Shown piece after piece: positions 1 through 64,000 of a DNA stretch of 64,000 nucleotides. Source of the DNA: Paenibacillus odorifer (GTDB lineage Bacteria; Bacillota; Bacilli; Paenibacillales; Paenibacillaceae). The translations under genes and the position numbers were made by a program. The notes under the pieces are model-generated. The model did not search any database. It had not been told where the DNA came from and was given only the letters and a program-made list of their open reading frames with translations. The stretch is from the NCBI RefSeq assembly GCF_000758725.1, contig NZ_CP009428.1, positions 3,472,001 to 3,536,000 of the forward strand, given 5' to 3'. Numbering within the stretch: position 1 is the first letter of the stretch; every line of letters begins with the position of its first letter.

Positions 1-1626
1 TACAGGCAAGTCAACGCCAAAGATACCATGCCAAATATCATTTCTTCGGTGCAAATGCCAAGCGAGGGTAGGTATCTGATGTTCAACGGACATCTCGATG
101 TACTGCCTGCTGGAGATGAACCCGGGTGGACTGACGATCCATGGAGCGGAAAGATTGTGAACGGTCGGGTATGGGGACGCGGGACGTCAGATATGAAGGC
201 AGGCGTAACGGCGATGCTTTTCGCCTACACGTATCTATCACAATTACGCGATCAACTGAAGGGCAAACTATCGCTTACCATCGTCTCCGATGAAGAGACT
301 GGATATGGACGGGGCACCGGCTTTATGTTCGAGCAGATCGAAAGCGAAATGGAAGCCGACTGCGTCCTCAGCGCCGAACCCTCTGGAACGGATGCGATTT
401 CGTTCGCCTCGAAGGGTTACATGCAGTTTTCTGTACGAGTGGCGACACGGGGAGCTATATCCGGGTATCCTAACGAAAGCAAAAGCTCGATCCGTATCGC
501 CACCGATATCATCCGCGACCTTGACGAGTTGGAAGGTATCGAAGTAGACGTTCCCTCCTCGATTACGGATATACTCTCTAATCCGCAGCGGCGTGAACAG
601 TACAACGAGTCCAGAGGAGAAGGTGCGGCTGAGATTCTGCCATTAATCACGGTTAATGTTGGTACGATCGAGGGTGGCAATTCACCTAGTGTCATTTCAC
701 CTGATTGTATATTCTCGGTATCCGTTGTTCTTCCAGTCGGAGCTGATCCGTATACGATTTTCTCGAAAGCCAGAGATATTGTTGCTCGCTATCCCGAAGC
801 AGAAATCAAATTGGAAGGCGTCGATTCGGCGGATGTATCGGATCCAGACAGTGAGATGGCTAGGATCTTGCAGGAGACGGTAGAAGATTTGGGGTGGAAC
901 AAACCGGTGCTGGTTCCTGATGTTGCAATTTCCGATTGTCGGTACTGGCGTTATCGTGGTACGCCTGCTTTCTGGTATGGTCCGGACGGAAGCAATTGCA
1001 GCGCGGCCAATGAGTCGGTATCGATCAAGGAATTGCTGCATCTGGTTCGCACCCATGCCTTAGCGGCAACGCAGTACCTCATGAATAATTATATAGAAGA
1101 AGACACAGAAGAAAAAAGTGTTGAAGGATCAGCAGTGTCTGAAGAAAAACCTAAGTTCGCTGCACACAAACCAGAGATCAAATCGCTGCCGGCTCTGCGC
1201 GTCGCCCGCATCATGGCAAAAGCGAAGAGCTTTAATCACATCAACCTTATCATTGGTCCAATGTTTAATCAGCTCTACCTCAGCCTTACCCAGGCAGGTG
1301 TGATTGTTGGTGCGGTATCGCTAGCCACCTTTGAGGAAGACGTGGACGGTAACGGGTTAATTGTGACTGCCGCATTTCCTGTCGGACCAGAGGTTGTCTC
1401 CGGAGACGGATTCGAGGTCGTAGTACTCTCTGGTGTTGAAGCGGCTGTAACGACGGTCCACCGTGGCTCAGAAAGCACTGCTGCCACCTGGAATAATCTC
1501 CGACGTTGGATTAGTAGAGAGGGGTATCGGTCTCAGGAAGTATACCGCGAGTTCTACATCGTGGCTCAACCGAATCCGCAAGAGCTCTGGGCTACCGAGT
1601 TGCAGCAACTCGTCACACGACGCTAA
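1..1626 (+). CDS. M20-family metallopeptidase with C-terminal GyrI-like domain (5' end outside window)
   Basis: The frame is open from base 1, so the true start lies upstream; the first ATG (28) would leave too little sequence before the first metal motif. M20 zinc hydrolases (ArgE/DapE/carboxypeptidase type) cleave amide bonds of N-acyl amino acids or small peptides in the cytosol. Visible motifs are GHLDVLPAG, the WGRGTSDMKAG aspartate loop and the SDEETG catalytic glutamate. The last metal ligand, normally His in an AHxxNE-like segment, appears as Ser in NCSAANES (codon 1000-1002). After an acidic linker (about 1090-1150), the last 150 or so residues read as a GyrI/AraC effector-binding domain (VHRGSES, NNLRRWI, ending PQELWATELQQLV). 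That fusion is unusual. The gene converges on a MerR regulator that also has a GyrI-like sensor. The family is firm; the substrate is unknown. Confidence 0.85.
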   Translation, partial: YRQVNAKDTMPNIISSVQMPSEGRYLMFNGHLDVLPAGDEPGWTDDPWSGKIVNGRVWGRGTSDMKAGVTAMLFAYTYLSQLRDQLKGKLSLTIVSDEETGYGRGTGFMFEQIESEMEADCVLSAEPSGTDAISFASKGYMQFSVRVATRGAISGYPNESKSSIRIATDIIRDLDELEGIEVDVPSSITDILSNPQRREQYNESRGEGAAEILPLITVNVGTIEGGNSPSVISPDCIFSVSVVLPVGADPYTIFSKARDIVARYPEAEIKLEGVDSADVSDPDSEMARILQETVEDLGWNKPVLVPDVAISDCRYWRYRGTPAFWYGPDGSNCSAANESVSIKELLHLVRTHALAATQYLMNNYIEEDTEEKSVEGSAVSEEKPKFAAHKPEIKSLPALRVARIMAKAKSFNHINLIIGPMFNQLYLSLTQAGVIVGAVSLATFEEDVDGNGLIVTAAFPVGPEVVSGDGFEVVVLSGVEAAVTTVHRGSESTAATWNNLRRWISREGYRSQEVYREFYIVAQPNPQELWATELQQLVTRR

Positions 1627-1643
1627 GCTATAAATTAAATTTT

Positions 1644-2453
1644 CTACTTTATAGCAAGACTGATTTTCGTGACAAAGTCTTCTCCTCTATTGGTTGACAA
1701 TGCATTGACCAAATATTCTTCATAAGCATTACCGGATACATGAAACCCTCTATCCCTAATTTCATTTAACAGGAACGGATAAACTTCCGTTATGCTCTCA
1801 TAGCTGCCTTTATGATAAAGAATGGCATAAAGACCTGCGGATTTTAATTCGGCATTCGGAGTTTCAGTGTGAACAAACAAACGTTCAACTCGGTTAAACC
1901 GACCATGCAAGATATCCTCTTTGCTAGTCACAGAACCAATGAAAGCTGGACCTTTCATTCCTGTTTGCTCTAAAAAAACTTCATAATCGTAATTCCATTC
2001 TTCGTTAGAGGTATCACCGGTACGTGGATTCGGGGCACTATATATCACGTGTTCCTCCGGTAATTCAACGATTGTAACTTCACCTAGTGTGGTATTTATT
2101 AATTCTTCTGATATGGATGTCAACTTCGAAAGGAACCAATAAATTTCTTGTAGCTTTTTAATTTCTTCTTCCACCTTTATGAGTTGTTCTTCAGCAAGCT
2201 TGGTCAATTTCTCCGAGGAAGGTGAACTGAAATAGCTCTTCAGATCTTTAATAGGAAAGTTCAACGATCGGAGTGATTGTATAGCCCAAAAGGTATCGAG
2301 CTGCTGTATAGTGTAATATCGATATCCGTTATCGCTTATTCCTGCTGGTTGAAATAGCTTTATTTTGTCATAGTAGAACAATGTATCTTTTTTGATTCCG
2401 AATAGCTTAGCAAATTCACCAGTATAAAAATTCGTTAGATTTTTTCTAATCAT
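1644..2453 (-). CDS. MerR-family transcriptional regulator with GyrI-like ligand-binding domain
   Basis: This 269-residue protein has the BmrR-type layout. The N-terminal winged helix is MerR-like (YTGEFAKLFGIKKDTLFYYDKIKLF, given here in part as GIKKDTLFYYDKIKLF, then NGYRYYTIQQL). A coiled-coil dimerisation helix follows at about residues 80-115, and then a multidrug or ligand-binding C-terminal half of GyrI type (ILYHKGSYESITEVYPFLL). Members bind 19-bp-spaced promoters and activate transcription when a small molecule occupies the C-terminal pocket. An imperfect dyad lies just upstream of its start, consistent with autoregulation. It is convergent with the M20-GyrI gene, so two GyrI-like domains sit side by side. 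Target genes other than itself cannot be read from the sequence. Confidence 0.88.
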   Translation of the reverse strand: MIRKNLTNFYTGEFAKLFGIKKDTLFYYDKIKLFQPAGISDNGYRYYTIQQLDTFWAIQSLRSLNFPIKDLKSYFSSPSSEKLTKLAEEQLIKVEEEIKKLQEIYWFLSKLTSISEELINTTLGEVTIVELPEEHVIYSAPNPRTGDTSNEEWNYDYEVFLEQTGMKGPAFIGSVTSKEDILHGRFNRVERLFVHTETPNAELKSAGLYAILYHKGSYESITEVYPFLLNEIRDRGFHVSGNAYEEYLVNALSTNRGEDFVTKISLAIK

Positions 2454-2465
2454 GAGTAAATTATC

Positions 2466-2482
2466 CTTTACTATAGAGTAAG
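2466..2482 (-). promoter_or_regulatory. Putative MerR autoregulatory operator
   Basis: CTTTACTATAGAGTAAG is an imperfect dyad lying 13 bases upstream of the MerR start. On the minus strand GATAAT follows it and could be the -10. MerR proteins commonly bind such dyads in the promoter spacer. No good -35 is visible, so this is tentative. Confidence 0.4.
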
Positions 2483-2810
2483 TCCATACCCAATAGTACC
2501 ATTTATACGGAAAGATATCATTTATACTGCGGTTTAGATGTAGTTACGATTGCCATTCCACAGATCACAGAACAAGAAACTTCCGTAAACATGCGAATCG
2601 ATACAACGATTCCTACCACAAAAAAGCCATACTGATTAACCAGTCTTTTCTTCTTTATTGCATACTACCCGGTATGAATAACTATAAGCCTGTCAGCCTT
2701 TCTGGTCGGGAAGCTTATTTATTATGATTCCTGTAAATAACGGACCCGCCTGAAGGGAATTCTAGAAATGAGAGATATCTCAAATTCTAATCAGGATGAG
2801 GACGGAATTC
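2483..2810. other. Intergenic region with a possible coding remnant
   Basis: There is no intact gene. A start-less plus-strand frame of about 40 codons (roughly 2507-2635) ends in a protein-like string (VVTIAIPQITEQETSVNMRI, then a stop at 2633). It may be the tail of a deleted gene; I do not recognise it. The rest shows nothing beyond the presumed promoter of the downstream permease. Confidence 0.25.
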
Positions 2811-4246
2811 ATGAAGCAACCTTCCAGTAAAACTGAAGAAGACGATAAACTGAAATGGTGGCAACTAAGCTTGTTAGGCATAGCAGGCACTATAGGAACC
2901 GGGTACTTTCTTGGCTCAGGTCTAGCAATTTCTATGGGAGGGCCAGCAGTGCTGCTAGCCTACATTTTAGCTGCTATTGGAACATATGTCGTATTTGATG
3001 CACTGGCTCAGATGACAGCGGAAGATCCGGAGCAGGGTTCATTTCGATCCTATGCAAAAAAAGCATTTGGAAATTGGGCAGGGTTCGGGAGCGGCTGGGT
3101 ATATTGGTTTTCGGAACTGTTGATTATGGGAAGTCAGCTCACAGCATTGTCCATATTCTCGCGTTTTTGGTTCCCGGCCGTACCGATGTGGGTATTTGCT
3201 GCCAGCTTTGCGGCCGTGAGCCTATTGATTGTGTTTTTTGGTAATAAGGGCTTTGACAGGGTTGAAAATATACTGGCCATCATTAAAGTGGCGGCTATAC
3301 TAATGTTCCTTGTTATTGCTGCCGTACTTCTGACGGGTTGGATCGGCGGTTCTAAGTTCTCACCGAAAGTTCCACTTGGGTTTAAAGCGTTGTTTCCATC
3401 TGGAGGTATTGGGTTGTGGTCTGCCTTTATTTTTGCTTTTTATGCCTATGGTGGCATTGAGGTGCTGGGAATTATGTCCTACAGGCTAAAGAAACCTGAG
3501 GAAGCTCCAAAAGCAGGAAAGGTGATGTTGCTGGGACTGGCTACAGTATACGTTCTCTCAATCGGGCTTGCAGTAATCATGGTGCCGCTTAGTGCTTTTA
3601 ATCCAAAAGAAAGTCCTTTTGTGCTCGCGCTCAGCAGCGACCATCTGACCTTTATACCGCATTTGTTTAACGGGGTGTTGATCATAGCTGGGTTCTCCAC
3701 GATGACAGCTTCGCTTTATGCCATTACCTCGATGATGATCACTCTTTCACAGGAAGGGGATGCACCCAAGGTTTTTTCGAAGAAATGGAAGGATAAATAT
3801 CCGTTTTTTGCCCTTTGTTTAATAGCTGGAGGTTTAGGGGGTGCCATTATGATGTCATTGTGGTTGCCAGGAAAAGTATACGAATACATTACAACAGCTG
3901 CCGGACTGATGATCCTCTATAACTGGTCCTTTATATTGCTCTCCTCCCGCAAGCTGCTTAAGCCCAGTCTTCTAAACGGGGTGAAACGCTGGCTAGGCTT
4001 AGTGCTGATCGTACTGCTGTAGCAGGTACGCTATTTCATGCGCTCAGTCGTCCAGGCTTCTACATCAGCCTGCTAATTGTTTCGCTGATTGCCTTGAGTG
4101 ATTGGATCGTTCAACACATCCGTAATAAGAAGGACAGTTATGTTATGGGGCATGGGGCGGACGAACAGACCCATGAATATCATTCTTTACCGGGCGGTCC
4201 TGAATTTCGGATTAAGGGCATAAGGATGCGAAAAAACAAGGTTTAA
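2811..4246 (+). pseudogene. APC-family amino acid permease, frameshifted near the C-terminus
   Basis: This is an amino acid-polyamine-organocation permease importing amino acids across the membrane. The N-terminal LLGIAGTIGTGYFLGSGLAI motif is diagnostic, and about ten hydrophobic helices follow. The start is taken at 2811 because AGGATGAGG (2793-2801) is correctly spaced from that ATG; the earlier ATG at 2796 lies inside it. The first frame stops at 4020-4022 after VLIVLL. Homology-like coding continues in frame 2 from about 4016 (AVAGTLFHALSRPGFYISLL, then a polar tail) to TAA at 4244-4246. The shift removes roughly the last 75 residues, including the last helix. It could be a real mutation or a one-base sequencing error in GTACTGCTGTAG. 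Confidence 0.8.
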
Positions 4247-4875
4247 TGAAAAAAGAGAAGTCGGGCAGCCTGTACACCAAAATAAAAACCAAATCCAATC
4301 AGCGACAGACCTGACAGAACGGAGATCGCCTTCAATACCCGAACGGTTAGAAATTTACGAAAGAGACTGGAGGCGGCAGCCATGGTTACATCCCAGAAAA
4401 GAATCCCTAGTACGATTGCTCCGCTATAGATCAATAATTGCTGCATCGGATACTCGCTGACCGCCTTGGCTAATATTGAGCCGTAAATACCCAACCAAAA
4501 AAGGATCGAGAGGGGATTGAACAAGGACATGAGAAATCCCGACAGATAAGATTTGGATAGTGAGGTATCGTTGCCCCTCAGCCCGTCAGCTGAAATGTCA
4601 CCTGTATTTTTAATGCTGTCTACACCTGAATAGACGAGGACAAAGAATCCGAACAACCATAAAAACACTTTAACAAACGGAGCATCCAGCAGATGAATGA
4701 GGCCAAAATAAACAAGCAGCATGTAGATGATATCGGCACTAACCGCCCCTAAACCGACTATCCAGGCAGGCATAAATCCTCCGCGGAGTCCCTTGTCCAG
4801 CTGTGCTGCATTAATGGGTCCGAGAGGTGCCGAGAGGGATAATCCTATAATCATATAACCTATAAATACGTTAAT
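4243..4875 (-). CDS. LysE-family amino acid/metabolite exporter
   Basis: This is a LysE/RhtB-type efflux protein with about six membrane helices. It carries the family's N-terminal signature GLSLSAPLGPINAAQ and a second-half motif FLMSLFNPLSILFWLG. The first ATG is at 4854, but no ribosome site precedes it. A strong AAGGAGGAGG (about 4880-4890, minus strand) points to an in-frame ATT at 4873-4875, giving INVFIGYMIIGLSLSAPLGP, which matches the usual family N-terminus (MNxFI-like) and the usual length of about 210 residues. I therefore extend the gene to 4875 as a probable ATT start. It overlaps the permease tail by four bases, tail to tail. The exported substrate is unknown. Confidence 0.85.
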   Translation of the reverse strand: MNVFIGYMIIGLSLSAPLGPINAAQLDKGLRGGFMPAWIVGLGAVSADIIYMLLVYFGLIHLLDAPFVKVFLWLFGFFVLVYSGVDSIKNTGDISADGLRGNDTSLSKSYLSGFLMSLFNPLSILFWLGIYGSILAKAVSEYPMQQLLIYSGAIVLGILFWDVTMAAASSLFRKFLTVRVLKAISVLSGLSLIGFGFYFGVQAARLLFFH

Positions 4876-4933
4876 GTTGTCCTCCTCCTTTATATAGATA
4901 GCTTATTCTGATAAAGGCAGTGGTAGGACAACC

Positions 4934-4970
4934 AAAAAAAGGCCCGCGGAAGATCGCGGGCCTTCTTTTA
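4934..4970 (-). terminator. Rho-independent terminator of the DUF3231 gene
   Basis: A 10-bp perfect stem AAGGCCCGCG / CGCGGGCCTT has a six-base loop. On the minus strand it is followed by a run of seven U (A-run 4934-4940). It lies just past the stop of the minus-strand DUF3231 gene. Confidence 0.85.
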
Positions 4971-4994
4971 TAAGAAACTAAAGAGTGAGTAGAA

Positions 4995-5516
4995 TTACGC
5001 CTTCACGGATTCAGGTCTTTTAACAAGAAGAGGTGGAGGAATCAACCAGCCCTTTTTCTTAGTCAAATGTAGAATTTTAAGGCCGATGGCTGCTTTGGTA
5101 AGGTGATATTTAGCAAACAAAGCCCCTATATCTTCTCTGATCGATTGTCCCATTGCCTGACTACATGCCACAAGTCCAACAGCATTATCAGCTGCAAGTT
5201 TGGCTGCAATTTCAGGATCTGTGAAACGTGCCCCTACAGGAATATCTTCAAGTTTAGCATCGGGCCGATTTGGCATTACTGGTGCAGATGCAATACCTTG
5301 CTCTGAGAGCAGTGTATCACACTCACTGATTTCAAGCTCCGCTTGATCAATTAAAGCTCCTAATATTTTTTTCAGGTCATTGTCGCCCGCGTGGTACATA
5401 TAAGCTCTGTAACAAGAGAGGGCTCCCTTTGCGACCATTGAGGCTTGCCAAACCGTAAAAATCTCTCCATAATGCATCGGTTCTTCTTTGGGGTTACCGC
5501 CTAGAATCCCTGTCAT
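4995..5516 (-). CDS. DUF3231 family protein
   Basis: This 173-residue protein shows the DUF3231 hallmarks: an N-terminal GGNPKEEPMHYGEIF-type opening, then YMYHAGDNDLKKIL and PVGARFTDPEIAAKL. Helices predominate, as in ferritin-like four-helix bundles, and members are common in spore-forming Bacillales. The biochemical role is unknown. AAGGAGACT precedes the ATG at a good distance, so the start is well supported. It is transcribed alone and followed by a strong terminator. Residues typical of a di-iron ferritin cannot be assigned with certainty. Confidence 0.85.
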   Translation of the reverse strand: MTGILGGNPKEEPMHYGEIFTVWQASMVAKGALSCYRAYMYHAGDNDLKKILGALIDQAELEISECDTLLSEQGIASAPVMPNRPDAKLEDIPVGARFTDPEIAAKLAADNAVGLVACSQAMGQSIREDIGALFAKYHLTKAAIGLKILHLTKKKGWLIPPPLLVKRPESVKA

Positions 5517-5715
5517 AAATAGTCTCCTTTATTGTTGGATTTGAACAAACATTAGCATGCCCACAACAACAAGAAAATTGCAGCTTTTCACATAAAATAG
5601 GTATGTCAATTTGAGGCTTCGACATCCGTGCAAGTTTAAGGATAAATAGCACTAATTTTCTCATAATAGGATAAATGTGAAAATAAGGAACGATAAAATT
5701 GAACACGAGTTGTGG

Positions 5716-6164
5716 AGGAATCAAATGTTTTTCATCGTGATGATTGGATAGATACTTCCATGGACGATGGCAGATACTATTTTAGAGAGGACTTATCAGT
5801 AATCGTTCTAACGGACCGCTTGCAAGTATAATTGCCTTTGCATTCAATGAAGTTGGTTATCACTGGAGAGAGTCGAGTGTATCTCCAATCGAGGCATGGA
5901 TTAGGAGTCATTACTTCCAACACTTTTGGTAAAGTGTTAAGCCCTGTCCTCGGCGCTTATTTAGGTACATTGTTATGGTTTGCACCCTTGAAGGAATTGA
6001 AAAAGAAAATCGAGGCACGATCACTTCTTTATATAGCAGCCGTAGGGGCGGAACGTGACTGCTATCCTTATTCGCTGTTACTCCAAGCGAGGGAAAGACA
6101 GGAGGGAAGAACAATCAGAAGCAAAGCTATTCCTCAAAATTCTCGGATAGGAAGGATTAAATAG
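5716..6164 (+). pseudogene. Probable decayed gene, coding signal spread over three frames
   Basis: Protein-like stretches follow one another in different frames. About 5707-5828 reads DDWIDTSMDDGRYYFREDLS and stops at 5829. About 5797-5935 reads GPLASIIAFAFNEVGYHWRE then IEAWIRSHYFQHF. About 5935-6050 reads GKVLSPVLGAYLGTLLWF then APLKELKKKIEARSL. The pieces join head to tail, which suggests two or more frameshifts in one ancestral gene with a membrane segment near its end. The TTG-started frame 5832-6164 would be only the last part. I do not recognise the family, and the decay is an inference. Confidence 0.35.
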
Positions 6165-6216
6165 GGGAAAATAGCAATGGGTGCTGCCTGCCCAATATTG
6201 TTCTGGAGGGAAAAAA

Positions 6217-6525
6217 ATGAAGAAGATTGCTACTTTTGCATCAGTTGCATGTCTTAGTTTACTTTTAAGTATTCCAGCATTTGCGAACCAAGATGAAGCA
6301 AACCTAGGGATACAAACACATTACTCGGCTAATCAAACAAATGATAACCTGAATGCAAGGAATGTTAATGCAACGGGTAATCATAATTCAACAGCGGTCG
6401 AGAATGGAAATTACCGAGCGCAGGCAGTCGGGGATGAGAATCGAGGCACTAATTGGAGCTGGTTGGGTCTCTTAGGGTTGCTTGGACTTACAGGCTTGCG
6501 GAATAGAAGCCGAGAAAAAAGCTAA
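6217..6525 (+). CDS. Small exported protein with WGxxGxxG-like C-terminal segment
   Basis: This is a 102-residue protein. It has a clear signal peptide (MKKIATFASVACLSLLLSIP, cut near AFA), then an Asn/Gly-rich polar middle of about 50 residues with no cysteine. The C-terminus, WSWLGLLGLLGLTGLRNRSR, is a glycine-leucine membrane segment ending in a basic cluster. That tail resembles the WGxxGxxG-CTERM type of putative sorting signal, though the W-G spacing is not exact. CTGGAGGG lies before the ATG at 6217, which decides against the GTG at 6181. It stands alone, with a terminator downstream. It is probably membrane- or wall-associated; function is unknown. Confidence 0.75.
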   Translation: MKKIATFASVACLSLLLSIPAFANQDEANLGIQTHYSANQTNDNLNARNVNATGNHNSTAVENGNYRAQAVGDENRGTNWSWLGLLGLLGLTGLRNRSREKS

Positions 6526-6630
6526 ACTTTTTAGAGTTAAAGGGAACTATAGGGGCCATTTTTATGATTAGAACTGAGGACTGCATTTACAGACTCGGCA
6601 AAAAATTTATACCTTTAATTTGTTCTAAAT

Positions 6631-6680
6631 AAAAAGCCGGTTTCAGGATGATCCTGAATAACCGGCTTTACATTTTTTTA
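6631..6680 (+). terminator. Rho-independent terminator
   Basis: AAAGCCGG (6633-6640) pairs with CCGGCTTT (6662-6669), with an inner TCAGGAT/ATCCTGA stem and T7 after it. It lies about 100 bases past the small exported protein. Confidence 0.8.
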
Positions 6681-6977
6681 GCAAACCATTTTTAGGAGAG
6701 ATTTAAAGATAATCGCACTTGAATTTGCCATTCACCAGCCACAGGTTCCAGAAGTCGTCCGTAACCCGCACATATTGGCATGCTCAGTGAGGAATTCAGG
6801 AATTCCGCGTATTCCACCAAAACAGGACTTCGTAATGATAATTTTATTCCGAGTTTTACGAAAATTGGGGAACCGGACAAAAGTGGGAGAGCAACGGCAG
6901 TACTTCAGAAGACAGAAGCTTCTGGACCATGTTTATGATTGAAGAATAATTTTTTTTAAAAACTAGAGGATTTGAAT
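6681..6977. other. Gene-free stretch
   Basis: I see no supported gene, repeat or site in this stretch upstream of the TetR stop codon. Open frames on either strand lack ribosome sites and family signatures. Confidence 0.5.
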
Positions 6978-7526
6978 TCATAGACCCTGTTTGATTAAAC
7001 TCCAGATGCGTTCAAACCTGTCTTGGTAGTCAGGTAAATTCCAGGATTCTTTGAAGGATGGGAGGCTAAATACTGCAAACGCAGAGAGAATCGCCTCAGC
7101 CCGTTCCAAGTGGGGATCGTGATAGTCCATGAAGCCGTCAATAATTTGGTAGGAATCCCAGAGAACATCGCGTAATACCAGTGGATTGCTATCCACGTAT
7201 TGAGTATTCAAGGCAAACATCTTGGGATTCTCGTTATAAGCCCGTTTTTTTGCGTTAACAAATGCCCATAACCAATCGTGAAGCAATTCTTGCGGTTTAG
7301 TTAAACTAGTCATATCTAATTTAATTTGTTCTGAAATCATCCGGTTGAACCAGCTCTTAGATACGGCTGCCCAGAGCTCTTGCTTATTTTTAAAGTGCTT
7401 ATAGAGCGCTGCATGGGTGATACTTAATTCATCCGCAATTTGTGAGAGTGTCACTTCGGATTTTTCCGTGCGTTTAATTAATGCCTCAGCTGTTTCAATA
7501 ATGAGCTCTTGTGTGATTTTAGCCAC
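6978..7526 (-). CDS. TetR/AcrR-family transcriptional regulator
   Basis: This 182-residue protein starts at GTG (7524-7526). The TetR helix-turn-helix occupies about residues 22-50 (TLSQIADELSITHAALYKHF followed by KNKQELW). The rest is the helical ligand-binding and dimerisation domain with FVNAKKRAYNENPKMF. Repressors of this class usually control a divergent neighbour and release DNA on binding a small molecule. It is divergent from the MDR oxidoreductase at 7710, and a 14-bp inverted repeat lies between them. The ligand is unknown. Confidence 0.88.
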   Translation of the reverse strand: MAKITQELIIETAEALIKRTEKSEVTLSQIADELSITHAALYKHFKNKQELWAAVSKSWFNRMISEQIKLDMTSLTKPQELLHDWLWAFVNAKKRAYNENPKMFALNTQYVDSNPLVLRDVLWDSYQIIDGFMDYHDPHLERAEAILSAFAVFSLPSFKESWNLPDYQDRFERIWSLIKQGL

Positions 7527-7622
7527 AGTACTGCCAACCCTTCTTTCTTCAATAAATTCCTTTTTATCATTAATACACTTGCGAATATTTTAACATATAA
7601 AATAATCAGTAACAATTATTGA

Positions 7623-7667
7623 TTTTTGTAACTTATTGCTTTATGCTTATTGTATAAGTTACAAAAA
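7623..7667. promoter_or_regulatory. Inverted repeat between TetR and MDR genes, probable operator
   Basis: TTTTTGTAACTTAT (7623-7636) and ATAAGTTACAAAAA (7654-7667) form a perfect 14-bp inverted repeat with a 17-base spacer. A further GTTAC half-like copy lies near 7677. The position in the divergent promoter region suggests TetR binding. It is not followed by a gene end, so a terminator is unlikely. Confidence 0.6.
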
Positions 7668-7709
7668 TAAATAAATGTTACTTTTTTAACGCATAGGAGG
7701 TCATTAATT

Positions 7710-8711
7710 ATGAAAGCAGCACAGATCACCAAATATTCAAAAAAGTTCATAGTAAAAGTGAACGATATTCCAATCCCAGAAATAAGTGATAACGAAGTCT
7801 TGGTCCAGGTGAAAGCAGCAGCAGTTAATCAATTGGAATTGCTCATTGGTACCGGAAGCGTAAAGCTGATTCAGGATTATGAATTCCCATTGGTACTTGG
7901 TAACGAGCTGACGGGTGTTATTGAAAAAGTAGGTAAGAAGGTGCAAGGCTTCAAAGTTGGCGATGCAATTTATTCACGTCTGCCACTACAAAAAATCGGT
8001 GCTTTTGCGGAATACGCGGCAATTAATGCAAATGCCATCGGGCACCTACCCGCTAATTTGAATTTTGTGACTGGTGCAGCTGCGCCATTAACAGGATTGA
8101 CAGCCTATCAAGGATTAAATGAAGAATTAGATGCTAAAGCTGGCGAAATCGTGTTTATCCCTGGAGGTTCTGGTTCATTTGGCCAAATGGCCATTCCTAT
8201 CGCCAAAAGTATGGGGCTCAAGGTCATCATCAGTGGAAATCCAGAAGCACGTGAACGGACAATGGCCGCTGGTGCAGACCAATATATTGATTATACGACT
8301 GAGAACTATTGGGAACAGCTTGGTGATGTAGATTATGTGATTGATACCTTGGGACCAAGCGAATTTGATCATGAGCTTTCAATTATTAAAGCAGGAGGCC
8401 GCCTTCTTTCTCTGCGGACCGGTCCTAACGAACGTTTTGCAGAAGATCTGGGCTTCTCTGGCTGGAAAAAAAAGCTCTTCACCATCGCCGGGGCTAGGTA
8501 TGATCATAAAGCGAAGAAAAAGAAGATTCAATATCATTTCATTTTTGTTCGCAGTGATGGCGAACAATTAAAGAAAATCACGAAGATTATTGAAGATAAT
8601 GGGATTGTACCAGCAGTGGACCCAACAGAATTCCACATAGAAGAGATTAACGAAGCACTGAATTTTGTTGCTGAAGGTCATCCTAAAGGGAAAGTTATTA
8701 TCAGATTTTAA
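7710..8711 (+). CDS. Zinc-independent MDR (quinone oxidoreductase-like) dehydrogenase
   Basis: This is a 333-residue medium-chain dehydrogenase/reductase that uses NAD(P)H to reduce quinones, enals or similar carbonyls. The N-terminal GroES-like domain contains PLVLGNELTGVIEKVGKKV and VGDAIYSR. The Rossmann domain has a GGSGSFGQMAIPIAKSMG cofactor loop (about residues 152-169). The structural-zinc cysteine cluster of alcohol dehydrogenases is absent, which places it with zinc-less quinone reductases. AGGAGG sits before the ATG. It is divergent from a TetR gene and probably repressed by it. The physiological substrate is not evident. Confidence 0.88.
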   Translation: MKAAQITKYSKKFIVKVNDIPIPEISDNEVLVQVKAAAVNQLELLIGTGSVKLIQDYEFPLVLGNELTGVIEKVGKKVQGFKVGDAIYSRLPLQKIGAFAEYAAINANAIGHLPANLNFVTGAAAPLTGLTAYQGLNEELDAKAGEIVFIPGGSGSFGQMAIPIAKSMGLKVIISGNPEARERTMAAGADQYIDYTTENYWEQLGDVDYVIDTLGPSEFDHELSIIKAGGRLLSLRTGPNERFAEDLGFSGWKKKLFTIAGARYDHKAKKKKIQYHFIFVRSDGEQLKKITKIIEDNGIVPAVDPTEFHIEEINEALNFVAEGHPKGKVIIRF

Positions 8712-8750
8712 AGGAGTATATCTCAATTGGTTGTCAAAAATTTCTTTACT

Positions 8751-8831
8751 GATCATTCTAGAATTGATATACTGATTTAAATTAGAGTTAATAGTGTAGT
8801 TTTTTTTGCCGTAACTAGAATGATCGTTCTT
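8751..8831. promoter_or_regulatory. Inverted repeat and AGAATGATCGTTCT dyad upstream of SDR gene
   Basis: GATCATTCTAG (8751-8761) is repeated inverted as CTAGAATGATC (8815-8825). The second arm is part of a near-palindrome AGAATGATCGTTCT (8818-8831), a form common to TetR-family operators. A related GGATCGTTTACTT lies upstream of the TetR gene at 9983, so that regulator is a candidate binder. This is inference. Confidence 0.45.
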
Positions 8832-8947
8832 GAATATTTCGAAGAAATTTATTAAGGGAGGGATGAACGAGATACAAGTTTAATCGTGAACAAAACTCTA
8901 TCGAAATGTTGTTAAATGATCAAAAAACTTAAAAGGGAGAGAATAAT

Positions 8948-9700
8948 ATGAAATATACAGTGATTACAGGAGCAAGCTCAGGAATTGGGTATGAAACAGC
9001 ATTGGCGTTTGCTGCACGCGGTAAAAATTTAATTTTGGTAGCTAGAAGATTAGATAAATTAGAAGAACTTAAATCAACAATTCAGAATATTGATCCTAAT
9101 GTAAATGTTCTTGTTCGTTCAAGTGATCTGTCTGTTACAGAGCAGGCTTACACACTGTATAACACTTTGAAGGAATACCAAATAGAAACCTGGATTAATA
9201 ATGCAGGACTTGGTGAAGCTTCTTTTGTGGTAGAACAGAATTTAGATAAAGTTGAAACTATGTTACGTGTTAACATCGAATCCTTGACGATCCTTTCTAC
9301 ACTATTTGTGCGAGATTATGCTGATGTAGAAGGAACTCAGTTAATTAACGTATCATCCGCACTCGGATATGCCATTGCTGTTGGGAGCGTTGCTTATTCT
9401 GCATCTAAATATTATGTTAGTGCCTTCACCGAAGGGCTTGCAAAAGAACTAGAGCTTAAAGGCGCGAAATTAAAAGCAAAAGTTTTAGCTCCAGCAATAA
9501 CTGAAACGGAATTTGTGAAGAAATCAATAGATGCTGAAGAATTTGATTACAAAGCAAACATGCCTAAGTACCACACTGCCAAACAAATGGCGAGTTTCAT
9601 GGTAGAACTTTATAATAGCAATGATATGATAGGGATTGTTGACCAGAACTATAACTTCAATCTGAGAGATCAAATCTATCCAATTATATCTGAGTTTTAA
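8948..9700 (+). CDS. Short-chain dehydrogenase/reductase (SDR)
   Basis: This 250-residue classical SDR has the TGASSGIGYETALAF cofactor glycine motif at residues 7-21, the NNAG motif (residue about 89) and the catalytic Ser...Tyr-x-x-x-Lys set in NVSSALGY and YSASKYY. These enzymes oxidise alcohols or reduce carbonyls with NAD(P)H in the cytosol. AAAAGGGAGAG precedes the ATG. It is followed by a terminator and then a same-strand TetR gene, which may regulate it through the dyad upstream. The substrate is unknown. Confidence 0.9.
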   Translation: MKYTVITGASSGIGYETALAFAARGKNLILVARRLDKLEELKSTIQNIDPNVNVLVRSSDLSVTEQAYTLYNTLKEYQIETWINNAGLGEASFVVEQNLDKVETMLRVNIESLTILSTLFVRDYADVEGTQLINVSSALGYAIAVGSVAYSASKYYVSAFTEGLAKELELKGAKLKAKVLAPAITETEFVKKSIDAEEFDYKANMPKYHTAKQMASFMVELYNSNDMIGIVDQNYNFNLRDQIYPIISEF

Positions 9701-9885
9701 ATCGAATTAGATATTAGTCACGAAAACGATCGTCGAAGAAACTGGAGCAAAAAGAACTGGCTTCCCTATTCTTAAACGTAGGGTACAACTTTTGCACACG
9801 CTGGAAAAAGATTGGACTCTGGATTGTTTAAAAACAGCCAAAGTAAGAATCCAATGGTAAGCATCAGTTCAGTTATCATGTTATG
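9701..9885. other. Spacer with a start-less open frame
   Basis: About 43 codons (about 9736-9860) are open on the plus strand and end at a TAA. They include GAKRTGFPILKRRVQLLHTL but have no start or ribosome site. This may be the tail of a deleted gene; it is not recognised. Confidence 0.2.
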
Positions 9886-9920
9886 AATAAAATCAAGCAT
9901 CTTGCTTGATTTTATTTTCG
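9886..9920 (+). terminator. Rho-independent terminator after SDR
   Basis: AATAAAATCAAGCA pairs with TGCTTGATTTTATT around a 3-4 base loop and ends in a T-rich run. The stem is nearly symmetric, so it may act on both strands. Confidence 0.75.
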
Positions 9921-9982
9921 TTTTATATATTAGTTTGCGGATCGTTTACTTAAATGTATAATGATTGCTTGAGGTGATTACA

Positions 9983-10555
9983 ATGGCAAGAAGCAAAGAA
10001 TTTGAAATTAATGAAGTACTAGATAAAGCGATAGAACTATTTTGGATGCAAGGTTACGAGAAAACTTCAATGCAAGATTTGGTAGACTGTATGGGAATTC
10101 ACAGAAGAAGTATCTATGATACATTTGGTGATAAGCACGCCTTATATTTGACGGCACTCCAACGGTACGAATCTACTCAAAACAAAAAAATGAGATTCTT
10201 GGTTGAGAAGCAAGAACCGGTAAAGGAGATCATTCGACAATTTCTAGAATCCTCGATGAGGAGCGAAGGAGAACCTCAAGGATGTTTCATAGTTAATTCG
10301 GGTGTGGAGTTGGGAGTACTGGATCCGGAGGTTGCATCCTTTGTTGAGAATAGCTATTCAAAAACGGAGAAGTTGTTATATGACCTCGTTCAGACTGGCC
10401 AGCAAAGAGGTGAACTTAGAATTTCACTGGAGCCCGAGGCCATTTCTCATTATTTAATGAATGCCTGGTTAGGACTGCGTACAATGGTAAAAACGGCAAC
10501 GGATCATAAAAAATTAACAAGTACTATTCATACCATACTGATCACTCTAGATTAA
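9983..10555 (+). CDS. TetR/AcrR-family transcriptional regulator
   Basis: This is a 190-residue protein. The start is set at ATG 9983, which GAGGTGAT (9971-9978) serves; the TTG at 9965 is upstream of that site. The HTH covers about residues 24-48 (MQDLVDCMGIHRRSIYDTFG followed by DKHALY). The C-terminal helical domain includes EGEPQGCFIVNSGVELG, typical of the AcrR/TetR_C_16-like group with a QGC(F/L) motif. TATAAT-like TATAATG and GGATCGTTT lie just upstream. It probably controls the SDR gene, itself, or both. Confidence 0.88.
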   Translation: MARSKEFEINEVLDKAIELFWMQGYEKTSMQDLVDCMGIHRRSIYDTFGDKHALYLTALQRYESTQNKKMRFLVEKQEPVKEIIRQFLESSMRSEGEPQGCFIVNSGVELGVLDPEVASFVENSYSKTEKLLYDLVQTGQQRGELRISLEPEAISHYLMNAWLGLRTMVKTATDHKKLTSTIHTILITLD

Positions 10556-10776
10556 AACTCCTTTATCTATCTGCAATGTAAGAGGAGAAGCACTTGTATC
10601 GAATGCCGAAAATAGACAATCAACTTACTGCTACCCGAGTACGCAAAGAATAGAACCGGCTTAATACGCCCAGCTTAACTATATATATACAGCATCCGAC
10701 ACCAGCTGTAAGGATCTAAGAATGAAGACACTAAAAAAAACCATGCTGACGATGGGCTTCTTAGTCAATGTGGATA

Positions 10777-12486
10777 TTAATCTGTCCAAGATCGGTAGAT
10801 ACAGCGCACTTCACGAAAGGATTGTTTGGGTTTACGGTATTCATTAACCAGACCCTTATTGTTGAAGCCGCGGGCCCGGTCGCGGAAGTTCTTACTGCTG
10901 CTTTTCAGATCGCCGCGGATGTCTGCAAACTGCCAGATGTAGGTCCCGCCAATTTTCGAATCATTCTTGAAGATTGTCAGCGCTTCAGTCACAATATCTG
11001 CCTGATAATCCTCGCTGAACAATCTCGGCTCCCAGCCCACATCCCCGAATAGTCCAGCACCACCGAATTCGGTCATGAGCACAACCTTGTTACCGGCTCC
11101 CATCTGCTCCGCACGCACATGGAACTGTTCCAGCATGTCTTTGAAGCTGGCTGTATCGCCTTCGTACCAGCCGAAATATTTATTTATACCGATAACATCG
11201 AATAATGGAAGTAGAATATCTTCGAGTGGATGCATCGTAGCGTAGGTGACAAGCCTAGTGCTGTCGAGTTTCTTCACCAACCCGACTAGAGCTTGTGTGA
11301 AAGCATATGCTTCTTGAGTCCGGGTATCAATCTCATTATGAACGGACCAGAAGATCACACTTGGGTGATGAAAATGCAGGCCAATCATTTCTTCAATCAT
11401 AGACAGTGCACGCTCCTGGAAGAGCGGCTCACTTACCGTTTCGTTCGGCAGAAAGGCTCCCCATATCGGAATTTCGCTCCAGTATACAATCCCTTGCTCA
11501 TCGAGTAGATCAAGCCAATATGGGCTCTGGGGATAATGCGAGCCCCGGACGGAGTTGCAACCTAATTCCAAAATGATACTGAGCTCCTTGTGCATCAGCT
11601 TCGGTGGGAAGGCAAAACCCCACTCAGGATGCTCTTCATGTCGGTTCACCCCCTTAAGATATACGGGTGAACCGTTAATTAGAATCCGATGATCCTTTGT
11701 TTCAATACAGCGAAAACCGATCCGTTCAATCTTGTCGTCTTCCTCTGTCCGCAGTTGAAAGGTATACAGTTCTGGAAGACCTACGTTCCACAAACGTATT
11801 TCAGGCATAAGCAACTTGAACGTATGACTGAGGGTTTGGCCAGTCTCAATCTGTACTTCTTCCGAGTGCAATTCATGTCCGCTTTCGGAGAATGTGATCT
11901 TGGTAGTATGCTGCTCCTTATGGAAGGAATGGAGCTGCACCTGAACAGTAACATCTGCATCTGATCCATGCAGTGCATAATCAATCTTCAGCTGTTCGAT
12001 GTAAATATCAGGCAAATATTGCAGCTCCACCGACCGTATGATACCCCCGTAATGATACCAATCCACCTGCTCTGTCGGAATCGTAAGTAGGTCCAAGGTG
12101 CTGTCCGTCCGGACGATAATCTCATGTTCTCCTGCCCCTAAGGAAGGAACAATAAATTCAAAAGGTGTAAATCCGCCATAGTGATACCCAAGGTGCCGCC
12201 CGTCCAAATAGACATCGGCATGGCCCAGCACGGCATGAAAGATGAGTCTGACATGCTGCGAATTCACAATTTGTATTTTTTTACGATACCAACCGACACC
12301 TTCATAATCGTACATTCCCAGTTCATTATTCCAGCACGAGGGCACATAAAGAGACTGCCTAGAATGTGGAAATCGCTCAAACCATTTTTCTTGAACACCC
12401 GTATTTAACGGATCCTTCATGAAATCCCAAGGCCCATCCAACAGCTCAGTTCTCCGAATTTGATACTCGCTAAAAGTCCTTAACAA
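10777..12486 (-). CDS. uidA: Beta-glucuronidase (GH2)
   Basis: This 569-residue glycoside hydrolase family 2 enzyme releases glucuronic acid from beta-glucuronides in the cytosol. The order is sugar-binding jelly roll (VPSCWNNELGMYDYEGVGWY), immunoglobulin-like domain, then TIM barrel. The acid/base Glu lies in SVHNEI (about residue 385) and the nucleophile in MTEFGG (about 473). The N-x-K motif that reads the glucuronate carboxylate in true glucuronidases is present as NNKG (about 542-544), with RKPKQSF behind it. The start is TTG at 12484-12486, because AAAGGAGGAAC lies just before it and inside any longer reading. It is divergent from a broken AraC regulator, its likely activator. No glucuronide transporter is adjacent. 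Confidence 0.9.
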   Translation of the reverse strand: MLRTFSEYQIRRTELLDGPWDFMKDPLNTGVQEKWFERFPHSRQSLYVPSCWNNELGMYDYEGVGWYRKKIQIVNSQHVRLIFHAVLGHADVYLDGRHLGYHYGGFTPFEFIVPSLGAGEHEIIVRTDSTLDLLTIPTEQVDWYHYGGIIRSVELQYLPDIYIEQLKIDYALHGSDADVTVQVQLHSFHKEQHTTKITFSESGHELHSEEVQIETGQTLSHTFKLLMPEIRLWNVGLPELYTFQLRTEEDDKIERIGFRCIETKDHRILINGSPVYLKGVNRHEEHPEWGFAFPPKLMHKELSIILELGCNSVRGSHYPQSPYWLDLLDEQGIVYWSEIPIWGAFLPNETVSEPLFQERALSMIEEMIGLHFHHPSVIFWSVHNEIDTRTQEAYAFTQALVGLVKKLDSTRLVTYATMHPLEDILLPLFDVIGINKYFGWYEGDTASFKDMLEQFHVRAEQMGAGNKVVLMTEFGGAGLFGDVGWEPRLFSEDYQADIVTEALTIFKNDSKIGGTYIWQFADIRGDLKSSSKNFRDRARGFNNKGLVNEYRKPKQSFREVRCIYRSWTD

Positions 12487-12636
12487 GTGTGTTCCTCCTT
12501 TTTTTTTCTGTAATGTATTGAGAATTTCAGACATCTTGATAATATGGATAGTAACATTTGGAGTTTAAGCATTGAATAGAAAAAAACGTTACCGTCTTGT
12601 TTAAATCGCTCTTTTAGCAGCAGGAGGGGATATTAA

Positions 12637-13478
12637 TTGGAAGAAAATGATTACAAGCTGAATGACCTCACCGTGCATATCCATTTTGTACTCGACAAAG
12701 CTACTTATCCCGGCTGGGAGGACATCCGTAACATGGTAAATGTGCACAGCTTGTACTGGATTCATGAAGGTAAAGGGGTTTTCCTGACCAATGTTGAGCA
12801 CAAAGTAGAGGCTGGAATGCTAATCTATTTAAAACCAGGCCTTAAACTGTCCATGCGCTCGCAGATGGATGCTCCACTTCGTATAACGATGCTGCTCTTC
12901 GATTGTGCCGAGCTTGGTTATGATGCGGTATGGAAGGAAGTCAAGCCAATCGGAAAACTAAGACTTCCCTTCTTAAGCCAATATAATCAACAGGAAGCTG
13001 AGGAAATTAGCCGGTTGGTCTGGGGGATTCACCAGGAATGGCTGCCCGGACTAACCGATGGCATAGCTGTTTCCCGGGCTAAAATGCAGATCCTGCTGCA
13101 TATGCTGCACCAGACCGTACAACCGGACTGGAATCTGATGGAGTCTGGAGCTTTCGCCGCCTTCGAGCAAATCAAGAAAACACTCGAGAACGACTATAAG
13201 GATCATCACCGGATCGAAAAATTGGCGGAGAAATACGGCATTTCGCCATCTTACTTGCGTAAGATGTTCCTAAAATTTACGGGGATGGGCCTAAGGAATA
13301 CCATATGCACATACAGAACCAGCAAGCTTGCCGTTATCTAGTCTTTACCGATTATCCAGTTAAGGAAATAGCCAAATTATGCGGGTACTACGAAGAATAT
13401 CATTTCAGCAAGATTTTTAAACAGCTTAACGGGATCCCTCCGACAGTATACCGAAACAAACAGAGAATCAAAGATTAA
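12637..13478 (+). pseudogene. AraC-family regulator, frameshifted in the second HTH
   Basis: A cupin-like N-terminal sensor (YWIHEGKGVFLTNVEHKVEA) and the first AraC helix-turn-helix (IEKLAEKYGISPSYLRKMF) are intact. After KFTGMG (about 13290) the frame changes. The expected continuation, PKEYHMHIQNQQACRYL ... VKEIAKLCGYYEEYHFSKIF, is present one frame away and ends at TAA 13476-13478. As read, translation stops at 13341 without the second HTH that DNA binding needs. A missing C in ATGGG(C)CCTAAG would restore the frame. The TTG start at 12637 is served by AGGAGGGG. It is divergent from uidA and was probably its glucuronide-responsive activator. Confidence 0.85.
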
Positions 13479-13592
13479 TTGTCCGTAGAACCACTGGTAA
13501 AAAAATCTTGAGGTTATGGTTTTTTTACGGGAAGGGCTGTACCATGATAGTATTGAACTCATTGAAGCATGTATAAGGAGGGAAAATTGGGC

Positions 13593-14375
13593 ATGATTAT
13601 ATCACTCAAAAATGTATCATGGCAACGTGATAGGACAATGATCTTACGCGATATGAATTGGGAAGTGAAGCAAGGACAACACTGGTGTATCGTCGGTCTG
13701 AACGGTTCAGGAAAAACGACGATGCTAAATGTAGTGAACGGCTATATCTGGCCGACAACAGGACAAGTCGAGGTGCTGGACCATCGCTTTGGCGATGTGG
13801 ACTTGAGAGAGCTACGCAAACGAATCGGTTGGGTAAGCACCTCCTTGCAGCAGAAGCTGTACGGCCATCAGACTGCCCTGAACATCGTCCTAAGCGGAAA
13901 ATTCGCGACGATTGGTCTGTATGATAAAACGAATGAAGAGGATCAAAAACAAGCCGAGGAGTTAATGGAGTTTCTAGACTGCTCTTCCTTAGTTAGTCGT
14001 ACATATGATACCTTGTCGCAAGGACAGCGGCAGAAAGTCCTCATAGCACGCGCACTAATGGCCAATCCAGATCTACTAATTCTTGATGAGCCATGCACGG
14101 GACTTGATATTTTTGCCCGAGAACAGCTGCTGCAGATGATCGAGAAGATAACAAAGCAACCCGGTGGACCAACCTTGCTGTATGTAACCCATCATATCGA
14201 AGAGATAACACCATGCTTTACGCACACGCTGCTGGTAAAGAGCGGCGAAATCTACAAAGGGGATGAGACAGTAAACTGCTTGCAGTCGGATGTCTTGAGC
14301 GATTTCTTCGATACCCCTGTTGAAGTACAGGAACATCATAACCGCAAGTGGCTTACACTTGCCGGTGATAAGTAG
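13593..14375 (+). CDS. Stand-alone ABC transporter ATP-binding protein
   Basis: This is a single ATPase domain of about 260 residues. It has Walker A GLNGSGKTT, a Q-loop region near LRKRIGWVSTSLQQKL, signature LSQGQRQKV, Walker B LLILDEP and H-loop THHIEE. TAAGGAGGG (13574-13582) serves either TTG 13587 or ATG 13593. It resembles B. subtilis YlmA-type orphan ATPases. No permease or binding protein lies within 1 kb, so its partner is elsewhere or it acts without one. It stands between the broken AraC gene and a terminator, and so forms its own transcription unit. The substrate is unknown. Confidence 0.88.
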   Translation: MIISLKNVSWQRDRTMILRDMNWEVKQGQHWCIVGLNGSGKTTMLNVVNGYIWPTTGQVEVLDHRFGDVDLRELRKRIGWVSTSLQQKLYGHQTALNIVLSGKFATIGLYDKTNEEDQKQAEELMEFLDCSSLVSRTYDTLSQGQRQKVLIARALMANPDLLILDEPCTGLDIFAREQLLQMIEKITKQPGGPTLLYVTHHIEEITPCFTHTLLVKSGEIYKGDETVNCLQSDVLSDFFDTPVEVQEHHNRKWLTLAGDK

Positions 14376-14479
14376 AATATCAAGGCACATCGAATAGGCG
14401 AGCAAACCGTTCTGAAGTGGTTTGAAGGATTGCTTGCAGATATATAAAATGAAAACTGATCACAATATAATTTTAAAAT

Positions 14480-14512
14480 AACCCGCGCGGGGCGCGGGTT
14501 TTGTATTTTTTT
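14480..14512 (+). terminator. Rho-independent terminator after ABC ATPase
   Basis: AACCCGCGC (14480-14488) pairs with GCGCGGGTT (14492-14500) around a three-base loop, then TTGTATTTTTTT. Confidence 0.85.
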
Positions 14513-14557
14513 GCAAGCTTATAAGCCACCTCCCAGAAACAGCGGAACAACATACTA

Positions 14558-14648
14558 ACGGTACCTGCAAAAAACATTTTGATATATCTAACAGGTACCG
14601 TTATAATACAAATTAACAGGTACCGTCACAAAGAACAACAGGTACCGT
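14558..14648 (+). promoter_or_regulatory. Sigma-A promoter with four GGTACC operators (MarR target)
   Basis: ACAGGTACCGT occurs at 14591-14601, 14616-14626 and 14638-14648, and inverted as ACGGTACCTG(C) at 14558-14568. The first direct copy fills the spacer of a consensus promoter, TTGATA (14579-14584), 17 bases, TATAAT (14602-14607). The other two lie between the promoter and the MarR ribosome site. Centre spacings of 33, 25 and 22 suggest cooperative repressor loading. The natural binder is the MarR protein encoded next. Confidence 0.8.
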
Positions 14649-14671
14649 AAAAATTCAACGGAGGATTCATT

Positions 14672-15355
14672 ATGGACATGAATGATGAGTTATACGAAAA
14701 ACTCGCGAAACTGCAATGGCTGTTGCAAAGGCAACACTTGAAAACTCACGCCGCGGTTGGTCCTATGGCCGACGCATCACGTGGGCAAGGCAGGATATTA
14801 GCATTTCTTCGGATGAAAGACGGTATCAGCACCAAAGACTTATCCTATATGCTGGACATCCGTGTATCATCCCTCAATGAATTGCTTGGTAAACTGGAGA
14901 AAGCAGAATACATCACCCGTAAGCCCTCAGAAACAGACAAACGTATCATGTTGATTTACCTAACGCAAAAAGGGCAAGAGGAAGAGAAACAAGAGATAAA
15001 CAGCGGCAACATATTTTCTCGCTTATCGCCAGAAGAGCAGATAGCTTTCGGGGATTACCTAACTCGCGTCATTACAGCTTTGGAGGAAGAACTTGGAACG
15101 GACGGAGAACGTGATGTGATGGCTATGTGGATGGAGGCCGCAAAGGAGCGTATGGGAACAGAGGAATTTGAAAAACTGATGGCTATGCGCGGACAAATGC
15201 ACAAAATGTGGGGAAATTCTAGGGACGAACGCTTTAGCGGCAGATTCCCTGGGTTTGGCGGAGAAGGGCATGGTGACATGCGCGGATTCGGCTGGCCTTC
15301 CAGAGATGACAGTAATTCGTCACCTGACAAGTCACATGGCCCGGACGATAAGTAA
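14672..15355 (+). CDS. MarR-family regulator with acidic/Gly-rich C-terminal tail
   Basis: This 227-residue protein has the winged-helix MarR core (about residues 35-110): GISTKDLSYMLDIRVSSLNE and the wing KPSETDKRIMLIYLT. MarR proteins are usually about 140-150 residues. This one adds about 75, with Met-rich helices (MAMWMEAAKERMGTEEFEKL) and a Gly/Asp/Ser tail. Similar tails occur in some Paenibacillus/Clostridia MarR proteins; its role is unknown. CGGAGG precedes the ATG. The next gene is a MATE efflux pump, so the pair resembles mepR-mepA, and repression through the GGTACC sites upstream is likely. Confidence 0.87.
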   Translation: MDMNDELYEKLAKLQWLLQRQHLKTHAAVGPMADASRGQGRILAFLRMKDGISTKDLSYMLDIRVSSLNELLGKLEKAEYITRKPSETDKRIMLIYLTQKGQEEEKQEINSGNIFSRLSPEEQIAFGDYLTRVITALEEELGTDGERDVMAMWMEAAKERMGTEEFEKLMAMRGQMHKMWGNSRDERFSGRFPGFGGEGHGDMRGFGWPSRDDSNSSPDKSHGPDDK

Positions 15356-15385
15356 TTAGAGTCTTTTAGCAAACAGTAGCTGAGG

Positions 15386-15427
15386 CGCTGCCTTTTCACC
15401 AGAGAAAGATGAACGGCAAAGGCAGCG
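15386..15427. other. Stem-loop between MarR and MATE genes
   Basis: CGCTGCCTTT (15386-15395) and AAAGGCAGCG (15418-15427) form a perfect 10-bp stem with a 22-base loop but no T-run. It may be an mRNA processing or attenuation structure that separates expression of the two genes. Confidence 0.4.
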
Positions 15428-15588
15428 TAATGTGAAACTGAAGAATAGTCAAATTTCGTACGCCAAATCTGAGACTCGACGTTAGGGTACAGGTTTGCTT
15501 GTTGCTGCGTCACGGTTCATATTGGACCGATAGTTAGAATTCTAAGTAATTTCAAAAAACAAAATAAAGAAAGATAGTGGTGAACCCT

Positions 15589-16941
15589 ATGGATGCAGAA
15601 AACCTCCATTACTTTGAAAAAGCACCTGTCGCAAAAGCCGTAGCTCACTTCGCAGTACCGATGATGCTAGGCATGTCGATGAGTGTCATATACTCCATTT
15701 TGAACGCCTATTTCCTTGGTACACTGGGCAATACTGCGATGTTAACCGCACTCGCACTAACTTTACCGTTATTTGCCGCCATAATGGCGCTTGGTAACTT
15801 GATTGGCATCGGTAGCAGTGCATTTATCTCCCGTTTGTTGGGAGAGAAAAAATATGATGATGTAAAGCATGTGTCTTCATTCGCCTTTTACAGCAGTTTA
15901 GTTCTCGGTCTTATTTTGATGGCTGCCGGCATCCCATTGATCGATTCAATCGTTCATGGCTTGGGAGCGACGCCTGACTCCTTCGGATTCACGAAGGACT
16001 ATGTCACGATTATGCTTATTGGTTCACCTTTCGTCGTTCTATTCTTCACGCTGGAGAATATCGTGCGCTCGGAGGGGGCAGCAATCACTTCGATGATCGG
16101 TATGCTTCTCAGTGTTGTTGTGAATATTATTCTCGATGCGCTAGTCATTTTCGTCTTCCATTGGGACGTGATCGGGGTTGCATCTGCTACAGTCATTTCT
16201 AACTTGGTTGCTAGTGCATTCTATGCCTTCCACATGGGATATAAGAGCCAATTCTTAACCATCTCCGTAAAATGGTTCAAAGCTTCCAAAGACATTCTCA
16301 GCAATGTATTTAAAATTGGAGTTCCAGTCTTTGTTATGAGTCTCTTCATGGGTGCAATGTCACTCATCTTTAACCGTTTTCTGGTCGAATATGGGGAGCA
16401 GGCCATTGCGGCCTTCGGGATTTCATCACGTTTATTACAATTTCCAGAGGTTATCCTGATGGGCTTATGTGAGGGAGTCGTGCCGCTGATTGCCTTCTCT
16501 TTTACAGCTAACAAATTACGCATGAAGCACACCATTACTTTTACAATCAAAGTGACTGTGGCATTAGCAGCCGTGTTCGGCATTATTGTATATCTGATTT
16601 CAGACCACTTAATCGGTTTATTTACGAATGACCCTCAATTAATTGAACTGGGCAGCTACATTCTTCATGTAACGTTCTTATCCCTGTTCATTTCAGGAAC
16701 GACCGCGTTGTTTACAGGGATATTCCAAGCGACAGCACAAGGAACCGCCGCCTTTATTATGTCAATTATTCAAGGTATTACTCTGATTCCAGTATTGTAT
16801 ATCGCTAATCGAATGAACGGTTTTCACGGAGTAGTCTGGTCGCTCGTCATTTCGGATGCTGTTGCGTTCCTTGTGGGTGCCATCATGCTGTATGTTCTGC
16901 GGAACAAATTGCAGCCTGATTTAGATACTTTAGTACAGTAA
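15589..16941 (+). CDS. MATE-family multidrug efflux transporter (MepA-like)
   Basis: This is a 450-residue pump of the multidrug and toxin extrusion family, with twelve hydrophobic helices in two halves. It opens with VAHFAVPMMLGMSMSVIYSI and carries GSSAFISRLLGEKKYDD, a hallmark loop. These are Na+ or H+ antiporters that export cationic drugs. ATG 15589 is preferred over GTG 15577 because GGTG sits 6 bases ahead; the evidence is weak. It lies 220 bases downstream of its likely MarR repressor and is followed by a terminator. Confidence 0.9.
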   Translation: MDAENLHYFEKAPVAKAVAHFAVPMMLGMSMSVIYSILNAYFLGTLGNTAMLTALALTLPLFAAIMALGNLIGIGSSAFISRLLGEKKYDDVKHVSSFAFYSSLVLGLILMAAGIPLIDSIVHGLGATPDSFGFTKDYVTIMLIGSPFVVLFFTLENIVRSEGAAITSMIGMLLSVVVNIILDALVIFVFHWDVIGVASATVISNLVASAFYAFHMGYKSQFLTISVKWFKASKDILSNVFKIGVPVFVMSLFMGAMSLIFNRFLVEYGEQAIAAFGISSRLLQFPEVILMGLCEGVVPLIAFSFTANKLRMKHTITFTIKVTVALAAVFGIIVYLISDHLIGLFTNDPQLIELGSYILHVTFLSLFISGTTALFTGIFQATAQGTAAFIMSIIQGITLIPVLYIANRMNGFHGVVWSLVISDAVAFLVGAIMLYVLRNKLQPDLDTLVQ

Positions 16942-16977
16942 AATCCTAAGCTTTAAGTTGATACTTTAAGTTCATCT

Positions 16978-17008
16978 AAAAAAACCTTGGATCAGCAAGG
17001 TTTTTTTG
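16978..17008 (+). terminator. Rho-independent terminator after MATE gene
   Basis: AAAACCTTG pairs with CAAGGTTTT around GATCAG-like loop sequence and is followed by T7. Confidence 0.8.
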
Positions 17009-17071
17009 GCTCGTATGATGACGCAGCCTGCCATGAGGCAGCACATAGCTGCTTTGGAGGCGAAGCTCCAG

Positions 17072-18049
17072 TTAAATTTTAATGCTGACTTCTCCACTTG
17101 AAAGATACTCCTCGTCACCATTCTCATATCTGACTTTCAGATGGCAATCGTCATCGATATCAATGGCTGTTGCTTTACGTTGTTCATTATCCTTTATCAC
17201 GGTCACAGGTTCTCCAAGTGAAATTAACCTTTTTTTGTATTCGGAAAGAAACAATCTGTCCGTTAAATGCTCATAATATCTCATGAAATTGTTTAGTACT
17301 TCTGCAACGAGACGGTTGCGGAGATCACCATAAGGATTGTTTTCGGAAATTACAGTTGTTGCAATCTCGGTAAGATCAGTGGGAAAGCCTTCGGAAGGGA
17401 GGACTACATTGATACCGATGCCGAGAACAGCATAATCAAGCCAGCCGTTTTCCAGTGACACGGATGCTTCGGTAAGAATCCCGCACACTTTTTTCCCTTC
17501 CATGAAAACGTCATTTACCCATTTAATCTGCGTTTCTTTACTGGATACGCTCTCGATAGAAAGGGCTACAGCTACTGCGGCGCAAGTGGTCAATAAAGCT
17601 GAGTCTGTTGCGGACAGCTTTGGACGCAGCAGGATGCTCATATAGATACCCGTTCCAGGTGGAGAAAAGAACTTCCGGCCCATTCGCCCGCGACCAGCTG
17701 TTTGTTCTTCCGAAAGAATCACCTTACCTTCAGCTTCTCCATTTGAGGCAAGGTTTTTTACGGCTTCATTCGTGGAAGATATGGTCTTAAAGACTTCAAC
17801 TCGTAACTTTTGCCCCCGAGTATCCAGGTACTTTGAAATTGCACTGGCTGATAAGATATCCGTTTGTGGTGACATGGAATATCCTTTATTGGTTACAGCT
17901 TGTATGGAATAACCGTCTGTCTGTAAAGATTTTATGGCTTTCCAGACCGCGCTGCGCGTCACGGATAACTGAACGGCTATTTCCTCGCCGGAAAAATATT
18001 CACCCTTATTACTGTCGAGTAAGGCAAGAATATGTTCTTTTACTGTCAT
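17072..18049 (-). CDS. birA: Bifunctional biotin-protein ligase / biotin operon repressor BirA
   Basis: This 325-residue protein activates biotin to biotinyl-AMP and attaches it to carboxylases such as AccB. With biotinyl-AMP bound it dimerises on biotin operators. The N-terminal winged helix (about 1-60: GEEIAVQLSVTRSAVWKAIK) is followed by the ligase domain with GRGRMGRKFFSPPGTGIYMS and KWVNDVFM, and the C-terminal SH3-like domain. The start is ATG at 18047-18049 behind GGAGG; the longer frame to 18085 includes that site. It is divergent from bioY across a clear BirA operator. Confidence 0.93.
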   Translation of the reverse strand: MTVKEHILALLDSNKGEYFSGEEIAVQLSVTRSAVWKAIKSLQTDGYSIQAVTNKGYSMSPQTDILSASAISKYLDTRGQKLRVEVFKTISSTNEAVKNLASNGEAEGKVILSEEQTAGRGRMGRKFFSPPGTGIYMSILLRPKLSATDSALLTTCAAVAVALSIESVSSKETQIKWVNDVFMEGKKVCGILTEASVSLENGWLDYAVLGIGINVVLPSEGFPTDLTEIATTVISENNPYGDLRNRLVAEVLNNFMRYYEHLTDRLFLSEYKKRLISLGEPVTVIKDNEQRKATAIDIDDDCHLKVRYENGDEEYLSSGEVSIKI

Positions 18050-18177
18050 GAACTTAAACCTCCAAAAGTATAACTCTCCGACCAAAACCCATTGAATAGA
18101 TTAACATCCAACGATTGCGACTGAATACTCTAATTCTATATAACAATAGGAAAAACTCAAGCATGGTATTTTATTCT

Positions 18178-18211
18178 ATTGTAAACCATATAATAATTTA
18201 TGGTTTACAAT
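18178..18211. promoter_or_regulatory. BirA (biotin) operator
   Basis: ATTGTAAACCATA (18178-18190) and TATGGTTTACAAT (18199-18211) are a perfect 13-bp inverted repeat with an 8-base spacer. This fits the Firmicute BirA box form (W)TTGTWAACC...GGTTWACAA. It lies between birA and bioY and should control bioY, perhaps also birA. Confidence 0.85.
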
Positions 18212-18296
18212 AAAGAATATCTCCATTATAATTCAGCTTACTGGACGTATTTACTAACCAGAATACAATCATTGATATCCAATGGAGGTCATTTTT

Positions 18297-18848
18297 TTGA
18301 AGACAAAAGAACTTATTTATGCTGCATTATTCGCAGCACTTATCGCGGTGTTGGGGATGATACCGCCCATCCCACTAGGCTTCATCCCCGTTCCGATCAC
18401 TGCCCAGACACTTGGCGTCATGTTGGCTGGATGTTTTCTGGGGAAACGGATGGGCGCTCTCAGTCTAATTATTTTCATCATACTAGTAGCCATTGGGCTG
18501 CCTGTACTGACCGGCGGTCGCGGCGGAATCTCGGTGCTAGTTGGACCTTCTGCAGGATACATATTTAGCTTTCCAATTGCGGCCGGCCTTATTGGCTGGT
18601 ATTCCGAAAAAATCTGGCCGAAGGTTCGAACTTGGAAGCTGGTAGCTATCAACATAATCTTCGGTGTATTACTAGTGAGTCTGATTGGTGCCCCTGTCAT
18701 GGCATTGATAACCAATACTTCGATCTGGGCTGGTCTTGTCGGAGCGTTGGCCTTTCTTCCGGGAGACATCATCAAAGCCGTTATTGCAGCCGTCATAACG
18801 ATGCAGCTGAAAGCAATTAGCCCTATTGAAGAAAAAACACAAATATAA
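18297..18848 (+). CDS. bioY: Biotin transporter BioY (ECF S component)
   Basis: This is a 183-residue membrane protein with six helices. The BioY motifs are IPLGFIPVPITAQTLGVMLA near the N-terminus and GGRGGISVLVGPSAGY in the middle. It binds biotin and imports it with the shared ECF energising module, which is not in this window. The start is TTG at 18297, because TGGAGG (18283-18288) lies inside any earlier start. It has its own BirA operator and a terminator, and so is a monocistronic biotin-repressed gene. Confidence 0.92.
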   Translation: MKTKELIYAALFAALIAVLGMIPPIPLGFIPVPITAQTLGVMLAGCFLGKRMGALSLIIFIILVAIGLPVLTGGRGGISVLVGPSAGYIFSFPIAAGLIGWYSEKIWPKVRTWKLVAINIIFGVLLVSLIGAPVMALITNTSIWAGLVGALAFLPGDIIKAVIAAVITMQLKAISPIEEKTQI

Positions 18849-18856
18849 TGTGATGT

Positions 18857-18890
18857 GAAACTCGGGTAAATAAAGCCCGGGTTTTTTTAT
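18857..18890 (+). terminator. Rho-independent terminator after bioY
   Basis: AAACTCGGG pairs with CCCGGGTTT (one G-U pair) and is followed by T7. Confidence 0.8.
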
Positions 18891-18966
18891 TGAAAAATAA
18901 TAGGGTTATGGTTGCGAATTTGTTTATACTATAAAAATTAAAACGAAATTAAGTGGGTGTAGAAAA

Positions 18967-20400
18967 ATGGATAAGGGATTTAATTTAGCTAGTCAACTAT
19001 TAACGCTGCTTGATACGGAACATAGATGGTTTACCTTAGCGGAAATTGAAAAAAGTTTAGGGATCTCTGATAAGACCATCCGGAAGATGGTGGAGGAAAT
19101 CAGCAAGCAATTACCATCTACTGTAACCATTGAGGTTTCTAGAGGAAAGGGAATAGTTCTTCAACGTGATGGGCGAAGTACGATTAGTGAAGTGATTTCT
19201 TCTATGTTCAGACAAACCATCTTTTATCGGCTGATGGATTTTTTGTTTACGAATGTAGGGCGACTGTCTGTGGAGGAGCTCTCCGAAGCCATGTTTATGA
19301 GTACCTCGTCTTTGAAGAAATTGATTGTGCAATTAAATAATGATGATCTAAAAGCTTATAAGCTACGCATTAGTTTTTCTACCCCCATGATCAAAGGGAA
19401 TGAAATGAATATTCGATATTTTTATTGGAAGTTATATTGTGATGCGTATGAGTTTACAGGCTGGCCCTTTGCGAATGTTGATTTTGCTTATATTAATCAG
19501 TTAATCACAAATATAGAAAATGAGAATAACATTGTATATTTTATCAATTCCAAAAGGAGATTATCGTTTTTGTTGGCCATTGTTATAGAAAGAGTGGCTA
19601 AAGGAAAGTGTGTGAAAATAGACGAAAATGCTTACCCTTGGGAAAAGGGGATGTTTTATTTTCCAGTGAAAACTATTGCAAAACGTCTTGAGGACAAGCT
19701 GTCCCTTAAATTTCCAAACAGTGAAATATTCTTTATGCAATCCATGGTTAGTCTCAGCCAATATCATTATTATGAAGGGTCAGAGATCACTCCGATGAAA
19801 GAAGTAGAATTACATAAGGATAAAGAAGAATATCAAATGGGGAATCTGCTTCTAATGTTATTAGCAAAGGTATACCCGAACTTGCATATGCAAGAACGGT
19901 TTATTTTGGAGATTTACGGGTTCTTTGACAAGCTATTAATCGAAAATGCCATTCCTGAGTGGATGATGATTTCAACAAGTCATTTAACAACATATGTTCA
20001 AAAGGAGTGCCAGCAGATTTATCAAGAATTGCAAACCTGTATGCAAACGTGGAATAAAACTTACCCTTCTGTTTTGTTTAATCACTTTCATTTAACAAAG
20101 CTAACCTTAATTGTCCGCTCGAGTTTACGTTACAAAAGTAAGAGGGCTTTTTTAGTGATCGGGGAAGAATTTTCAATTCGTCATTACATAGCAGATTTGA
20201 TAAAAAAAGAAATTGGGGATCAGTTGATCCTTAATACTTCCATAATGAAAGGCCTGACCAACGAGATCATGCAGCAAAATAATATCGATCTTGTCATTAG
20301 TAATATCCCGGTTGCATTAAAGACAGTGCCTGTTGTTATTATTTCTACGATCCCCTCTAAAAGAGACTTAGACAACATTCGTAAAGAACTGCTTTTATAA
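18967..20400 (+). CDS. PRD-containing (Mga/AtxA-like) transcriptional regulator
   Basis: This 477-residue protein has an N-terminal HTH (ITIAEIEKSLGISDKT-like, read here as TLAEIEKSLGISDKTIRKMV) and a second Mga-type HTH (LSVEELSEAMFMSTSSLKKL). Long helical PRD-like regions follow (about 170-390), and then a C-terminal segment resembling a PTS EIIB fold (about 400-477: AFLVIGEEFSIRHYIADLIK). The EIIB-like part begins without the usual catalytic Cys. Such regulators respond to PTS phosphorylation. It lies directly upstream of a nucleoside operon on the same strand, so it is likely the operon's activator. No PTS transporter is adjacent, which makes the signal unclear. Confidence 0.75.
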   Translation: MDKGFNLASQLLTLLDTEHRWFTLAEIEKSLGISDKTIRKMVEEISKQLPSTVTIEVSRGKGIVLQRDGRSTISEVISSMFRQTIFYRLMDFLFTNVGRLSVEELSEAMFMSTSSLKKLIVQLNNDDLKAYKLRISFSTPMIKGNEMNIRYFYWKLYCDAYEFTGWPFANVDFAYINQLITNIENENNIVYFINSKRRLSFLLAIVIERVAKGKCVKIDENAYPWEKGMFYFPVKTIAKRLEDKLSLKFPNSEIFFMQSMVSLSQYHYYEGSEITPMKEVELHKDKEEYQMGNLLLMLLAKVYPNLHMQERFILEIYGFFDKLLIENAIPEWMMISTSHLTTYVQKECQQIYQELQTCMQTWNKTYPSVLFNHFHLTKLTLIVRSSLRYKSKRAFLVIGEEFSIRHYIADLIKKEIGDQLILNTSIMKGLTNEIMQQNNIDLVISNIPVALKTVPVVIISTIPSKRDLDNIRKELLL

Positions 20401-20508
20401 TTTGACCAATTATTTTCCGTAAGCTCCGTAAGTTTTTGGTCTAGTTTGTAATGTTAAAAAACCTTATGCTCAATCTAGTTTCGAAACTGATTTTACTTGA
20501 AGGCAAGT

Positions 20509-20538
20509 GGAAAGCGATTTCGGTAAACCTCAGTTTAC
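20509..20538 (+). promoter_or_regulatory. Possible cre-like site and dyad upstream of deoD
   Basis: GGAAAGCGATTTCG (20509-20522) matches the catabolite-responsive element core at about 12 of 14 positions. It is followed by the dyad GTAAAC-CTCA-GTTTAC (20523-20538). Either could be a binding site for CcpA or for the upstream regulator. This is from sequence pattern only. Confidence 0.35.
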
Positions 20539-20561
20539 TATTAAAAGTTGGAGGAAGAACT

Positions 20562-21269
20562 ATGAGTAGGCATTTAGGTGCAAATAAGGGAGAAATAGCA
20601 GAGCTCGTTTTGCTCCCAGGAGATCCCTTGCGTGCAAAGTTTGTGGCAGAACACTTTTTAGAGGAGGCTTATTGTTATAACGAAGTAAGAGGGATGTATG
20701 GATACACTGGATTATACAAGGGTGTGCCTGTGTCGGTTCAGGGGACAGGGATGGGAAATCCATCGATGAGTATCTACGCGACAGAATTGATCGTCGATTA
20801 TGAAGTTAAGAAATTGATTCGCATTGGTACATGTGGCGCGATGCAGGAAGAAATCAATATCCGCGATATTATATTAGCCCAAGCAGTATCTTCAGACAGT
20901 AATATGACGGAAAAGATCTTTCATGGCTGTAATTTTGCACCAACGGCAGATTTCTCATTGCTAATGAAAGCATATCAACAAGCACAAGCTAAAAATGCCA
21001 ATGTGTTTGTTGGTAACATCTATAATTCTGATGAATTTTATCGTGAAAATTTAGATCGGCTTCACAAGTTTATGGATTTCGGTGTATTAGCTGTAGAAAT
21101 GGAAAGTACCGCCCTATACACTTTAGCCGCTAAATATGGTGTAAAAGCTTTATCGATTTTGACCGTCGGCAGTCAATTGTTAAGACAGGAACACCTAACT
21201 CATAAAGAAAGTGAACAATCCTTTTATGAAATGGTCGAAGTAGCTCTTAACACAGTCATTGAAGGCTGA
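20562..21269 (+). CDS. deoD: DeoD-family (hexameric) nucleoside phosphorylase, catalytic Asp/Arg replaced
   Basis: This 235-residue protein has the trimeric/hexameric PNP fold: GDPLRAK phosphate loop, VRGMYGYTGLYKG, GTGMGNPS, IGTCGA and the ribose-binding EMES. DeoD enzymes split purine nucleosides with phosphate to base plus (deoxy)ribose-1-phosphate. Ungapped alignment from EME to the C-terminus places Ser204 and Ser217 where E. coli DeoD has Asp204 and Arg217, the pair that protonates the purine. TVSDH becomes TVGSQ. Specificity may therefore differ. The start is ATG 20562 behind TTGGAGGA; the longer frame from 20451 precedes that site. It is first in an operon with a nucleobase permease, NupC and DeoB. 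Confidence 0.85.
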   Translation: MSRHLGANKGEIAELVLLPGDPLRAKFVAEHFLEEAYCYNEVRGMYGYTGLYKGVPVSVQGTGMGNPSMSIYATELIVDYEVKKLIRIGTCGAMQEEINIRDIILAQAVSSDSNMTEKIFHGCNFAPTADFSLLMKAYQQAQAKNANVFVGNIYNSDEFYRENLDRLHKFMDFGVLAVEMESTALYTLAAKYGVKALSILTVGSQLLRQEHLTHKESEQSFYEMVEVALNTVIEG

Positions 21270-21316
21270 TTTATTGATAAGAGTGTAGTGTTGTTAGAAA
21301 AGAGAGTGAGAAAGAA

Positions 21317-22621
21317 ATGAAGGTAATACTGTCAGGATTGCAGTGGATGATTTTTATGATCGCTGGTGCAATTGCTGCACCCATTGCTATCGCAGATTTA
21401 TATAACTTAACACCCATAGAGACTTCCGGACTTATTCAGAGCACCATGATTACTTTAGCAATAGCTGGATTTTCACAAGGCCTGATGGGTCATAAATTCC
21501 CTATTCATGAAGGTCCGGCAGGGTTATGGTGGAGCATTTTTACCATTTACGCGAGTTTAGTGGGGGGACTCTATTCCTCTAACAACGGAGCTTTACAGGC
21601 TTTAAGTGGAGCGATGATCATTAGCGGAGTGTTGTTTATCCTAATTTCAGCATTTAAGCTAATGGATAAAATCGCTCGTTTATTTACTCCAACCATCACC
21701 TTTATTTATTTACTTTTATTGATCTTTCAATTAAGCGGATCTTTTATGAAAGGGATGATGGGGATTACCATATCCCACACCATGTTAGATGTTAAAGTAT
21801 TCATCCTTAGTGTGATTGTGGTCTGCATTACCTTTTGGTTAGGCAACAGCCGCTTTGTATTACTCAGCCAGTTTTCAATAATTTTCAGTATAGTGATAGG
21901 CTGCCTATTATTTATAATCTGCGGTAGTATGCCGGCGGTTTCTCGTGCGGATACTCTATTTAAGCTGCCGGAAATATTCCCATTTGGAAAACCCCGATTC
22001 GATGCCGGGACAATTACTACTGCATTTTTACTAACCCTATTATTAATAACCAATGCAGTGGCATCCATCCGTTTGATGGAGACCGTTATGAAACCCAAGC
22101 AAGGGGATCATCGTCGTTATTTGCGCGCCGGGTTTACTTCTGGAATTACGCATCTTATTAGTGGTGGTTTAGGAGCGATCGGCTCAGTCCCTATTTCGGG
22201 AGCGGCGGGATATGTTGAGCAAACAGGGATGAGGGAGCGCAAATCATTTTTAATAGGCTGCAGCTTAGTGATCTCAATATCCTTGTTTCCGCCTATGATG
22301 AATTTCATATCTGCGATTCCAGCTCCCATAGGCTATTCTGTTACCTTCGTCATTTTTGTGAAGATGGTCGGACTAGCGCTAAAGGAATTGAAAAAGGTTA
22401 TTCATGAAGAGCGAACATTTATTGTCAGTGGGCTTTCCCTTTTAGTGGGTGTAGGTTTAATGTTTATTCCTGCATCAGCTACGGCCCATTTATCTCCGAT
22501 CGTGATAGCCATTTTAAATAATGGATTAATATGCGGAAGCCTGTTAGCGATTATTTTGGAACAAGGGTTAATGTGGAAAGATGCATTTCGATATGAGGAT
22601 TCCAAGAAAATTAACCGATAA
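21317..22621 (+). CDS. NCS2-type nucleobase (uracil/xanthine) permease
   Basis: This is a 434-residue membrane protein of the nucleobase-cation symporter 2 superfamily, with about 12-14 helices. Family-like features are IHEGPAGLWW near residue 60, the NAVASIRLMETVMKP segment and ISGGLGAIGSVPISGAAGYV. It is divergent from the classical UraA/PbuX set. Its place between a nucleoside phosphorylase and NupC suggests it imports or exports the base released by phosphorolysis. Substrate choice cannot be told from the sequence. Confidence 0.75.
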   Translation: MKVILSGLQWMIFMIAGAIAAPIAIADLYNLTPIETSGLIQSTMITLAIAGFSQGLMGHKFPIHEGPAGLWWSIFTIYASLVGGLYSSNNGALQALSGAMIISGVLFILISAFKLMDKIARLFTPTITFIYLLLLIFQLSGSFMKGMMGITISHTMLDVKVFILSVIVVCITFWLGNSRFVLLSQFSIIFSIVIGCLLFIICGSMPAVSRADTLFKLPEIFPFGKPRFDAGTITTAFLLTLLLITNAVASIRLMETVMKPKQGDHRRYLRAGFTSGITHLISGGLGAIGSVPISGAAGYVEQTGMRERKSFLIGCSLVISISLFPPMMNFISAIPAPIGYSVTFVIFVKMVGLALKELKKVIHEERTFIVSGLSLLVGVGLMFIPASATAHLSPIVIAILNNGLICGSLLAIILEQGLMWKDAFRYEDSKKINR

Positions 22622-22636
22622 TTTGGAGGGCTAAAA

Positions 22637-23818
22637 ATGCATTATCTAATTTCTATTGCTGGTCTGGTTATTGTTCTATTACTGGCATGGCTAGGAAGTA
22701 ACAATAAGAAAAAGATTAAATATCGTCCAATCATTGTAATGATTGCTATTCAGATAGGTTTGGGATTAATTATCCTAAAAACGAGCATTGGAGAATTTTT
22801 GATTAAAGGGTTTGCTGATAGTTTTGCAAAATTACTTGGATACGCCAATGAAGGTACTGACTTTGTGTTTGGCGGGATTGCAAATGAAGGGGCGCATACA
22901 TTTTTCCTTTATGTTTTGATGCCCATTGTTTTTATGTCAGCATTGATAGGGATTTTGCAACATTACAAAATACTGCCATTCATTATAAAGTATATTGGAC
23001 TGGTACTGAGTAAAATAAATGGCATGGGTAAATTGGAATCTTATAATGCAGTTGCAGCCGCAATTGTCGGACAAAATGAAGTGTTTATTTCAGTGAAAAA
23101 CCAACTTGGACTATTGCCGAAACATCGCTTGTATACATTATGTGCGTCTGCAATGTCTACGGTTTCCATGTCAATCGTTGGTTCCTATATGACGATGCTA
23201 GAACCTCGGTATGTAGTAGCTGCATTGATATTAAACCTATTTGGCGGATTTATCATTTCATCCATCATTAATCCGTATGAAGTTACACCTGAAGAAGATA
23301 TTGTTGAAGTTCAGGTAGAAGAAAAACAAACGTTTTTTGAAATGCTGGGCGAATATATTATGGATGGCTTTAAAGTAGCCATAGTAGTTGGGGTAATGTT
23401 AGTTGGTTTTGTGGGAATCATTGCTTTGATTAACGGGGTCTTCAGTGGCATATTCGGAATCTCGTTCCAAGGAGTGTTAGGCTACGTCTTTGCACCCATC
23501 GCCTTTCTTATCGGTGTGCCATGGCATGAAGCTGTTGAGGCCGGTAGTATTATGGCGACAAAGCTTGTTGCGAATGAATTCGTTGCTATGCTTGACTTTG
23601 TTAAGATTCAAGAAGGTTTAAGTGGCCGTACTACAGCCATTGTCTCCGTTTTTCTAATCTCATTTGCTAACTTTGGGTCGATTGGTACCATTGTGGGTGC
23701 AGTGAAGGGATTGAATGAAAAGCAAGGGAATATCGTCGCACGATTTGGATTAAAGCTGTTATTTGGCGCCACACTTGTAAGCGTTTTATCAGCTTTGATT
23801 ATCGGTATCATATTCTAG
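22637..23818 (+). CDS. nupC: Concentrative nucleoside transporter NupC
   Basis: This is a 393-residue CNT-family permease that couples nucleoside uptake to H+ or Na+. The signatures are [20 protein letters not shown], the [11 protein letters not shown] motif and the C-terminal [21 protein letters not shown] precedes the ATG, and it lies 15 bases after the NCS2 gene, so it is co-transcribed. It supplies the nucleosides used by the phosphorylase and DeoB. Confidence 0.92.
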
Positions 23819-23838
23819 TTGAAGCAAGGAGTATTAAC

Positions 23839-25026
23839 ATGAAACAAACACCCCGGTTTAAGCGGATTTTCGTCATCGTTATGGATTCTGTAGGCATTGG
23901 TGAAGCTCCAGATGCTGAAAAGTTTGGGGATGCAGGATCACATACATTACGGCATATTGCAGAAAAAATGAATGGGCTACATGTTCCTGCGTTATCCAAG
24001 CTAGGGTTAAGTCATATTGACCCAATACCCGGAGTTCCCAAAGTAGAGCGCCCTTTAGCTTATTGGACCAAAATGCAGGAAGCTTCTAATGGAAAGGATA
24101 CGATGACAGGTCACTGGGAAATCATGGGCCTACGAATTGACGTTCCTTTCAAAGTGTTTCCTGAAGGGTTCCCTTATGAATTAATTAATGAATTAGAAGA
24201 AATAACAGGACGAAAGGTGATTGGGAATAAACCCGCTAGTGGCACAGCTATTCTCGATGAGCTTGGACAAGAGCATATGAACACAGGTGCACTCATTGTC
24301 TATACTTCAGCAGATTCCGTGATTCAGATTGCGGCTCATGAAGAGGTTATTCCTTTGGAAGAACTGTATCAAATCTGCGAGATTGCCAGAGAGATTACTT
24401 TACGTGAGGAGTACATGCTAGGCAGAGTGATTGCTAGACCATTCCTCGGGAAGCCCGGAAATTTCAAAAGAACATCGAACCGTCATGATTATGCCTTGAA
24501 GCCTTATGGAAGAACCGTGATGAATGAGCTCAAGGATGCCGGGTTCGATGTACTAGCGATTGGCAAGATCTCAGATATATACGATGGGGAGGGTGTCACC
24601 AAGTCTTTGCGTACAGTGTCTAACATGGATGGCATGGATAAACTCATGGAGACCCTTCATACTGATTTTACAGGACTTAGTTTCTTGAATCTTGTTGATT
24701 TCGATGCACTTTATGGCCATCGTAGAGATCCGATCGGGTATGGGAAAGCGCTAGAAGAATTTGATGATCGATTACATGAAGTTCTAAAGGAGCTATGTGA
24801 AGACGATCTTCTAATAATTACGGCAGACCATGGGAATGATCCCATTCATGCGGGTACGGATCACACCCGTGAATATGTTCCTTTACTACTCTACAGTAAG
24901 AGTTTCAATCGACAAGGGGAGCTGCCTATATCGAAGACTTTTTCGGATATTGGAGCAACAGTTGCTGATAACTTTGTTGTGACCATGCCCCAATTTGGTC
25001 AGAGTCTCCTACAGGAGCTTAAATAA
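23839..25026 (+). CDS. deoB: Phosphopentomutase DeoB
   Basis: This 395-residue alkaline-phosphatase-superfamily enzyme interconverts (deoxy)ribose-1-phosphate and -5-phosphate, feeding DeoC or the pentose pathway. Metal ligands are visible in [30 protein letters not shown] (nucleophile Thr) and [19 protein letters not shown]. The length is normal. It is last gene of the nucleoside operon and is followed by a terminator. Confidence 0.95.
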
Positions 25027-25054
25027 ACTTAATTTGAATAGACACTTTGAAAAG

Positions 25055-25103
25055 AAACAGGGTACCTAACTTGTATTAGTAAAAGGTATCCTGTTTGTTT
25101 TTT
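25055..25103 (+). terminator. Terminator of the nucleoside operon
   Basis: AAACAGGGTACCT pairs with AGGTATCCTGTTT (one G-U) and is followed by a T-rich tract. Confidence 0.75.
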
Positions 25104-25124
25104 ATCTACATATCTTCGTATCTA

Positions 25125-25152
25125 AAAAGCTGCCGAGTAAGCGGCTTTTTTT
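25125..25152 (+). terminator. Second terminator-like hairpin
   Basis: AAGCTGC pairs with GCGGCTT and is followed by T7. It backs up the previous terminator ahead of the trehalose operon. Confidence 0.65.
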
Positions 25153-25308
25153 GTTATTACGGATCAAATATTAGGGTAATAATCAATTATTAAAGGGGTT
25201 AATTTTATAGCCACCTGTCGTTAATCCTTTATTCGATGAATCGCATTCTAATACAACGTTATAAATAATCTAGTTTCTACTCATGCCACTCCTTCGATAG
25301 TAATAGTG

Positions 25309-25369
25309 TTGACAACCTGTATATACAGGTTTAAACTGTGTGAAGTGTTTGAACTTGTATATACAGGTT
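25309..25369 (+). promoter_or_regulatory. Trehalose operon promoter with two TreR operators
   Basis: TTGACA (25309-25314), 17 bases, then TAAACT (25332-25337) form the promoter. The spacer is filled by the palindrome AACCTGTATATACAGGTT (25314-25331). A second copy, AACTTGTATATACAGGTT, is at 25352-25369, 38 bases centre to centre. This matches the known Bacillus tre operator core TTGTATATACAA. TreR should block RNA polymerase here unless trehalose-6-phosphate is bound. Confidence 0.9.
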
Positions 25370-25409
25370 TAATGGTTGAAATAAAGAATTCTTTTTGGAG
25401 GTGTTCAAC

Positions 25410-27113
25410 TTGAGTCAGTCCCAGTATTCGGAATGGTGGCGCCGCTCCACGGTGTATCAGGTGTACCCGAAGAGCTTTAAGGACACTACAGGCAACGGAA
25501 CAGGAGATATTAAAGGACTTATTGAGAAATTAGATTATTTGCAGAAGCTTGGAATCGATATTGTCTGGTTACAGCCGGTTTATGTTTCGCCGCAACATGA
25601 TAACGGTTACGATGTAGCAGATTATGAAAATATCAACCCGGATTTCGGTACGATGGAGGATTTTGACGAGCTAGTACAGGAATTGCATAGACGCGAAATG
25701 AAGCTAATGATCGATATCGTGGTTAACCATACTTCGACTGAACATGAGTGGTTCAAACAGTCCATTTCAAGCAGGAACAACCCTTACCGTGATTACTATA
25801 TCTGGAAGGATCCGGCTCCGGACGGGGGCTTACCCAACAACTGGCAGTCGAAGTTCGGGGGTCCTGCCTGGCAGTTCGACGAAACTTCGGGACAATATTA
25901 TCTTACTCTCTTCGATAAAACCCAGGCGGATCTGAATTGGGAGAATGAGAAGGTACGTAGAGCAGTGAATGATATGATGTTATTCTGGGCTAAAAAGGGT
26001 GTCGACGGCTTCCGCATGGATGTAATTAATTTAATCTCCAAAGATCAGCGCTTCCCTAACGATGACGGGAGTGTTCCACCGGGGGATGGACGTAAATTCT
26101 ATACTGACGGTCCACAGGTCCATGAATACATCAAAGCAATGTATAAAGAGGTGTTTGGTCCGTTTGAGATGGTGACTGTAGGAGAGATGTCCTCAACTAC
26201 ACTGGAGCATTGTATCCGGTACTCAAGTCCCGAAGAGCGGGAATTTTCCATGACCTTCAATTTTCATCATTTAAAAGTCGACTATCCGAATGGACAGAAG
26301 TGGGAACTGATGCCTTATGATTTCGAGGCAATGAAACAGTTGTTCTCGCAGTGGCAGACTGGAATGCAGAAAGGCGGAGGCTGGAACGCACTATTTTTTA
26401 ACAATCATGATCAACCACGTGCCCTTTCCAGATTCACTGATGATAGGGTTTACCGTGTGGAAAGCGCCAAGCTGCTCGCGACAACTCTGCATGGCCTTCA
26501 GGGAACACCTTATGTATATCAAGGGGAAGAAATCGGTATGCCGAATCCGGTATGGAAAAGCATCGATGAGTTCCGCGACATTGAGTCACTAAATATGTAC
26601 CGCATTCTGTGTGAACAGGGGAAAAGCCCGGAGGTTGCTCTCAGCATTCTCCAAGAACGTTCGCGGGACAATTCACGTACGCCGATGCAGTGGGATGACA
26701 GCCGGAATGCCGGATTTACCACTGGTACTCCATGGTTGAAGGTAGACGAGCGGTATCCAAACATCAATGTGCAGAAGGAGCTGGAAAATCCTGGTTCCAT
26801 CTTCCACCATTACCGTAAACTGATTGCACTACGCAAGGAATATGAAATATTTATAGAAGGTATTTTCAAGAGACTCGATGAAGGTCATCCGGAAGTATTC
26901 GCATACGCCAGAACAGGCGATGAAGAGACACTTGTTGTGGTCTCGAACTTCAGCAGTAAAAAGATCTCTTTCCGCTTTGAAGATAATCACTGGTCTGAAT
27001 TGTCGCCAAGTGGTAAGGACGAGCTTCTGATTGGGAATACAGCAGATGCACCTAAATTAACACAAAAGCTTCAGCTTAGTCCTTATGCTTCCTACATGTG
27101 GTTAGTCCGCTAA
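25410..27113 (+). CDS. treA: Trehalose-6-phosphate hydrolase (GH13)
   Basis: This 567-residue cytosolic enzyme splits trehalose-6-phosphate to glucose and glucose-6-phosphate. GH13 regions are visible: VVNHTS (region I), GFRMDVINLI (nucleophile Asp, II), VGEMSS (acid/base Glu, III) and FNNHDQPR (IV). The opening WWRRSTVYQVYPKSFKDTTG is typical of oligo-1,6-glucosidase/TreC enzymes. The start is TTG 25410, with GGAGGTG (25397-25403) ahead; the longer frame would begin upstream of that site. It is first gene of the tre operon behind two TreR operators. Confidence 0.93.
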   Translation: MSQSQYSEWWRRSTVYQVYPKSFKDTTGNGTGDIKGLIEKLDYLQKLGIDIVWLQPVYVSPQHDNGYDVADYENINPDFGTMEDFDELVQELHRREMKLMIDIVVNHTSTEHEWFKQSISSRNNPYRDYYIWKDPAPDGGLPNNWQSKFGGPAWQFDETSGQYYLTLFDKTQADLNWENEKVRRAVNDMMLFWAKKGVDGFRMDVINLISKDQRFPNDDGSVPPGDGRKFYTDGPQVHEYIKAMYKEVFGPFEMVTVGEMSSTTLEHCIRYSSPEEREFSMTFNFHHLKVDYPNGQKWELMPYDFEAMKQLFSQWQTGMQKGGGWNALFFNNHDQPRALSRFTDDRVYRVESAKLLATTLHGLQGTPYVYQGEEIGMPNPVWKSIDEFRDIESLNMYRILCEQGKSPEVALSILQERSRDNSRTPMQWDDSRNAGFTTGTPWLKVDERYPNINVQKELENPGSIFHHYRKLIALRKEYEIFIEGIFKRLDEGHPEVFAYARTGDEETLVVVSNFSSKKISFRFEDNHWSELSPSGKDELLIGNTADAPKLTQKLQLSPYASYMWLVR

Positions 27114-27163
27114 CGAGGTGTACTTAAGAAGGAGCACACATCAATTTTGTAAGGAGTGAAGAT

Positions 27164-29134
27164 ATGGCTATAGACCGCAAAAATGTTGAAGATATTGTAC
27201 GGGCGGTTGGGGGCAAGGAGAATATTGAAGTTGCGACGCATTGTGTAACCCGGCTGAGATTCTCGCTGTATGACGAGAACAAGGTGGATTCGGAAGCCCT
27301 GGACCGTAACGAACTCGTAAAAGGACAATTCTCTACGCAGGGGCAGTTCCAGATCGTTATCGGACCAGGAACTGTAGATAAAGTATACGATGAAATGATT
27401 CAGATCACTGGTGGTGCCCGCTCTTCCAAGGATGACGTGAAATCAGCGGCAGCACGGAAACAGAATCCACTGCAGCGGGCGATCAAAACACTGGCTGATA
27501 TTTTTATTCCGATTCTTCCGGCCATCGTAACCGCAGGTTTGCTGCTTGGGATTAATAATATTTTGACCGGACCTGGTATCTTTTTTGATAGTAAGTCATT
27601 GGTAGATGTCTATCCTGCATGGAAAGACATTGCTGCGATTATTAACACGATTGCCAGCACAGCCTTCACCTTTTTACCAGCACTTATCGGTTGGGCAGCT
27701 GTTACACGTTTCGGGGGCAGTCCTCTGCTCGGGATCGTGCTAGGTCTCATTCTCGTACACCCGGATCTATTAAGTGCCTACAGTTATGCAAGTGCTTCAA
27801 CTGAGGGAACCGTTCCGACCTGGAATTTGTTCGGCTGGCATTTGGAGAAGATCGGTTATCAAGGGCAAGTATTGCCTGTACTGGTTTCGGCCTATATTCT
27901 GGCTAGACTGGAGAAGTTCCTCAACCGTCGGGTGCTTGATTCCATTAAACTACTGGTCGTTGCTCCAGTGACCCTGCTGGTTACAGGTTTTCTGGCCTTC
28001 ACCATTATCGGACCGGTTACGTTCGCCATTGCCAATGCTATCACCTCGGGTTTGATCTATGTATTTGATCATTTTGCGCTCCTTGGTGGTTTGATCTATG
28101 GTGGATTCTATGCACTTCTGGTCATCACTGGGATGCATCATACTTTCCTGGCAGTCGATGTACAGCTCATCGGCAGTGAGGGGGGCACCTTCCTCTGGCC
28201 GATGCTGGCGCTCTCCAATATTGCACAAGGCGCTGCGGCACTGGCGATGATGTTCGTTGTTAGAGAACAAAAGGCAAAAGGTTTGGCGGCTACGTCTTCC
28301 GTCTCTGCATTCCTCGGCGTGACTGAACCGGCAATCTTTGGGGTGAATATCCGCTATCGCTACCCTTTCATCTTCGGGATGATCGGCTCAGCAATTGCCG
28401 GTATGCTCCTTACCGTTAACCAGGTTCGCGCTTCATCCATTGGCGTAGGGGGAATTCCCGGTTTCCTTTCGATTTTCCCGAACCAGTGGGGCGTATTCTT
28501 CATAGGTATGGTTATTGTTCTCGTTGTGCCATTTGCCGCCACAGTATTGTACGGACGTTCTGTAGTGGGTCGTTCCGAAAAGAACACAGCTACAGAGGCT
28601 TCTAGTACTACGAGCGAACCAGAGGAATTGAGCAGCCGTCATTCAGTTCAAGGGTCACAGGAATCAGTTAATATTCTGGAGCTTGTCTCCCCGCTTAGTG
28701 GAACTGCAGTATCGCTAGAACAGGTACCCGATCCTGCCTTTGCTGAAAAGCAAATGGGTGAGGGAATTGCAATCGAACCTTCTGAGGGGAAAGTATATGC
28801 TCCCTTTGATGCTACAGTAGCTCATGTGATTAAGAGCAAACATGCGCTTATACTGGAGCATGCCAGCGGTGTTCAGGTATTAATCCACGTTGGAATTAAC
28901 ACGGTGGCGCTTAAAGGTAGCGGTTTTACCAGCCTGAAGAATATTGGTGATAAGGTGCAGGCAGGCGAGCTTCTACTAGAATTTGATATGGAAGCTATCC
29001 GCGCAGCAGGTTACCCGGTGATTACTCCAATCATCATTCCTGCAGGTCAGGAGATGGTCGAGAAGATTGAAGAGAAGACCGGACCAGCTACGGCCAAACA
29101 AACAAGCATCTTGACTATTCATCTCAAGGGTTGA
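27164..29134 (+). CDS. treP: Trehalose PTS transporter, EIIBCA fusion
   Basis: This is a 656-residue membrane permease that imports and phosphorylates trehalose. EIIB is at residues 1-90, with the phosphocysteine in EVATHCVTRLRF. EIIC follows with ten or so helices (GGFYALLVITGMHHTF is a hallmark). After an acidic linker comes an EIIA(Glc) domain (about 505-656) with the active His in VLIHVGINTVAL. B. subtilis TreP lacks EIIA and borrows it from elsewhere; here all three are fused. It lies 50 bases after treA with AAGGAG before the ATG. Confidence 0.93.
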   Translation: MAIDRKNVEDIVRAVGGKENIEVATHCVTRLRFSLYDENKVDSEALDRNELVKGQFSTQGQFQIVIGPGTVDKVYDEMIQITGGARSSKDDVKSAAARKQNPLQRAIKTLADIFIPILPAIVTAGLLLGINNILTGPGIFFDSKSLVDVYPAWKDIAAIINTIASTAFTFLPALIGWAAVTRFGGSPLLGIVLGLILVHPDLLSAYSYASASTEGTVPTWNLFGWHLEKIGYQGQVLPVLVSAYILARLEKFLNRRVLDSIKLLVVAPVTLLVTGFLAFTIIGPVTFAIANAITSGLIYVFDHFALLGGLIYGGFYALLVITGMHHTFLAVDVQLIGSEGGTFLWPMLALSNIAQGAAALAMMFVVREQKAKGLAATSSVSAFLGVTEPAIFGVNIRYRYPFIFGMIGSAIAGMLLTVNQVRASSIGVGGIPGFLSIFPNQWGVFFIGMVIVLVVPFAATVLYGRSVVGRSEKNTATEASSTTSEPEELSSRHSVQGSQESVNILELVSPLSGTAVSLEQVPDPAFAEKQMGEGIAIEPSEGKVYAPFDATVAHVIKSKHALILEHASGVQVLIHVGINTVALKGSGFTSLKNIGDKVQAGELLLEFDMEAIRAAGYPVITPIIIPAGQEMVEKIEEKTGPATAKQTSILTIHLKG

Positions 29135-29167
29135 TAAAGGCTATATTGGCAAAGACTTTATACTATA

Positions 29168-29197
29168 GAAAGACAGCCCCTTGGGGGCTGTTTTTCT
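29168..29197 (+). terminator. Rho-independent terminator after treP
   Basis: AGACAGCCCC pairs with GGGGCTGTTTTTCT around a short loop. It limits read-through into treR. Confidence 0.8.
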
Positions 29198-29298
29198 ATA
29201 AATATAAGAATTTATATGTTCAACGCTATGAATTCCCCTCCAATTGAATCGATGCTTCCAAAGGCATGACGTGATACAATAAAGGGCGGTGATCAAAA

Positions 29299-30018
29299 TT
29301 GAGAGAAAATAAATATTTGCAAATTTATAATGAATACAGCAACCAAATCCATTCTGGACAACTGCTGCCGGGAACCAAGCTGCCTTCCGAAAGTGAACTC
29401 GCCGAAGCTTACGCCACTTCACGAGAGACCGTGCGCAAAGCGCTGAATCTACTTTTCCGAGAAGGATATATTCACAAAATTAAGGGAAGAGGCTCCTTTG
29501 TGCTTGACATGACCCGAATGGATTTCCCCGTTACCGGTTTGATTTCATTTAAAGAGATGGCCGATACACTGGGTACTGCCTCGCGGACACTGGTAGAGCG
29601 GACGATACAAGAGCCGGCAGGCTCCGCTCTCGCCAGACATCTGCAGATTCCACCTGAAACTCTGGTTTGGAAGGTTGTTCGTGCCAGAGAGATTGAAGGT
29701 GAACGGATCATTTTGGATAAGGATTATTTTCGTGCGGATATCGTTTCCTTCCTGAGTGCGGAAATCGCCGAGGGCTCAATCTATGAATATCTGGAGCTGG
29801 AATTGGGCCTTAAGATCAGTTATGCGAAGAAGCTGATATCTGTTGAACCTTCCACAGAGGAGGATCATAGACTGCTCGATTTGAAGAATTTTACGCATAT
29901 TGTAGTAGTACGAAACTATGTTTATTTGGAGAACACGGTGCTTTACCAATATACCGAGTCTAGACACCGGCTGGATAAATTTCAGTTTGTGGATTTTGCT
30001 CGGAGGGTGAGACGATAA
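29299..30018 (+). CDS. treR: GntR-family trehalose operon repressor TreR
   Basis: This 239-residue protein has the GntR winged helix at about 5-70 (LPGTKLPSESELAEAYATSR, then ETVRKAL) and a UTRA effector domain from about 90 (KDYFRADIVSFLSAEIAEGS). TreR binds the tre operators upstream of treA and is released by trehalose-6-phosphate. The TTG start is served by GGGCGGTGA. It has its own transcription unit behind the treP terminator. Confidence 0.9.
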   Translation: MRENKYLQIYNEYSNQIHSGQLLPGTKLPSESELAEAYATSRETVRKALNLLFREGYIHKIKGRGSFVLDMTRMDFPVTGLISFKEMADTLGTASRTLVERTIQEPAGSALARHLQIPPETLVWKVVRAREIEGERIILDKDYFRADIVSFLSAEIAEGSIYEYLELELGLKISYAKKLISVEPSTEEDHRLLDLKNFTHIVVVRNYVYLENTVLYQYTESRHRLDKFQFVDFARRVRR

Positions 30019-30026
30019 GCTAATCA

Positions 30027-30060
30027 GAGGGTGTCCCAGTTTGGGATACCCTTTTTTTTA
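30027..30060 (+). terminator. Rho-independent terminator after treR
   Basis: AGGGTGTCCC pairs with GGGATACCCT and is followed by T8. Confidence 0.85.
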
Positions 30061-30220
30061 TGAGAGTTTCCTGAGAAAAAATACAATCTAATTGTGAAAT
30101 CTCTATCCCTTTCAATCACTATCAGGTGTGTTGGAGTTATATAGCCAATACTGTGCAAATTTTCGATACAAGAGCGCTTTAAAGGTTCATTCGCTCCATT
30201 CGTAAAAACGATATATTAAG

Positions 30221-30252
30221 AAAAAAAGCTGCCCTCAGAGGCAGTTTTTTTA
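30221..30252 (+). terminator. Terminator-like hairpin
   Basis: CTGCC and GGCAG form a short stem flanked by A7 and T7, and may work on both strands. No gene end lies close to it. Confidence 0.5.
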
Positions 30253-30664
30253 TGTAAGACGATCGAATGTTGAATCTCAATAGGAACAGATAAATGATTA
30301 ACGACCCTATCTTTTCATGTAAAACCCATTAAATACCATATTGTCATATGACAAAAGTGATGACAACCCACACTATTTAAATGTTCTTTATACATATATA
30401 TTGTTGGAATATGGAAACAGCGATACCTTCGTTGCCAGTCGTAACAAATACGGTATACGTTGCATGCCAGAATTAGTAGGTGGAAATTTCCTGCATTCTG
30501 TAAAAATTATTTATTGCATTAATAGAGCAGAGTTGCATACCCGGCTGTCTTTTTAAGCTTATCATTATTTGTGAAACTGGCTAATAGCAACTTTGGTTGT
30601 CTTGAATGCAACGCTAATAGAATGGTAGATTTAGGGAAAATGTCGAATATAGGAGGAAAAGCGA
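30253..30664. other. Gene-free leader of the glycosyltransferase locus
   Basis: About 410 bases have no supported gene. An open frame at 30341-30556 has no ribosome site and no recognisable family. The stretch ends in AGGAGG before the glycosyltransferase and probably holds its promoter, which I could not pin down. Confidence 0.45.
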
Positions 30665-32482
30665 TTGAATATTAGCATTATATTGTTGGCTCAGCACTTT
30701 AACCTGACCGTACAATGTCTGGATCGGATTAAGAAATATACGTCTATGTCCTATGAGCTGATTGTCGTCTCGGATAACGAATCTGCCGAAGTGTCGAATT
30801 ACCTTGCGTATGAATACGGCGTTCATGTCATTCATAGCCGGAGCAAAGGGGTTGCAGCAGCATTCAATCTGGGCGCGGTGTCATCTTCGGGAGATCATCT
30901 TGTATTCATCCGCGATCAGATTATGGTTAACGAGGGATGGTTAGAACAGTTGTCGGGCTGTCTGGACCATCATTCCAATGCTGCAATCGTGGGTCCGAGG
31001 ATGAATGATGTTAGCGGCGCTCAACGGATTCCGATTGTATATCAGAACATGGAGCAACTCTATCAGTCGTCATCGATGCTTTCCATCGGGAAATCAATGT
31101 CTTGGACCCGGGTTCCTAGACTTGTCAGTTTACTAATGATGATACCCCGTCGCTACTTTGAGCAGATCGGGTCCTTTGATGAGCGATTTGAGGTCGAATC
31201 TTACGAGGATGACGATCTGTGTTATCGCACGTTATCTATGAACCTGGATATTTACATAGCCGAAGGATGCGTAGTCTTCCGGAATGAACCTCCTTCAGTA
31301 GATCCCAATGATCCTGATTGGTACAATAACCGATTAATCTTAAATCGTGCTATGGCCATAAGCAAGTGGGGATTCGATTTAACTTCTTCCTTGTATAGTG
31401 GCACAAGGAAAGTCACTGTCAGCCTATGCATGATCGTAAAAAACGAAGAGTACACCTTAGGGCGTTGTTTATCCAGCGTGAGGGAGCTTGTCGATGAGAT
31501 CATTATTGTGGATACAGGTTCGAGTGATGGAACCAAAGAGCTCGCGGCATCTTATGGAGCACGGGTTTATGATTTCGAATGGGTGAACGATTTCTCCAAA
31601 GCAAGAAATTATGCCTTCAGTCTCGCTACTCAAGAGTACCTGATGTGGTTGGATGCGGACGATTATCTGCAGTTAGAGGATGCAAAGGCTCTCCAGTCCA
31701 TCGTATCCGATCTACCATGGGATATCGATGCTGTATCGATGCATTATTATCTCGACCGTGACAAAGACGGAAGTGTAACTTCGAGCTTGAGACGTAATCG
31801 CCTTCTAAGACGAAATTGTGAATTCCGTTGGATTGGAGTCGTTCATGAGTACCTTGAGGTCGCAGGCAATGTGTTCTATGCCGAGTTAGGCATAACACAT
31901 GATCGAAAGCATACGCAGTCCTCGCGTAATCTTCTCATCTATGAGGGGATGTTGAAAGCGCAAACGAGGTTCACTCCGCGGGATTTATTTTATTATGCCA
32001 ACGAGCTATACGATCACGGCCAATGGCAGCGAGCGATAGAGCAATACGATGCCTTCATAGTCATGCCGAATGGCTGGTTGGAGGACAAGCTACTTGCGAG
32101 TCGGCGTGCCGGAGATGCATTGTCACAATTAGGTCTCTTTCAAGAAGCCAAGCTTAAAGTACTTCAAGCTTTTGCCTTGTCGCCTCCCCGAGCCGAAGCC
32201 TGTTGTCAATTAGGGTCTTATGAGCTAATCGAACAACGGTTCGAGAATGCTGCTTTTTGGTACAAGCTAGCCACGGAAGTACCAAAGCCGACTGAGCTTA
32301 ACGCTAGAGTAGACCTTCCGGCATGGACGTGGCTGCCGCATTTGCAATTATGCGTCTGTTACGATCGCTTAGGACAATACGAACAAGCGCATTATCACAA
32401 TGAGATAGCTGGGGGCTATGTACCGGATTATCCGAGCGTCATGGTTAATCGCGATTATTTGAAGCAATACATAACTTTATAA
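30665..32482 (+). CDS. Tandem-domain GT2 glycosyltransferase with TPR-like tail
   Basis: This is a 605-residue cytosolic protein. The first GT-A domain (about 1-230) has [30 protein letters not shown] and a YEDDDLCYR acceptor motif. A second, canonical GT2 domain (about 250-420) has [35 protein letters not shown] and the metal motif LMWLDADDY. The last 180 residues are helical repeats of TPR type. The TTG start sits behind AGGAGGAAAA. The collagen-like SLH protein follows 20 bases later, so the two are co-transcribed. The enzyme probably O-glycosylates threonines of its Gly-Ala-Thr triplets, by analogy with BclA glycosylation. The sugar donor is unknown. Confidence 0.85.
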
Positions 32483-32501
32483 ATTTGAGGGGGATTTAGT
32501 A

Positions 32502-34880
32502 ATGGCAAGATTAAAGAGGACGAAGACAAGTGGCAAGAAAAGTGGCAAGCAGTTAGCTTACAAGAGCTCAATGGCATTTATTCTGATGAGTCAGTTGATT
32601 GCACCCTTGAGCCCTGCTTATAGCAGTATTCTACCCCGGGCAAGTGCAGCAGCTTACAGTGATGTCGATTCTACCTCATGGGCATATCAGTATATCACTA
32701 AAGCTTCCGCGCTTGGGGTAATCGAAGGAGACGGTTCCGGAAACTTTAGCCCTAACCGACCAGTCACGAATCAGGAAGCGGTTGTTATGGTACTCAGGTT
32801 CATGGGATATGAGCAACCTAAGGCTACTAGCGGCAGCTTGCCCTTCACCGTAGATTCTTGGGCTACTGTTTGGATTCAGCAAGCGATTGACATCGGCCTC
32901 GTGATTCCAAGCGAGGAAGCGAGACCCAACACCGTCATCTGGGGAAAAGAGCAAGCAAGTCGAGAGTGGATAACACGTCTAATTATTCGTGCCGCAGGCA
33001 AAGAATCCGAAGCTATCGAGTTTAGGGATAGCGACATAGGTTTCTCGGATGCATCAGACGCATCGGACTGGGCAGCAGGCTACATTAATGCCGCAGTTAA
33101 CCGCAAGGTCATATCTGGCTTCCCTAATAATACTTTCAAGCCTAAGCAGACGGCTACTCGCGCCGAGTTTGCAGCTATCTTGTCTAAGACTGAAATATTT
33201 GCGAGCAAGGTATCCGATCGGATTATCCATGGCTCTGTCGTCTCGATGTCCAAAAATTCGATCGAACTCTTAAGCAGCAGCGGTCAGACAGAGAAGCTCG
33301 AAATCAATAGCAAATCTGTTCTGTTCGGGGACAATGGCAAGGGCGTGTTTCCTGCGGGGTCTTTGGTGACGCTTATTCATAATGGAGGAATGGCATCCTT
33401 CGTTGAAGTGTTGGGATTAGGGGCTGTAGGCCAGACTAGTTCGAAAGGGGAAAAAGGAGACACAGGTGCTACCGGTCCAGCGGGTCAAAATGGGGTATCT
33501 GGTTCAAGTGGACCGCAAGGTGTCACTGGTGCGACCGGAGCGACTGGTGCAACCGGAGCTGTCGGGGCAATTGGGGCTGTTGGAGCTACTGGCACAACCG
33601 GGGCGAATGGTGCTAATGGAGCGACTGGTGCTGTCGGGGCTACTGGTGCTGTCGGGGCTACTGGGGCTGTTGGAGCTACTGGCGCAACTGGAGCAACTGG
33701 TGCTGTCGGGGCTACTGGGGCTGTTGGAGCTACTGGCACAACCGGGGCTACTGGTGCTAATGGAGCGACTGGTGCTGTCGGAGCTACTGGGGCTGTTGGA
33801 GCTACTGGCGCAACTGGAGCAACTGGTGCTGTCGGGGCTACTGGAGCAGCCGGAGCAAATGGGGCAACAGGTGCCACGGGTGCTAACGGTGCAACTGGCG
33901 CTAATGGAGCGATGGGGTCAACTGGCGTAACGGGTGCACAGGGTATTCAAGGGATAACCGGTGCTCCCGGATCGACTGGCGCAACTGGCATTGGTCTTGA
34001 TAGCATTGCTCCGTTCAATTCAGCGACTTCCTATCATGCAGGACAAGTCGTTACTTATTTAGGAAGTATCTACATCGTTACTATAAACAACCCATCTGGA
34101 GTACCTTCTGATATAAATAACGACTTTACCCTGCTTGTCTCTAAAGGTGAAACCGGAGCTACCGGGGCACAAGGAGTTCAGGGAATTCAAGGCGTAACTG
34201 GCGATACAGGCGCACAAGGAGTTCAAGGGGTGACTGGAACTACCGGAGCTACAGGTGCAATAGGAGTTCAAGGAGTAACTGGCGCAACCGGAGCTACGGG
34301 AGTACAAGGAATTCAAGGGGTAACCGGAGCTACCGGGGCATCTGGCGCATCAACTATAATTCCATTCTCTTCCGGATCACCAATTACTGTAACAACAATC
34401 GTCGGGGGATTAAAAGGTACAGTTGCGATGCTTGGATTTGGCAGTTCGTACTCAGGAGCTAGTATAGTAGGTGGAAAAATAGATTTAACCAGAAGTAATG
34501 GTTCTGATCCTACAAAAGATCCGTACAACCAAGCTTTTATCGTTCCACGTAATGGTACGATCACTTCAATATATGCTTTTTTCAGCCCAACTTTAGCGTT
34601 TTCTTTAATAGGCACGACCATAAACGTTCAAGCAGAAATATATAAAGCGGATAGTAATAGCAACAGTTTTACACCTATTATTGGTTCAGCAGTATCCTTG
34701 GCGCCTAGTTTGACAGGAATAATTTCTATTGGATCTACTAGTGACGGATCAGTCAAAGGCATAAATACGGCTGTTCAGGCTGGCGATCGCTTAATGTTAG
34801 TGTTCTCTTCGACGGCTTCCGGTCTAAGCTTGATAAATACTGTAACAGGTTATGCCAGCGCCGGAATTGAGATTAAGTAA
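32502..34880 (+). CDS. SLH-anchored collagen-like protein with BclB-type C-terminal domain
   Basis: This is a 792-residue exported protein. A basic N-terminus and signal peptide (about 1-50, ending ASAAA) precede SLH repeats (about 52-230: [47 protein letters not shown]) that bind pyruvylated wall polymer. A small beta region (about 235-310) precedes about 60 uninterrupted Gly-x-y triplets (316-495), mostly GAT, GAV and GAN. A globular insert follows ([20 protein letters not shown]), then 23 more triplets (549-617). The end (618-792) matches the BclB exosporium C-terminal domain: [44 protein letters not shown]. Having both an SLH anchor and a BclB tip suggests a wall-tethered glycoprotein fibre. 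Confidence 0.9.
33447..34352 (+). repeat. Collagen Gly-x-y coding repeats
   Basis: Nine-base triplet repeats run at 33447-33986 and 34146-34352. Longer near-identical blocks are visible: the stretch from 33663 recurs at 33789 (126 bases = 14 triplets apart) for over 50 bases. Such repeats change length by slippage and could be misassembled. Confidence 0.85.
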
Positions 34881-34933
34881 TTCAAGATTTGAGGTAGGAA
34901 CCATCCATTTTATTTGATAGGAAGTGATTAAAA

Positions 34934-36763
34934 ATGGCAAGGAAGCTATTTCCGATAAAAAAATTGAGCTTAATGTTGGTGTTAGTTCTTATATTTCCAT
35001 CCGTCATTCAATTCCCGTCTGTAGGAGATGCAAAAGGACGCTCTTTTGAACAAGTAAAGCTATTGGCTGCACCAGCGAATCTGGCAGTCAGCGATTCAAC
35101 CTCCACAAGCATTCGCCTTACCTGGGATGCCGTAGAGGGAACCTCTAACACGGATGTGAGTTATAAGGTAAATCTAATGGAGTCTACCAATCCTAGCGTA
35201 ACCGATGTGGTCTATACCTTCGATTCAGGCGAATTAACGGAGTATACGGTGAAGGAATTGGTTTCCGACCGGAGCTATACATTTACGGTCCAAGCCGTAA
35301 ACATATCCGGACCCGTGTCAAAAACAAGTCCACCTTTAACCGCAAGTACGCTTCCAGCGGAAGCGTACCCACCAACAACGAAGGAAGAGGAACTCCCTCT
35401 AGCCGATCAAGAATCACCGAGTACGCCCGAGCTAACTCTTTTCAGTCGCACATCAGATAGCATTAGCTTGGCATGGACTTCATCCGAGGATAATGTCGGA
35501 GTTGCGGAATATGTTCTATATAAGGACTCTGATCTGTTGGCAGAAGTAACAGTTAGCACAACGGTCTACACGGCCGTCGACTTGAAGGCTGGACAGGAGT
35601 ATACCTTTGTAGTACAAGCTATAGACGAAGCAGGGAACAAATCAGCAATTAGTAACGAGTTGAAGGTTAGTACACTTGATGTTGTAAGTAATGTTGGTCC
35701 CATTATGAGCATGGGCAACGGGAATTCCTTTCATACATTGACTGTACAGCCGGATGGTACCGTATGGGCTTGGGGCAATAATAGGATGGGCCAGCTCGGT
35801 GATAGCACAACCATTGCTCGTAATAAGCCTGTGCGAATTGTTGGCTTGCCGGAGATAAGCGCCACATCCGTTGGACAAGACCATTCCATCGCGCTCGCGA
35901 CGGACGGAACGATTTGGACATGGGGAAGCAATAGCGTGGGCCAGCTGGGTAATGGTACGTCGGCGCCCCAGCTTGTGCCGCAGCAAGTGACTGGATTAGT
36001 GAATGTCATAGCGGTTCAAGCAGGTGAGCAGCATTCGTTAGCGTTGTTGTCCGATGGAACGGTGTGGGCATGGGGACTTAACACATATGGTCAGCTTGGA
36101 GATGGAACCACCGAGGATAGTGCATTACCGGTGCAGGTTGCAGGTTTGGACTCAATCGCATCGATCTCAGCCGGAGCCTTTCATAATCTAGCGGTTAGCC
36201 ACGATGGTCAGGTTTATGCATGGGGGTTCAATGCCTACGGTCAGCTCGGAGATAACACAAAAATCGACCACGTGACCCCAGTGCAGGTTGCTGAGTTAAG
36301 CAGCGTTACTTCCGTATCTGCCGGCTTCTATCACAGCATGGCAGTGAAAAAGGACGGAACCGTATGGAGCTGGGGAACGAACGTTAAGGGAATCTTGGGG
36401 GATGGGACAACCGAAGATCATTATACTCCCGTTCAAGCCTTGGATCTTGGTTCAGTTATCAGTGTATCCGCTGGCGCCTTGCATAGCATGGCTCTGAAAA
36501 GCGATGGAAACGTATGGTTATGGGGAGCGAACAATGAGGGCCAGCTCGGTGGTAGTGCTGAGTCGGAGCGTTCCCTCGCTTCTAAGCTCAACATTGGCAG
36601 TCGTATCGTCGCTATTAGTGCAGGTTATATGAGCGGCGGTGCGGTTAGTGAGGAGGGGACCTTGCTGACCTGGGGGTATAATGGGTTAGCTCAGCTTGGT
36701 GATGGCACTTATACTAATGTCATAGAACCTGTTGCAATTTCGCTTGTAGAAGAATCTTATTAG
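34934..36763 (+). CDS. Secreted protein with two FN3 domains and seven RCC1-type repeats
   Basis: This 609-residue protein has a signal peptide (residues 1-33). Two fibronectin type III domains follow (about 47-140 and 162-248; PANLAVSDSTSTSIRLTWDA, DSISLAWTSSEDNVGVAEY). Seven RCC1/ATS1 repeats of about 50 residues (about 250-605) come next, each of the form HSxALxxDGTVWAWGxNxxG followed by QLGDGT, which should close a seven-bladed propeller. The last blade is the most degenerate (GYMSGGAVSEEG). No SLH or sortase signal is seen. It lies 53 bases after the collagen-like gene with its own ribosome site and is followed by a terminator, so it is probably part of the same surface locus. The ligand is unknown. 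Confidence 0.88.
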   Translation: MARKLFPIKKLSLMLVLVLIFPSVIQFPSVGDAKGRSFEQVKLLAAPANLAVSDSTSTSIRLTWDAVEGTSNTDVSYKVNLMESTNPSVTDVVYTFDSGELTEYTVKELVSDRSYTFTVQAVNISGPVSKTSPPLTASTLPAEAYPPTTKEEELPLADQESPSTPELTLFSRTSDSISLAWTSSEDNVGVAEYVLYKDSDLLAEVTVSTTVYTAVDLKAGQEYTFVVQAIDEAGNKSAISNELKVSTLDVVSNVGPIMSMGNGNSFHTLTVQPDGTVWAWGNNRMGQLGDSTTIARNKPVRIVGLPEISATSVGQDHSIALATDGTIWTWGSNSVGQLGNGTSAPQLVPQQVTGLVNVIAVQAGEQHSLALLSDGTVWAWGLNTYGQLGDGTTEDSALPVQVAGLDSIASISAGAFHNLAVSHDGQVYAWGFNAYGQLGDNTKIDHVTPVQVAELSSVTSVSAGFYHSMAVKKDGTVWSWGTNVKGILGDGTTEDHYTPVQALDLGSVISVSAGALHSMALKSDGNVWLWGANNEGQLGGSAESERSLASKLNIGSRIVAISAGYMSGGAVSEEGTLLTWGYNGLAQLGDGTYTNVIEPVAISLVEESY

Positions 36764-36772
36764 ATTTGAAGA

Positions 36773-36817
36773 GTAGGGAATTTCATGCCTAAATGGCAAT
36801 GAATTCCCTATTTTTAT
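36773..36817 (+). terminator. Terminator of the surface-protein locus
   Basis: TAGGGAATT-TCAT-GCC pairs with GGC-ATGA-ATTCCCTA and is followed by TTTTT. Confidence 0.8.
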
Positions 36818-36924
36818 AGGTGAGTCAAAAAGAGAAAACTCTTTTCATATTCATACTTTATTATTACAGCTATCCGTCTAGACTGTTAAAATGATGGAAG
36901 TATGGTAGACAAAGGGGATAAGCA

Positions 36925-37935
36925 ATGAATAACGGTTTTCAGATCAATACTGAGGAGAATCGACTCCGAACTCTGAGACAAGTAAAACAAGCGGCCTTTC
37001 ATGCTTTGCAGGAATACGAAATAGACTGGAACTCCATTCACTTCATTCAAGTATCCGAACATGTCACCTTCCGCATTGTAAGCGAAGTGGGGGAACAGTT
37101 CTTGCTCCGTATTCACCCGAATAACAAACAACGCGAAGGAACCATTTCAGAAATAGAGTGGTTGTTCGCATTGAAGAGTAAGGGCCTCATCTTGCCCGAA
37201 GCTGTAATCAATCGTGAAGGGGCCTTTATTACGGAAACGTCGGTGTGTGACGGACAACGGTTTTATTCGAGCATAATGAGATGGGTCGAGGGAAAGCATG
37301 TAGACAAAAGCGAACTAACGGAGGAGGGCATCCGTAAAACAGGATCATTGATGGCAAAGCTTCATGAGGCCAGCTCTGATTTTAGTCCTTCCAGCGGCTT
37401 TACTCGTCCTTCTTGGGGTGCACTGAGCTTTAAACGGGACTGGGATCACCTAAGTCTACATCGCAAACATTTCATATCGGATGAGGGTTTTAAGTTGTAT
37501 TCCGTAGCTGCCACTAAAGTGGCAACATGTCTCGAAACGTTCACAAGACATGAACAAAATTACGGGATGATCCACGCTGACTTACATAATGGAAATGTCA
37601 TTTTTCAGGATAATGAACCGTACCCTATTGATTTTGGCAGGTGTGGCTTCGGCTACCATCTTTACGATATAGCTCAGGCTATTATGGGATTATACCCAAC
37701 ACAAAGAGCTTATTTCGTCGAAGGATATCAGAGAATCAGAAAGCTGGAAGATGAACATATAATGAAGCTAGAGTGCTTCTTAGTCATGGCAATAATCGAA
37801 GCCTATAGCTTTCATGCAGAGAATCCGCTAGAGACCGAGGGTTTGATCGAAGAGCAGCCATATGCTCAAGCGATTTTGAGAGCTTATGTGAACGGGACAA
37901 CCTTTTTATTTAATTCTCTGGATACTTCAATATAA
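36925..37935 (+). CDS. Phosphotransferase enzyme family (APH/HSK2-like) protein
   Basis: This is a 336-residue kinase-fold protein. The aminoglycoside-phosphotransferase signature IHADLHNGNVIF (catalytic Asp) and metal-binding PIDFGRCGFGYHLYDIA are clear. The nucleotide-binding lobe precedes them (FLLRIHPNNKQREGTISEIE). Members phosphorylate hydroxyls of small molecules such as homoserine, choline, spectinomycin or macrolides. No neighbour suggests a substrate, and resistance should not be assumed. Confidence 0.85.
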   Translation: MNNGFQINTEENRLRTLRQVKQAAFHALQEYEIDWNSIHFIQVSEHVTFRIVSEVGEQFLLRIHPNNKQREGTISEIEWLFALKSKGLILPEAVINREGAFITETSVCDGQRFYSSIMRWVEGKHVDKSELTEEGIRKTGSLMAKLHEASSDFSPSSGFTRPSWGALSFKRDWDHLSLHRKHFISDEGFKLYSVAATKVATCLETFTRHEQNYGMIHADLHNGNVIFQDNEPYPIDFGRCGFGYHLYDIAQAIMGLYPTQRAYFVEGYQRIRKLEDEHIMKLECFLVMAIIEAYSFHAENPLETEGLIEEQPYAQAILRAYVNGTTFLFNSLDTSI

Positions 37936-38072
37936 AAGATTAGAAAATGATGTGCGTTATATTCTTCAAATGGTATTATTAGGATGAACTGCTGAAAACT
38001 ATTTAAATTGTATTTGGAATCTTAGCAATGAAAATGGTTGACAAAACTTTATAAAAAGTGAGGAGTAGAGCA

Positions 38073-38660
38073 ATGAACTTTAATAAAGAACAGCTTTTTT
38101 GGATAAATCCAATCAATGATTATTCTATTACAGAAAACAGGATTGAATTTGTAACGATGCCGAATACAGATTTTTGGCAACGAACCTATTATGGTTTTAG
38201 AAATGATAATTCACCTGCACTGTTAATGAAAACTGCTGAGAAGTATTTTTCATTTATAGTAAGAACAGATTATGATAGTGCAAATAGATACGAGCAGTGT
38301 GGGATAGTCATCTATCAGAACAGTGACAATTGGTTCAAAGCATCGGTAGAATATGAAAATGAGGAATTCCAAAGACTTGGAAGTGTGGTTACAAATCACG
38401 GATATTCAGATTGGGCAACAACAGATATCGATGCAAATATTAAAACAATGTATTATAGACTAAGTCGACGTGAAAGTGATTTCTGTATTGAAAGCTCTTT
38501 GGATGGAACTACGTTTGAACAGATGCGTATTTTTCATTTGTTTGAAGGGAATGAGGAAATAAATTTTGGCTTATATGCTTGTAGCCCAGAGAATTCTTCA
38601 TTTAAGGGCGTTTTCACGGAAATGGAAATTACTGAGTGTAAGTGGTTGGAGCATAAATAG
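38073..38660 (+). CDS. DUF1349 family (beta-sandwich) protein
   Basis: This 195-residue protein resembles DUF1349/regulation-of-enolase proteins, a concanavalin-like fold: WQRTYYGFRNDNSPALL, YEQCGIVIYQNSDNWFKASV and INFGLYACSP near the end. No signal peptide is present, so it is cytosolic. The ATG at 38073 is chosen for its GTGAGGAG site; the GTG at 38058 would overlap that site. The function is unknown, though a carbohydrate-related role is often suggested for the fold. Confidence 0.8.
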   Translation: MNFNKEQLFWINPINDYSITENRIEFVTMPNTDFWQRTYYGFRNDNSPALLMKTAEKYFSFIVRTDYDSANRYEQCGIVIYQNSDNWFKASVEYENEEFQRLGSVVTNHGYSDWATTDIDANIKTMYYRLSRRESDFCIESSLDGTTFEQMRIFHLFEGNEEINFGLYACSPENSSFKGVFTEMEITECKWLEHK

Positions 38661-38697
38661 TCGTTTACACAGCTGAAAGTGAATATTACTCAATAAT

Positions 38698-38727
38698 GGC
38701 CTTCCTATAAAGGAAAGGTCTTTTTTA
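38698..38727 (+). terminator. Rho-independent terminator
   Basis: GGCCTTCCT pairs with AGGAAAGGTC (one bulge) and is followed by T6. Confidence 0.7.
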
Positions 38728-38819
38728 GTGGAGCGGTTATAAAGTTGTCATCAGTTTCCATTTTCTACAGTTATCCATGTGGTAAAATTAGGATAAGTGG
38801 ATCTTGGGAGGAGAGGACA

Positions 38820-39083
38820 TTGAGTCTTGTGATGATCATTTTGTTACTGTTCTTAAATATTCCAGTATATAGATTTTTGTTTCGTGTGTTCTTCGTGGAT
38901 AATGATGATTATAACGAATCGATTAGGCATACTTTTACGCCTAACATCATTTCTTTATTCCGGGGAGAGTATTGGAAGGATAGAATGAATACGGCAAGAC
39001 TTCAGTTTTTTATACTCATTTGCGGTGGGATTGTTGTTTTGGAATACCTTGTTTTGCATAAAATAATTGATATTTTTCGTTAA
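38820..39083 (+). CDS. Small two-helix membrane protein
   Basis: This 87-residue protein starts at TTG 38820 behind GGGAGGAGAGG; the longer frame from 38745 spans that ribosome site. Hydrophobic segments at about 2-24 and 63-82 flank a polar loop with RHTFTPNIISLFRGEYW. A short -10-like TAAAAT precedes it. I do not recognise a family. It is flanked by terminators on both sides, which supports a separate transcript. Confidence 0.6.
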   Translation: MSLVMIILLLFLNIPVYRFLFRVFFVDNDDYNESIRHTFTPNIISLFRGEYWKDRMNTARLQFFILICGGIVVLEYLVLHKIIDIFR

Positions 39084-39100
39084 ATAGAACTTCATTTAGA

Positions 39101-39133
39101 AACTTCTGCTTATGGTGAGCAGGAGTTTTTTTA
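39101..39133 (+). terminator. Rho-independent terminator
   Basis: AACTTCTGCT pairs with AGCAGGAGTT and is followed by T7. Confidence 0.8.
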
Positions 39134-39211
39134 TCTTGCATAAGCACCGCTCTATTATGGAAAACTTATGTAGTGCGAATAAACAGCATGAATCCATTTT
39201 GCGAGGTGATA

Positions 39212-39403
39212 ATGATGACAAATCAAGATCCGCAGGAGCTTCTTAAAAGTAAACATAAGCTAGATGAGCAGAAGAGGCAGTTCACAAATTTTGCCCGAAG
39301 TGCTTCCGGTCATGGTGAAGTAGAAGCAGGCCAGGAATTCAGTAATGACCGAGTGCCAGATGATCAAAACCGTATGAAATCTGTTGAGAACAGGCAAGAT
39401 TGA
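39212..39403 (+). CDS. Small hydrophilic protein
   Basis: This 63-residue, highly charged protein has no membrane segment (DPQELLKSKHKLDEQKRQF; GHGEVEAGQEFSNDRV). GAGGTGAT lies before paired ATGs at 39212 and 39215. Composition resembles small sporulation-stage proteins, but I see no diagnostic motif. An 11-bp stem terminator follows at once, which supports a real gene. Confidence 0.6.
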   Translation: MMTNQDPQELLKSKHKLDEQKRQFTNFARSASGHGEVEAGQEFSNDRVPDDQNRMKSVENRQD

Positions 39404-39423
39404 TCTTAACAAAGCTATCAAAT

Positions 39424-39450
39424 AAGCCGATCCTTTTCTGGATCGGCTTA
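39424..39450 (+). terminator. Hairpin after small hydrophilic gene
   Basis: TAAGCCGATCC pairs perfectly with GGATCGGCTTA. The following T-run is weak. Confidence 0.6.
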
Positions 39451-39496
39451 GAATAATAATTATTACGTTGTAAGGTTGTTCAATAGGTATCGGATG

Positions 39497-40309
39497 CTAG
39501 AGTTTTCTTGCTTTAATTACAAAAGTTACAGGAAGCATCTTTGCTTTTTTTGCAAAATCGCTTTTATCGTCCCGCGACTGCATAAGTTCATCATCAGATT
39601 GCTCAATCATTTGCTCAATAACAAATCCAGCTTTAGAGAGCGCATTCACATAGGTTGATAATTTACGATCCGATAAGGTTAGCGTACTTTCTTCAAGAGA
39701 TACTGAATACCAAGATTCATCGAAATAACATTTTTTGAAAACAAGCATATCATTTTCTGCAACAACACATTTGTGTATAGGGTGAGACCAGCTGAAAATA
39801 AATGATCCATCTTTTTTAAGGTAAGAAGCAATCCGGCTAAAAGTACCCTCAAGGTCTGTTGTCCAGCCTATGGCATAAACCGAATAAACAAAGTCAAAAT
39901 AATCCTCTGGCAGGCCACATTCTTCTTCCATGGGAGAACAGATCAAATTTGCTGAAAGTCCGTGCGCCGTCAAAAGTTGCCTAGTCTTTTCGATTTGATT
40001 CTCTGATATATCCGTACCCCATAGTTCAGATGCATTGCGTTCCCCCAAATATTGCAAAGATTGACCGCTTCCACAGCCTATCTCCAGCAACTTTTTCCCT
40101 GAGACATCACCAAAAAGTTGACATTGTTCTTCTGAGACAAATGCTCCATATAAAGGTAGTGCGGTAGCTCCTAAAACATCATTTCCTTTTGTATCCCAAA
40201 ATAAGCTGTTTGTTTCATGAATAGCATTCGTATTCATATCGACCGAGATGGCGACGCCAACCTCACCCGCGCCTATAACGTTTGTTCTATGACCAGAATT
40301 TTTGTCCAT
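39497..40309 (-). CDS. Class I SAM-dependent methyltransferase
   Basis: This is a 270-residue Rossmann-fold methyltransferase. Motif I is KLLEIGCGSGQSLQYLGERN, motif II is WGTDISENQIEKTR, and the post-motif region is YFDFVYSVYAIGWTTDLEG. The first 24 residues are unlike the family. Relatives usually open near MNTNAIHETNSLFWD (ATG at 40235-40237), but neither start has a clear ribosome site, so the N-terminus is uncertain. It stands alone on the minus strand. The substrate is unknown. Confidence 0.82.
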   Translation of the reverse strand: MDKNSGHRTNVIGAGEVGVAISVDMNTNAIHETNSLFWDTKGNDVLGATALPLYGAFVSEEQCQLFGDVSGKKLLEIGCGSGQSLQYLGERNASELWGTDISENQIEKTRQLLTAHGLSANLICSPMEEECGLPEDYFDFVYSVYAIGWTTDLEGTFSRIASYLKKDGSFIFSWSHPIHKCVVAENDMLVFKKCYFDESWYSVSLEESTLTLSDRKLSTYVNALSKAGFVIEQMIEQSDDELMQSRDDKSDFAKKAKMLPVTFVIKARKL

Positions 40310-40529
40310 GCAGACACCCGCCCCAAATATAGATTATATAAGCCTAAACATATCTCCCGACTTGCGCGTAATCCTAATAACATATATCGAACACGAACAA
40401 GCTGAAATATCAACCATAGAATAATCTACCATTTTCCCATGAACATAACCATCCATAATTTTCTATTAAAACTTCCATTTATGAAATAAAGCATGATATG
40501 ACCATATCAGAAAAGGAAAGTTATGCCCC

Positions 40530-40694
40530 ATGAATTTGTTACAATATGTAAAACCGCTGCAAGGTACCGCTTCAAATTATGAATATTTCAACGGGAACAC
40601 CCTTCCCTTAGTGGCGCGGTCATTCAGCATGGCAGCTTGGAAACAGGAGCTTATTTTTTCTAACCGTATATACACAGTTTCTTCCTCCCGCTAA
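40530..40694 (+). pseudogene. 5' remnant of a GH92-like glycosidase gene
   Basis: AAAGGAAAG precedes an ATG that opens MNLLQYVKPLQGTASNYEYF and continues NGNTLPLVARSFSMAAW. This resembles the N-terminus of GH92-type alpha-mannosidases (PLxGTAS...YGNTLPxVAxPFGM). After Trp37 (40640) the similarity ends and the frame runs into antisense of the neighbouring regulator, stopping at 40692. The fragment overlaps the last seven or so codons of that regulator. It looks like a deletion junction that cut away the rest of a 700-residue or longer gene. Confidence 0.55.
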
Positions 40695-41303
40695 TATGTA
40701 CTCCCCCCGTTCAATATGAACATTATTACCTAGAACAGTTTTAAATAGATGTAACTCATTTTTGCATAACCCGGTACATACAGCAGCAGCTTCACAGATC
40801 GGGCAATGTTTCTCAATGAATAAAAGACTGCCATCATCCTGCTCCTTAACCTCGGCCATATACCCTTCATTTGTTCGAATCTCGGCCAGTTTCTCCAGCT
40901 TCACTCTAACATCTGCTGTATCACCGAGTTGCTGAAGATATTGTTCTTGCATATTCTTATTTCGAACAGCCAGCAGCTTGTCCAGCCCCTCGTTTCCGAA
41001 AGCTTCTTTCATGGAATGGATCAGACTGACGGATAAATCCGAATATCCGCTTGGAAAAAACCGATCGGCCGCGGGGGTTAAGATCCATAGCTTGGTGGGC
41101 CGCCCCATGGGACGGGCCTCTTCTTTATTAGTAACCAGCCCTTCTTCTTTCAGCGCATTCAAATGTTGACGAATAGCCATTCCAGATAGCGAAAACTGCG
41201 AGGAGAGTGCCATAACATCCATTCCCCCTTGCTGCTTTAACAGATCAATGATCGCTCTTCGGGTCTTGGTTGAGACATCCTTTTTGGTTTGATTTCGGCT
41301 CAA
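40620..41303 (-). CDS. HTH regulator with conserved C-terminal cysteines (SufR/COG2345-like)
   Basis: This is a 227-residue protein. The N-terminal winged helix (RRAIIDLLKQQGGMDVMALS; GMAIRQHLNALKEEGLV; wing MGRPTKLW) is followed by a C-terminal domain with CPICEAAAVCTGLC and, 29 residues on, GGRNCVYTV. The Cys pair C-x12-C and the last Cys match the positions used for an Fe-S cluster in SufR-like regulators; the intermediate SufR Cys is absent. It is divergent from an MFS-IscA-HesB operon, so Fe-S or redox control of that operon is plausible. The last 13 residues (RKNKLLFPSCHAE) appear to be acquired at the GH92 junction. Confidence 0.8.
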   Translation of the reverse strand: MSRNQTKKDVSTKTRRAIIDLLKQQGGMDVMALSSQFSLSGMAIRQHLNALKEEGLVTNKEEARPMGRPTKLWILTPAADRFFPSGYSDLSVSLIHSMKEAFGNEGLDKLLAVRNKNMQEQYLQQLGDTADVRVKLEKLAEIRTNEGYMAEVKEQDDGSLLFIEKHCPICEAAAVCTGLCKNELHLFKTVLGNNVHIERGEYILAGGRNCVYTVRKNKLLFPSCHAE

Positions 41304-41351
41304 GGTGCACCTCCTTTTGAAGCAACTAAATCTACATCACAGACTACATTT

Positions 41352-41414
41352 TAAACAAAAATGTTGACAAAGTCAAAGCTGAACTGTAGCTTAGACATTA
41401 TAAACAAAAATGTT
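41352..41414. promoter_or_regulatory. Duplicated AAACA-N4-TGTTT operator in divergent promoter
   Basis: TAAACAAAAATGTT occurs at 41352-41365 and 41401-41414, 49 bases apart. Each is a dyad (AAACA/TGTTT-like). The first runs into TTGACA (41364-41369), a likely -35 for the MFS operon. The SufR-like regulator is the expected binder. Confidence 0.6.
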
Positions 41415-41469
41415 TACTAAGTGTCCGGATACGATGTATACATACCAATTTTCTTGGAGGTCACATTTC

Positions 41470-42873
41470 ATGTCGTCTAATCATCAAAGTATTTTCAGCC
41501 CACGTTATTTTGCACTATCCATAGGTATTATTCTGTCAGTGATGGCTGTTGGATTCGAAGGTCTGTCCGTAACCACCATTGCCCCTTCGATTGCTGGAGA
41601 TTTGAACGGCCTTAGCCTGTTTGGCTGGATATTCAGCACGTATCTGCTTGCGCAGATTATCGGAACTCTGGTCGTCGGTCGAATCATAGATAGAAGAGGA
41701 CCTGCAGTACCGTTCACTATCGCACTACTTTTGTTTATCGTTGGGTTGATCGCTGCCGCAACATCAGGCGATATGTTTACCATGATAGGATCACGGGCCA
41801 TGCAGGGTTTGGGCGCCGGAGCTATGATGACTTGTGTGTACACAGCAATATCCTTAAGCTACCCGGATGAATTACGCGCCAAAATACTAGGAGCGTTTGG
41901 TACGGCCTATGTTCTTCCGTCCATGCTCGGTCCATACGTTGCAGGTCTTATCGCAGATCAGTGGTCCTGGCGGTTTGTTTTCTGGGGAATATTACCGATC
42001 CTGATAATTTCAGCGCTGCTTAGTTTACCTGCGTTCACGAAATTAAAAACACCGAAGACACAAGGGGATATCGGAGCTTCATCGACTTGGATGGCTTTAC
42101 TGTTAACGATGGGTACAGGGATTTTCTTGGTTGGTCTAAGCATGCTTCCGAGTATTATGGGATTTGTTTTAGTCCTTATCGGCTTAGTACTGATGATATT
42201 TCCGCTCCGCAAACTGCTGCCGAAGGGAACTCTTACGCTTCGAAGAGGCATGCCAGCTATTCTGGCAACACGTGGGCTGTTCTTCGCTGCCTATACCAGC
42301 ACACAGAATTTCTTGGTATTGGCTCTAATCGATGTGAAGGGAATAACGCCTTCTCAGGCCGGATTGATTGTAGCGAGTGCTGCGTTGAGTTGGTGCGTCA
42401 TAGCGTATCTGCAAGGACGGTGGGATTCGGCAGATCAGGGGCGTGGACGGCATACGCGAATTATTCTGGGTGTATTGCTGCTTGCCATAGGGATTACTAT
42501 CGTATTTTGGATACCCGTGGTGACCGTTACCGTTGCAGTTATTGGACAGATCATCGCTGGAATCGGCATTGGATTGGCGCATCCGATTAGCGGTGTTGTG
42601 GCGTTTTCTCAGACAAGAGAAGGAGGTGTCGGCAACACCTCGGCAAATCTGCAATTTGCGGATTCTTTTACACCCGGTGTAGTTATCGGGATCGGCGGTT
42701 CCATTCTTGTGGTTTGTCAGGCTGGCGGAATGTCACTCCAATCCGGATTAATTGTAGCAATGGGTTTCCATCTCTTGTTGATTGTAATGAGTTTATTTGC
42801 GAGCACTCGGATCTCACCAGTAGCTGAACAGATAGGAACGGGTATCCAATCTTTAGGTTTGAAAAACAAATAA
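41470..42873 (+). CDS. MFS multidrug-type transporter
   Basis: This is a 467-residue major facilitator of about 12-14 helices. Motif A-like GRIIDRRGPAVP follows helix 2, and FEGLSVTTIAPSIAGDLNGL opens the protein as in drug:H+ antiporters of the DHA2/EmrB kind. The start is ATG 41470 behind TTGGAGGTCAC; the longer frame includes that site. It leads an operon with two HesB/IscA-fold proteins and is divergent from a cysteine-containing regulator. The substrate is unknown. Confidence 0.88.
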   Translation: MSSNHQSIFSPRYFALSIGIILSVMAVGFEGLSVTTIAPSIAGDLNGLSLFGWIFSTYLLAQIIGTLVVGRIIDRRGPAVPFTIALLLFIVGLIAAATSGDMFTMIGSRAMQGLGAGAMMTCVYTAISLSYPDELRAKILGAFGTAYVLPSMLGPYVAGLIADQWSWRFVFWGILPILIISALLSLPAFTKLKTPKTQGDIGASSTWMALLLTMGTGIFLVGLSMLPSIMGFVLVLIGLVLMIFPLRKLLPKGTLTLRRGMPAILATRGLFFAAYTSTQNFLVLALIDVKGITPSQAGLIVASAALSWCVIAYLQGRWDSADQGRGRHTRIILGVLLLAIGITIVFWIPVVTVTVAVIGQIIAGIGIGLAHPISGVVAFSQTREGGVGNTSANLQFADSFTPGVVIGIGGSILVVCQAGGMSLQSGLIVAMGFHLLLIVMSLFASTRISPVAEQIGTGIQSLGLKNK

Positions 42874-42891
42874 ACGAAGGAGGAGTTCACA

Positions 42892-43251
42892 ATGATCATC
42901 GAGGTCAGTGATAAGGCATCAGAAAAAATCGCCGAAATCTTATTAAGTGCGAATATCCGAAATCCATTCCTTAGAGTGGGTGTTGATGAAGGGGGATGCA
43001 GTGGATTATCCTATACCCTAGTCGTAGATGAACAGCAGGCAGAAGAGGATATTGTATTAAATAAAAAGGATTTTAGTATATTGGTTCACCCGAATAGTAT
43101 TCCTTATATTGACGGTCTTGAAATTGACTATGAAGAGAGTGGAATGGTAGGCGGATTCACTATGAATAACCCTAATGCAAAAGCTTCATGTGGATGCGGA
43201 GCCAGTTTCAGAATGGCCAATTATCGTGGCGAAATAAAAAAATGTGATTGA
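42892..43251 (+). CDS. A-type Fe-S carrier protein (IscA/HesB family)
   Basis: This 119-residue protein has the three cluster-binding cysteines of A-type carriers: GGCSGLSY (about residue 39) and CGCGASF near the end. It carries or delivers Fe-S clusters to apo-proteins. AAGGAGGAG precedes the ATG. It lies 19 bases after the MFS gene and overlaps the next ORF region. Most such proteins sit in suf operons; coupling to an MFS pump is unusual. Confidence 0.9.
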   Translation: MIIEVSDKASEKIAEILLSANIRNPFLRVGVDEGGCSGLSYTLVVDEQQAEEDIVLNKKDFSILVHPNSIPYIDGLEIDYEESGMVGGFTMNNPNAKASCGCGASFRMANYRGEIKKCD

Positions 43252-43274
43252 ACAGCAGAAAGGAGAGAAGAGGA

Positions 43275-43559
43275 ATGATAGCATTTGCAGTATCCGAAAA
43301 AGCATTGGATTCATTTAAGAATGAATGGGGTTTGGAAGAGGACCAATATGTAAGAATTTATGCAAAATATGCCGGTGGAGGCTCAAATGCCTTCACTGTT
43401 GGAATTAATGCAAGTGCTACACCGATCGATCCCGCATGGGTTCAATCCATTGGCGGATTTCATTTTTTTGTTGAAAAAACTGATATTTGGATTTTACAGG
43501 ATGAACTTCTTCAAATTGATTGTAATGAAAACGGCATATTTTCAACCAAAATCTCCTGA
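43275..43559 (+). CDS. HesB-like protein without cluster cysteines
   Basis: This 94-residue protein has the HesB/YneR fold pattern (IAFAVSEKALDSFKNEWGLE; VRIYAKYAGGGSNAFTVGIN; GFHFFVEKTDIWILQDELLQ). The three cysteines of true carriers are lacking; the single Cys is in IDCNENG. The start is ATG 43275 with AGGAG ahead; an earlier in-frame codon at 43248 overlaps the previous stop. It is the last gene of the MFS-IscA operon. Its function is unknown, perhaps as a partner of the A-type carrier. Confidence 0.8.
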   Translation: MIAFAVSEKALDSFKNEWGLEEDQYVRIYAKYAGGGSNAFTVGINASATPIDPAWVQSIGGFHFFVEKTDIWILQDELLQIDCNENGIFSTKIS

Positions 43560-43703
43560 GCATCTTCTTGGGTACAATGTACATTAGAATATCTACTACA
43601 CTTCTAGCAATTTCGCACACTATTGTCTATACTGTTTTAAATAAATATCAGAATTGGATCTGATCTTAAAAGAAGCATGGTGCTAGGAAGCAGGTGCAGA
43701 ACA

Positions 43704-44510
43704 TTGATAAATTTGGACAAATTAGCAAAGGCATTTACTAAAGGTGTCTATGAAATAGAAGATAGAAGCCGCTTAGTCATCCAGCCCAAAAGCTTATTAA
43801 GTGAATTCACCACCGTTAAGCATGGATTTCTATTTATCATTCGCGGGGGAGCCAGAATACGTGTGAATGGAACGGTATATGAATTACGGCCAGGATCAGT
43901 TTTTCATGCTGCTCCGGGCATGCAGATGGATTCACAGGTTATAGGACAATCTGAGCTCGAGTATTACTCACTTTTTTATAAATTGGATATGCCGGAAGAA
44001 ATGAATAGTACTCACGAATTTGACTCTCATTTCAAGCTGGAGCCGGGAGCGAATCTAAAGATTATTGAATTACTAATTATGCTCCATCAGAATGCCCATC
44101 CATCCGGAGAAATTGGGAAGCTGCGTATCAAGGAGTTGTTCTTAAGCCTGATGCATCAGGTTCTGATTGCGTGCAGTTACAGAGAGAACGATAGTTCTCC
44201 GAATCAAAGAATGGTAGACGAAGCTCTTGCGTATATTAAACTTCATTATATGAATTCACTTACACTCGGTGAGTTAGCGGAACAGCATGCAATGAGTGCC
44301 AACCGCTTCTCTTACCTCTTTCATAAATATACGGGACTACGACCAATCGACTATGTCGTTAATTATCGTTTGGAACGGGCCTGTGAATTACTCAAAGCAG
44401 GTAATTTTCCTATCCGCGAGATTGCTGACCGTGTTGGTTATGACAATCCACTATATTTCAGCCGATTATTCAAAAAGAAATTCGGTGTTTCTCCCTCTGC
44501 TTATAAATAA
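43704..44510 (+). CDS. AraC-family transcriptional regulator
   Basis: This is a 268-residue protein. A cupin-like N-terminal sensor (FLFIIRGGARIRVNGTVYEL) is followed by two HTHs (LTLGELAEQHAMSANRFSYL and IREIADRVGYDNPLYFSRLF) and the AraC signature ending FGVSPSAYK. The start is put at TTG 43704, seven bases after CAGGTG; the ATG at 43677 has no good site. It lies upstream of a Fur-box iron operon on the same strand and may activate it, as AraC siderophore regulators do. Confidence 0.87.
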   Translation: MINLDKLAKAFTKGVYEIEDRSRLVIQPKSLLSEFTTVKHGFLFIIRGGARIRVNGTVYELRPGSVFHAAPGMQMDSQVIGQSELEYYSLFYKLDMPEEMNSTHEFDSHFKLEPGANLKIIELLIMLHQNAHPSGEIGKLRIKELFLSLMHQVLIACSYRENDSSPNQRMVDEALAYIKLHYMNSLTLGELAEQHAMSANRFSYLFHKYTGLRPIDYVVNYRLERACELLKAGNFPIREIADRVGYDNPLYFSRLFKKKFGVSPSAYK

Positions 44511-44540
44511 TGTACATAATGAGCTTCTTTTACTTGAACT

Positions 44541-44588
44541 ACGTCTGCAGCTACTGGTGATAAGCCAGAAGTGCAGACTTTTTTTATT
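44541..44588 (+). terminator. Rho-independent terminator after AraC gene
   Basis: GTCTGCA pairs with TGCAGAC, with an inner CTGG/CCAG stem, followed by T7. Confidence 0.75.
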
Positions 44589-44670
44589 TAGATTAAATAA
44601 TGATGCATGCTGGATTTGAGATTTGTACATTTGAATTTATTTAAATTTTTGATAAACTCACCTTTGTAAC

Positions 44671-44685
44671 TGAGAATCATTATCA
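44671..44685 (+). promoter_or_regulatory. Fur box
   Basis: TGAGAATCATTATCA matches the 7-1-7 Fur consensus TGATAATNATTATCA at 13 of 14 defined positions. It lies 34 bases ahead of the monooxygenase start and marks the operon as iron-repressed. Confidence 0.85.
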
Positions 44686-44718
44686 GTAAATTGATTTATA
44701 AATGAAAGGCTGGTAGAT

Positions 44719-46029
44719 ATGACAGAAAAAAGACCAAGACAATTATGTATTGGCCTGTCCTTAAATGCAACCTGGATGAAAGGAGACGGCTGGCGGCACC
44801 CGGATAGCGGAGTAGAGAAGATGGAGTCTATTGATTACTATATTGATTTGGCAAAAATGGCTGAGAATTCAAAGCTCGATTTTCTTTTCAGGGCTGATTA
44901 TCTGTATGTTAGCCCGCAGATGTTAGGAGACTCCTCAAATTTCGGCAGCCCCGACCCTGCATTGTTTTTTGCAGCGATAGCTCGTGAAACCGAGCGGATC
45001 GGACTGGTAACGACGATTTCCACTACTTTTAATCCGCCGTATGTTGTTGCAAGGCAATTGCAGTCCTTACACTGGCTGAGCAATGGACGCGCCGGCTGGA
45101 ATATTGTCACTTCGATTGAAGGTGCCGATAATTTCAGCGATTCACCTATGCCGTCACCGGAAGAAAGATATGCCAAGGCTATGGAATTCACGGATGTTGT
45201 ACGCAAGCTTTGGGAGAGTTTTCCGAATGAAGCGATTGTTATCGACCGTCAGTCAGGTATGTTTTCGGATAAGGATAAAGTGACTGCCATTAATCATTCC
45301 GGGGAATTTTTCAGTGTAAAAGGGCCGCTTACTTTGCCTGCTCACAAATCAGGAACACCGCCGCTATTTCAAGCTGGTGCTTCAGACATTGGACGGAATT
45401 TCGCCTCATCTGTAGCCGATGCTATTTTTGCGGCAATGCCGGATATCGAATCGGGAGTGGAACTAAGGAATGATCTGAGAAGAAGAGCGGCTGAGCAGGG
45501 CCGTGATCCGGATGCTATCAAAGTTTTGCCGGGCTTATATTTTTTCCTGGCCGATACGCGCGAAGAAGCACTTAAATTACATAAGGCTGCACATGCGAAT
45601 TTAAGCCTTGAACGCAGACATGCTTCGCTCAAATCGGTGATGGGTCTTGATTTAAGCGGTTATCCCTTAGATAAGCGAGTAACTGACGATATATTACCCG
45701 ATTCCAGTCAGGCCGTCCGCAGCCGGACTCATGCCGAATTGTTACGGCGGTATATTATCAAAAACCAGCCTACAGTGAAAGAAATCTTGGACAGGCCGGA
45801 GGTTGTCGGATCTGCACATTGGGTATCTGTCGGGACAGTAGAGGATGTGCTGAACGATATTATTGAACGGTTTGATGCGGAGGCTATGGATGGCTTCATC
45901 GCCTTGCCAGGCGGCTCGGAACAATCTATGGAGTTGTTTTTTGAGAAGTTGGTACCGGAGCTGGTTGAAAGAGGTTTATTCCGGAGTGAATATACTGGAA
46001 GCACTTTCCGTGAGCATTTAGGGATTTAA
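44719..46029 (+). CDS. FMN-dependent monooxygenase, NtaA/SnaA/DszA family
   Basis: This is a 436-residue bacterial-luciferase-fold enzyme that uses FMNH2 and O2. It has the NtaA-type opening (LCIGLSLNATWMKGDGWRHP), NIVTSIEGADNFSD, SGEFFSVKGPL and PPLFQAGASDIGRNFA. Relatives oxidise nitrilotriacetate, EDTA, sulfur heterocycles and similar ligands. A Fur box precedes it, and an NAD(P)H reductase gene and an iron-siderophore binding lipoprotein follow. This enzyme may therefore break down or modify an iron chelate or siderophore. That role is inference. Confidence 0.88.
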   Translation: MTEKRPRQLCIGLSLNATWMKGDGWRHPDSGVEKMESIDYYIDLAKMAENSKLDFLFRADYLYVSPQMLGDSSNFGSPDPALFFAAIARETERIGLVTTISTTFNPPYVVARQLQSLHWLSNGRAGWNIVTSIEGADNFSDSPMPSPEERYAKAMEFTDVVRKLWESFPNEAIVIDRQSGMFSDKDKVTAINHSGEFFSVKGPLTLPAHKSGTPPLFQAGASDIGRNFASSVADAIFAAMPDIESGVELRNDLRRRAAEQGRDPDAIKVLPGLYFFLADTREEALKLHKAAHANLSLERRHASLKSVMGLDLSGYPLDKRVTDDILPDSSQAVRSRTHAELLRRYIIKNQPTVKEILDRPEVVGSAHWVSVGTVEDVLNDIIERFDAEAMDGFIALPGGSEQSMELFFEKLVPELVERGLFRSEYTGSTFREHLGI

Positions 46030-46054
46030 AAAAGAGAAATGAGGCGATTGAACG

Positions 46055-47104
46055 ATGCATGAAGAGGAATTGTTTGATGTTACGATTATTGGCGGCGGTC
46101 CGGCTGGATTATTTGCTGCATTTTATAGCGGACTCCGTGAAATGAAAACCAAAATTATAGAATTCCAACCTGTGCTTGGCGGCAAGGTGCATGTCTATCC
46201 GGAAAAGATGATCTGGGACGTAGGAGGCTTACAGCCTATTCTTGGCTCACAACTTATTGAACAAATGGTTGCTCAAGGGATGACTTTCCAACCGGAGGTT
46301 GCCTTTAATGAAAAGGTCACATCCATCTCGCAAGATGAAGCAGGTTACTTTATTTTACACACCGCCGCAAACCGGAAGCATTTCACTAAAACTGTGATAT
46401 TGGCCATTGGAGGAGGCATTCTGAAGCCGGTCAAGCTCGAAATCGAGGGTGCCGAAAGATTCGAAATCACAAATTTGCATTATACGGTGAAGTCACTTGC
46501 CCGATTTAAAGAGAAGACTATCCTAATATCGGGAGGCGGCCATTCTGCTGTTGACTGGGCGAATGAACTGGCTCCGATTGCCAAAAAGGTGTCTCTGACG
46601 TACCGGAAAGAGAACTTAAAGGGGCATGAAGCCGATATTTCACGCTTGGCAAACAATGGCGTAGAGTGCTTGTTAAATACTTCAATCGAAAAGTTGATTG
46701 CCACACCGGATCACGAAAGAATAGGGACTGTACTGCTGAAAAGTAATGACAACGGAGAGGCATTTGAGCTGTCTGTCGATGAGGTCATCATTAATCACGG
46801 TTATGAGCGCGACAAAGAACTGCTGGTGAACAGTGAAATTAAAATGGATCTGTGGGAACATCAGATTTCAGGATCAGTAACGAGCGGGACATCCGTGCCG
46901 GGTATTTATGCGGCAGGTGATGTTCTACACCATGATGGGAAACTGCACCTGATCGCGGGGGCATTCCAGGATGCTGCCAATGCGGTAAACCAAGCCAAAC
47001 AATACATCACACCGGAGGCAAATTCGTCCGGGATGGTGTCTTCACATAATGACCTGTTCACGCAGAAAAACCGTAATTTAATGAAGCATTTATACAGACA
47101 GTAA
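46055..47104 (+). CDS. Ferredoxin/flavodoxin-NADP+ reductase (YumC/YcgT type)
   Basis: This 349-residue flavoprotein resembles thioredoxin reductase but lacks the CxxC pair. It shows the FAD site IIGGGPAGLFAAFYSG, the NADP site ISGGGHSAVDWANELA and a C-terminal GIYAAGDVLHHDGKL. It transfers electrons from NADPH to ferredoxin or flavodoxin. B. subtilis has a Fur-regulated paralogue, YcgT. In this operon it may reduce FMN or iron chelates for the monooxygenase step or free Fe(III). Confidence 0.9.
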   Translation: MHEEELFDVTIIGGGPAGLFAAFYSGLREMKTKIIEFQPVLGGKVHVYPEKMIWDVGGLQPILGSQLIEQMVAQGMTFQPEVAFNEKVTSISQDEAGYFILHTAANRKHFTKTVILAIGGGILKPVKLEIEGAERFEITNLHYTVKSLARFKEKTILISGGGHSAVDWANELAPIAKKVSLTYRKENLKGHEADISRLANNGVECLLNTSIEKLIATPDHERIGTVLLKSNDNGEAFELSVDEVIINHGYERDKELLVNSEIKMDLWEHQISGSVTSGTSVPGIYAAGDVLHHDGKLHLIAGAFQDAANAVNQAKQYITPEANSSGMVSSHNDLFTQKNRNLMKHLYRQ

Positions 47105-47129
47105 TGATAACAACTCAAGGGGGAGCCAA

Positions 47130-48077
47130 ATGAAAAGACTATATGGATGGATTGCATCCTTAATTATACTTGCAGGATTATTGGCTGGATGTTCCGAAAC
47201 TTCAGTCACGCCTACACCGGAAGCCGGCAAGATCGATGAAGCGGGATGGCCTAGAACAATTGCGGATGCCAGCGACAATGGAGTGGTGCTTAAGACACGT
47301 CCTGAGCGTATAGCGGTTTTGCATCCCTTGTATTTAGATTACTTTTTTGCTCTAGATACTCCTCCAATCGCATCAACCAATGCAGCGGAAGCGATGAAGG
47401 ATTTTGCTACTTTACAGCCTTATGCTGGAACTGCTGAAATTATTAATTTGGGCAGCAGCAATGCGAACCTGGAAATGATCATGGATGCAAAGCCAGATGT
47501 GATTGTAACCTTCAAGGGTTCTGTTGATAGCAATTATGAAGAGTTGAATAAGATTGCACCAGTCATCTTAATTGACTACACCGATACCTGGGAAAAAACG
47601 GCCATGCTGTGTGCTCAGATTGTTGGTAAAGAGACATTAGCGGAACAAGCCATTAAGGAAACCCAAGAAATGATTGCAAAAACAAAAGAACAGTTAAGTA
47701 GTCTTGAGAATAAAACATTTGCTTTACTACGGGTCGACGGAAAAGCCAATTTTAATGCTCAAGGCTCTAAAAACACGATGTACTACAATCAAACTGTAGG
47801 CTTTGGGTTGTTGCCACCAAAGGGATATCCTGAAGAGGGAGGGGCACTTTCTCTGGAGGGAATATACAGCATGAATCCAGATTATATTATTATCCAGCAT
47901 GATATGGATATCGCAAAGGCAGCCATCAAGGACAAGGAAACTTCGAACGTGTGGAACTCACTGGAAGCAGTGAAAAACAATCATGTACTTATCTTTGATA
48001 ACTCACTCAATAGCGCAAGTATCCTGGCTGTCCGTTTGGCTGCAGATCATTTTCTGCAATTGGCGTCTGAACAATAA
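47130..48077 (+). CDS. Iron-siderophore ABC transporter substrate-binding lipoprotein
   Basis: This is a 315-residue class III binding protein. The lipobox LLAGC (Cys21) anchors it to the membrane. TRPERIAVLHPLYLDYFFAL, MIMDAKPDVIVTF and the C-terminal NVWNSLEAVKNNHVLIFDNS are typical of FecB/FhuD-type proteins. No permease or ATPase is next to it, so it must share a transporter encoded elsewhere. It is third gene of the Fur-box operon and is followed by a terminator. Confidence 0.9.
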   Translation: MKRLYGWIASLIILAGLLAGCSETSVTPTPEAGKIDEAGWPRTIADASDNGVVLKTRPERIAVLHPLYLDYFFALDTPPIASTNAAEAMKDFATLQPYAGTAEIINLGSSNANLEMIMDAKPDVIVTFKGSVDSNYEELNKIAPVILIDYTDTWEKTAMLCAQIVGKETLAEQAIKETQEMIAKTKEQLSSLENKTFALLRVDGKANFNAQGSKNTMYYNQTVGFGLLPPKGYPEEGGALSLEGIYSMNPDYIIIQHDMDIAKAAIKDKETSNVWNSLEAVKNNHVLIFDNSLNSASILAVRLAADHFLQLASEQ

Positions 48078-48087
48078 AATTATATTA

Positions 48088-48128
48088 CAAAATCCGATTG
48101 CACCTTTTAGGGCAATCGGATTTTTGTT
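48088..48128 (+). terminator. Terminator of the first iron operon
   Basis: AAATCCGATTGC pairs perfectly with GCAATCGGATTT and is followed by TTG TT. Confidence 0.85.
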
Positions 48129-48154
48129 ATTAAGTTAAATATCTTGACTGTTAT

Positions 48155-48169
48155 TGATAATGGTTATCA
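48155..48169 (+). promoter_or_regulatory. Fur box
   Basis: TGATAATGGTTATCA is a 7-1-7 Fur box with one mismatch. It lies downstream of TTGACT (48144-48149) and 41 bases ahead of the AraC-SBP start. Confidence 0.85.
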
Positions 48170-48210
48170 TTTATGATGAGTATTAGACAGATAACGGAGG
48201 GGTAGTCATT

Positions 48211-50130
48211 ATGCACAAAAGCAATCAAATATTGCTTTGGGACCAAGCGACGGTCAAGTTATTGGATGTGCGCCGTATTGAAAGGGTTCGGGGCGAAATT
48301 CTTCATAAATATAAGATTCCTGCCAGTATATTTTTACTTTCGGTACAAGGGAGCGCTCAAGTTCAATTAGATCAGTCTGAATTTTCTTTTACAGGATTTC
48401 AAGTCCTGCATAGCGGGAAAGGAGCGACCCTTAATATTGTTCCGACAAGCAAGAATTTTGTTTACTATATCATTTATTACCGTGCATGGATGCAAGAGGA
48501 GGATCTGTTCCAAACACAATATTGTTTTTCCCCAGATGCACCCATTTTACTTTATAACAAAATGCAATTGATGTATCAAAAATGGAACGAGCAAGAAGAG
48601 AGACTCAATGTAAAATCACTTTTTTATCAATTCATTCATCAGGTTTTAAAAGAATTACATAGAAAAGAGACTGAAGTGAAACAAACAAGTGTTGCAGTCC
48701 AGGTAATCACCTATATCCAGGAGTACTATGCGGAGCCAATTACATTAGATTCGCTTGCGGAAGTATTTAATTTCAGTGCTTATCATTTGTCATCCTTGTT
48801 TAAAGAGCACACAGGTATGAGTCCGATTGATTACTTAATTCGGTTTCGGCTTGAACTTGCAACGGAGCTTTTAATGACAACAGATGCTTCGGTCGGGGAA
48901 ATATCAGCAAGTGTTGGTTATAAAGACGTATATTATTTCAGCCGAATTTTCAAGAAAAGAAAAGGTGTATCCCCTGCACATTTTAGAACAAGAGAGTTTC
49001 AGCGGCCTAAAGTTGCTGAAAGTCCATTAAACTTCCCCACATCCTCTATTTTTGAACCCATCGTTCAACAGTATATTAATAATGATAATCATTATCATAA
49101 TACGGAAAAAGGGGAATTACCTATGTTTAAAATGACAAAATCTCAGACGACGGCAGCTTTACTGCTTTGCAGTTCTCTATTATTAGGTGCTTGCTCAAGC
49201 GGGACGGGTACTGCTACGAAGGAACAAAGTAATGGGAATGGAACCGTAAATCAAGCAACATCAGAAGAAAGTACGAACACTCGAATAGTATCAACGCCTA
49301 AGGGAGATGTGGAAGTACCAGCAGAGCCGAAAAGAGTGGCGGCTGACCAATATATGGGGCATTTATTGAAATTAGGAATTATACCCATCGGAGCAAGAAC
49401 GTTTATGCTGGATGAAGGGTGGATGGAAAAAGCGGACATACCCAAAGAAACGATCGAGAAAATTGAGGATTTAGGGGATTTTCCTTTAAATTTGGAAAAA
49501 TTAACGATGCTAGATCCGGACTTAATTATCGGTTCGATCGATGAGAACATAGAACAATATGAGAAAATTGGGACCACTGTTTTTCTGCCTTATTGGGAGG
49601 GGTTAAAAACAGCAGGGCCGCTTGATAAATTTAGGAGTGTAAGCAAAATATTCGGAAAAGAAAAAGAAGCAGAAGAATGGATTACGGAATATGAACTGAA
49701 AGTAGCTGAAGCAAAGTCGAAACTTGCCGGGGTTATCAAGGAAGGGGAAACCGTTTCGATTGTTCAGTTTTCACAAAAGGCCGTGTACGTCTTAGCGGCA
49801 AAGGGAGAAAATTATGGTTCTTCCACTATATACAATATGCTGAAGCTGCCTCCAACAGAAAGTGCCAAAAATATGGCGGAGGGGTTTGAATCCATTTCAC
49901 TTGAAGTGCTTCTAGAATACTTAGGTGATTATGTTTTTGTATATAATGGCGATGCGGATGCAACCAATAAAGCAATGGAAAGTAACATATGGAAAGGCAT
50001 CCCTGCAGTGAAAAATGGCAAAGTTTATTTGTATGGCGATAATTATCATGATGAATTCGTAATGGAGGACCCTTTTTCATTAGAGCTTCAGCTTGATACG
50101 ATTGTGAATTTGTTACTTGGTTATCAGTAA
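48211..50130 (+). CDS. AraC-family regulator fused in frame to a siderophore-binding lipoprotein
   Basis: This is a single open frame of 639 residues. Residues 1-275 are a complete AraC regulator: cupin-like sensor, then HTHs ITLDSLAEVFNFSAYHLSSL and VGEISASVGYKDVYYFSRIF, ending KGVSPAHFRTREF. Residues 276-304 (FEPIVQQYINNDNHYHNTEK in part) are encoded by DNA that holds a promoter-like motif, a perfect Fur box and a ribosome site. Residues 305-639 are a full lipoprotein with its own signal peptide. B. subtilis Btr (YbbB) is an AraC-binding protein fusion, but its binding domain is cytosolic and has no signal peptide. It may be two genes whose separating stop was lost. Confidence 0.8.
   Translation: MHKSNQILLWDQATVKLLDVRRIERVRGEILHKYKIPASIFLLSVQGSAQVQLDQSEFSFTGFQVLHSGKGATLNIVPTSKNFVYYIIYYRAWMQEEDLFQTQYCFSPDAPILLYNKMQLMYQKWNEQEERLNVKSLFYQFIHQVLKELHRKETEVKQTSVAVQVITYIQEYYAEPITLDSLAEVFNFSAYHLSSLFKEHTGMSPIDYLIRFRLELATELLMTTDASVGEISASVGYKDVYYFSRIFKKRKGVSPAHFRTREFQRPKVAESPLNFPTSSIFEPIVQQYINNDNHYHNTEKGELPMFKMTKSQTTAALLLCSSLLLGACSSGTGTATKEQSNGNGTVNQATSEESTNTRIVSTPKGDVEVPAEPKRVAADQYMGHLLKLGIIPIGARTFMLDEGWMEKADIPKETIEKIEDLGDFPLNLEKLTMLDPDLIIGSIDENIEQYEKIGTTVFLPYWEGLKTAGPLDKFRSVSKIFGKEKEAEEWITEYELKVAEAKSKLAGVIKEGETVSIVQFSQKAVYVLAAKGENYGSSTIYNMLKLPPTESAKNMAEGFESISLEVLLEYLGDYVFVYNGDADATNKAMESNIWKGIPAVKNGKVYLYGDNYHDEFVMEDPFSLELQLDTIVNLLLGYQ
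49052..49097 (+). promoter_or_regulatory. Internal promoter-like motif and perfect Fur box
   Basis: TTGAAC (49052-49057), 16 bases, then TATTAA (49074-49079) are followed by TGATAATCATTATCA (49083-49097), an exact 7-1-7 Fur box. AAAGGGGA then leads to ATG 49123. All of this lies inside the open AraC-SBP frame. Confidence 0.8.
49123..50130 (+). CDS. Iron-siderophore substrate-binding lipoprotein (internal start)
   Basis: Starting at ATG 49123 behind AAAGGGG, this is a normal 335-residue binding protein. The signal peptide AALLLCSSLLLGAC has a lipobox Cys at residue 24. IVSTPKGDVEVPAEPKRVAA, MLDPDLIIGSIDEN and IPAVKNGKVYLYGDNYH are typical of FeuA/FhuD-type proteins. Its own Fur box and promoter motif argue that it is made separately from the AraC part. 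No permease or ATPase follows. It would capture a ferric siderophore at the cell surface. Confidence 0.85.
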   Translation: MFKMTKSQTTAALLLCSSLLLGACSSGTGTATKEQSNGNGTVNQATSEESTNTRIVSTPKGDVEVPAEPKRVAADQYMGHLLKLGIIPIGARTFMLDEGWMEKADIPKETIEKIEDLGDFPLNLEKLTMLDPDLIIGSIDENIEQYEKIGTTVFLPYWEGLKTAGPLDKFRSVSKIFGKEKEAEEWITEYELKVAEAKSKLAGVIKEGETVSIVQFSQKAVYVLAAKGENYGSSTIYNMLKLPPTESAKNMAEGFESISLEVLLEYLGDYVFVYNGDADATNKAMESNIWKGIPAVKNGKVYLYGDNYHDEFVMEDPFSLELQLDTIVNLLLGYQ

Positions 50131-50140
50131 CTTAGGAGAG

Positions 50141-50176
50141 AGCGAAACGGAGCATTTATCCGTTTCGCTTTTTTTT
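50141..50176 (+). terminator. Terminator of the second iron locus
   Basis: AGCGAAACGGA pairs perfectly with TCCGTTTCGCT and is followed by T8. Confidence 0.9.
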
Positions 50177-50405
50177 GTACTAATATCCCGATAGCCCAAT
50201 CCTTCATCATGAGCCTCAGCAACTGTGACTTTTTTCATAATACCCTTTCTATATTCGACCCGTTTTATAGGCCAAAAGTATAATTTTTACAGCAGTTTAC
50301 ATAAATCTATCTTTTTTTTAATTGTTTTGAGATAGGATAGTAGATGTCAAGCAGGTGGGTATTTATGGTAATTACTCACCGGACTATTTCTTGAGGAGGA
50401 AGGGT

Positions 50406-53400
50406 ATGAAGGAGAAGAATTCAGTTTGGAAAAAGAGGCTGATGAACAGCACTCTATCTGTGGCGGTGGCCGTACCACTTCAGCTGTTCACGTTCGGAGC
50501 CGGTTCGGCGGTATTCGCAGAAGGACCAAACGATCCTGCACCGTACATTGAGGCCAAAGTGGTCAATGAGCATGCAGGCCAGAAGATCCTGTTTGACAAT
50601 ACCCATGAGCAGACTGCGGGAGCAGCCGATTGGGTGATTGACGGCGCTTTTTCAGACTTTGGGAATGCCCTTGCCCAGGAAGGCTATTATGTCAAAGAAC
50701 TCCGCAAGACGACTCCAATTACTTTGAGTGATCTTTCCGATTATGATGTCTACATCGTCGCCGAATCCAACGTGCCCTACAAAGCAAGCGAGCAGCTTGC
50801 GATGGCGGAATATGTGGAGGATGGCGGCAGTATTTTCTTCATCGGCGACCATTATAATGCCGACCGCAACAAAAACCGCTGGGATGGTTCTGAAGCTTTC
50901 AACGGCTACCGCCGTGGAGCGTGGGACAATCCAGCCAAAGGCATGAATGCCGATGAGGTCGCTTCTGCAGCCATGCAGGGTGTGGTTAGCTCTGACTGGC
51001 TGGCGGACGAGTTCGGTGTCCGTTTCCGCTACAATGCGCTTGGCGACATTAACGCAACCAACATCGTGGCTCCCGATCAAGCCTTCGGCATTACAACGGG
51101 CGTATCGGCGGTAGCTATGCATGCCGGTTCCACGCTGGCCATTCTAGACCCAGCACGTGCGAAAGGTATCGTCTACCTGCCGCAAACCAATGCTGCCTGG
51201 GCCAATGCCGTAGACCAGGGGGTCTATAACGGCGGCGGTGTGGCAGAAGGTCCTTATGTAGCAGTTGCGAAAAAAGGCGCCGGCAAGGCAGCCTTCATCG
51301 GTGACTCATCTCCTGTAGAAGATGCAACACCGAAATACCTGCGCGAAGATACCGGCGCCAAGAAAACAACTTACGATGGCTTCAAGGAAGTGGACGATGC
51401 CACACTGCTGGTTAACACCGTCAACTGGCTCGCTGAGCAGGAGAGCTATACGGATTTCACCCAGGTGAATGGCCTGATGCTAGATCAGCCGACAGCACTG
51501 CTGCCATTCGAGGAGCCAGCGCTGTCCACTGAGCCGCAACCGGAGCCTTGGGCTCAACCAAATGCTGGCTACAAATGGTATGATCGCAGCACCTTCAAAG
51601 CAGGCTCCTACGGCGGACCAGCAGCCACTGCAAGTGCGGTTTATAACTTCACGCACCAGGCTGTGCTGCCAAATGCACAGAATTTTCAGATTCGGGTGAG
51701 TGCAGATAATCTTCCAGCAGGCACAAGCGTTTCCGGCTTCCAGGTAGGTGTCTACCAGGTAAGCAGCGGCGCCCAAATCGCCAAGATTCAGAACAGCGAC
51801 GGCACCTGGCCAAGCAGCTACGGCTATAGCTCCTCATTCAATCTGACGGCTGATCTGAACGGTCATGCCTACAAGGACCTGACGATCCAGATCAAGCCGG
51901 GCACCACAGCTGCATCCAATCTGCGCCTCCGTCAGAACAGTACAAACCTCAAGACTGAATCGGTGACGCTGGGCAATGTTCCTGCTGAACCGCTTCCGGC
52001 TGAGGAAGATCCCATTCCGGCTACAATCTCTATCGGCGATTCCCGGGCTAAGGCAGCCGGATCACTGGTAACGGTGGAGGGGACCGTGACGACCGAGCCG
52101 GGTATCTTTGGCGGACAGTCCTTCTATCTCCAAGATGGAACCGGTGGGGTTTATGTCTTCCAGAGTCAGAGCGGCTTCCACGTGGGCGATAAGGTCAAGG
52201 TAACAGCGTCCACCGCACTGTACAACACAGAGCTGGAGCTGACCGAAGCAGTACAAATTGCGAAGACGGGCACGGCGGCACTGCCGCAGCCGATTGCGGC
52301 GAACATGGTGAATGATGCCAACCAAGGCCAATTGGTTCAACTGAACGGTGTGACAGTGGCGAACATTATCAACGCTACGCCAAGCGGCTCCTTTGAATTC
52401 GACGCAGTCAACGCCGACGGGACAAGCAATCATGTGCGCGTGGATGCCCGGACAGGCATTACTAAGGATATCTTCCCTTATACTGAGGGACAAAAACTTA
52501 ATATCACAGGTGTTGCCGCAATTTTTAAAGGCATCTACCAGCTCAAGCCGAGAAGCCTCGATGACTTCGCCGCAGCAGAAGAAGAGGGGGCTCCGGTGAC
52601 AACGGCGACGCTGTCTGCCGAGCCTAATGCTTCCGGCTGGTTTAACCAGCCGGTCACCGTTACCCTGAAGGCGAATACAGATACAGCTAATGTTTATTAC
52701 TCGCTTAACGGCAACAATGAAGCTGAGTACAGTACACCTGTGGACCTGAAGGAAGACGGGCGGCATACATTGACATACCATGCTGTGCCGGGAAAAGGCA
52801 AATCGGAAGATCCCAAGACGTTGAACCTCAATATTGATACGGCTCCACCGGTTGCCGAACTGAAGGAATCCGGCCATGAGGTGAGAGATGTAGAAGAAGG
52901 AGCGCAGCTTTACTTTGAATTGACTGCTGACGATATATTGTCAGGTGTCACCTCGAAACAGCTTCTATTAGATGGGAAAACGATTGCCGAGGGCCAGACC
53001 CTGAGCGCCGCCGATTTAGGCGCCGGCTCCCACACCGTGAAATACACCGTGCAGGATGCGGCCAGCAATACGACTGAAAAGAGCTATACTTTCCAGGTTA
53101 TTGGCGGCCAGGTGATTGCGACTGGTAAGCCAGGACAGGCTGATCTTTCCTCCAACAGCAGCTATGCTAATGGACTTAGTGATGGTAACTATACGGTCAC
53201 CATGAACCTATGGTGGGGTAATAACGGCACGAGCTACAAACTCTATGAGAACGGCACACTGATTGATTCTAAGACACTGAAGGATGTATCGCCGGCTGCC
53301 CAGACGGCAAGCACAGAGCTTCATGGCAAGGTGAACGGCACTTATGTATACACTGCGGAGTTAACCAACAAATATGGCACGACCAAGATCGATTCGCTTA

Positions 53401-53702
53401 CGGTCACCATAAGTGACTCTGCGCCGGGCAAGCCGATTCTGTCCGAAGATAACTGGGACGGAGATGGCACCTATAAGGTGTCGATGAATCTTTGGTGGGG
53501 AACTAACGCTACAGAGTACCGACTGTATGAAAACGGGGAGCTCATCGACTCACAGCCGCTGAATGCCCATACACCTTCGGCGCAAAGTGCAGCAACCACC
53601 ATCAGCGGACGCTCTGCCGGTGTGTACGAATATCGGGCGGAGCTGGTCAACGCGGCGGGAGTAACTGCCAGTGATACGATCAAGGTAACGGTCATCCGCT
53701 AA
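50406..53702 (+). CDS. Large secreted multidomain protein (GATase-like, OB-fold, ChiA-N-like repeats)
   Basis: This 1098-residue protein has a signal peptide (about 1-38, ending AVFA). An N-terminal class I glutamine-amidotransferase-like/DUF4350-type domain follows (about 45-360; [37 protein letters not shown]). A beta domain (about 385-525) is next, then an OB-fold of the YhcR/nuclease type (about 535-680; [19 protein letters not shown]). Two Ig-like segments follow ([32 protein letters not shown]), and two ChiA N-terminal-like repeats end it ([20 protein letters not shown] and [20 protein letters not shown]). The start is ATG 50406 behind GAGGAGGAAGGG. It appears GC-richer than its neighbours. 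An extracellular nucleic-acid or polysaccharide role is possible; no catalytic residues could be assigned. Confidence 0.8.
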
Positions 53703-53727
53703 ACTGAATGGCAGTAACAATAACAGT

Positions 53728-53772
53728 AAAAAACGAAGAGCGCCGGATTCCAGGCCGCTCTTCGTTTTTTAC
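53728..53772 (+). terminator. Strong terminator after the large secreted protein
   Basis: AAAAAACGAAGAGCG pairs with CGCTCTTCGTTTTTT. A-run and T-run on both sides would let it act on both strands. Confidence 0.9.
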
Positions 53773-53797
53773 ATTACCATTAGTTCATTGTGCCTCG

Positions 53798-53826
53798 CAA
53801 AAAGCCCTGGTTCGCACCAGGGCTGC
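53798..53826 (-). terminator. Terminator of the membrane-anchored protein gene
   Basis: AGCCCTGG pairs with CCAGGGCT. On the minus strand U5 follows (A-run 53799-53803). It lies just after the stop at 53839. Confidence 0.75.
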
Positions 53827-53838
53827 AAATCATATGGA

Positions 53839-54534
53839 TTATAGGCCGCTATCATCGGTAGTTTCGTAACCATAGTCGAAGGTCTCGATAGTACCATCAT
53901 CATATTGAAGTGTGAGCTGGTCAATAATAATCGTATGTATTGTATTCTGATATGTAAAATCACTGAAAATAAATAAAGTATCATTGGGCTCAACCGGCCC
54001 CACATATTTAAGCGAAAAGCTGCTCTTGCCGTTCAGCTGATCATTGGAAGGATCGCCTACTGGATTAAACGTGCTGATGTGGGCTGTGTAATAATTGATC
54101 CTTTTACCGGTTAAGTTGTCAGCTTCCCAGGTCAGCTTAACAGCATCGGCAGAGTTCGTACTATACTTGAATTCTAATGGCGCACCAATCCCTTGCCCGG
54201 ATGGGGTATCTGCTGCTGGCAGATCTTCAGCTTCATCACCGGCGGGTCCGGTATCATCGTCCGAAGGCATATCTTCCAAGACAACGGCTTCCGGGGAAGG
54301 TGAAGATTCAGTAGGATCTGATTCAATAGAATTGGACCCAGTAGTGTTGGATTCAGCAGCAATAGCAGCTTTATCTGCGGTACTAGGTGGTATTTCTTCG
54401 ATAACGGGATTACTTGCCACATTCTGCCCATTCAAGCGTGTTTCAACGCTAGGGGCCACGTAAATTCCTAAAAGAAAAGCTATCATGATGGATAAAACAT
54501 AGATGAGGACTAAATTGAACCGATTCAAATACAC
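53839..54534 (-). CDS. Membrane-anchored extracytoplasmic protein of unknown function
   Basis: This is a 231-residue protein with one N-terminal membrane helix (VLIYVLSIMIAFLLGIYVAP). A disordered Ser/Pro/Asp/Glu-rich stretch (about 40-115) follows, then a beta-type domain (about 118-225) with VKLTWEADNLTGKRINYYTA and DQLTLQYDDGTIETFDYGYE. The domain topology recalls proteins that sense or bind at the cell surface, but I recognise no family. AAAGGAAGTG precedes the ATG. It is convergent with the large secreted protein across two terminators. Confidence 0.7.
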   Translation of the reverse strand: MYLNRFNLVLIYVLSIMIAFLLGIYVAPSVETRLNGQNVASNPVIEEIPPSTADKAAIAAESNTTGSNSIESDPTESSPSPEAVVLEDMPSDDDTGPAGDEAEDLPAADTPSGQGIGAPLEFKYSTNSADAVKLTWEADNLTGKRINYYTAHISTFNPVGDPSNDQLNGKSSFSLKYVGPVEPNDTLFIFSDFTYQNTIHTIIIDQLTLQYDDGTIETFDYGYETTDDSGL

Positions 54535-54730
54535 ACTTCCTTTATTGTTATTTTTAATATGAACCTACTTATAATGACATGATTATTAAGGATTTGACAA
54601 TATTATTGCAAAAAAAAGTTGCGACTGTGCAGAGGCCAAATGTTTAAAGATCAACTCATTTAATATGGGTTGATTTTTTTATGTCCTACATGAAATAAAT
54701 CAAATTAAGACTATTAATTTAAAAAGATTA

Positions 54731-54756
54731 TGCTATAATCGTAATTATTACGATTA
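54731..54756 (+). promoter_or_regulatory. Zur box on an extended -10 promoter
   Basis: AATCGTAATTATTACGATT (54737-54755) is a perfect 9-1-9 palindrome; one more base pair on each side also matches. It contains the Bacillus Zur core TCGTAATNATTACGA exactly. It overlaps TGCTATAAT (54731-54739), an extended -10 hexamer. Zinc-loaded Zur should block transcription of the ABC-methyltransferase operon. Confidence 0.85.
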
Positions 54757-54776
54757 AGATCTTGGAGTTGAATGCC

Positions 54777-55706
54777 ATCAATCGATACTTGTTGCAACGC
54801 TTATTGCAGCTCATCCCCGTGCTGCTCGGTATCTCTTGCATTACCTTTGCGCTGATGCACTTAACGCCAGGTGATCCAGCGGAGATCATGCTGCGTGCTG
54901 ACGGCATTAAACCCACGCAGGAAGCTGTTGAGGTGACCAGACTTGCACTTGGTCTGGATGGTCCTGTACATAAGCAATATTTTCATTGGTTGAACCGGGT
55001 GTCCCATCTCGATTTAGGCCTATCTTACAGCAGCGGTCGTCCAGTATTCACAGAGCTAATGAGTCGCTTTCCGGCAACTATACTGCTCAGTGCCTGTTCC
55101 GTATTGTCCGCTATTCTTATTGCCTTGCCTATAGGAGTGGGATCTGCACTAAATCCGGGTAAATTGCTTGATCGACTGGGAAGAGTATGTGCACTGCTCA
55201 GTGTTTCAATGCCGGGATACTGGCTAAGTCTGCTCCTAATTTATTATGGTGCGGTGAAGTTTAAGCTATTTCCTGTGATGGGAATGGATGGGGTATCCAG
55301 TGTCATTCTACCTGCCCTCACACTAGGATTTGGAATGGCAGGAGTCTACATCCGCTTGATTCGTTCCAGTCTTCTAGACGTTTTGGGCAAGCGGTACATC
55401 ACAGCAGCTAGAGCTAAGGGGCTGCAGGAATGGAGAATAATCATTCGGCATGCACTTCGTAATGCGCTTCTTCCGAGTCTTACCCTCCTTGGAGTTAACA
55501 TAGCGGGGCTATTGGGCGGTTCCGTTATTGTTGAAACTATATTTTCTTGGCCGGGAATCGGTAAGTATGCCATTGAGGCGATTTTTGCGAAAGACTATAT
55601 TGTCATTCAGGGTTACGTATTATGGATGGCTGTTGTCGTTGTCCTGATTAACTTGACAGTGGATTTATTACATCTGCTGCTGGATCCGCGAATCAGGCTG
55701 CGGTGA
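54777..55706 (+). CDS. Opp/Nik-type ABC importer permease 1 (NikB-like)
   Basis: This is an inner-membrane permease of about 310 residues with six helices. The NikB/OppB opening is RYLLQRLLQLIPVLLGISCI, and LTPGDPAEIMLRADGI and the EAA loop AARAKGLQEWRIIIRHALRN follow. No ATG/GTG/TTG suits the GGAG at 54764-54767. ATC at 54777, nine bases on, gives exactly the family N-terminus; TTG at 54762 or 54768 are weaker choices. It is first gene of a seven-gene operon under a Zur box. Likely cargo is a zinc chelate (metallophore) or metal-binding peptide. Confidence 0.88.
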   Translation: MNRYLLQRLLQLIPVLLGISCITFALMHLTPGDPAEIMLRADGIKPTQEAVEVTRLALGLDGPVHKQYFHWLNRVSHLDLGLSYSSGRPVFTELMSRFPATILLSACSVLSAILIALPIGVGSALNPGKLLDRLGRVCALLSVSMPGYWLSLLLIYYGAVKFKLFPVMGMDGVSSVILPALTLGFGMAGVYIRLIRSSLLDVLGKRYITAARAKGLQEWRIIIRHALRNALLPSLTLLGVNIAGLLGGSVIVETIFSWPGIGKYAIEAIFAKDYIVIQGYVLWMAVVVVLINLTVDLLHLLLDPRIRLR

Positions 55707-55729
55707 CGATTTAGAAGGAGCGGATTGTC

Positions 55730-56575
55730 ATATTTCGTATTAGCTTATTTAAGAATAAGGGATCAAGGTTAGGAGCGGGCATAGTACTTTTGTTCATATG
55801 CGTTGGAGTCTTTGCCCCATGGCTTTCACCTTCCGATCCGCTGCAGATTCACATGGAACACAAACTGGCTATGCCTTCCTGGCAATACCCGCTTGGTACG
55901 GATCATCTGGGACGCTGTGTCTTATCCCGATTAATCTATGGGACCCGAACCACCCTGAATTATTCGTTTATGGTGTTGATCGTTGTTTTTGCGATTAGCA
56001 TCCCTGTTGGTTTACTGGCTGGTTACGCTGGCGGCAAGATCGATCATTTGATTATGCGGATCATAGATATATTGCTTGCCTTTCCCAGCTTAATCCTATC
56101 CCTTGCGATTACAGCCATGCTAGGTCCCAGTATGAAGAATCTGCTAATCGCATTTGCTGCTGTCTGGTGGACGGGGTATGCCAGAGTGATACGCAGCATG
56201 GTCCTTCAAATCAAGGAAAGTGAATATATTACAGCGGCCAAAGCGTCAGGCACTTCTCATTTACAAATTATTTTCAGGCATATTCTGCTGAACGCAGCCC
56301 GGCCTATTCTGGTTCTTGCTTCTATGGAAGTGGGTACGATTATGCTCTCCATTGCGGGTTTGTCCTTTCTGGGTTTGGGAGCTCAGCCGCCTACACCGGA
56401 ATGGGGAGTAATGCTGAACGACAGCCGTGCCTATATTCAAACGGAGCCACGGTTGATGCTATTTCCGGGAATGATGATCATGCTGGCGGTTCTGGGCTTT
56501 AATCTGTTGGGAGATGGCTTGCGACAACCAGAGCGTGTTTTCGATTCTGCAGTGAAGTGGGGGGCCAGAACATGA
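55730..56575 (+). CDS. Opp/Nik-type ABC importer permease 2 (NikC-like)
   Basis: This is the partner permease (about 280 residues). It has VFAPWLSPSDPLQ, YPLGTDHLGRCVLSRLIYGT and the EAA loop AAKASGTSHLQIIFRHILLN. The first conventional start, TTG 55790, would remove the first helix and lacks a ribosome site. The coding frame is open from 55715 with AGAAGGAG at 55713-55720; the only nearby candidates are ATT 55724 (3 bases away) and ATA 55730 (9 bases away). The expected N-terminus FRISLFKNKGSRLGAGIVLL follows. The start is therefore non-canonical or altered. The stop overlaps the next ATG (ATGA). Confidence 0.85.
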   Translation: MFRISLFKNKGSRLGAGIVLLFICVGVFAPWLSPSDPLQIHMEHKLAMPSWQYPLGTDHLGRCVLSRLIYGTRTTLNYSFMVLIVVFAISIPVGLLAGYAGGKIDHLIMRIIDILLAFPSLILSLAITAMLGPSMKNLLIAFAAVWWTGYARVIRSMVLQIKESEYITAAKASGTSHLQIIFRHILLNAARPILVLASMEVGTIMLSIAGLSFLGLGAQPPTPEWGVMLNDSRAYIQTEPRLMLFPGMMIMLAVLGFNLLGDGLRQPERVFDSAVKWGART

Positions 56576-57357
56576 TGGCAGAGTCTCCACTGCTGAAGGT
56601 CAGTCATTTACGCACCTGCTTTCACACAGGCAGTTATAAAGTTACGGCAGTTGATGATGTCAGTATCGAGGTGAAATCCCGGCAGATTGTCGCACTTGTA
56701 GGCGAGAGCGGCAGCGGTAAAAGTGTTACGGCAATGTCCATATTAGGATTATTAGATTCTCCAGGCTTAGTTGAGAGTGGAGAAATCTGGCTTAAGGGTA
56801 ACAATCTTCGTGAGTGCTCCAGCCGTCAGTTACGGAAGCTTCGGGGAACAGAAATGGCCGTAATCTTTCAAGATCCTATGAACGCGCTGAATCCGGTACT
56901 TACTATTGGCAGGCAGATCACGGAGACGATTAAACTGCATAAGCGGGTGTCGGGAAAAGAAGCAAGATTACTTGCCATGAAGCAGATGGAGCAAGCAGGG
57001 CTCAGCGATCCTGAATTACTTTTCAATAAATATCCTTTTCAAATTAGCGGTGGTATGTGTCAAAGAGTAATGATTGCCATCGCACTGGTATCCGGTGCAA
57101 AATTATTAATTGCAGATGAGCCTACAACGGCATTGGATGTAACCATTCAAGCCCAGATTCTTAAAGAGCTGGACCGAATCAGATGGACGAACAATGTCGG
57201 CATCCTATTAATTACCCATGATCTAGGCGTTGTTGCGGAGCTTGCAGATTATGTATATGTGATGAAGTCCGGGAAGATCGTGGAATCAGGCAATGTGTTT
57301 GAACTCTTTTCTAATCCCGTGCATCCCTATACTCAATACTTAATGGAGTGCAGATAA
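56572..57357 (+). CDS. Opp/Nik-type ABC importer ATPase 1 (NikD/OppD-like)
   Basis: This is an ATPase of about 261 residues. It has Walker A GESGSGKSVTA, Q-loop VIFQDPMNALNP, signature ISGGMCQRV and Walker B LLIADEPTTALD, and ends with the oligopeptide-type HPYTQYLME. ATG 56572 overlaps the previous TGA, so translation is coupled. The signature reads GGMCQ rather than the usual GGMRQ. It pairs with the next ATPase to power the importer. Confidence 0.92.
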   Translation: MMAESPLLKVSHLRTCFHTGSYKVTAVDDVSIEVKSRQIVALVGESGSGKSVTAMSILGLLDSPGLVESGEIWLKGNNLRECSSRQLRKLRGTEMAVIFQDPMNALNPVLTIGRQITETIKLHKRVSGKEARLLAMKQMEQAGLSDPELLFNKYPFQISGGMCQRVMIAIALVSGAKLLIADEPTTALDVTIQAQILKELDRIRWTNNVGILLITHDLGVVAELADYVYVMKSGKIVESGNVFELFSNPVHPYTQYLMECR

Positions 57358-57385
57358 CAACGGTAATATTACATTTTTCAGGGAC

Positions 57386-58243
57386 GTGGTGATCTTGAAG
57401 TTATTGGAAGCGGTAAGCCTGAACAAGAAATATGGGATGGAAAGGGGGTGGTTCACACGTAATGCCAGAAGTGTTCATGCCGTCAACAACCTGTCTCTCA
57501 GTCTGGAGAGCGGCGAAACCCTTGGATTAGTGGGGGAAAGTGGCTGTGGTAAGAGCACTTTGGCCAGACTTCTTCTGGGACTGGAGAAACCATCCTCCGG
57601 AAGAGTTATGTACCGGAACGAGGATTATACGGACTGGAGCTTCAGCGAAATGCGCATGATCCGCAGGAAGATGCAGATGGTGTTTCAGAACAGTCTGGCT
57701 TCATTTAATCCGTTGTTTACGGTAGAGCAGATTATCGGGGAGCCTCTTCGAAACTATGGAGAGAGGAAGGCTGGAGCCCGCAGGGTTACGGTAGCAGACA
57801 CACTTGAGCTTGTGGGACTTGAACGGCAGCATATTCACCGCTATCCGCATGAACTCAGCGGTGGACAGCAGCAAAGGGTCGGAATTGCACGAGCGATCAC
57901 CTTGCGGCCGGAGCTGATTATCTGTGATGAACCTTTCTCGAGTCTCGATGTCACCCTGCGAAAGCAAATGATGGATCTGCTGCAGGAGTTGAAGCATGAG
58001 CTGGGATTATCCTATGTATTCATTACACATGACTTGTCAGTTGTAAATCGTTTTTGCGACAGTGTGGCAGTGATGTGTCAAGGGGAAATAGTAGAGAAGC
58101 AATCAGGTGCAACTATGTTGCAGCAAGCAGACCACCCTTATACAAGAACATTACTCTCTTCGGTACCCGTGCAGGACCCCCGCTTAAGGAAGAAGAGACT
58201 GGGCACAGAGTGGCAACCCAGCCATTCCTATGATGTTAAGTAG
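57386..58243 (+). CDS. Opp/Nik-type ABC importer ATPase 2 (NikE/OppF-like)
   Basis: This is a 285-residue ATPase. It has Walker A GESGCGKSTLA, Q-loop MVFQNSLASFNP, signature LSGGQQQRV, Walker B LIICDEPFSSLD and HPYTRTLLSSVP near the end. The start is uncertain among GTG 57386, GTG 57389 and TTG 57395. The loop after the first strands (GWFTRNARSVHAVNN) is OppF-like. It completes a two-permease, two-ATPase importer. Confidence 0.92.
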   Translation: MVILKLLEAVSLNKKYGMERGWFTRNARSVHAVNNLSLSLESGETLGLVGESGCGKSTLARLLLGLEKPSSGRVMYRNEDYTDWSFSEMRMIRRKMQMVFQNSLASFNPLFTVEQIIGEPLRNYGERKAGARRVTVADTLELVGLERQHIHRYPHELSGGQQQRVGIARAITLRPELIICDEPFSSLDVTLRKQMMDLLQELKHELGLSYVFITHDLSVVNRFCDSVAVMCQGEIVEKQSGATMLQQADHPYTRTLLSSVPVQDPRLRKKRLGTEWQPSHSYDVK

Positions 58244-58261
58244 AGAAAGGATGTACCAAGA

Positions 58262-59935
58262 ATGAGAACGAACCTTAAGACAAAAAGCCTATTATCAAAA
58301 TCGTTATTCTTTATGCTTCTTGTGGTAGTTATGGTGATATCAGGTTGCGGTAACAGTAATAACAGCAATTCTACGGCTAGAGCCAATAATACCGCCAATA
58401 ATGAAGCTGCACAAGGATCTGAAGCTCAGGACAAGACAGTCACTGTTGCTATATCGTCCGATGCCGGTATAGACCGATTGGATGCCGGTGCCTATGATGG
58501 TTCGATGAATGTGCACGCGATGATATATGAGGGATTAGTGGAGTATAGTGAAAAAGGCGAAATACTGCCGTCGCTTGCGGAGTCTTGGGATATTTCAGAA
58601 GATGGGAAAGTATATACGTTCCATCTTCGCCATGACGTCAAATTCTCTGACGGTACGGAGTTTAATGCTGATGCGGTTAAATTCTCCTTCGAACGCTGGA
58701 TTAAGGATCCAGCCAATTCGTTAAATGTGGCGACTGCGATGCAATCCCTTGTTGTTGTGGACGAACATACGATTACAATGACATTCAACAAAGCGTATTA
58801 TCCCTTCTTAACCGAGTTATCCTTTGCAAGACCGGTCCGAATTATCAGCCCTTCCGCTGTGGAACCCACAGGAGATATTACGGGTAAATTCATCAAAGCG
58901 ATTGGAACTGGCGCATGGATGGCTGAGAGCTACAAAACAGATCAGGAAGCCGTACTCGTCAGAAATCCGAATTATTGGGGAGAAATGCCGAAGCTGTCGA
59001 AAATTATTTTAAAGGTAATCCCTGATCCACAGTCCAGAGTACTAGCGCTGCAAGCGGGAGATGTTGACATTGCCGGGGGACAAATGGGAAAGATTCCGGT
59101 CGAAAGCGTGCCAGTGATTGAAGCGGATTCTTCGCTGACCTTGCAAAAAGCACAAGGAACAAACTCTCATTTCATGATCTTTAACTACAAAACGCCCGCA
59201 CTTCAAGATCTGAATGTGCGCAAAGCTATCAATTTGGCAATTAATAAAAAAAGCATTGTCGATGATCTTATGGACGGTATCGGCAGTGAAGCCCAAGGTC
59301 TGTTCCCGTTGACGGTTCCTTATGTGACGGAATCCAATAATACCTGGTACGGCTTCGATCCGCTGGAAGCGAAGCAGCTGCTAGCAACTGCCGGTTACAC
59401 GGATTCGGACGGAGATGGAATGGTACAGAAGGACGGAGCGCAGCTTGAGCTTAATTTCGTGCTGCAGCAGGCTGAGTATCCCGAATGGAAGTCCATCAGT
59501 GAACTGGTTCAGTCTGAGTTAAAGGAGATTGGCATTAGAGTGAATCTTCAGGTTCTTGAACCGAATGCCTATTACGATGCCTTATGGACAAGCAAAGCCT
59601 ATGATCTAATTATGTACCGGACTTATGACGATGCCTATAATCCGCATGCATTCTTGCTCTCCTTATTTCATAAAACAGCTGATGCATCTGCTGTGGTATG
59701 GTCTGATCCTGCACTAGAATCTCAAATTGACACAGCAGTAGGAACAACCGATATTCAGGAACGTCAGACCGCATATGACTCCATTTTTTCCAAATTGTAT
59801 CAGGAGGCTATGTTTGCAGCTATTTATTTCCCTGACGATATCTTGGCAGTAAATAATAGAGTGACTGGATTTAAACCGGGGTACTCCACCTTTATGCCGG
59901 TCTTCTGGAATCTACTCGACATAGGAGAAAAATGA
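58262..59935 (+). CDS. Opp/Nik/Cnt-type substrate-binding lipoprotein
   Basis: This 557-residue class V (SBP_bac_5) binding protein has a signal peptide ending ISGC (lipidated Cys). GLVEYSEKGEILPSLAESWD, HDVKFSDGTEFNADAVKFSF and VRKAINLAINKKSIVDDLMD are standard for this family. NikA, CntA and OppA share it, and Zur control favours a zinc complex here over nickel or nutrition peptides. Its stop overlaps the next gene's ATG, so it is coupled to the methyltransferases. Confidence 0.92.
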   Translation: MRTNLKTKSLLSKSLFFMLLVVVMVISGCGNSNNSNSTARANNTANNEAAQGSEAQDKTVTVAISSDAGIDRLDAGAYDGSMNVHAMIYEGLVEYSEKGEILPSLAESWDISEDGKVYTFHLRHDVKFSDGTEFNADAVKFSFERWIKDPANSLNVATAMQSLVVVDEHTITMTFNKAYYPFLTELSFARPVRIISPSAVEPTGDITGKFIKAIGTGAWMAESYKTDQEAVLVRNPNYWGEMPKLSKIILKVIPDPQSRVLALQAGDVDIAGGQMGKIPVESVPVIEADSSLTLQKAQGTNSHFMIFNYKTPALQDLNVRKAINLAINKKSIVDDLMDGIGSEAQGLFPLTVPYVTESNNTWYGFDPLEAKQLLATAGYTDSDGDGMVQKDGAQLELNFVLQQAEYPEWKSISELVQSELKEIGIRVNLQVLEPNAYYDALWTSKAYDLIMYRTYDDAYNPHAFLLSLFHKTADASAVVWSDPALESQIDTAVGTTDIQERQTAYDSIFSKLYQEAMFAAIYFPDDILAVNNRVTGFKPGYSTFMPVFWNLLDIGEK

Positions 59936-60687
59936 TGTTAAAAGAGATTTCGAAATACTGGACATCAAGCTCGGAGAGTTATGACAAAGTCATACAGACT
60001 CAATTCCGCAGTAAAAAAACTATAAACCTCTGGAAACAACTGCTTATTAAAGGGTTGGGAACAACTCCCCAGCAAAAGGTGCTGGATGTGGGAACAGGAC
60101 CTGGCTTTTTCTCCATACTCTTATCACAGATGGGTCATCTGCCTACAGCGGTGGATGCCTCTCAGGGAATGATAGATAGAGCTTCACGAAATTTTGAGAG
60201 TTATGGATACAAAGTTCCAGCTTATGTCGCTGATGCTGCCGACTTGCATATGGAGCTAGAGAATAGCTTTGATGCAGTGGTCTGCAGGGATGTAGTATGG
60301 ACGCTGCCTGATCCACAGAGGGCTTATGCTGAATGGTACCGGATTCTAAAACCGGGCGGGACTCTGATTATTTTTGACGGCAACTATTTATATAAAGAGA
60401 GCAAGACTGTATTCCGTAAACTTTGGTATGCTTTGTCCTGGACGCTGATTCTGCTCACAGAACAAAGAATCCGCCAGCGAAGCAGTCAAGATAAAAGCCT
60501 GCTAAGCGAGTTGCCATTTGTTAATGTATTACGGCCTGAAGCTGACGAGACAGCGCTGAAACAGGCCGGGTTCCGAACCATAGATGTTCACCGAAACTTT
60601 ATCCCTGCCCGTGCGATGCCGCTAGATTATTTGAAATACGGTTACCAGAATGTAAACCGGTTCATGATACTTGCCAAGAAGGAGTGA
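59932..60687 (+). CDS. Class I SAM-dependent methyltransferase (first of two paralogues)
   Basis: This is a 251-residue enzyme. It has motif I VLDVGTGPGFFSILLSQMGH, AVDASQGMIDRAS, VCRDVVWTLPDPQRAYAEWY and RILKPGGTLIIFDGNYLY. It begins inside the stop of the binding protein (ATGATG at 59932). The next gene is a clear paralogue. Methyltransferases of this type recur beside Nik/Opp-like metal importers; they may methylate a metallophore or its precursor. The target is unproven. Confidence 0.9.
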   Translation: MMLKEISKYWTSSSESYDKVIQTQFRSKKTINLWKQLLIKGLGTTPQQKVLDVGTGPGFFSILLSQMGHLPTAVDASQGMIDRASRNFESYGYKVPAYVADAADLHMELENSFDAVVCRDVVWTLPDPQRAYAEWYRILKPGGTLIIFDGNYLYKESKTVFRKLWYALSWTLILLTEQRIRQRSSQDKSLLSELPFVNVLRPEADETALKQAGFRTIDVHRNFIPARAMPLDYLKYGYQNVNRFMILAKKE

Positions 60688-60694
60688 ATGATAA

Positions 60695-61444
60695 ATGGGT
60701 ATACAACAAGAGGTGGAAATGTATTGGGAAGGCGAAGCTGAGCTGTACAGCGAAGGCATTCAGAAGGAACTGAACGGATTCCAGCGGGAGGCCTGGCTGA
60801 AGCTTATCCTCGCTAACGCACCACAGAAGGAAAGATTGCAGGTTCTAGATATTGGCTGCGGGCCTGGCTTCTTCTCTGTGATTCTCTCAAGTGCCGGGCA
60901 TCTGGTTACTGCGATCGATTGTACCGACAATATGCTGGAAGAAGCACGTTCCCACTCCAGTCGGGAAGGTGTCACCGTTACTTTCCGCAAGATGGATTCG
61001 CACAAGCTTGACTTTGCTGCGGAAAATTTCGATCTGATCGTGTGCCGCAATGTTACCTGGAGCCTTACCGATCCGCAGTCAGCTTACAAAGAGTGGAAAA
61101 GAGTACTTAAGCCTGGGGGACGGCTACTGGTTTTTGATGCCAACTGGAATCGCCATCTCTGGGACGAAGAGATGCAGCAAAAGCGAGTAGAGGATCAGAA
61201 AGTCTATGTAGATAAGGGCTTTGGTGAGCTCCCGCATCATAAGGACATAGAGGAGACAGACCGTCTGAGTCTTGTATTGCCACTGACCAGAGAGTGGCGT
61301 CCCGAATGGGATATACGGACTCTCAAGGAAGAAGGATTCACCACTATTTTTGCTGAAGAGAATTTGAACGCCAAAGTACTGGATGAGAAACAGCAAGTCT
61401 TAAACCGGTCAACACCGATGTTCATGATTTGTGCTGAAAAATAA
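60695..61444 (+). CDS. Class I SAM-dependent methyltransferase (second paralogue)
   Basis: This 249-residue enzyme is collinear with the preceding one: VLDIGCGPGFFSVILSSAGH, AIDCTDNMLEEARSHS, VCRNVTWSLTDPQSAYKEWK and RVLKPGGRLLVFDANWNRHL. AAGGAGTGA precedes the ATG, 7 bases after the first methyltransferase stop. It is the last gene of the Zur operon, before a strong terminator. The two enzymes differ most in their C-terminal third, the usual acceptor-binding part, so they may act on different substrates. Confidence 0.9.
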   Translation: MGIQQEVEMYWEGEAELYSEGIQKELNGFQREAWLKLILANAPQKERLQVLDIGCGPGFFSVILSSAGHLVTAIDCTDNMLEEARSHSSREGVTVTFRKMDSHKLDFAAENFDLIVCRNVTWSLTDPQSAYKEWKRVLKPGGRLLVFDANWNRHLWDEEMQQKRVEDQKVYVDKGFGELPHHKDIEETDRLSLVLPLTREWRPEWDIRTLKEEGFTTIFAEENLNAKVLDEKQQVLNRSTPMFMICAEK

Positions 61445-61485
61445 TATAATAGTGAGAACCTACACATAATTAAATGAAGTAACAA

Positions 61486-61527
61486 TAAAAAGCAGCGATC
61501 CTCTAAATGAGAGGCGCTGCTTTTTGA
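61486..61527 (+). terminator. Terminator of the Zur operon
   Basis: AAAAGCAGCG, CCTCT pair with AGAGG, CGCTGCTTTTT (small internal bulge). Confidence 0.88.
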
Positions 61528-61705
61528 GTAAAGGACAAGAACATTATTTCATTTCCGATTTGATGTTGATCTAAAACCTCTTTTTTGGCTTGTTCATATT
61601 CCGTTCATATTGTCGTCACGAAGAGTACATCTTGATTGATTACACTTTGAATATGTCGTCAAGGCGGCACTTCAGATACAGGGACAAGGAAGGGAAGAGA
61701 TCAAC

Positions 61706-62689
61706 GTGGCAAATAAGGTGGAAATAAAAACAACTGGGACTAAGAGCCACAAGAAACGGAACCTATGGTTAAAAATAATCGGAGGTATTGTAGGGGCGCT
61801 AGTGTTGTTCATGGGCATCGTTTTTATCGTTGATGCAATCAGCGACGGGGTAGAGAAAAAGAAAATCGAATCGTATGGCCAGTATGTCAATGTGGATGGG
61901 AAAAAGATGAATGTGCTTATTCAAGGCAGCGGAGAACAAACGGTTGTACTCCTACCAGGACAAGGAACCCCGACACCTGCACTTGATTTCAAATTGCTGA
62001 TCGATGAGATTACCCCTAATTACAAAGTCGTGGTGGTCGAGCCTTTCGGTTATGGTTTGAGCGATGAAACCGAGAAGGAAAGAACGACTGAGAATATAGT
62101 AAGTGAGGTTCACGAAGCTTTGCAGCAACTGGGTGTAGACCGTTACATTCTAATGGGACATTCCATCGCGGGACTATACGGAGCGACCTATGTGAACACA
62201 TATCCGGATGAAGTTCTTGCTTTTGTCGGCATCGATAGCAGCGTTCCCAATCAACCCGGAATGGATGTCAAATTACCTTTGAAAGCCATGCAATTTCTTC
62301 AAAAATCAGGTCTAATGAGATTGGTCCAAAAAGTGAGCGGAGATCCGTATGAATCGCTTGCATTCGATGAGCATACCAAAGAACAAATGCGTTTGATTTC
62401 GAATCAAGTCGCGACCAATCCAACGTTGATGAATGAACTGAGCCACCTCGGTTCCAATTTCAAAAATGGAGAAAAAATCACAATGCCAAATGACTTGCCG
62501 TTGCTTCTCTTCGTTCAATCGAATAACGAGCACAATAAACAGTGGATTCCGCTGCATGAGGAGCAAGTCAAACAATCCGCACAGGGCAAAATGATCCCAA
62601 TGGAAGGTTCACATTATCTGCATCATACAAAATATAAAGAAATCGCTGAGGCATTCAAAGAGTACATGAAACAAATTCAAATTCAATAG
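61706..62689 (+). CDS. Membrane-anchored alpha/beta hydrolase
   Basis: This is a 327-residue protein with a basic N-terminus, one membrane helix (IIGGIVGALVLFMGIVFIVD, about 25-45) and an extracytoplasmic alpha/beta hydrolase domain. The oxyanion region is VVLLPGQGTPTPALDF, the nucleophile elbow is GHSIAG (Ser about 153), and the His is likely in GSHYLHHTKY near the end. The start is GTG 61706 behind AAGGAAGGGAAG. It is convergent with a TetR gene 80 bases away. The substrate is unknown. Confidence 0.88.
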   Translation: MANKVEIKTTGTKSHKKRNLWLKIIGGIVGALVLFMGIVFIVDAISDGVEKKKIESYGQYVNVDGKKMNVLIQGSGEQTVVLLPGQGTPTPALDFKLLIDEITPNYKVVVVEPFGYGLSDETEKERTTENIVSEVHEALQQLGVDRYILMGHSIAGLYGATYVNTYPDEVLAFVGIDSSVPNQPGMDVKLPLKAMQFLQKSGLMRLVQKVSGDPYESLAFDEHTKEQMRLISNQVATNPTLMNELSHLGSNFKNGEKITMPNDLPLLLFVQSNNEHNKQWIPLHEEQVKQSAQGKMIPMEGSHYLHHTKYKEIAEAFKEYMKQIQIQ

Positions 62690-62771
62690 TAGGGTTGATA
62701 ATTAAACTGCGGAGCCGAACTTGGTTCCGTGGTTTCTTTGTTTTTTTATTTATAAACACGATTTTTAAACC

Positions 62772-63407
62772 TTATTCCTGGGACATTGGAGTATGGTATA
62801 CCTCAAGACAAATTTTGGTCATTTCGTCAATGGATTTTGCAAAGTCTGATTGTATCCATTTAAGGAGAACATTATAGAGGGCCCCTGCTTTAAAGTATAT
62901 TCGGTACACATTCTCGTCGCTTTTGTCATGAGCAGTAGAAAGCATCATTTCATTCAAGCAATCCAGAATTACATGATCAAATTTTGCACTTTGAAGTGCT
63001 TTGTAGATGTTCCGCTGCTGAAAAATAACTTCAAAAAGCACTTTGATAAATTTTTGAGGTTCTTTAGCTTTGCCTGTTAATTCATTGGTGTAAGGTAAGA
63101 GTTTTTGATTAATTTCGAAAATAAGCGAATCGACCAAATCCACCAGGATCTCTTGCTTGGAGGAATAGTTGTTGTAATAGGCCGTTCGAGAAACCCCTGC
63201 GCGTTTCACAATATCGGTGATGGTGATTTTACTAAAAGACTGTTCCTGGATCAAGAAGACTAATGCCGTGCAGATGGCTTCTCTTGTCAAACGGTTAGTT
63301 TCTTTATTGGAACGATGCTGAGAGGTATTTGGACTGTATAATTCATGATTTGAGATGACATTTTCCCTCCGTTTGTACATTCTGATGTTCGTTTCATTGT
63401 TTTTCAT
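62772..63407 (-). CDS. TetR-family transcriptional regulator
   Basis: The TetR HTH is clear (FSKITITDIVKRAGVSRTAY followed by YNNYSSKQEIL), with a helical C-terminal domain of the TetR_C_7-like group. The start is uncertain. The frame opens at 63440, but an operator-like dyad overlaps that codon. ATG 63407 is used here with weak GAAAAG ahead. A strong GGAGGG instead points to ATC at 63354-63356, eight bases on, which would give a normal 194-residue regulator. It is divergent from the membrane protein gene at the window edge and probably represses it. Confidence 0.85.
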   Translation of the reverse strand: MKNNETNIRMYKRRENVISNHELYSPNTSQHRSNKETNRLTREAICTALVFLIQEQSFSKITITDIVKRAGVSRTAYYNNYSSKQEILVDLVDSLIFEINQKLLPYTNELTGKAKEPQKFIKVLFEVIFQQRNIYKALQSAKFDHVILDCLNEMMLSTAHDKSDENVYRIYFKAGALYNVLLKWIQSDFAKSIDEMTKICLEVYHTPMSQE

Positions 63408-63437
63408 GAGTCTTTTCAATATGCTAAAACCATAAGG

Positions 63438-63453
63438 CATTACAAATGTAATG
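63438..63453. promoter_or_regulatory. TetR operator candidate
   Basis: CATTACA-AA-TGTAATG is a perfect 7-2-7 palindrome between the TetR gene and the divergent gene at 63488. Confidence 0.6.
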
Positions 63454-63487
63454 TCAAAATAATCGTTAGTTAAAATGGGAGGGCGTC

Positions 63488-64000
63488 ATGTTAGAAATCT
63501 TATATAGACGATTGTCAGCGGTGCTGCTTTTGATCCTAGCACTCTGTGCTACGGTATTCATTGGCAAAGAAACGGTAATCTCGATCGTGACCATTATCTT
63601 TTTGTTAGCAGATTTAGGCATCTCTTTTTTACTCTTAAAGAAACGTGAGAAGGTACATGTGGTTTTTATTAGTGTGATGGTGGCAGAAGGGCTATTCTTA
63701 CTAACAAGAGAATTTTGGCTGCTTGCGCTTTCTATCCTGCTGCTGATCGTAGCGGGCATATGTAGAGGACTCTTTGGGCAATCGGGGAGCAAAAGAGTCA
63801 CTCCGTTTCTAGCCGTTCGTAAAGTGTTATTCAGCATTACTGCACTTATCGTTACTGCACTTTGGGGGATTGGAATCTATGCAAAACCTATTACAACACC
63901 TGTGGCATTATCAGCTGATGCGGCTATGACGATCGATGAACGTAAATTGGATTCTGCAGCAATGATGCTGAAAGATATTGAAGTAATGAATTCTTTTGGA
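63488..64000 (+). CDS. Multi-helix membrane protein (3' end outside window)
   Basis: An ATG at 63488 behind GGGAGGGCG opens a frame that stays open to the window end (171 codons). It encodes four or five hydrophobic segments (LSAVLLLILALCATVFIG; ISIVTIIFLLADLGISFLLL; LLALSILLLIVAGIC; ITALIVTALWGIGIY), then a polar part beginning KPITTPVALSADAAMTIDER. The helices before a presumed soluble domain suggest a membrane-anchored enzyme, but the catalytic part is missing. It is divergent from TetR, which probably controls it. Confidence 0.75.
   Translation, partial: MLEILYRRLSAVLLLILALCATVFIGKETVISIVTIIFLLADLGISFLLLKKREKVHVVFISVMVAEGLFLLTREFWLLALSILLLIVAGICRGLFGQSGSKRVTPFLAVRKVLFSITALIVTALWGIGIYAKPITTPVALSADAAMTIDERKLDSAAMMLKDIEVMNSFG

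Follow-up and report, generated by a model that had tools for sequence, protein, structure and literature searches.

The open reading frame at 48211–50130 (+) of the window (the whole stretch of Paenibacillus odorifer DNA that was analysed, 64,000 nucleotides) is probably a nested in-frame dual-product gene, encoding a Btr-like AraC–SBP regulator and, from a separate start inside the same frame, a Fur-controlled lipoprotein receptor. What the sequence itself shows is one unbroken frame, conservation of the DNA cassette and of the lipobox, and the gene context; conservation suggests the two starts, and the parallel with Btr suggests a cytoplasmic fusion that responds to ligand, and we infer accumulation of both proteins and Fur repression at both starts. 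Product 1, the 639-aa AraC–SBP fusion, would be made from an upstream Fur-box promoter and ATG 48211; its AraC half would bind DNA, and its siderophore-binding half, kept in the cytoplasm, would sense imported ferri-siderophore in the manner of Btr. Product 2, the binding domain with its signal peptide, would be made from an internal Fur-controlled promoter and ATG 49123, exported, and lipid-anchored as receptor for a FecCD-type ABC transporter; when iron is scarce, Fur would release both starts. The features of the gene are as follows.

48155–48169 (+): Fur box before the full-length start, TGATAATGGTTATCA, 1 mismatch (Fur-box match)
48196–48202 (+): Shine–Dalgarno sequence GGAGGGG for the full-length product, 6/7 matches
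48211–50130 (+): fused ORF; AraC regulator, linker, signal peptide with lipobox, siderophore-binding domain
48250–48528 (+): N-terminal beta-barrel (cupin-like) domain, residues 14–106 (AlphaFold2 model)
48691–49002 (+): AraC-type double HTH DNA-binding domain, residues 161–264 (Pfam, AlphaFold2)
49003–49122 (+): disordered linker (pLDDT about 33), its DNA doubling as putative internal promoter cassette
49049–49054 (+): weak −35-like element TTTTTG, at the invariant ATT codon column 280
49072–49077 (+): −10-like element TATATT, 17-nt spacing from TTTTTG
49078–49097 (+): internal Fur box, 18/19 to GATAATGATAATCATTATC, translated as NNDNHYH
49108–49114 (+): internal Shine–Dalgarno sequence AAAGGGG, a family-wide match
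49123–49125 (+): predicted internal start ATG, fusion residue 305, in the start-codon column of the family
49123–49194 (+): signal peptide and lipobox LGAC with Cys 328 (49192–49194), Cys in 140/140 of the family
49279–50118 (+): FhuD-like siderophore-binding domain, residues 357–636 (Pfam, AlphaFold2, fold search)

In the preliminary description, an AraC regulator and a lipoprotein had been placed in one open frame, and this was borne out: the frame runs through 639 aa with no stop, and a Pfam search of the protein gave HTH_18 at residues 182–261 and Peripla_BP_2 at 426–611. In the AlphaFold2 model of the fusion (mean pLDDT 80, pTM 0.47), residues 265–311 were disordered, 311–328 formed a helix corresponding to the signal peptide, and 329–354 were again disordered. 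The binding domain was grouped with FhuD/YfiY/FtsB siderophore receptors by sequence and fold searches; nearest solved structures: 3hxp, 3g9q, 3tny and 8xet. With an AraC HTH and then a Peripla_BP_2-type domain within one protein, the fusion has the domain order of Btr-type regulators in the wider sense; the SBP domain of the Btr type lacks a signal peptide, whereas the 639-aa fusion has one together with an invariant lipobox. SBP fold, signal peptide and lipobox were also found in the combination typical of lipoprotein siderophore-binding proteins of FecCD transporters.

The exact Fur box (15-mer TGATAATCATTATCA, 49083–49097), AAAGGGG, ATG 49123, signal peptide and lipobox, which had been assigned to the linker and the sequence after it, were all found there; the promoter TTGAAC/TATTAA proposed with them was replaced by the family-equivalent pair TTTTTG/TATATT listed above. 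The exact 15-mer occurs in 12 copies in the 6.8-Mb genome, 4 of the 12 within its six fused ORFs; at ≤1 mismatch, 37 copies were counted genome-wide (reversed-pattern control: 2), with a copy inside 6/6 fused ORFs and a second copy upstream in 5/6. Family-wide, the regions upstream of the full-length starts scored well above shuffles for a Fur box.

Conservation was followed in a family set of 140 distinct full-length fused ORFs, all from one genus, the linkers of which hold the −10 element, Fur box, Shine–Dalgarno sequence and start codon in frame. Every one of the ORFs (140/140) keeps the lipobox Cys. The internal start column reads ATG in 110, GTG in 17 and TTG in 9 (total 136/140), and in the other 4 the start codon is displaced by 1–2 codons; the Val codons of this column are GTG in 17/17 (family usage 0.30) and the Leu codons TTG in 9/9 (family usage 0.17). 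Codon identity, scored at aligned same-residue positions in pairs of <60% identity, was close to expected over most of the gene; it reached 0.93 vs 0.55 expected at residues 289–296 (the Fur/−10 part) and 0.62 vs 0.29 expected at residues 273–280, the synonymous-codon constraint peaking at residues 273–307. An internal Fur box of ≥14/19 was present in 132/140 ORFs, the frame being identical in 138; at ≥15/19 it was found in 85% of linkers vs 53% of synonymously recoded and 0% of shuffled ones, and a Shine–Dalgarno match of ≥5/7 preceded 89% of internal starts vs 14% of other in-frame Met codons, these codon, Fur and Shine–Dalgarno statistics coming from related sequences with shared ancestry counted in. 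A promoter match of ≥9/12 was obtained for 63% of linkers vs 36% after synonymous recoding; the signal of the −35 hexamer was weak. Synonymous positions are constrained and the frame is invariant; therefore, both the DNA signals and the reading frame are kept. The proposal that the gene yields the fusion as well as a separate lipoprotein is well supported, as far as sequence can tell, by the conserved frame and the promoter/Fur/Shine–Dalgarno/start cassette; promoter, operator, ribosome site and signal peptide would then be maintained within a coding frame.

Observations that count against two products are the weak −35 element of this member, the hydrophobic signal helix of the full-length product, superfluous in a wholly cytoplasmic protein, the lack of a permease gene directly downstream of most dual genes (32/40), and the weak constraint on linker residues ahead of the cassette. 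In another reading, the full-length product spans the membrane as a regulator, AraC inside, the signal helix as anchor and the SBP outside; it may be lipidated and cut by LspA before Cys 328, which would free the AraC half, and an internally started lipoprotein may be made too. The hydrophobic helix 311–328 and the lipobox are present in every member, and CadC/ToxR-like regulators make an N-terminal DNA-binding domain ahead of a membrane segment feasible; the part order of the dual gene in the AlphaFold2 model (DNA-binding, hydrophobic segment, sensor) fits this precedent. A membrane-spanning regulator needs no internal Fur box, Shine–Dalgarno sequence or start, however, and all of these show constraint on the DNA itself; moreover, the hydrophobicity of the helix falls slightly short of that in standalone SBPs (KD 1.73 vs 1.91), and the sibling Btr-type fusions lack a membrane segment. 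This reading is unlikely. Its combined form, with the fusion inserted in the membrane, SBP outside, lipidation and LspA cleavage freeing the AraC half, and the internal Fur promoter adding further receptor, is given a somewhat smaller chance; if it were true, one polypeptide would be receptor, signal transducer and regulator. The location of the long form despite its signal peptide would be a clean test of signal peptides far from the N-terminus.

The frame between the two halves is kept with little regard to length: between the last HTH motif and the internal start 11 distances were found, from 43 to 57 codons, every one in frame. Frame +2 of the linker holds stops in 140/140, since the Fur box there reads TAA TGA TAA. 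The relatives, which were to be searched for a stop in the linker, proved to be fused; beside the 140 intact ORFs, one linker break was seen, in locus L169 (1–2843) of genome G098, where a frameshift near the internal Shine–Dalgarno sequence parts the halves and the AraC product ends in the translated Fur box. Ahead of the cassette the codon-position signal of the linker is weak (0.155/0.180/0.233 at positions 1/2/3); therefore, the amino acids there are hardly constrained and the frame alone is, so that selection on the linker seems to act on its openness and its DNA signals and not on its residues. The weakly constrained residues, and the tolerance of a parting frameshift in L169, would also suit a case in which only the short lipoprotein and the regulator matter, the absent stop being harmless and the fusion a functionless by-product. 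One break against 140 fused ORFs, and 11 linker lengths with none out of frame, make this improbable, and independent Btr-type AraC–SBP fusions indicate that joining of the two domains is useful (PMC9609785, PMC3896406). Still less credible, and rejected, is a single fusion product with the internal cassette as relic of an ancestral fusion: the cassette does resemble the promoter of a formerly separate SBP gene, but synonymous positions, start-codon identity and lipobox would not persist as a relic over such divergence.

Fused relatives were found at 87, 54 and 51% identity, at 74% in Paenibacillus silagei, and outside Paenibacillus in Cohnella phaseoli (48%) and Lysinibacillus sp. ZYM-1 (37%); distant relatives at 33–40% were likewise fused, and the P. 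odorifer genome carries five further full-length fused paralogs beside the 48211–50130 gene. In the genus sample 49/100 genomes matched the profile at E ≤ 1e-100, most matches being full-length and internal stops few; in the Paenibacillaceae a match was obtained in 178/400 genomes and 11/19 genera (E ≤ 1e-130). A mid-frame signal peptide and promoter resemble a normal gene start, but the recent loss of a stop, raised in the preliminary description, or a sequencing error that fused two ordinary genes in this strain is practically ruled out, 140 distinct fused ORFs, identities down to about 33% and several genera refuting it. The fused dual gene looks, on this distribution, like an old and widespread design and not a recent accident. 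In genome G098 three dual genes stand in tandem on the same strand (G098:C1:2316512–2322964).

In a tree of AraC halves, built by a quick method from which the group counts are taken, all 56 sampled dual genes and the split L169 fell into one clade (SH-aLRT 95), apart from 11/13 Btr-type regulators; therefore, most Btr-type fusions are probably not derived from dual genes. In the tree of binding domains the dual genes were interspersed with standalone receptors and domains of Btr type, and well-supported branches force at least 8 changes; individual placements are unsure on account of long branches. The simplest reading is a single origin of AraC half, linker and Fur cassette, probably shared by the signal peptide, and the scatter suggests that the ligand-binding domain of dual genes was swapped repeatedly. 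Two fused AraC–SBP genes, L034 (genome G020) and L039 (G018), are sister to the dual clade and have neither lipobox nor internal Fur box; no separate SBP gene was present within the flanks examined. They may represent dual genes that have decayed, or a state that came before them; as proof of decay these sister forms were rejected because the direction is not readable without an outgroup. The suggestion that the dual gene may show how Btr-type sensors arise is borne out in part only, 11/13 Btr-type regulators lying outside the dual clade. Both genes encode a hydrophobic stretch at the place of the signal peptide (LLSLTLLCTGG in L034).

The genes of IF2, ClpB and CheA give a long and a short product by an in-frame internal start, and the dual gene resembles them in having one frame and two predicted N-termini; it differs in that its short product has its own putative Fur-controlled promoter and predicted export, and in that the two products would act in different compartments. 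With the FhuD/YfiY/FtsB lipoproteins it shares signal peptide, lipobox and siderophore-binding fold, whereas its SBP has no upstream gene border of its own and is encoded by the 3′ half of a regulator gene, in frame with it. Btr of B. subtilis is the regulator of feuABC and has a FeuA-like sensory domain (PMC9609785); its gene sits upstream of feuA (PMC3896406). As in Btr, an AraC DNA-binding half is followed by a siderophore-binding domain, and the gene adjoins a Fur-controlled locus for siderophore uptake or belongs to it. In Btr-type fusions, by contrast, the HTH is joined straight to the SBP domain, with neither signal peptide nor internal promoter; those of genome G000 have 534–609 aa, and in most loci examined in these genomes they adjoin a separate lipoprotein SBP gene. 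The 639-aa protein scored 95.3 bits with the NCBIfam Btr equivalog NF049932, below its cut-off of 900. No description of such a regulator/receptor dual-gene arrangement was found in a literature search; automatic annotation would easily miss it, calling a long regulator or a truncated gene.

If both products of the proposed dual gene are made, one frame provides a regulator as well as the surface receptor that matches it, the ligand-binding domain being identical in both, and the specificities of sensing and uptake therefore could not diverge; one domain swap would alter both together.

Two of the paralogous loci, L182 and L185, have the dual gene as the sole SBP gene ahead of two FecCD permeases, followed in L185 by an ATPase gene. 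Among 40 further loci a FecCD permease stood directly downstream of the dual gene in 8 and was absent there in 32; the 48211–50130 gene itself has no adjacent permease and does not occupy the SBP position of a FecCD operon. Just upstream of it, 43677–48077 (+) is likely a Fur-controlled siderophore-use cluster, with genes for an AraC regulator, a luciferase-like monooxygenase, a pyridine-nucleotide oxidoreductase and a lipoprotein SBP, and with a Fur box (1 mismatch) at 44671–44685. Downstream of the fused gene, the ORF at 50355–53702 (1115 aa) resembles a secreted multidomain protein.

Follow-up and report, generated by a model that had tools for sequence, protein, structure and literature searches.

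Here, we found that a predicted Nik-class metal-chelate importer of Paenibacillaceae has a SAM-dependent methyltransferase as its obligate partner, and that the two also occur together in clostridia, acetogens, spirochaetes, Proteus and Methanosarcina. In the stretch analysed from the soil bacterium Paenibacillus odorifer (the window, 64,000 nucleotides, bases 3472001-3536000 of the genome), the importer and two such methyltransferases, MT1 and MT2, are encoded in one seven-gene operon, for which comparison of promoter sequences gives good support for control by Zur. The operon most likely encodes an importer of chelated zinc (or of zinc, nickel and cobalt) with methyltransferases that act on the chelator, either freeing the metal or making the chelator. 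The specific reading that we favour, at a probability of roughly 0.45, is a Zur-repressed importer of a chelated divalent metal in which MT1 and MT2 would methylate the chelator after import and thereby free the metal. What we infer here is that the cargo is zinc, that it enters as a chelate, that the chelator accepts the methyl group and that methylation serves release.

The genes run in the order permease 1, permease 2, ATPase 1, ATPase 2, substrate-binding lipoprotein, MT1 and MT2, with the following features:

54731 to 54739, + strand: extended -10 promoter element TGCTATAAT, overlapped by the predicted Zur operator; its TG.TATAAT core is invariant in 10 related promoters
54736 to 54756, + strand: predicted Zur operator TAATCGTAATTATTACGATTA, a perfect 21-bp palindrome
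54762 to 55706, + strand: permease 1, NikB/Opp2B-like (Opp2B model 421.7 bits, cut-off 350)
55724 to 56575, + strand: permease 2, NikC/Opp2C-like (Opp2C model 331.3, cut-off 300)
56572 to 57357, + strand: ATPase 1, NikD/OppD-like, ABC_tran (NikD model 298.6, cut-off 318.7)
57386 to 58243, + strand: ATPase 2, NikE/OppF-like, ABC_tran (NikE model 281.8, cut-off 332.55)
58262 to 59935, + strand: substrate-binding lipoprotein, SBP_bac_5, NikA/CntA class, lipobox Cys29
59932 to 60687, + strand: MT1, class I SAM-dependent methyltransferase (Methyltransf_11 5e-22)
60695 to 61444, + strand: MT2, class I SAM-dependent methyltransferase (Methyltransf_11 1e-25; AF2 pLDDT 94.4)
61490 to 61525, + strand: intrinsic terminator at the operon end, a hairpin of -21.8 kcal/mol (z -5.3) followed by a T-run

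All seven genes of the unit named in the original prediction were found, and the coupling of its reading frames is seen in two ATGA overlaps, one between permease 2 and ATPase 1 and one between the binding protein and MT1. The start of permease 2 needs correction: the mechanical open reading frame begins at 55790, the first ATG, GTG or TTG codon, and the conserved N-terminus, which contains none of these codons, lies upstream. An ATT at 55724 aligns with the ATG of an ortholog (L078), and other orthologs carry ATG there or nearby, so that we are dealing either with a rare ATT start or with a sequence error; judged from this alignment, translation probably starts at the rare ATT codon 55724. 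Gene finders restricted to ATG, GTG and TTG would shorten the protein by 22 codons (55724-55790). Permease 1 starts with TTG, and the related promoters that we compared have ATG, GTG or TTG at this place.

The partnership rests on a survey of 250 Paenibacillaceae genomes, in which the methyltransferase family was present in 31 and the binding protein (scored at E <= 1e-110) in 29. All 29 genomes that encode the binding protein encode the methyltransferase too, and conversely 29 of the 31 methyltransferase genomes have the binding protein; of the two that do not, one has a truncated methyltransferase (G053) and the other a methyltransferase next to transporter genes that do not make up a full set (G216). 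Two layouts occur. Type I follows the order B-C-D-F-SBP-MT in one direction, and in type II the methyltransferase gene points away from SBP-B-C-D-F, and the Zur box lies in the intervening region. In the 31 family loci, the units contain neither an exporter nor a scaffold enzyme, and beyond close relatives the loci have no neighbouring gene family in common. A literature search, with subscription papers and preprints outside its scope, returned no description of the importer-methyltransferase pairing.

The perfect Zur palindrome that had been placed on the -10 is indeed there: TCGTAATTATTACGA matches at 54739-54753 with 0 mismatches, its sole exact match in the window, and overlaps the extended -10 element. 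The Zur box TCGTAATNATTACGA is likewise exact in the operon promoter and sits on the -10, and a slightly looser pattern, TCGTAATNNTTACGA, has five exact matches in the 6.8-Mb single-contig genome, namely the operon promoter, three sites at a znuCBA/CobW(ZigA) cluster and one site 5' of an AAA ATPase gene. In Bacillus, Znu genes and CobW genes of the YciC type belong to the standard set of Zur targets (PMC6336718). Among the 29 related Paenibacillaceae loci, 28 are preceded by a box with at most 2 mismatches, against 0.14 expected by chance. Split by layout, the box was found within 400 bp ahead of 18 of the 19 type I units and before all 10 type II units, whereas shuffles gave chance expectations of 0.11 and 0.03, respectively. 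The lone miss, L103, has its box, with a single mismatch, some 400 bp upstream. Across ten aligned promoters of related loci, the palindrome is conserved together with the TG.TATAAT core while the flanks have diverged. This phylogenetic footprint, together with the occurrence of the same box at other zinc genes of P. odorifer, lends good support to the earlier proposal of Zur control.

The exact box at C1:1640511 of the same genome (L035 8512-8526) precedes a gene for a 268-aa AAA ATPase with CDC48-like similarity (L035 8697-9503), which may be an unexpected Zur target or may owe its box to chance. The genome contains three ZnuA-class systems, of which L076 (znuCBA) has three Zur boxes and L075 two imperfect ones, and none was seen before L077. 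A genome scan with 3 mismatches gave a background level among the matches listed, and the scan was repeated allowing 1 mismatch. The gammaproteobacterial Zur palindrome GTTATNNTATAAC showed no enrichment over the control genome-wide. The seven-gene operon shares the operator and the expected zinc response with Zur-regulated ZnuABC; ZnuABC, however, belongs to a different ABC class, uses a ZnuA-type binding protein, takes up free zinc and has no methyltransferases.

Is the pair a peculiarity of Paenibacillaceae? A scan of 84,980 species genomes yielded 456 candidate stretches, and the best 80 of these 456, which we analysed, include Proteus, Actinobacillus, Orbus, Clostridium, Desulfosporosinus, Acetobacterium, Sporomusa, Treponema and Methanosarcina. 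The methyltransferase lies at most 3 kb from Opp/Nik components in 52 of 64 loci outside Paenibacillus, and the order B-C-D-F-SBP-MT is common to several anaerobes (L162, L165, L172, L178, L216). At seven or eight loci, two methyltransferases are joined in one long ORF (L170, L173, L175, L176, L177, L196, L211 and L223; both halves were matched in seven of these, and L223 has one clear match). Outside Paenibacillaceae we found no convincing match to Zur, Fur, PerR or NikR boxes, and at five anaerobe loci no cobalamin or other riboswitch was linked to the unit. MATE or ABC-exporter-type genes adjoin the methyltransferase in some anaerobes. ABC membrane-ATPase pairs and MATE, FecB/FecCD-type, FmdE and AstE-type genes lie nearby at L158, L173, L200, L211, L169, L184 and L159, hinting at larger metal-ligand clusters. 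The locus had been treated as a local oddity; it is instead one branch of a widespread transporter-methyltransferase family that is mostly not under Zur and that includes a reported nickel importer, Nik of P. mirabilis. Obligate co-occurrence and conservation in such distant taxa much strengthen the original suggestion that the methyltransferases act with the importer.

MT1 and MT2 form separate ancient clades of one class I family. The class I SAM fold was confirmed by Pfam, by AF2 and by motif I (D-x-G-x-G-P-G) with an acidic motif II, and the residues D52, G54, G56, P57 and D75 are invariant in the family, as are W11, W34, the D-G-G-P-G motif, R118, W122, D148, R202 and D206. The nearest named NCBIfam model for both is that of the corrinoid protein-associated methyltransferase CpaM (NF043040), but with 68 bits (MT1) and 76.5 bits (MT2) against a cut-off of 180 they are not members. 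A fold search with MT2 returned only generic small-molecule methyltransferases (TM about 0.6); it did not single out a methyl acceptor, as S-methyltransferases and phosphoethanolamine N-methyltransferases score alike.

We speculate that the system would work as follows. When the zinc level of the cell falls, Zur would dissociate from its operator at the -10, which would allow joint transcription of all seven genes. The lipoprotein would then capture zinc, possibly also nickel or cobalt, on a small carboxylate-bearing chelator, and the two permeases and two ATPases would import the metal-chelator complex. In the cytoplasm, MT1 and MT2, translated in concert with the binding protein, would methylate the chelator, which in the favoured reading would weaken metal binding, so that the metal is freed or the chelator is kept from binding it again. 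Action on an imported chelator is favoured because the Paenibacillaceae units lack an exporter or scaffold enzyme and because MT1 is coupled to the binding protein. Counting against this best explanation are the generic fold matches of MT2, a ligand site in the binding protein (that of NikA His416) at which His is present in only 14 of 26 family members, the exporter-type neighbours in some anaerobes, and Zur and NikR sites that were not found outside Paenibacillaceae.

Alternatively, the methyltransferases could convert a common metabolite into a zincophore that is secreted and whose zinc complex the importer would retrieve, which would be an undescribed pathway. Zur control would fit such a route, as would an importer of the class that serves opine zincophores, and methyltransferase genes are reported in some opine zincophore clusters (PMC7438024). 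The twin methyltransferases, fused at seven or eight anaerobe loci, suggest successive steps, and the MATE and ABC-exporter-type neighbours in anaerobes would fit production and export of a chelator. Against it, the Paenibacillaceae units come with neither exporter nor scaffold enzyme, and the known opine enzymes CntL and CntM are absent. We regard a self-made zincophore as unlikely, though not as far-fetched, and a role after import fits the data at least as well.

The comparison with the Cnt systems of staphylopine and bacillopaline (importer CntABCDF, synthesis CntKLM, export CntE), known for zinc complexes, bears directly on this point. Both have an Opp/Nik-class importer with a binding lipoprotein. 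Unlike the Cnt systems, however, the window has methyltransferases in place of CntL and CntM, and its binding protein fails the CntA model (NF047575; 293.3 bits, cut-off 800), on which a Paenibacillaceae CntA located beside CntL and CntM scores 847 as a positive control. The absence of CntL- and CntM-type genes, originally noted near the operon, holds genome-wide: a search for an opine dehydrogenase and for CntL, of the nicotianamine-synthase-like class, found neither, with no PF10100 (CntM) match in the P. odorifer genome and only a 17.7-bit chance match to a Paenibacillaceae CntL query. Thus, this is not a staphylopine-type system, and membership in Cnt was rejected. PF10100 is present in 71 of the 250 Paenibacillaceae genomes, in 5 of 31 methyltransferase carriers as compared with 66 of 219 non-carriers, i.e. 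without positive association. In one genome with CntM (G201), the binding-protein gene (L081 7834-9465) has an in-frame TAG and possibly decayed after the gain of an opine system. We considered and rejected the idea that the methyltransferases transfer aminobutyryl groups as CntL does, as hhalign with a Paenibacillaceae CntL aligned only 72 SAM-fold columns at a probability of 55%, a generic fold similarity, and no nicotianamine synthase or CntL aminobutyryl transferase is among the 50 best fold matches of MT2.

Which metal is carried? The profiles and the predicted fold agree with the earlier assignment to the Nik/Cnt class of metal-chelate importers. Both permeases pass the 'nickel' Opp2BC models (NF045470, 421.7 over 350; NF045474, 331.3 over 300), and the binding protein comes just under the cut-off of the NikA model TIGR02294 (388.3 bits, cut-off 393). 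Its best PDB matches by sequence are NikA, and its AF2 model (pLDDT 84) matches in fold NikA, then CntA and then peptide binders. Lipobox Cys29 is invariant, and so are, in 26 family members, Arg190 and Arg193 at the site of NikA Arg137, Tyr452-Arg453 and Tyr455. The Tyr402 site of NikA is kept as Tyr in the window protein and in 16 of the 26 overall. The window protein also has His at the His416 site, where the family divides into 14 members with His, 10 with Tyr and 2 with Arg. NikA Arg97 and Trp100 are missing and the Trp398 site is Tyr; we take these NikA positions (Arg137, Tyr402, His416, Arg97, Trp100 and Trp398) to be ligand-site residues. Model scores, fold matches and pocket residues together lead us to predict a metal-chelate-type binder with a pocket of its own, by model neither NikA nor CntA. 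The five components resemble E. coli-type NikABCDE (30% identity in the binding protein); the window system differs, apart from the pocket, in having a Zur operator in place of that of NikR, a binding-protein gene after the ATPases and added methyltransferase genes.

These similarities would also fit an importer of nickel or cobalt complexes, placed under Zur because these metals replace zinc or share its ligands. Most relatives were found in anaerobes, organisms that often rely on nickel and cobalt enzymes. In P. mirabilis ATCC 29906 (L208 9965-15780, contig NZ_GG668583), a gene of the same methyltransferase family lies directly before nikA in a full Nik set. This contig carries NikC (289 aa) and NikD, and Ynt lies on NZ_GG668579 (PMC5701452 Table 8); the L208 NikC gene has the length listed for NikC of the contig. 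A review (PMC11026637), with reference to Brauer 2020, states that in the absence of YntA the nickel for urease is brought in by Nik. The methyltransferase gene of this nik operon is uncharacterised. The Proteus unit differs from that of the window, however, in its single methyltransferase, its gene order and a binding protein that passes the NikA model; no Zur box was found there, and a conserved promoter palindrome was not evident by eye. Since we would expect a different regulator to govern a nickel system, the zinc operator kept in 28 of 29 loci makes nickel or cobalt as the main cargo improbable in Paenibacillaceae. An oligopeptide importer that scavenges peptide-bound zinc, with methyltransferases in an unrelated role, would agree with membership in the Opp/Dpp/Nik superfamily, but NikA outscores the peptide-binding models and structures by a wide margin and the methyltransferase partnership is obligate and ancient, so that we give it very little weight.

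In summary, Nik/Cnt-class metal-chelate importers have usually been studied as transport alone or together with opine synthesis. The methyltransferase described here accompanies the transporter without exception in the family genomes surveyed, is conserved from Paenibacillaceae to Methanosarcina and lies beside the P. mirabilis nik genes; this suggests that metal uptake can include a chemical step which is absent from the literature searched, and the version with the Zur box offers a clear and testable setting for it. We tentatively propose, as a possibility to be taken seriously, that bacteria and archaea share a widespread and undescribed way of using metal chelates, in which Nik-class importers are obligately paired with one or two, sometimes fused, SAM methyltransferases that would modify the metal ligand for release or synthesis, serving zinc under Zur in Paenibacillaceae and perhaps nickel or other metals elsewhere.
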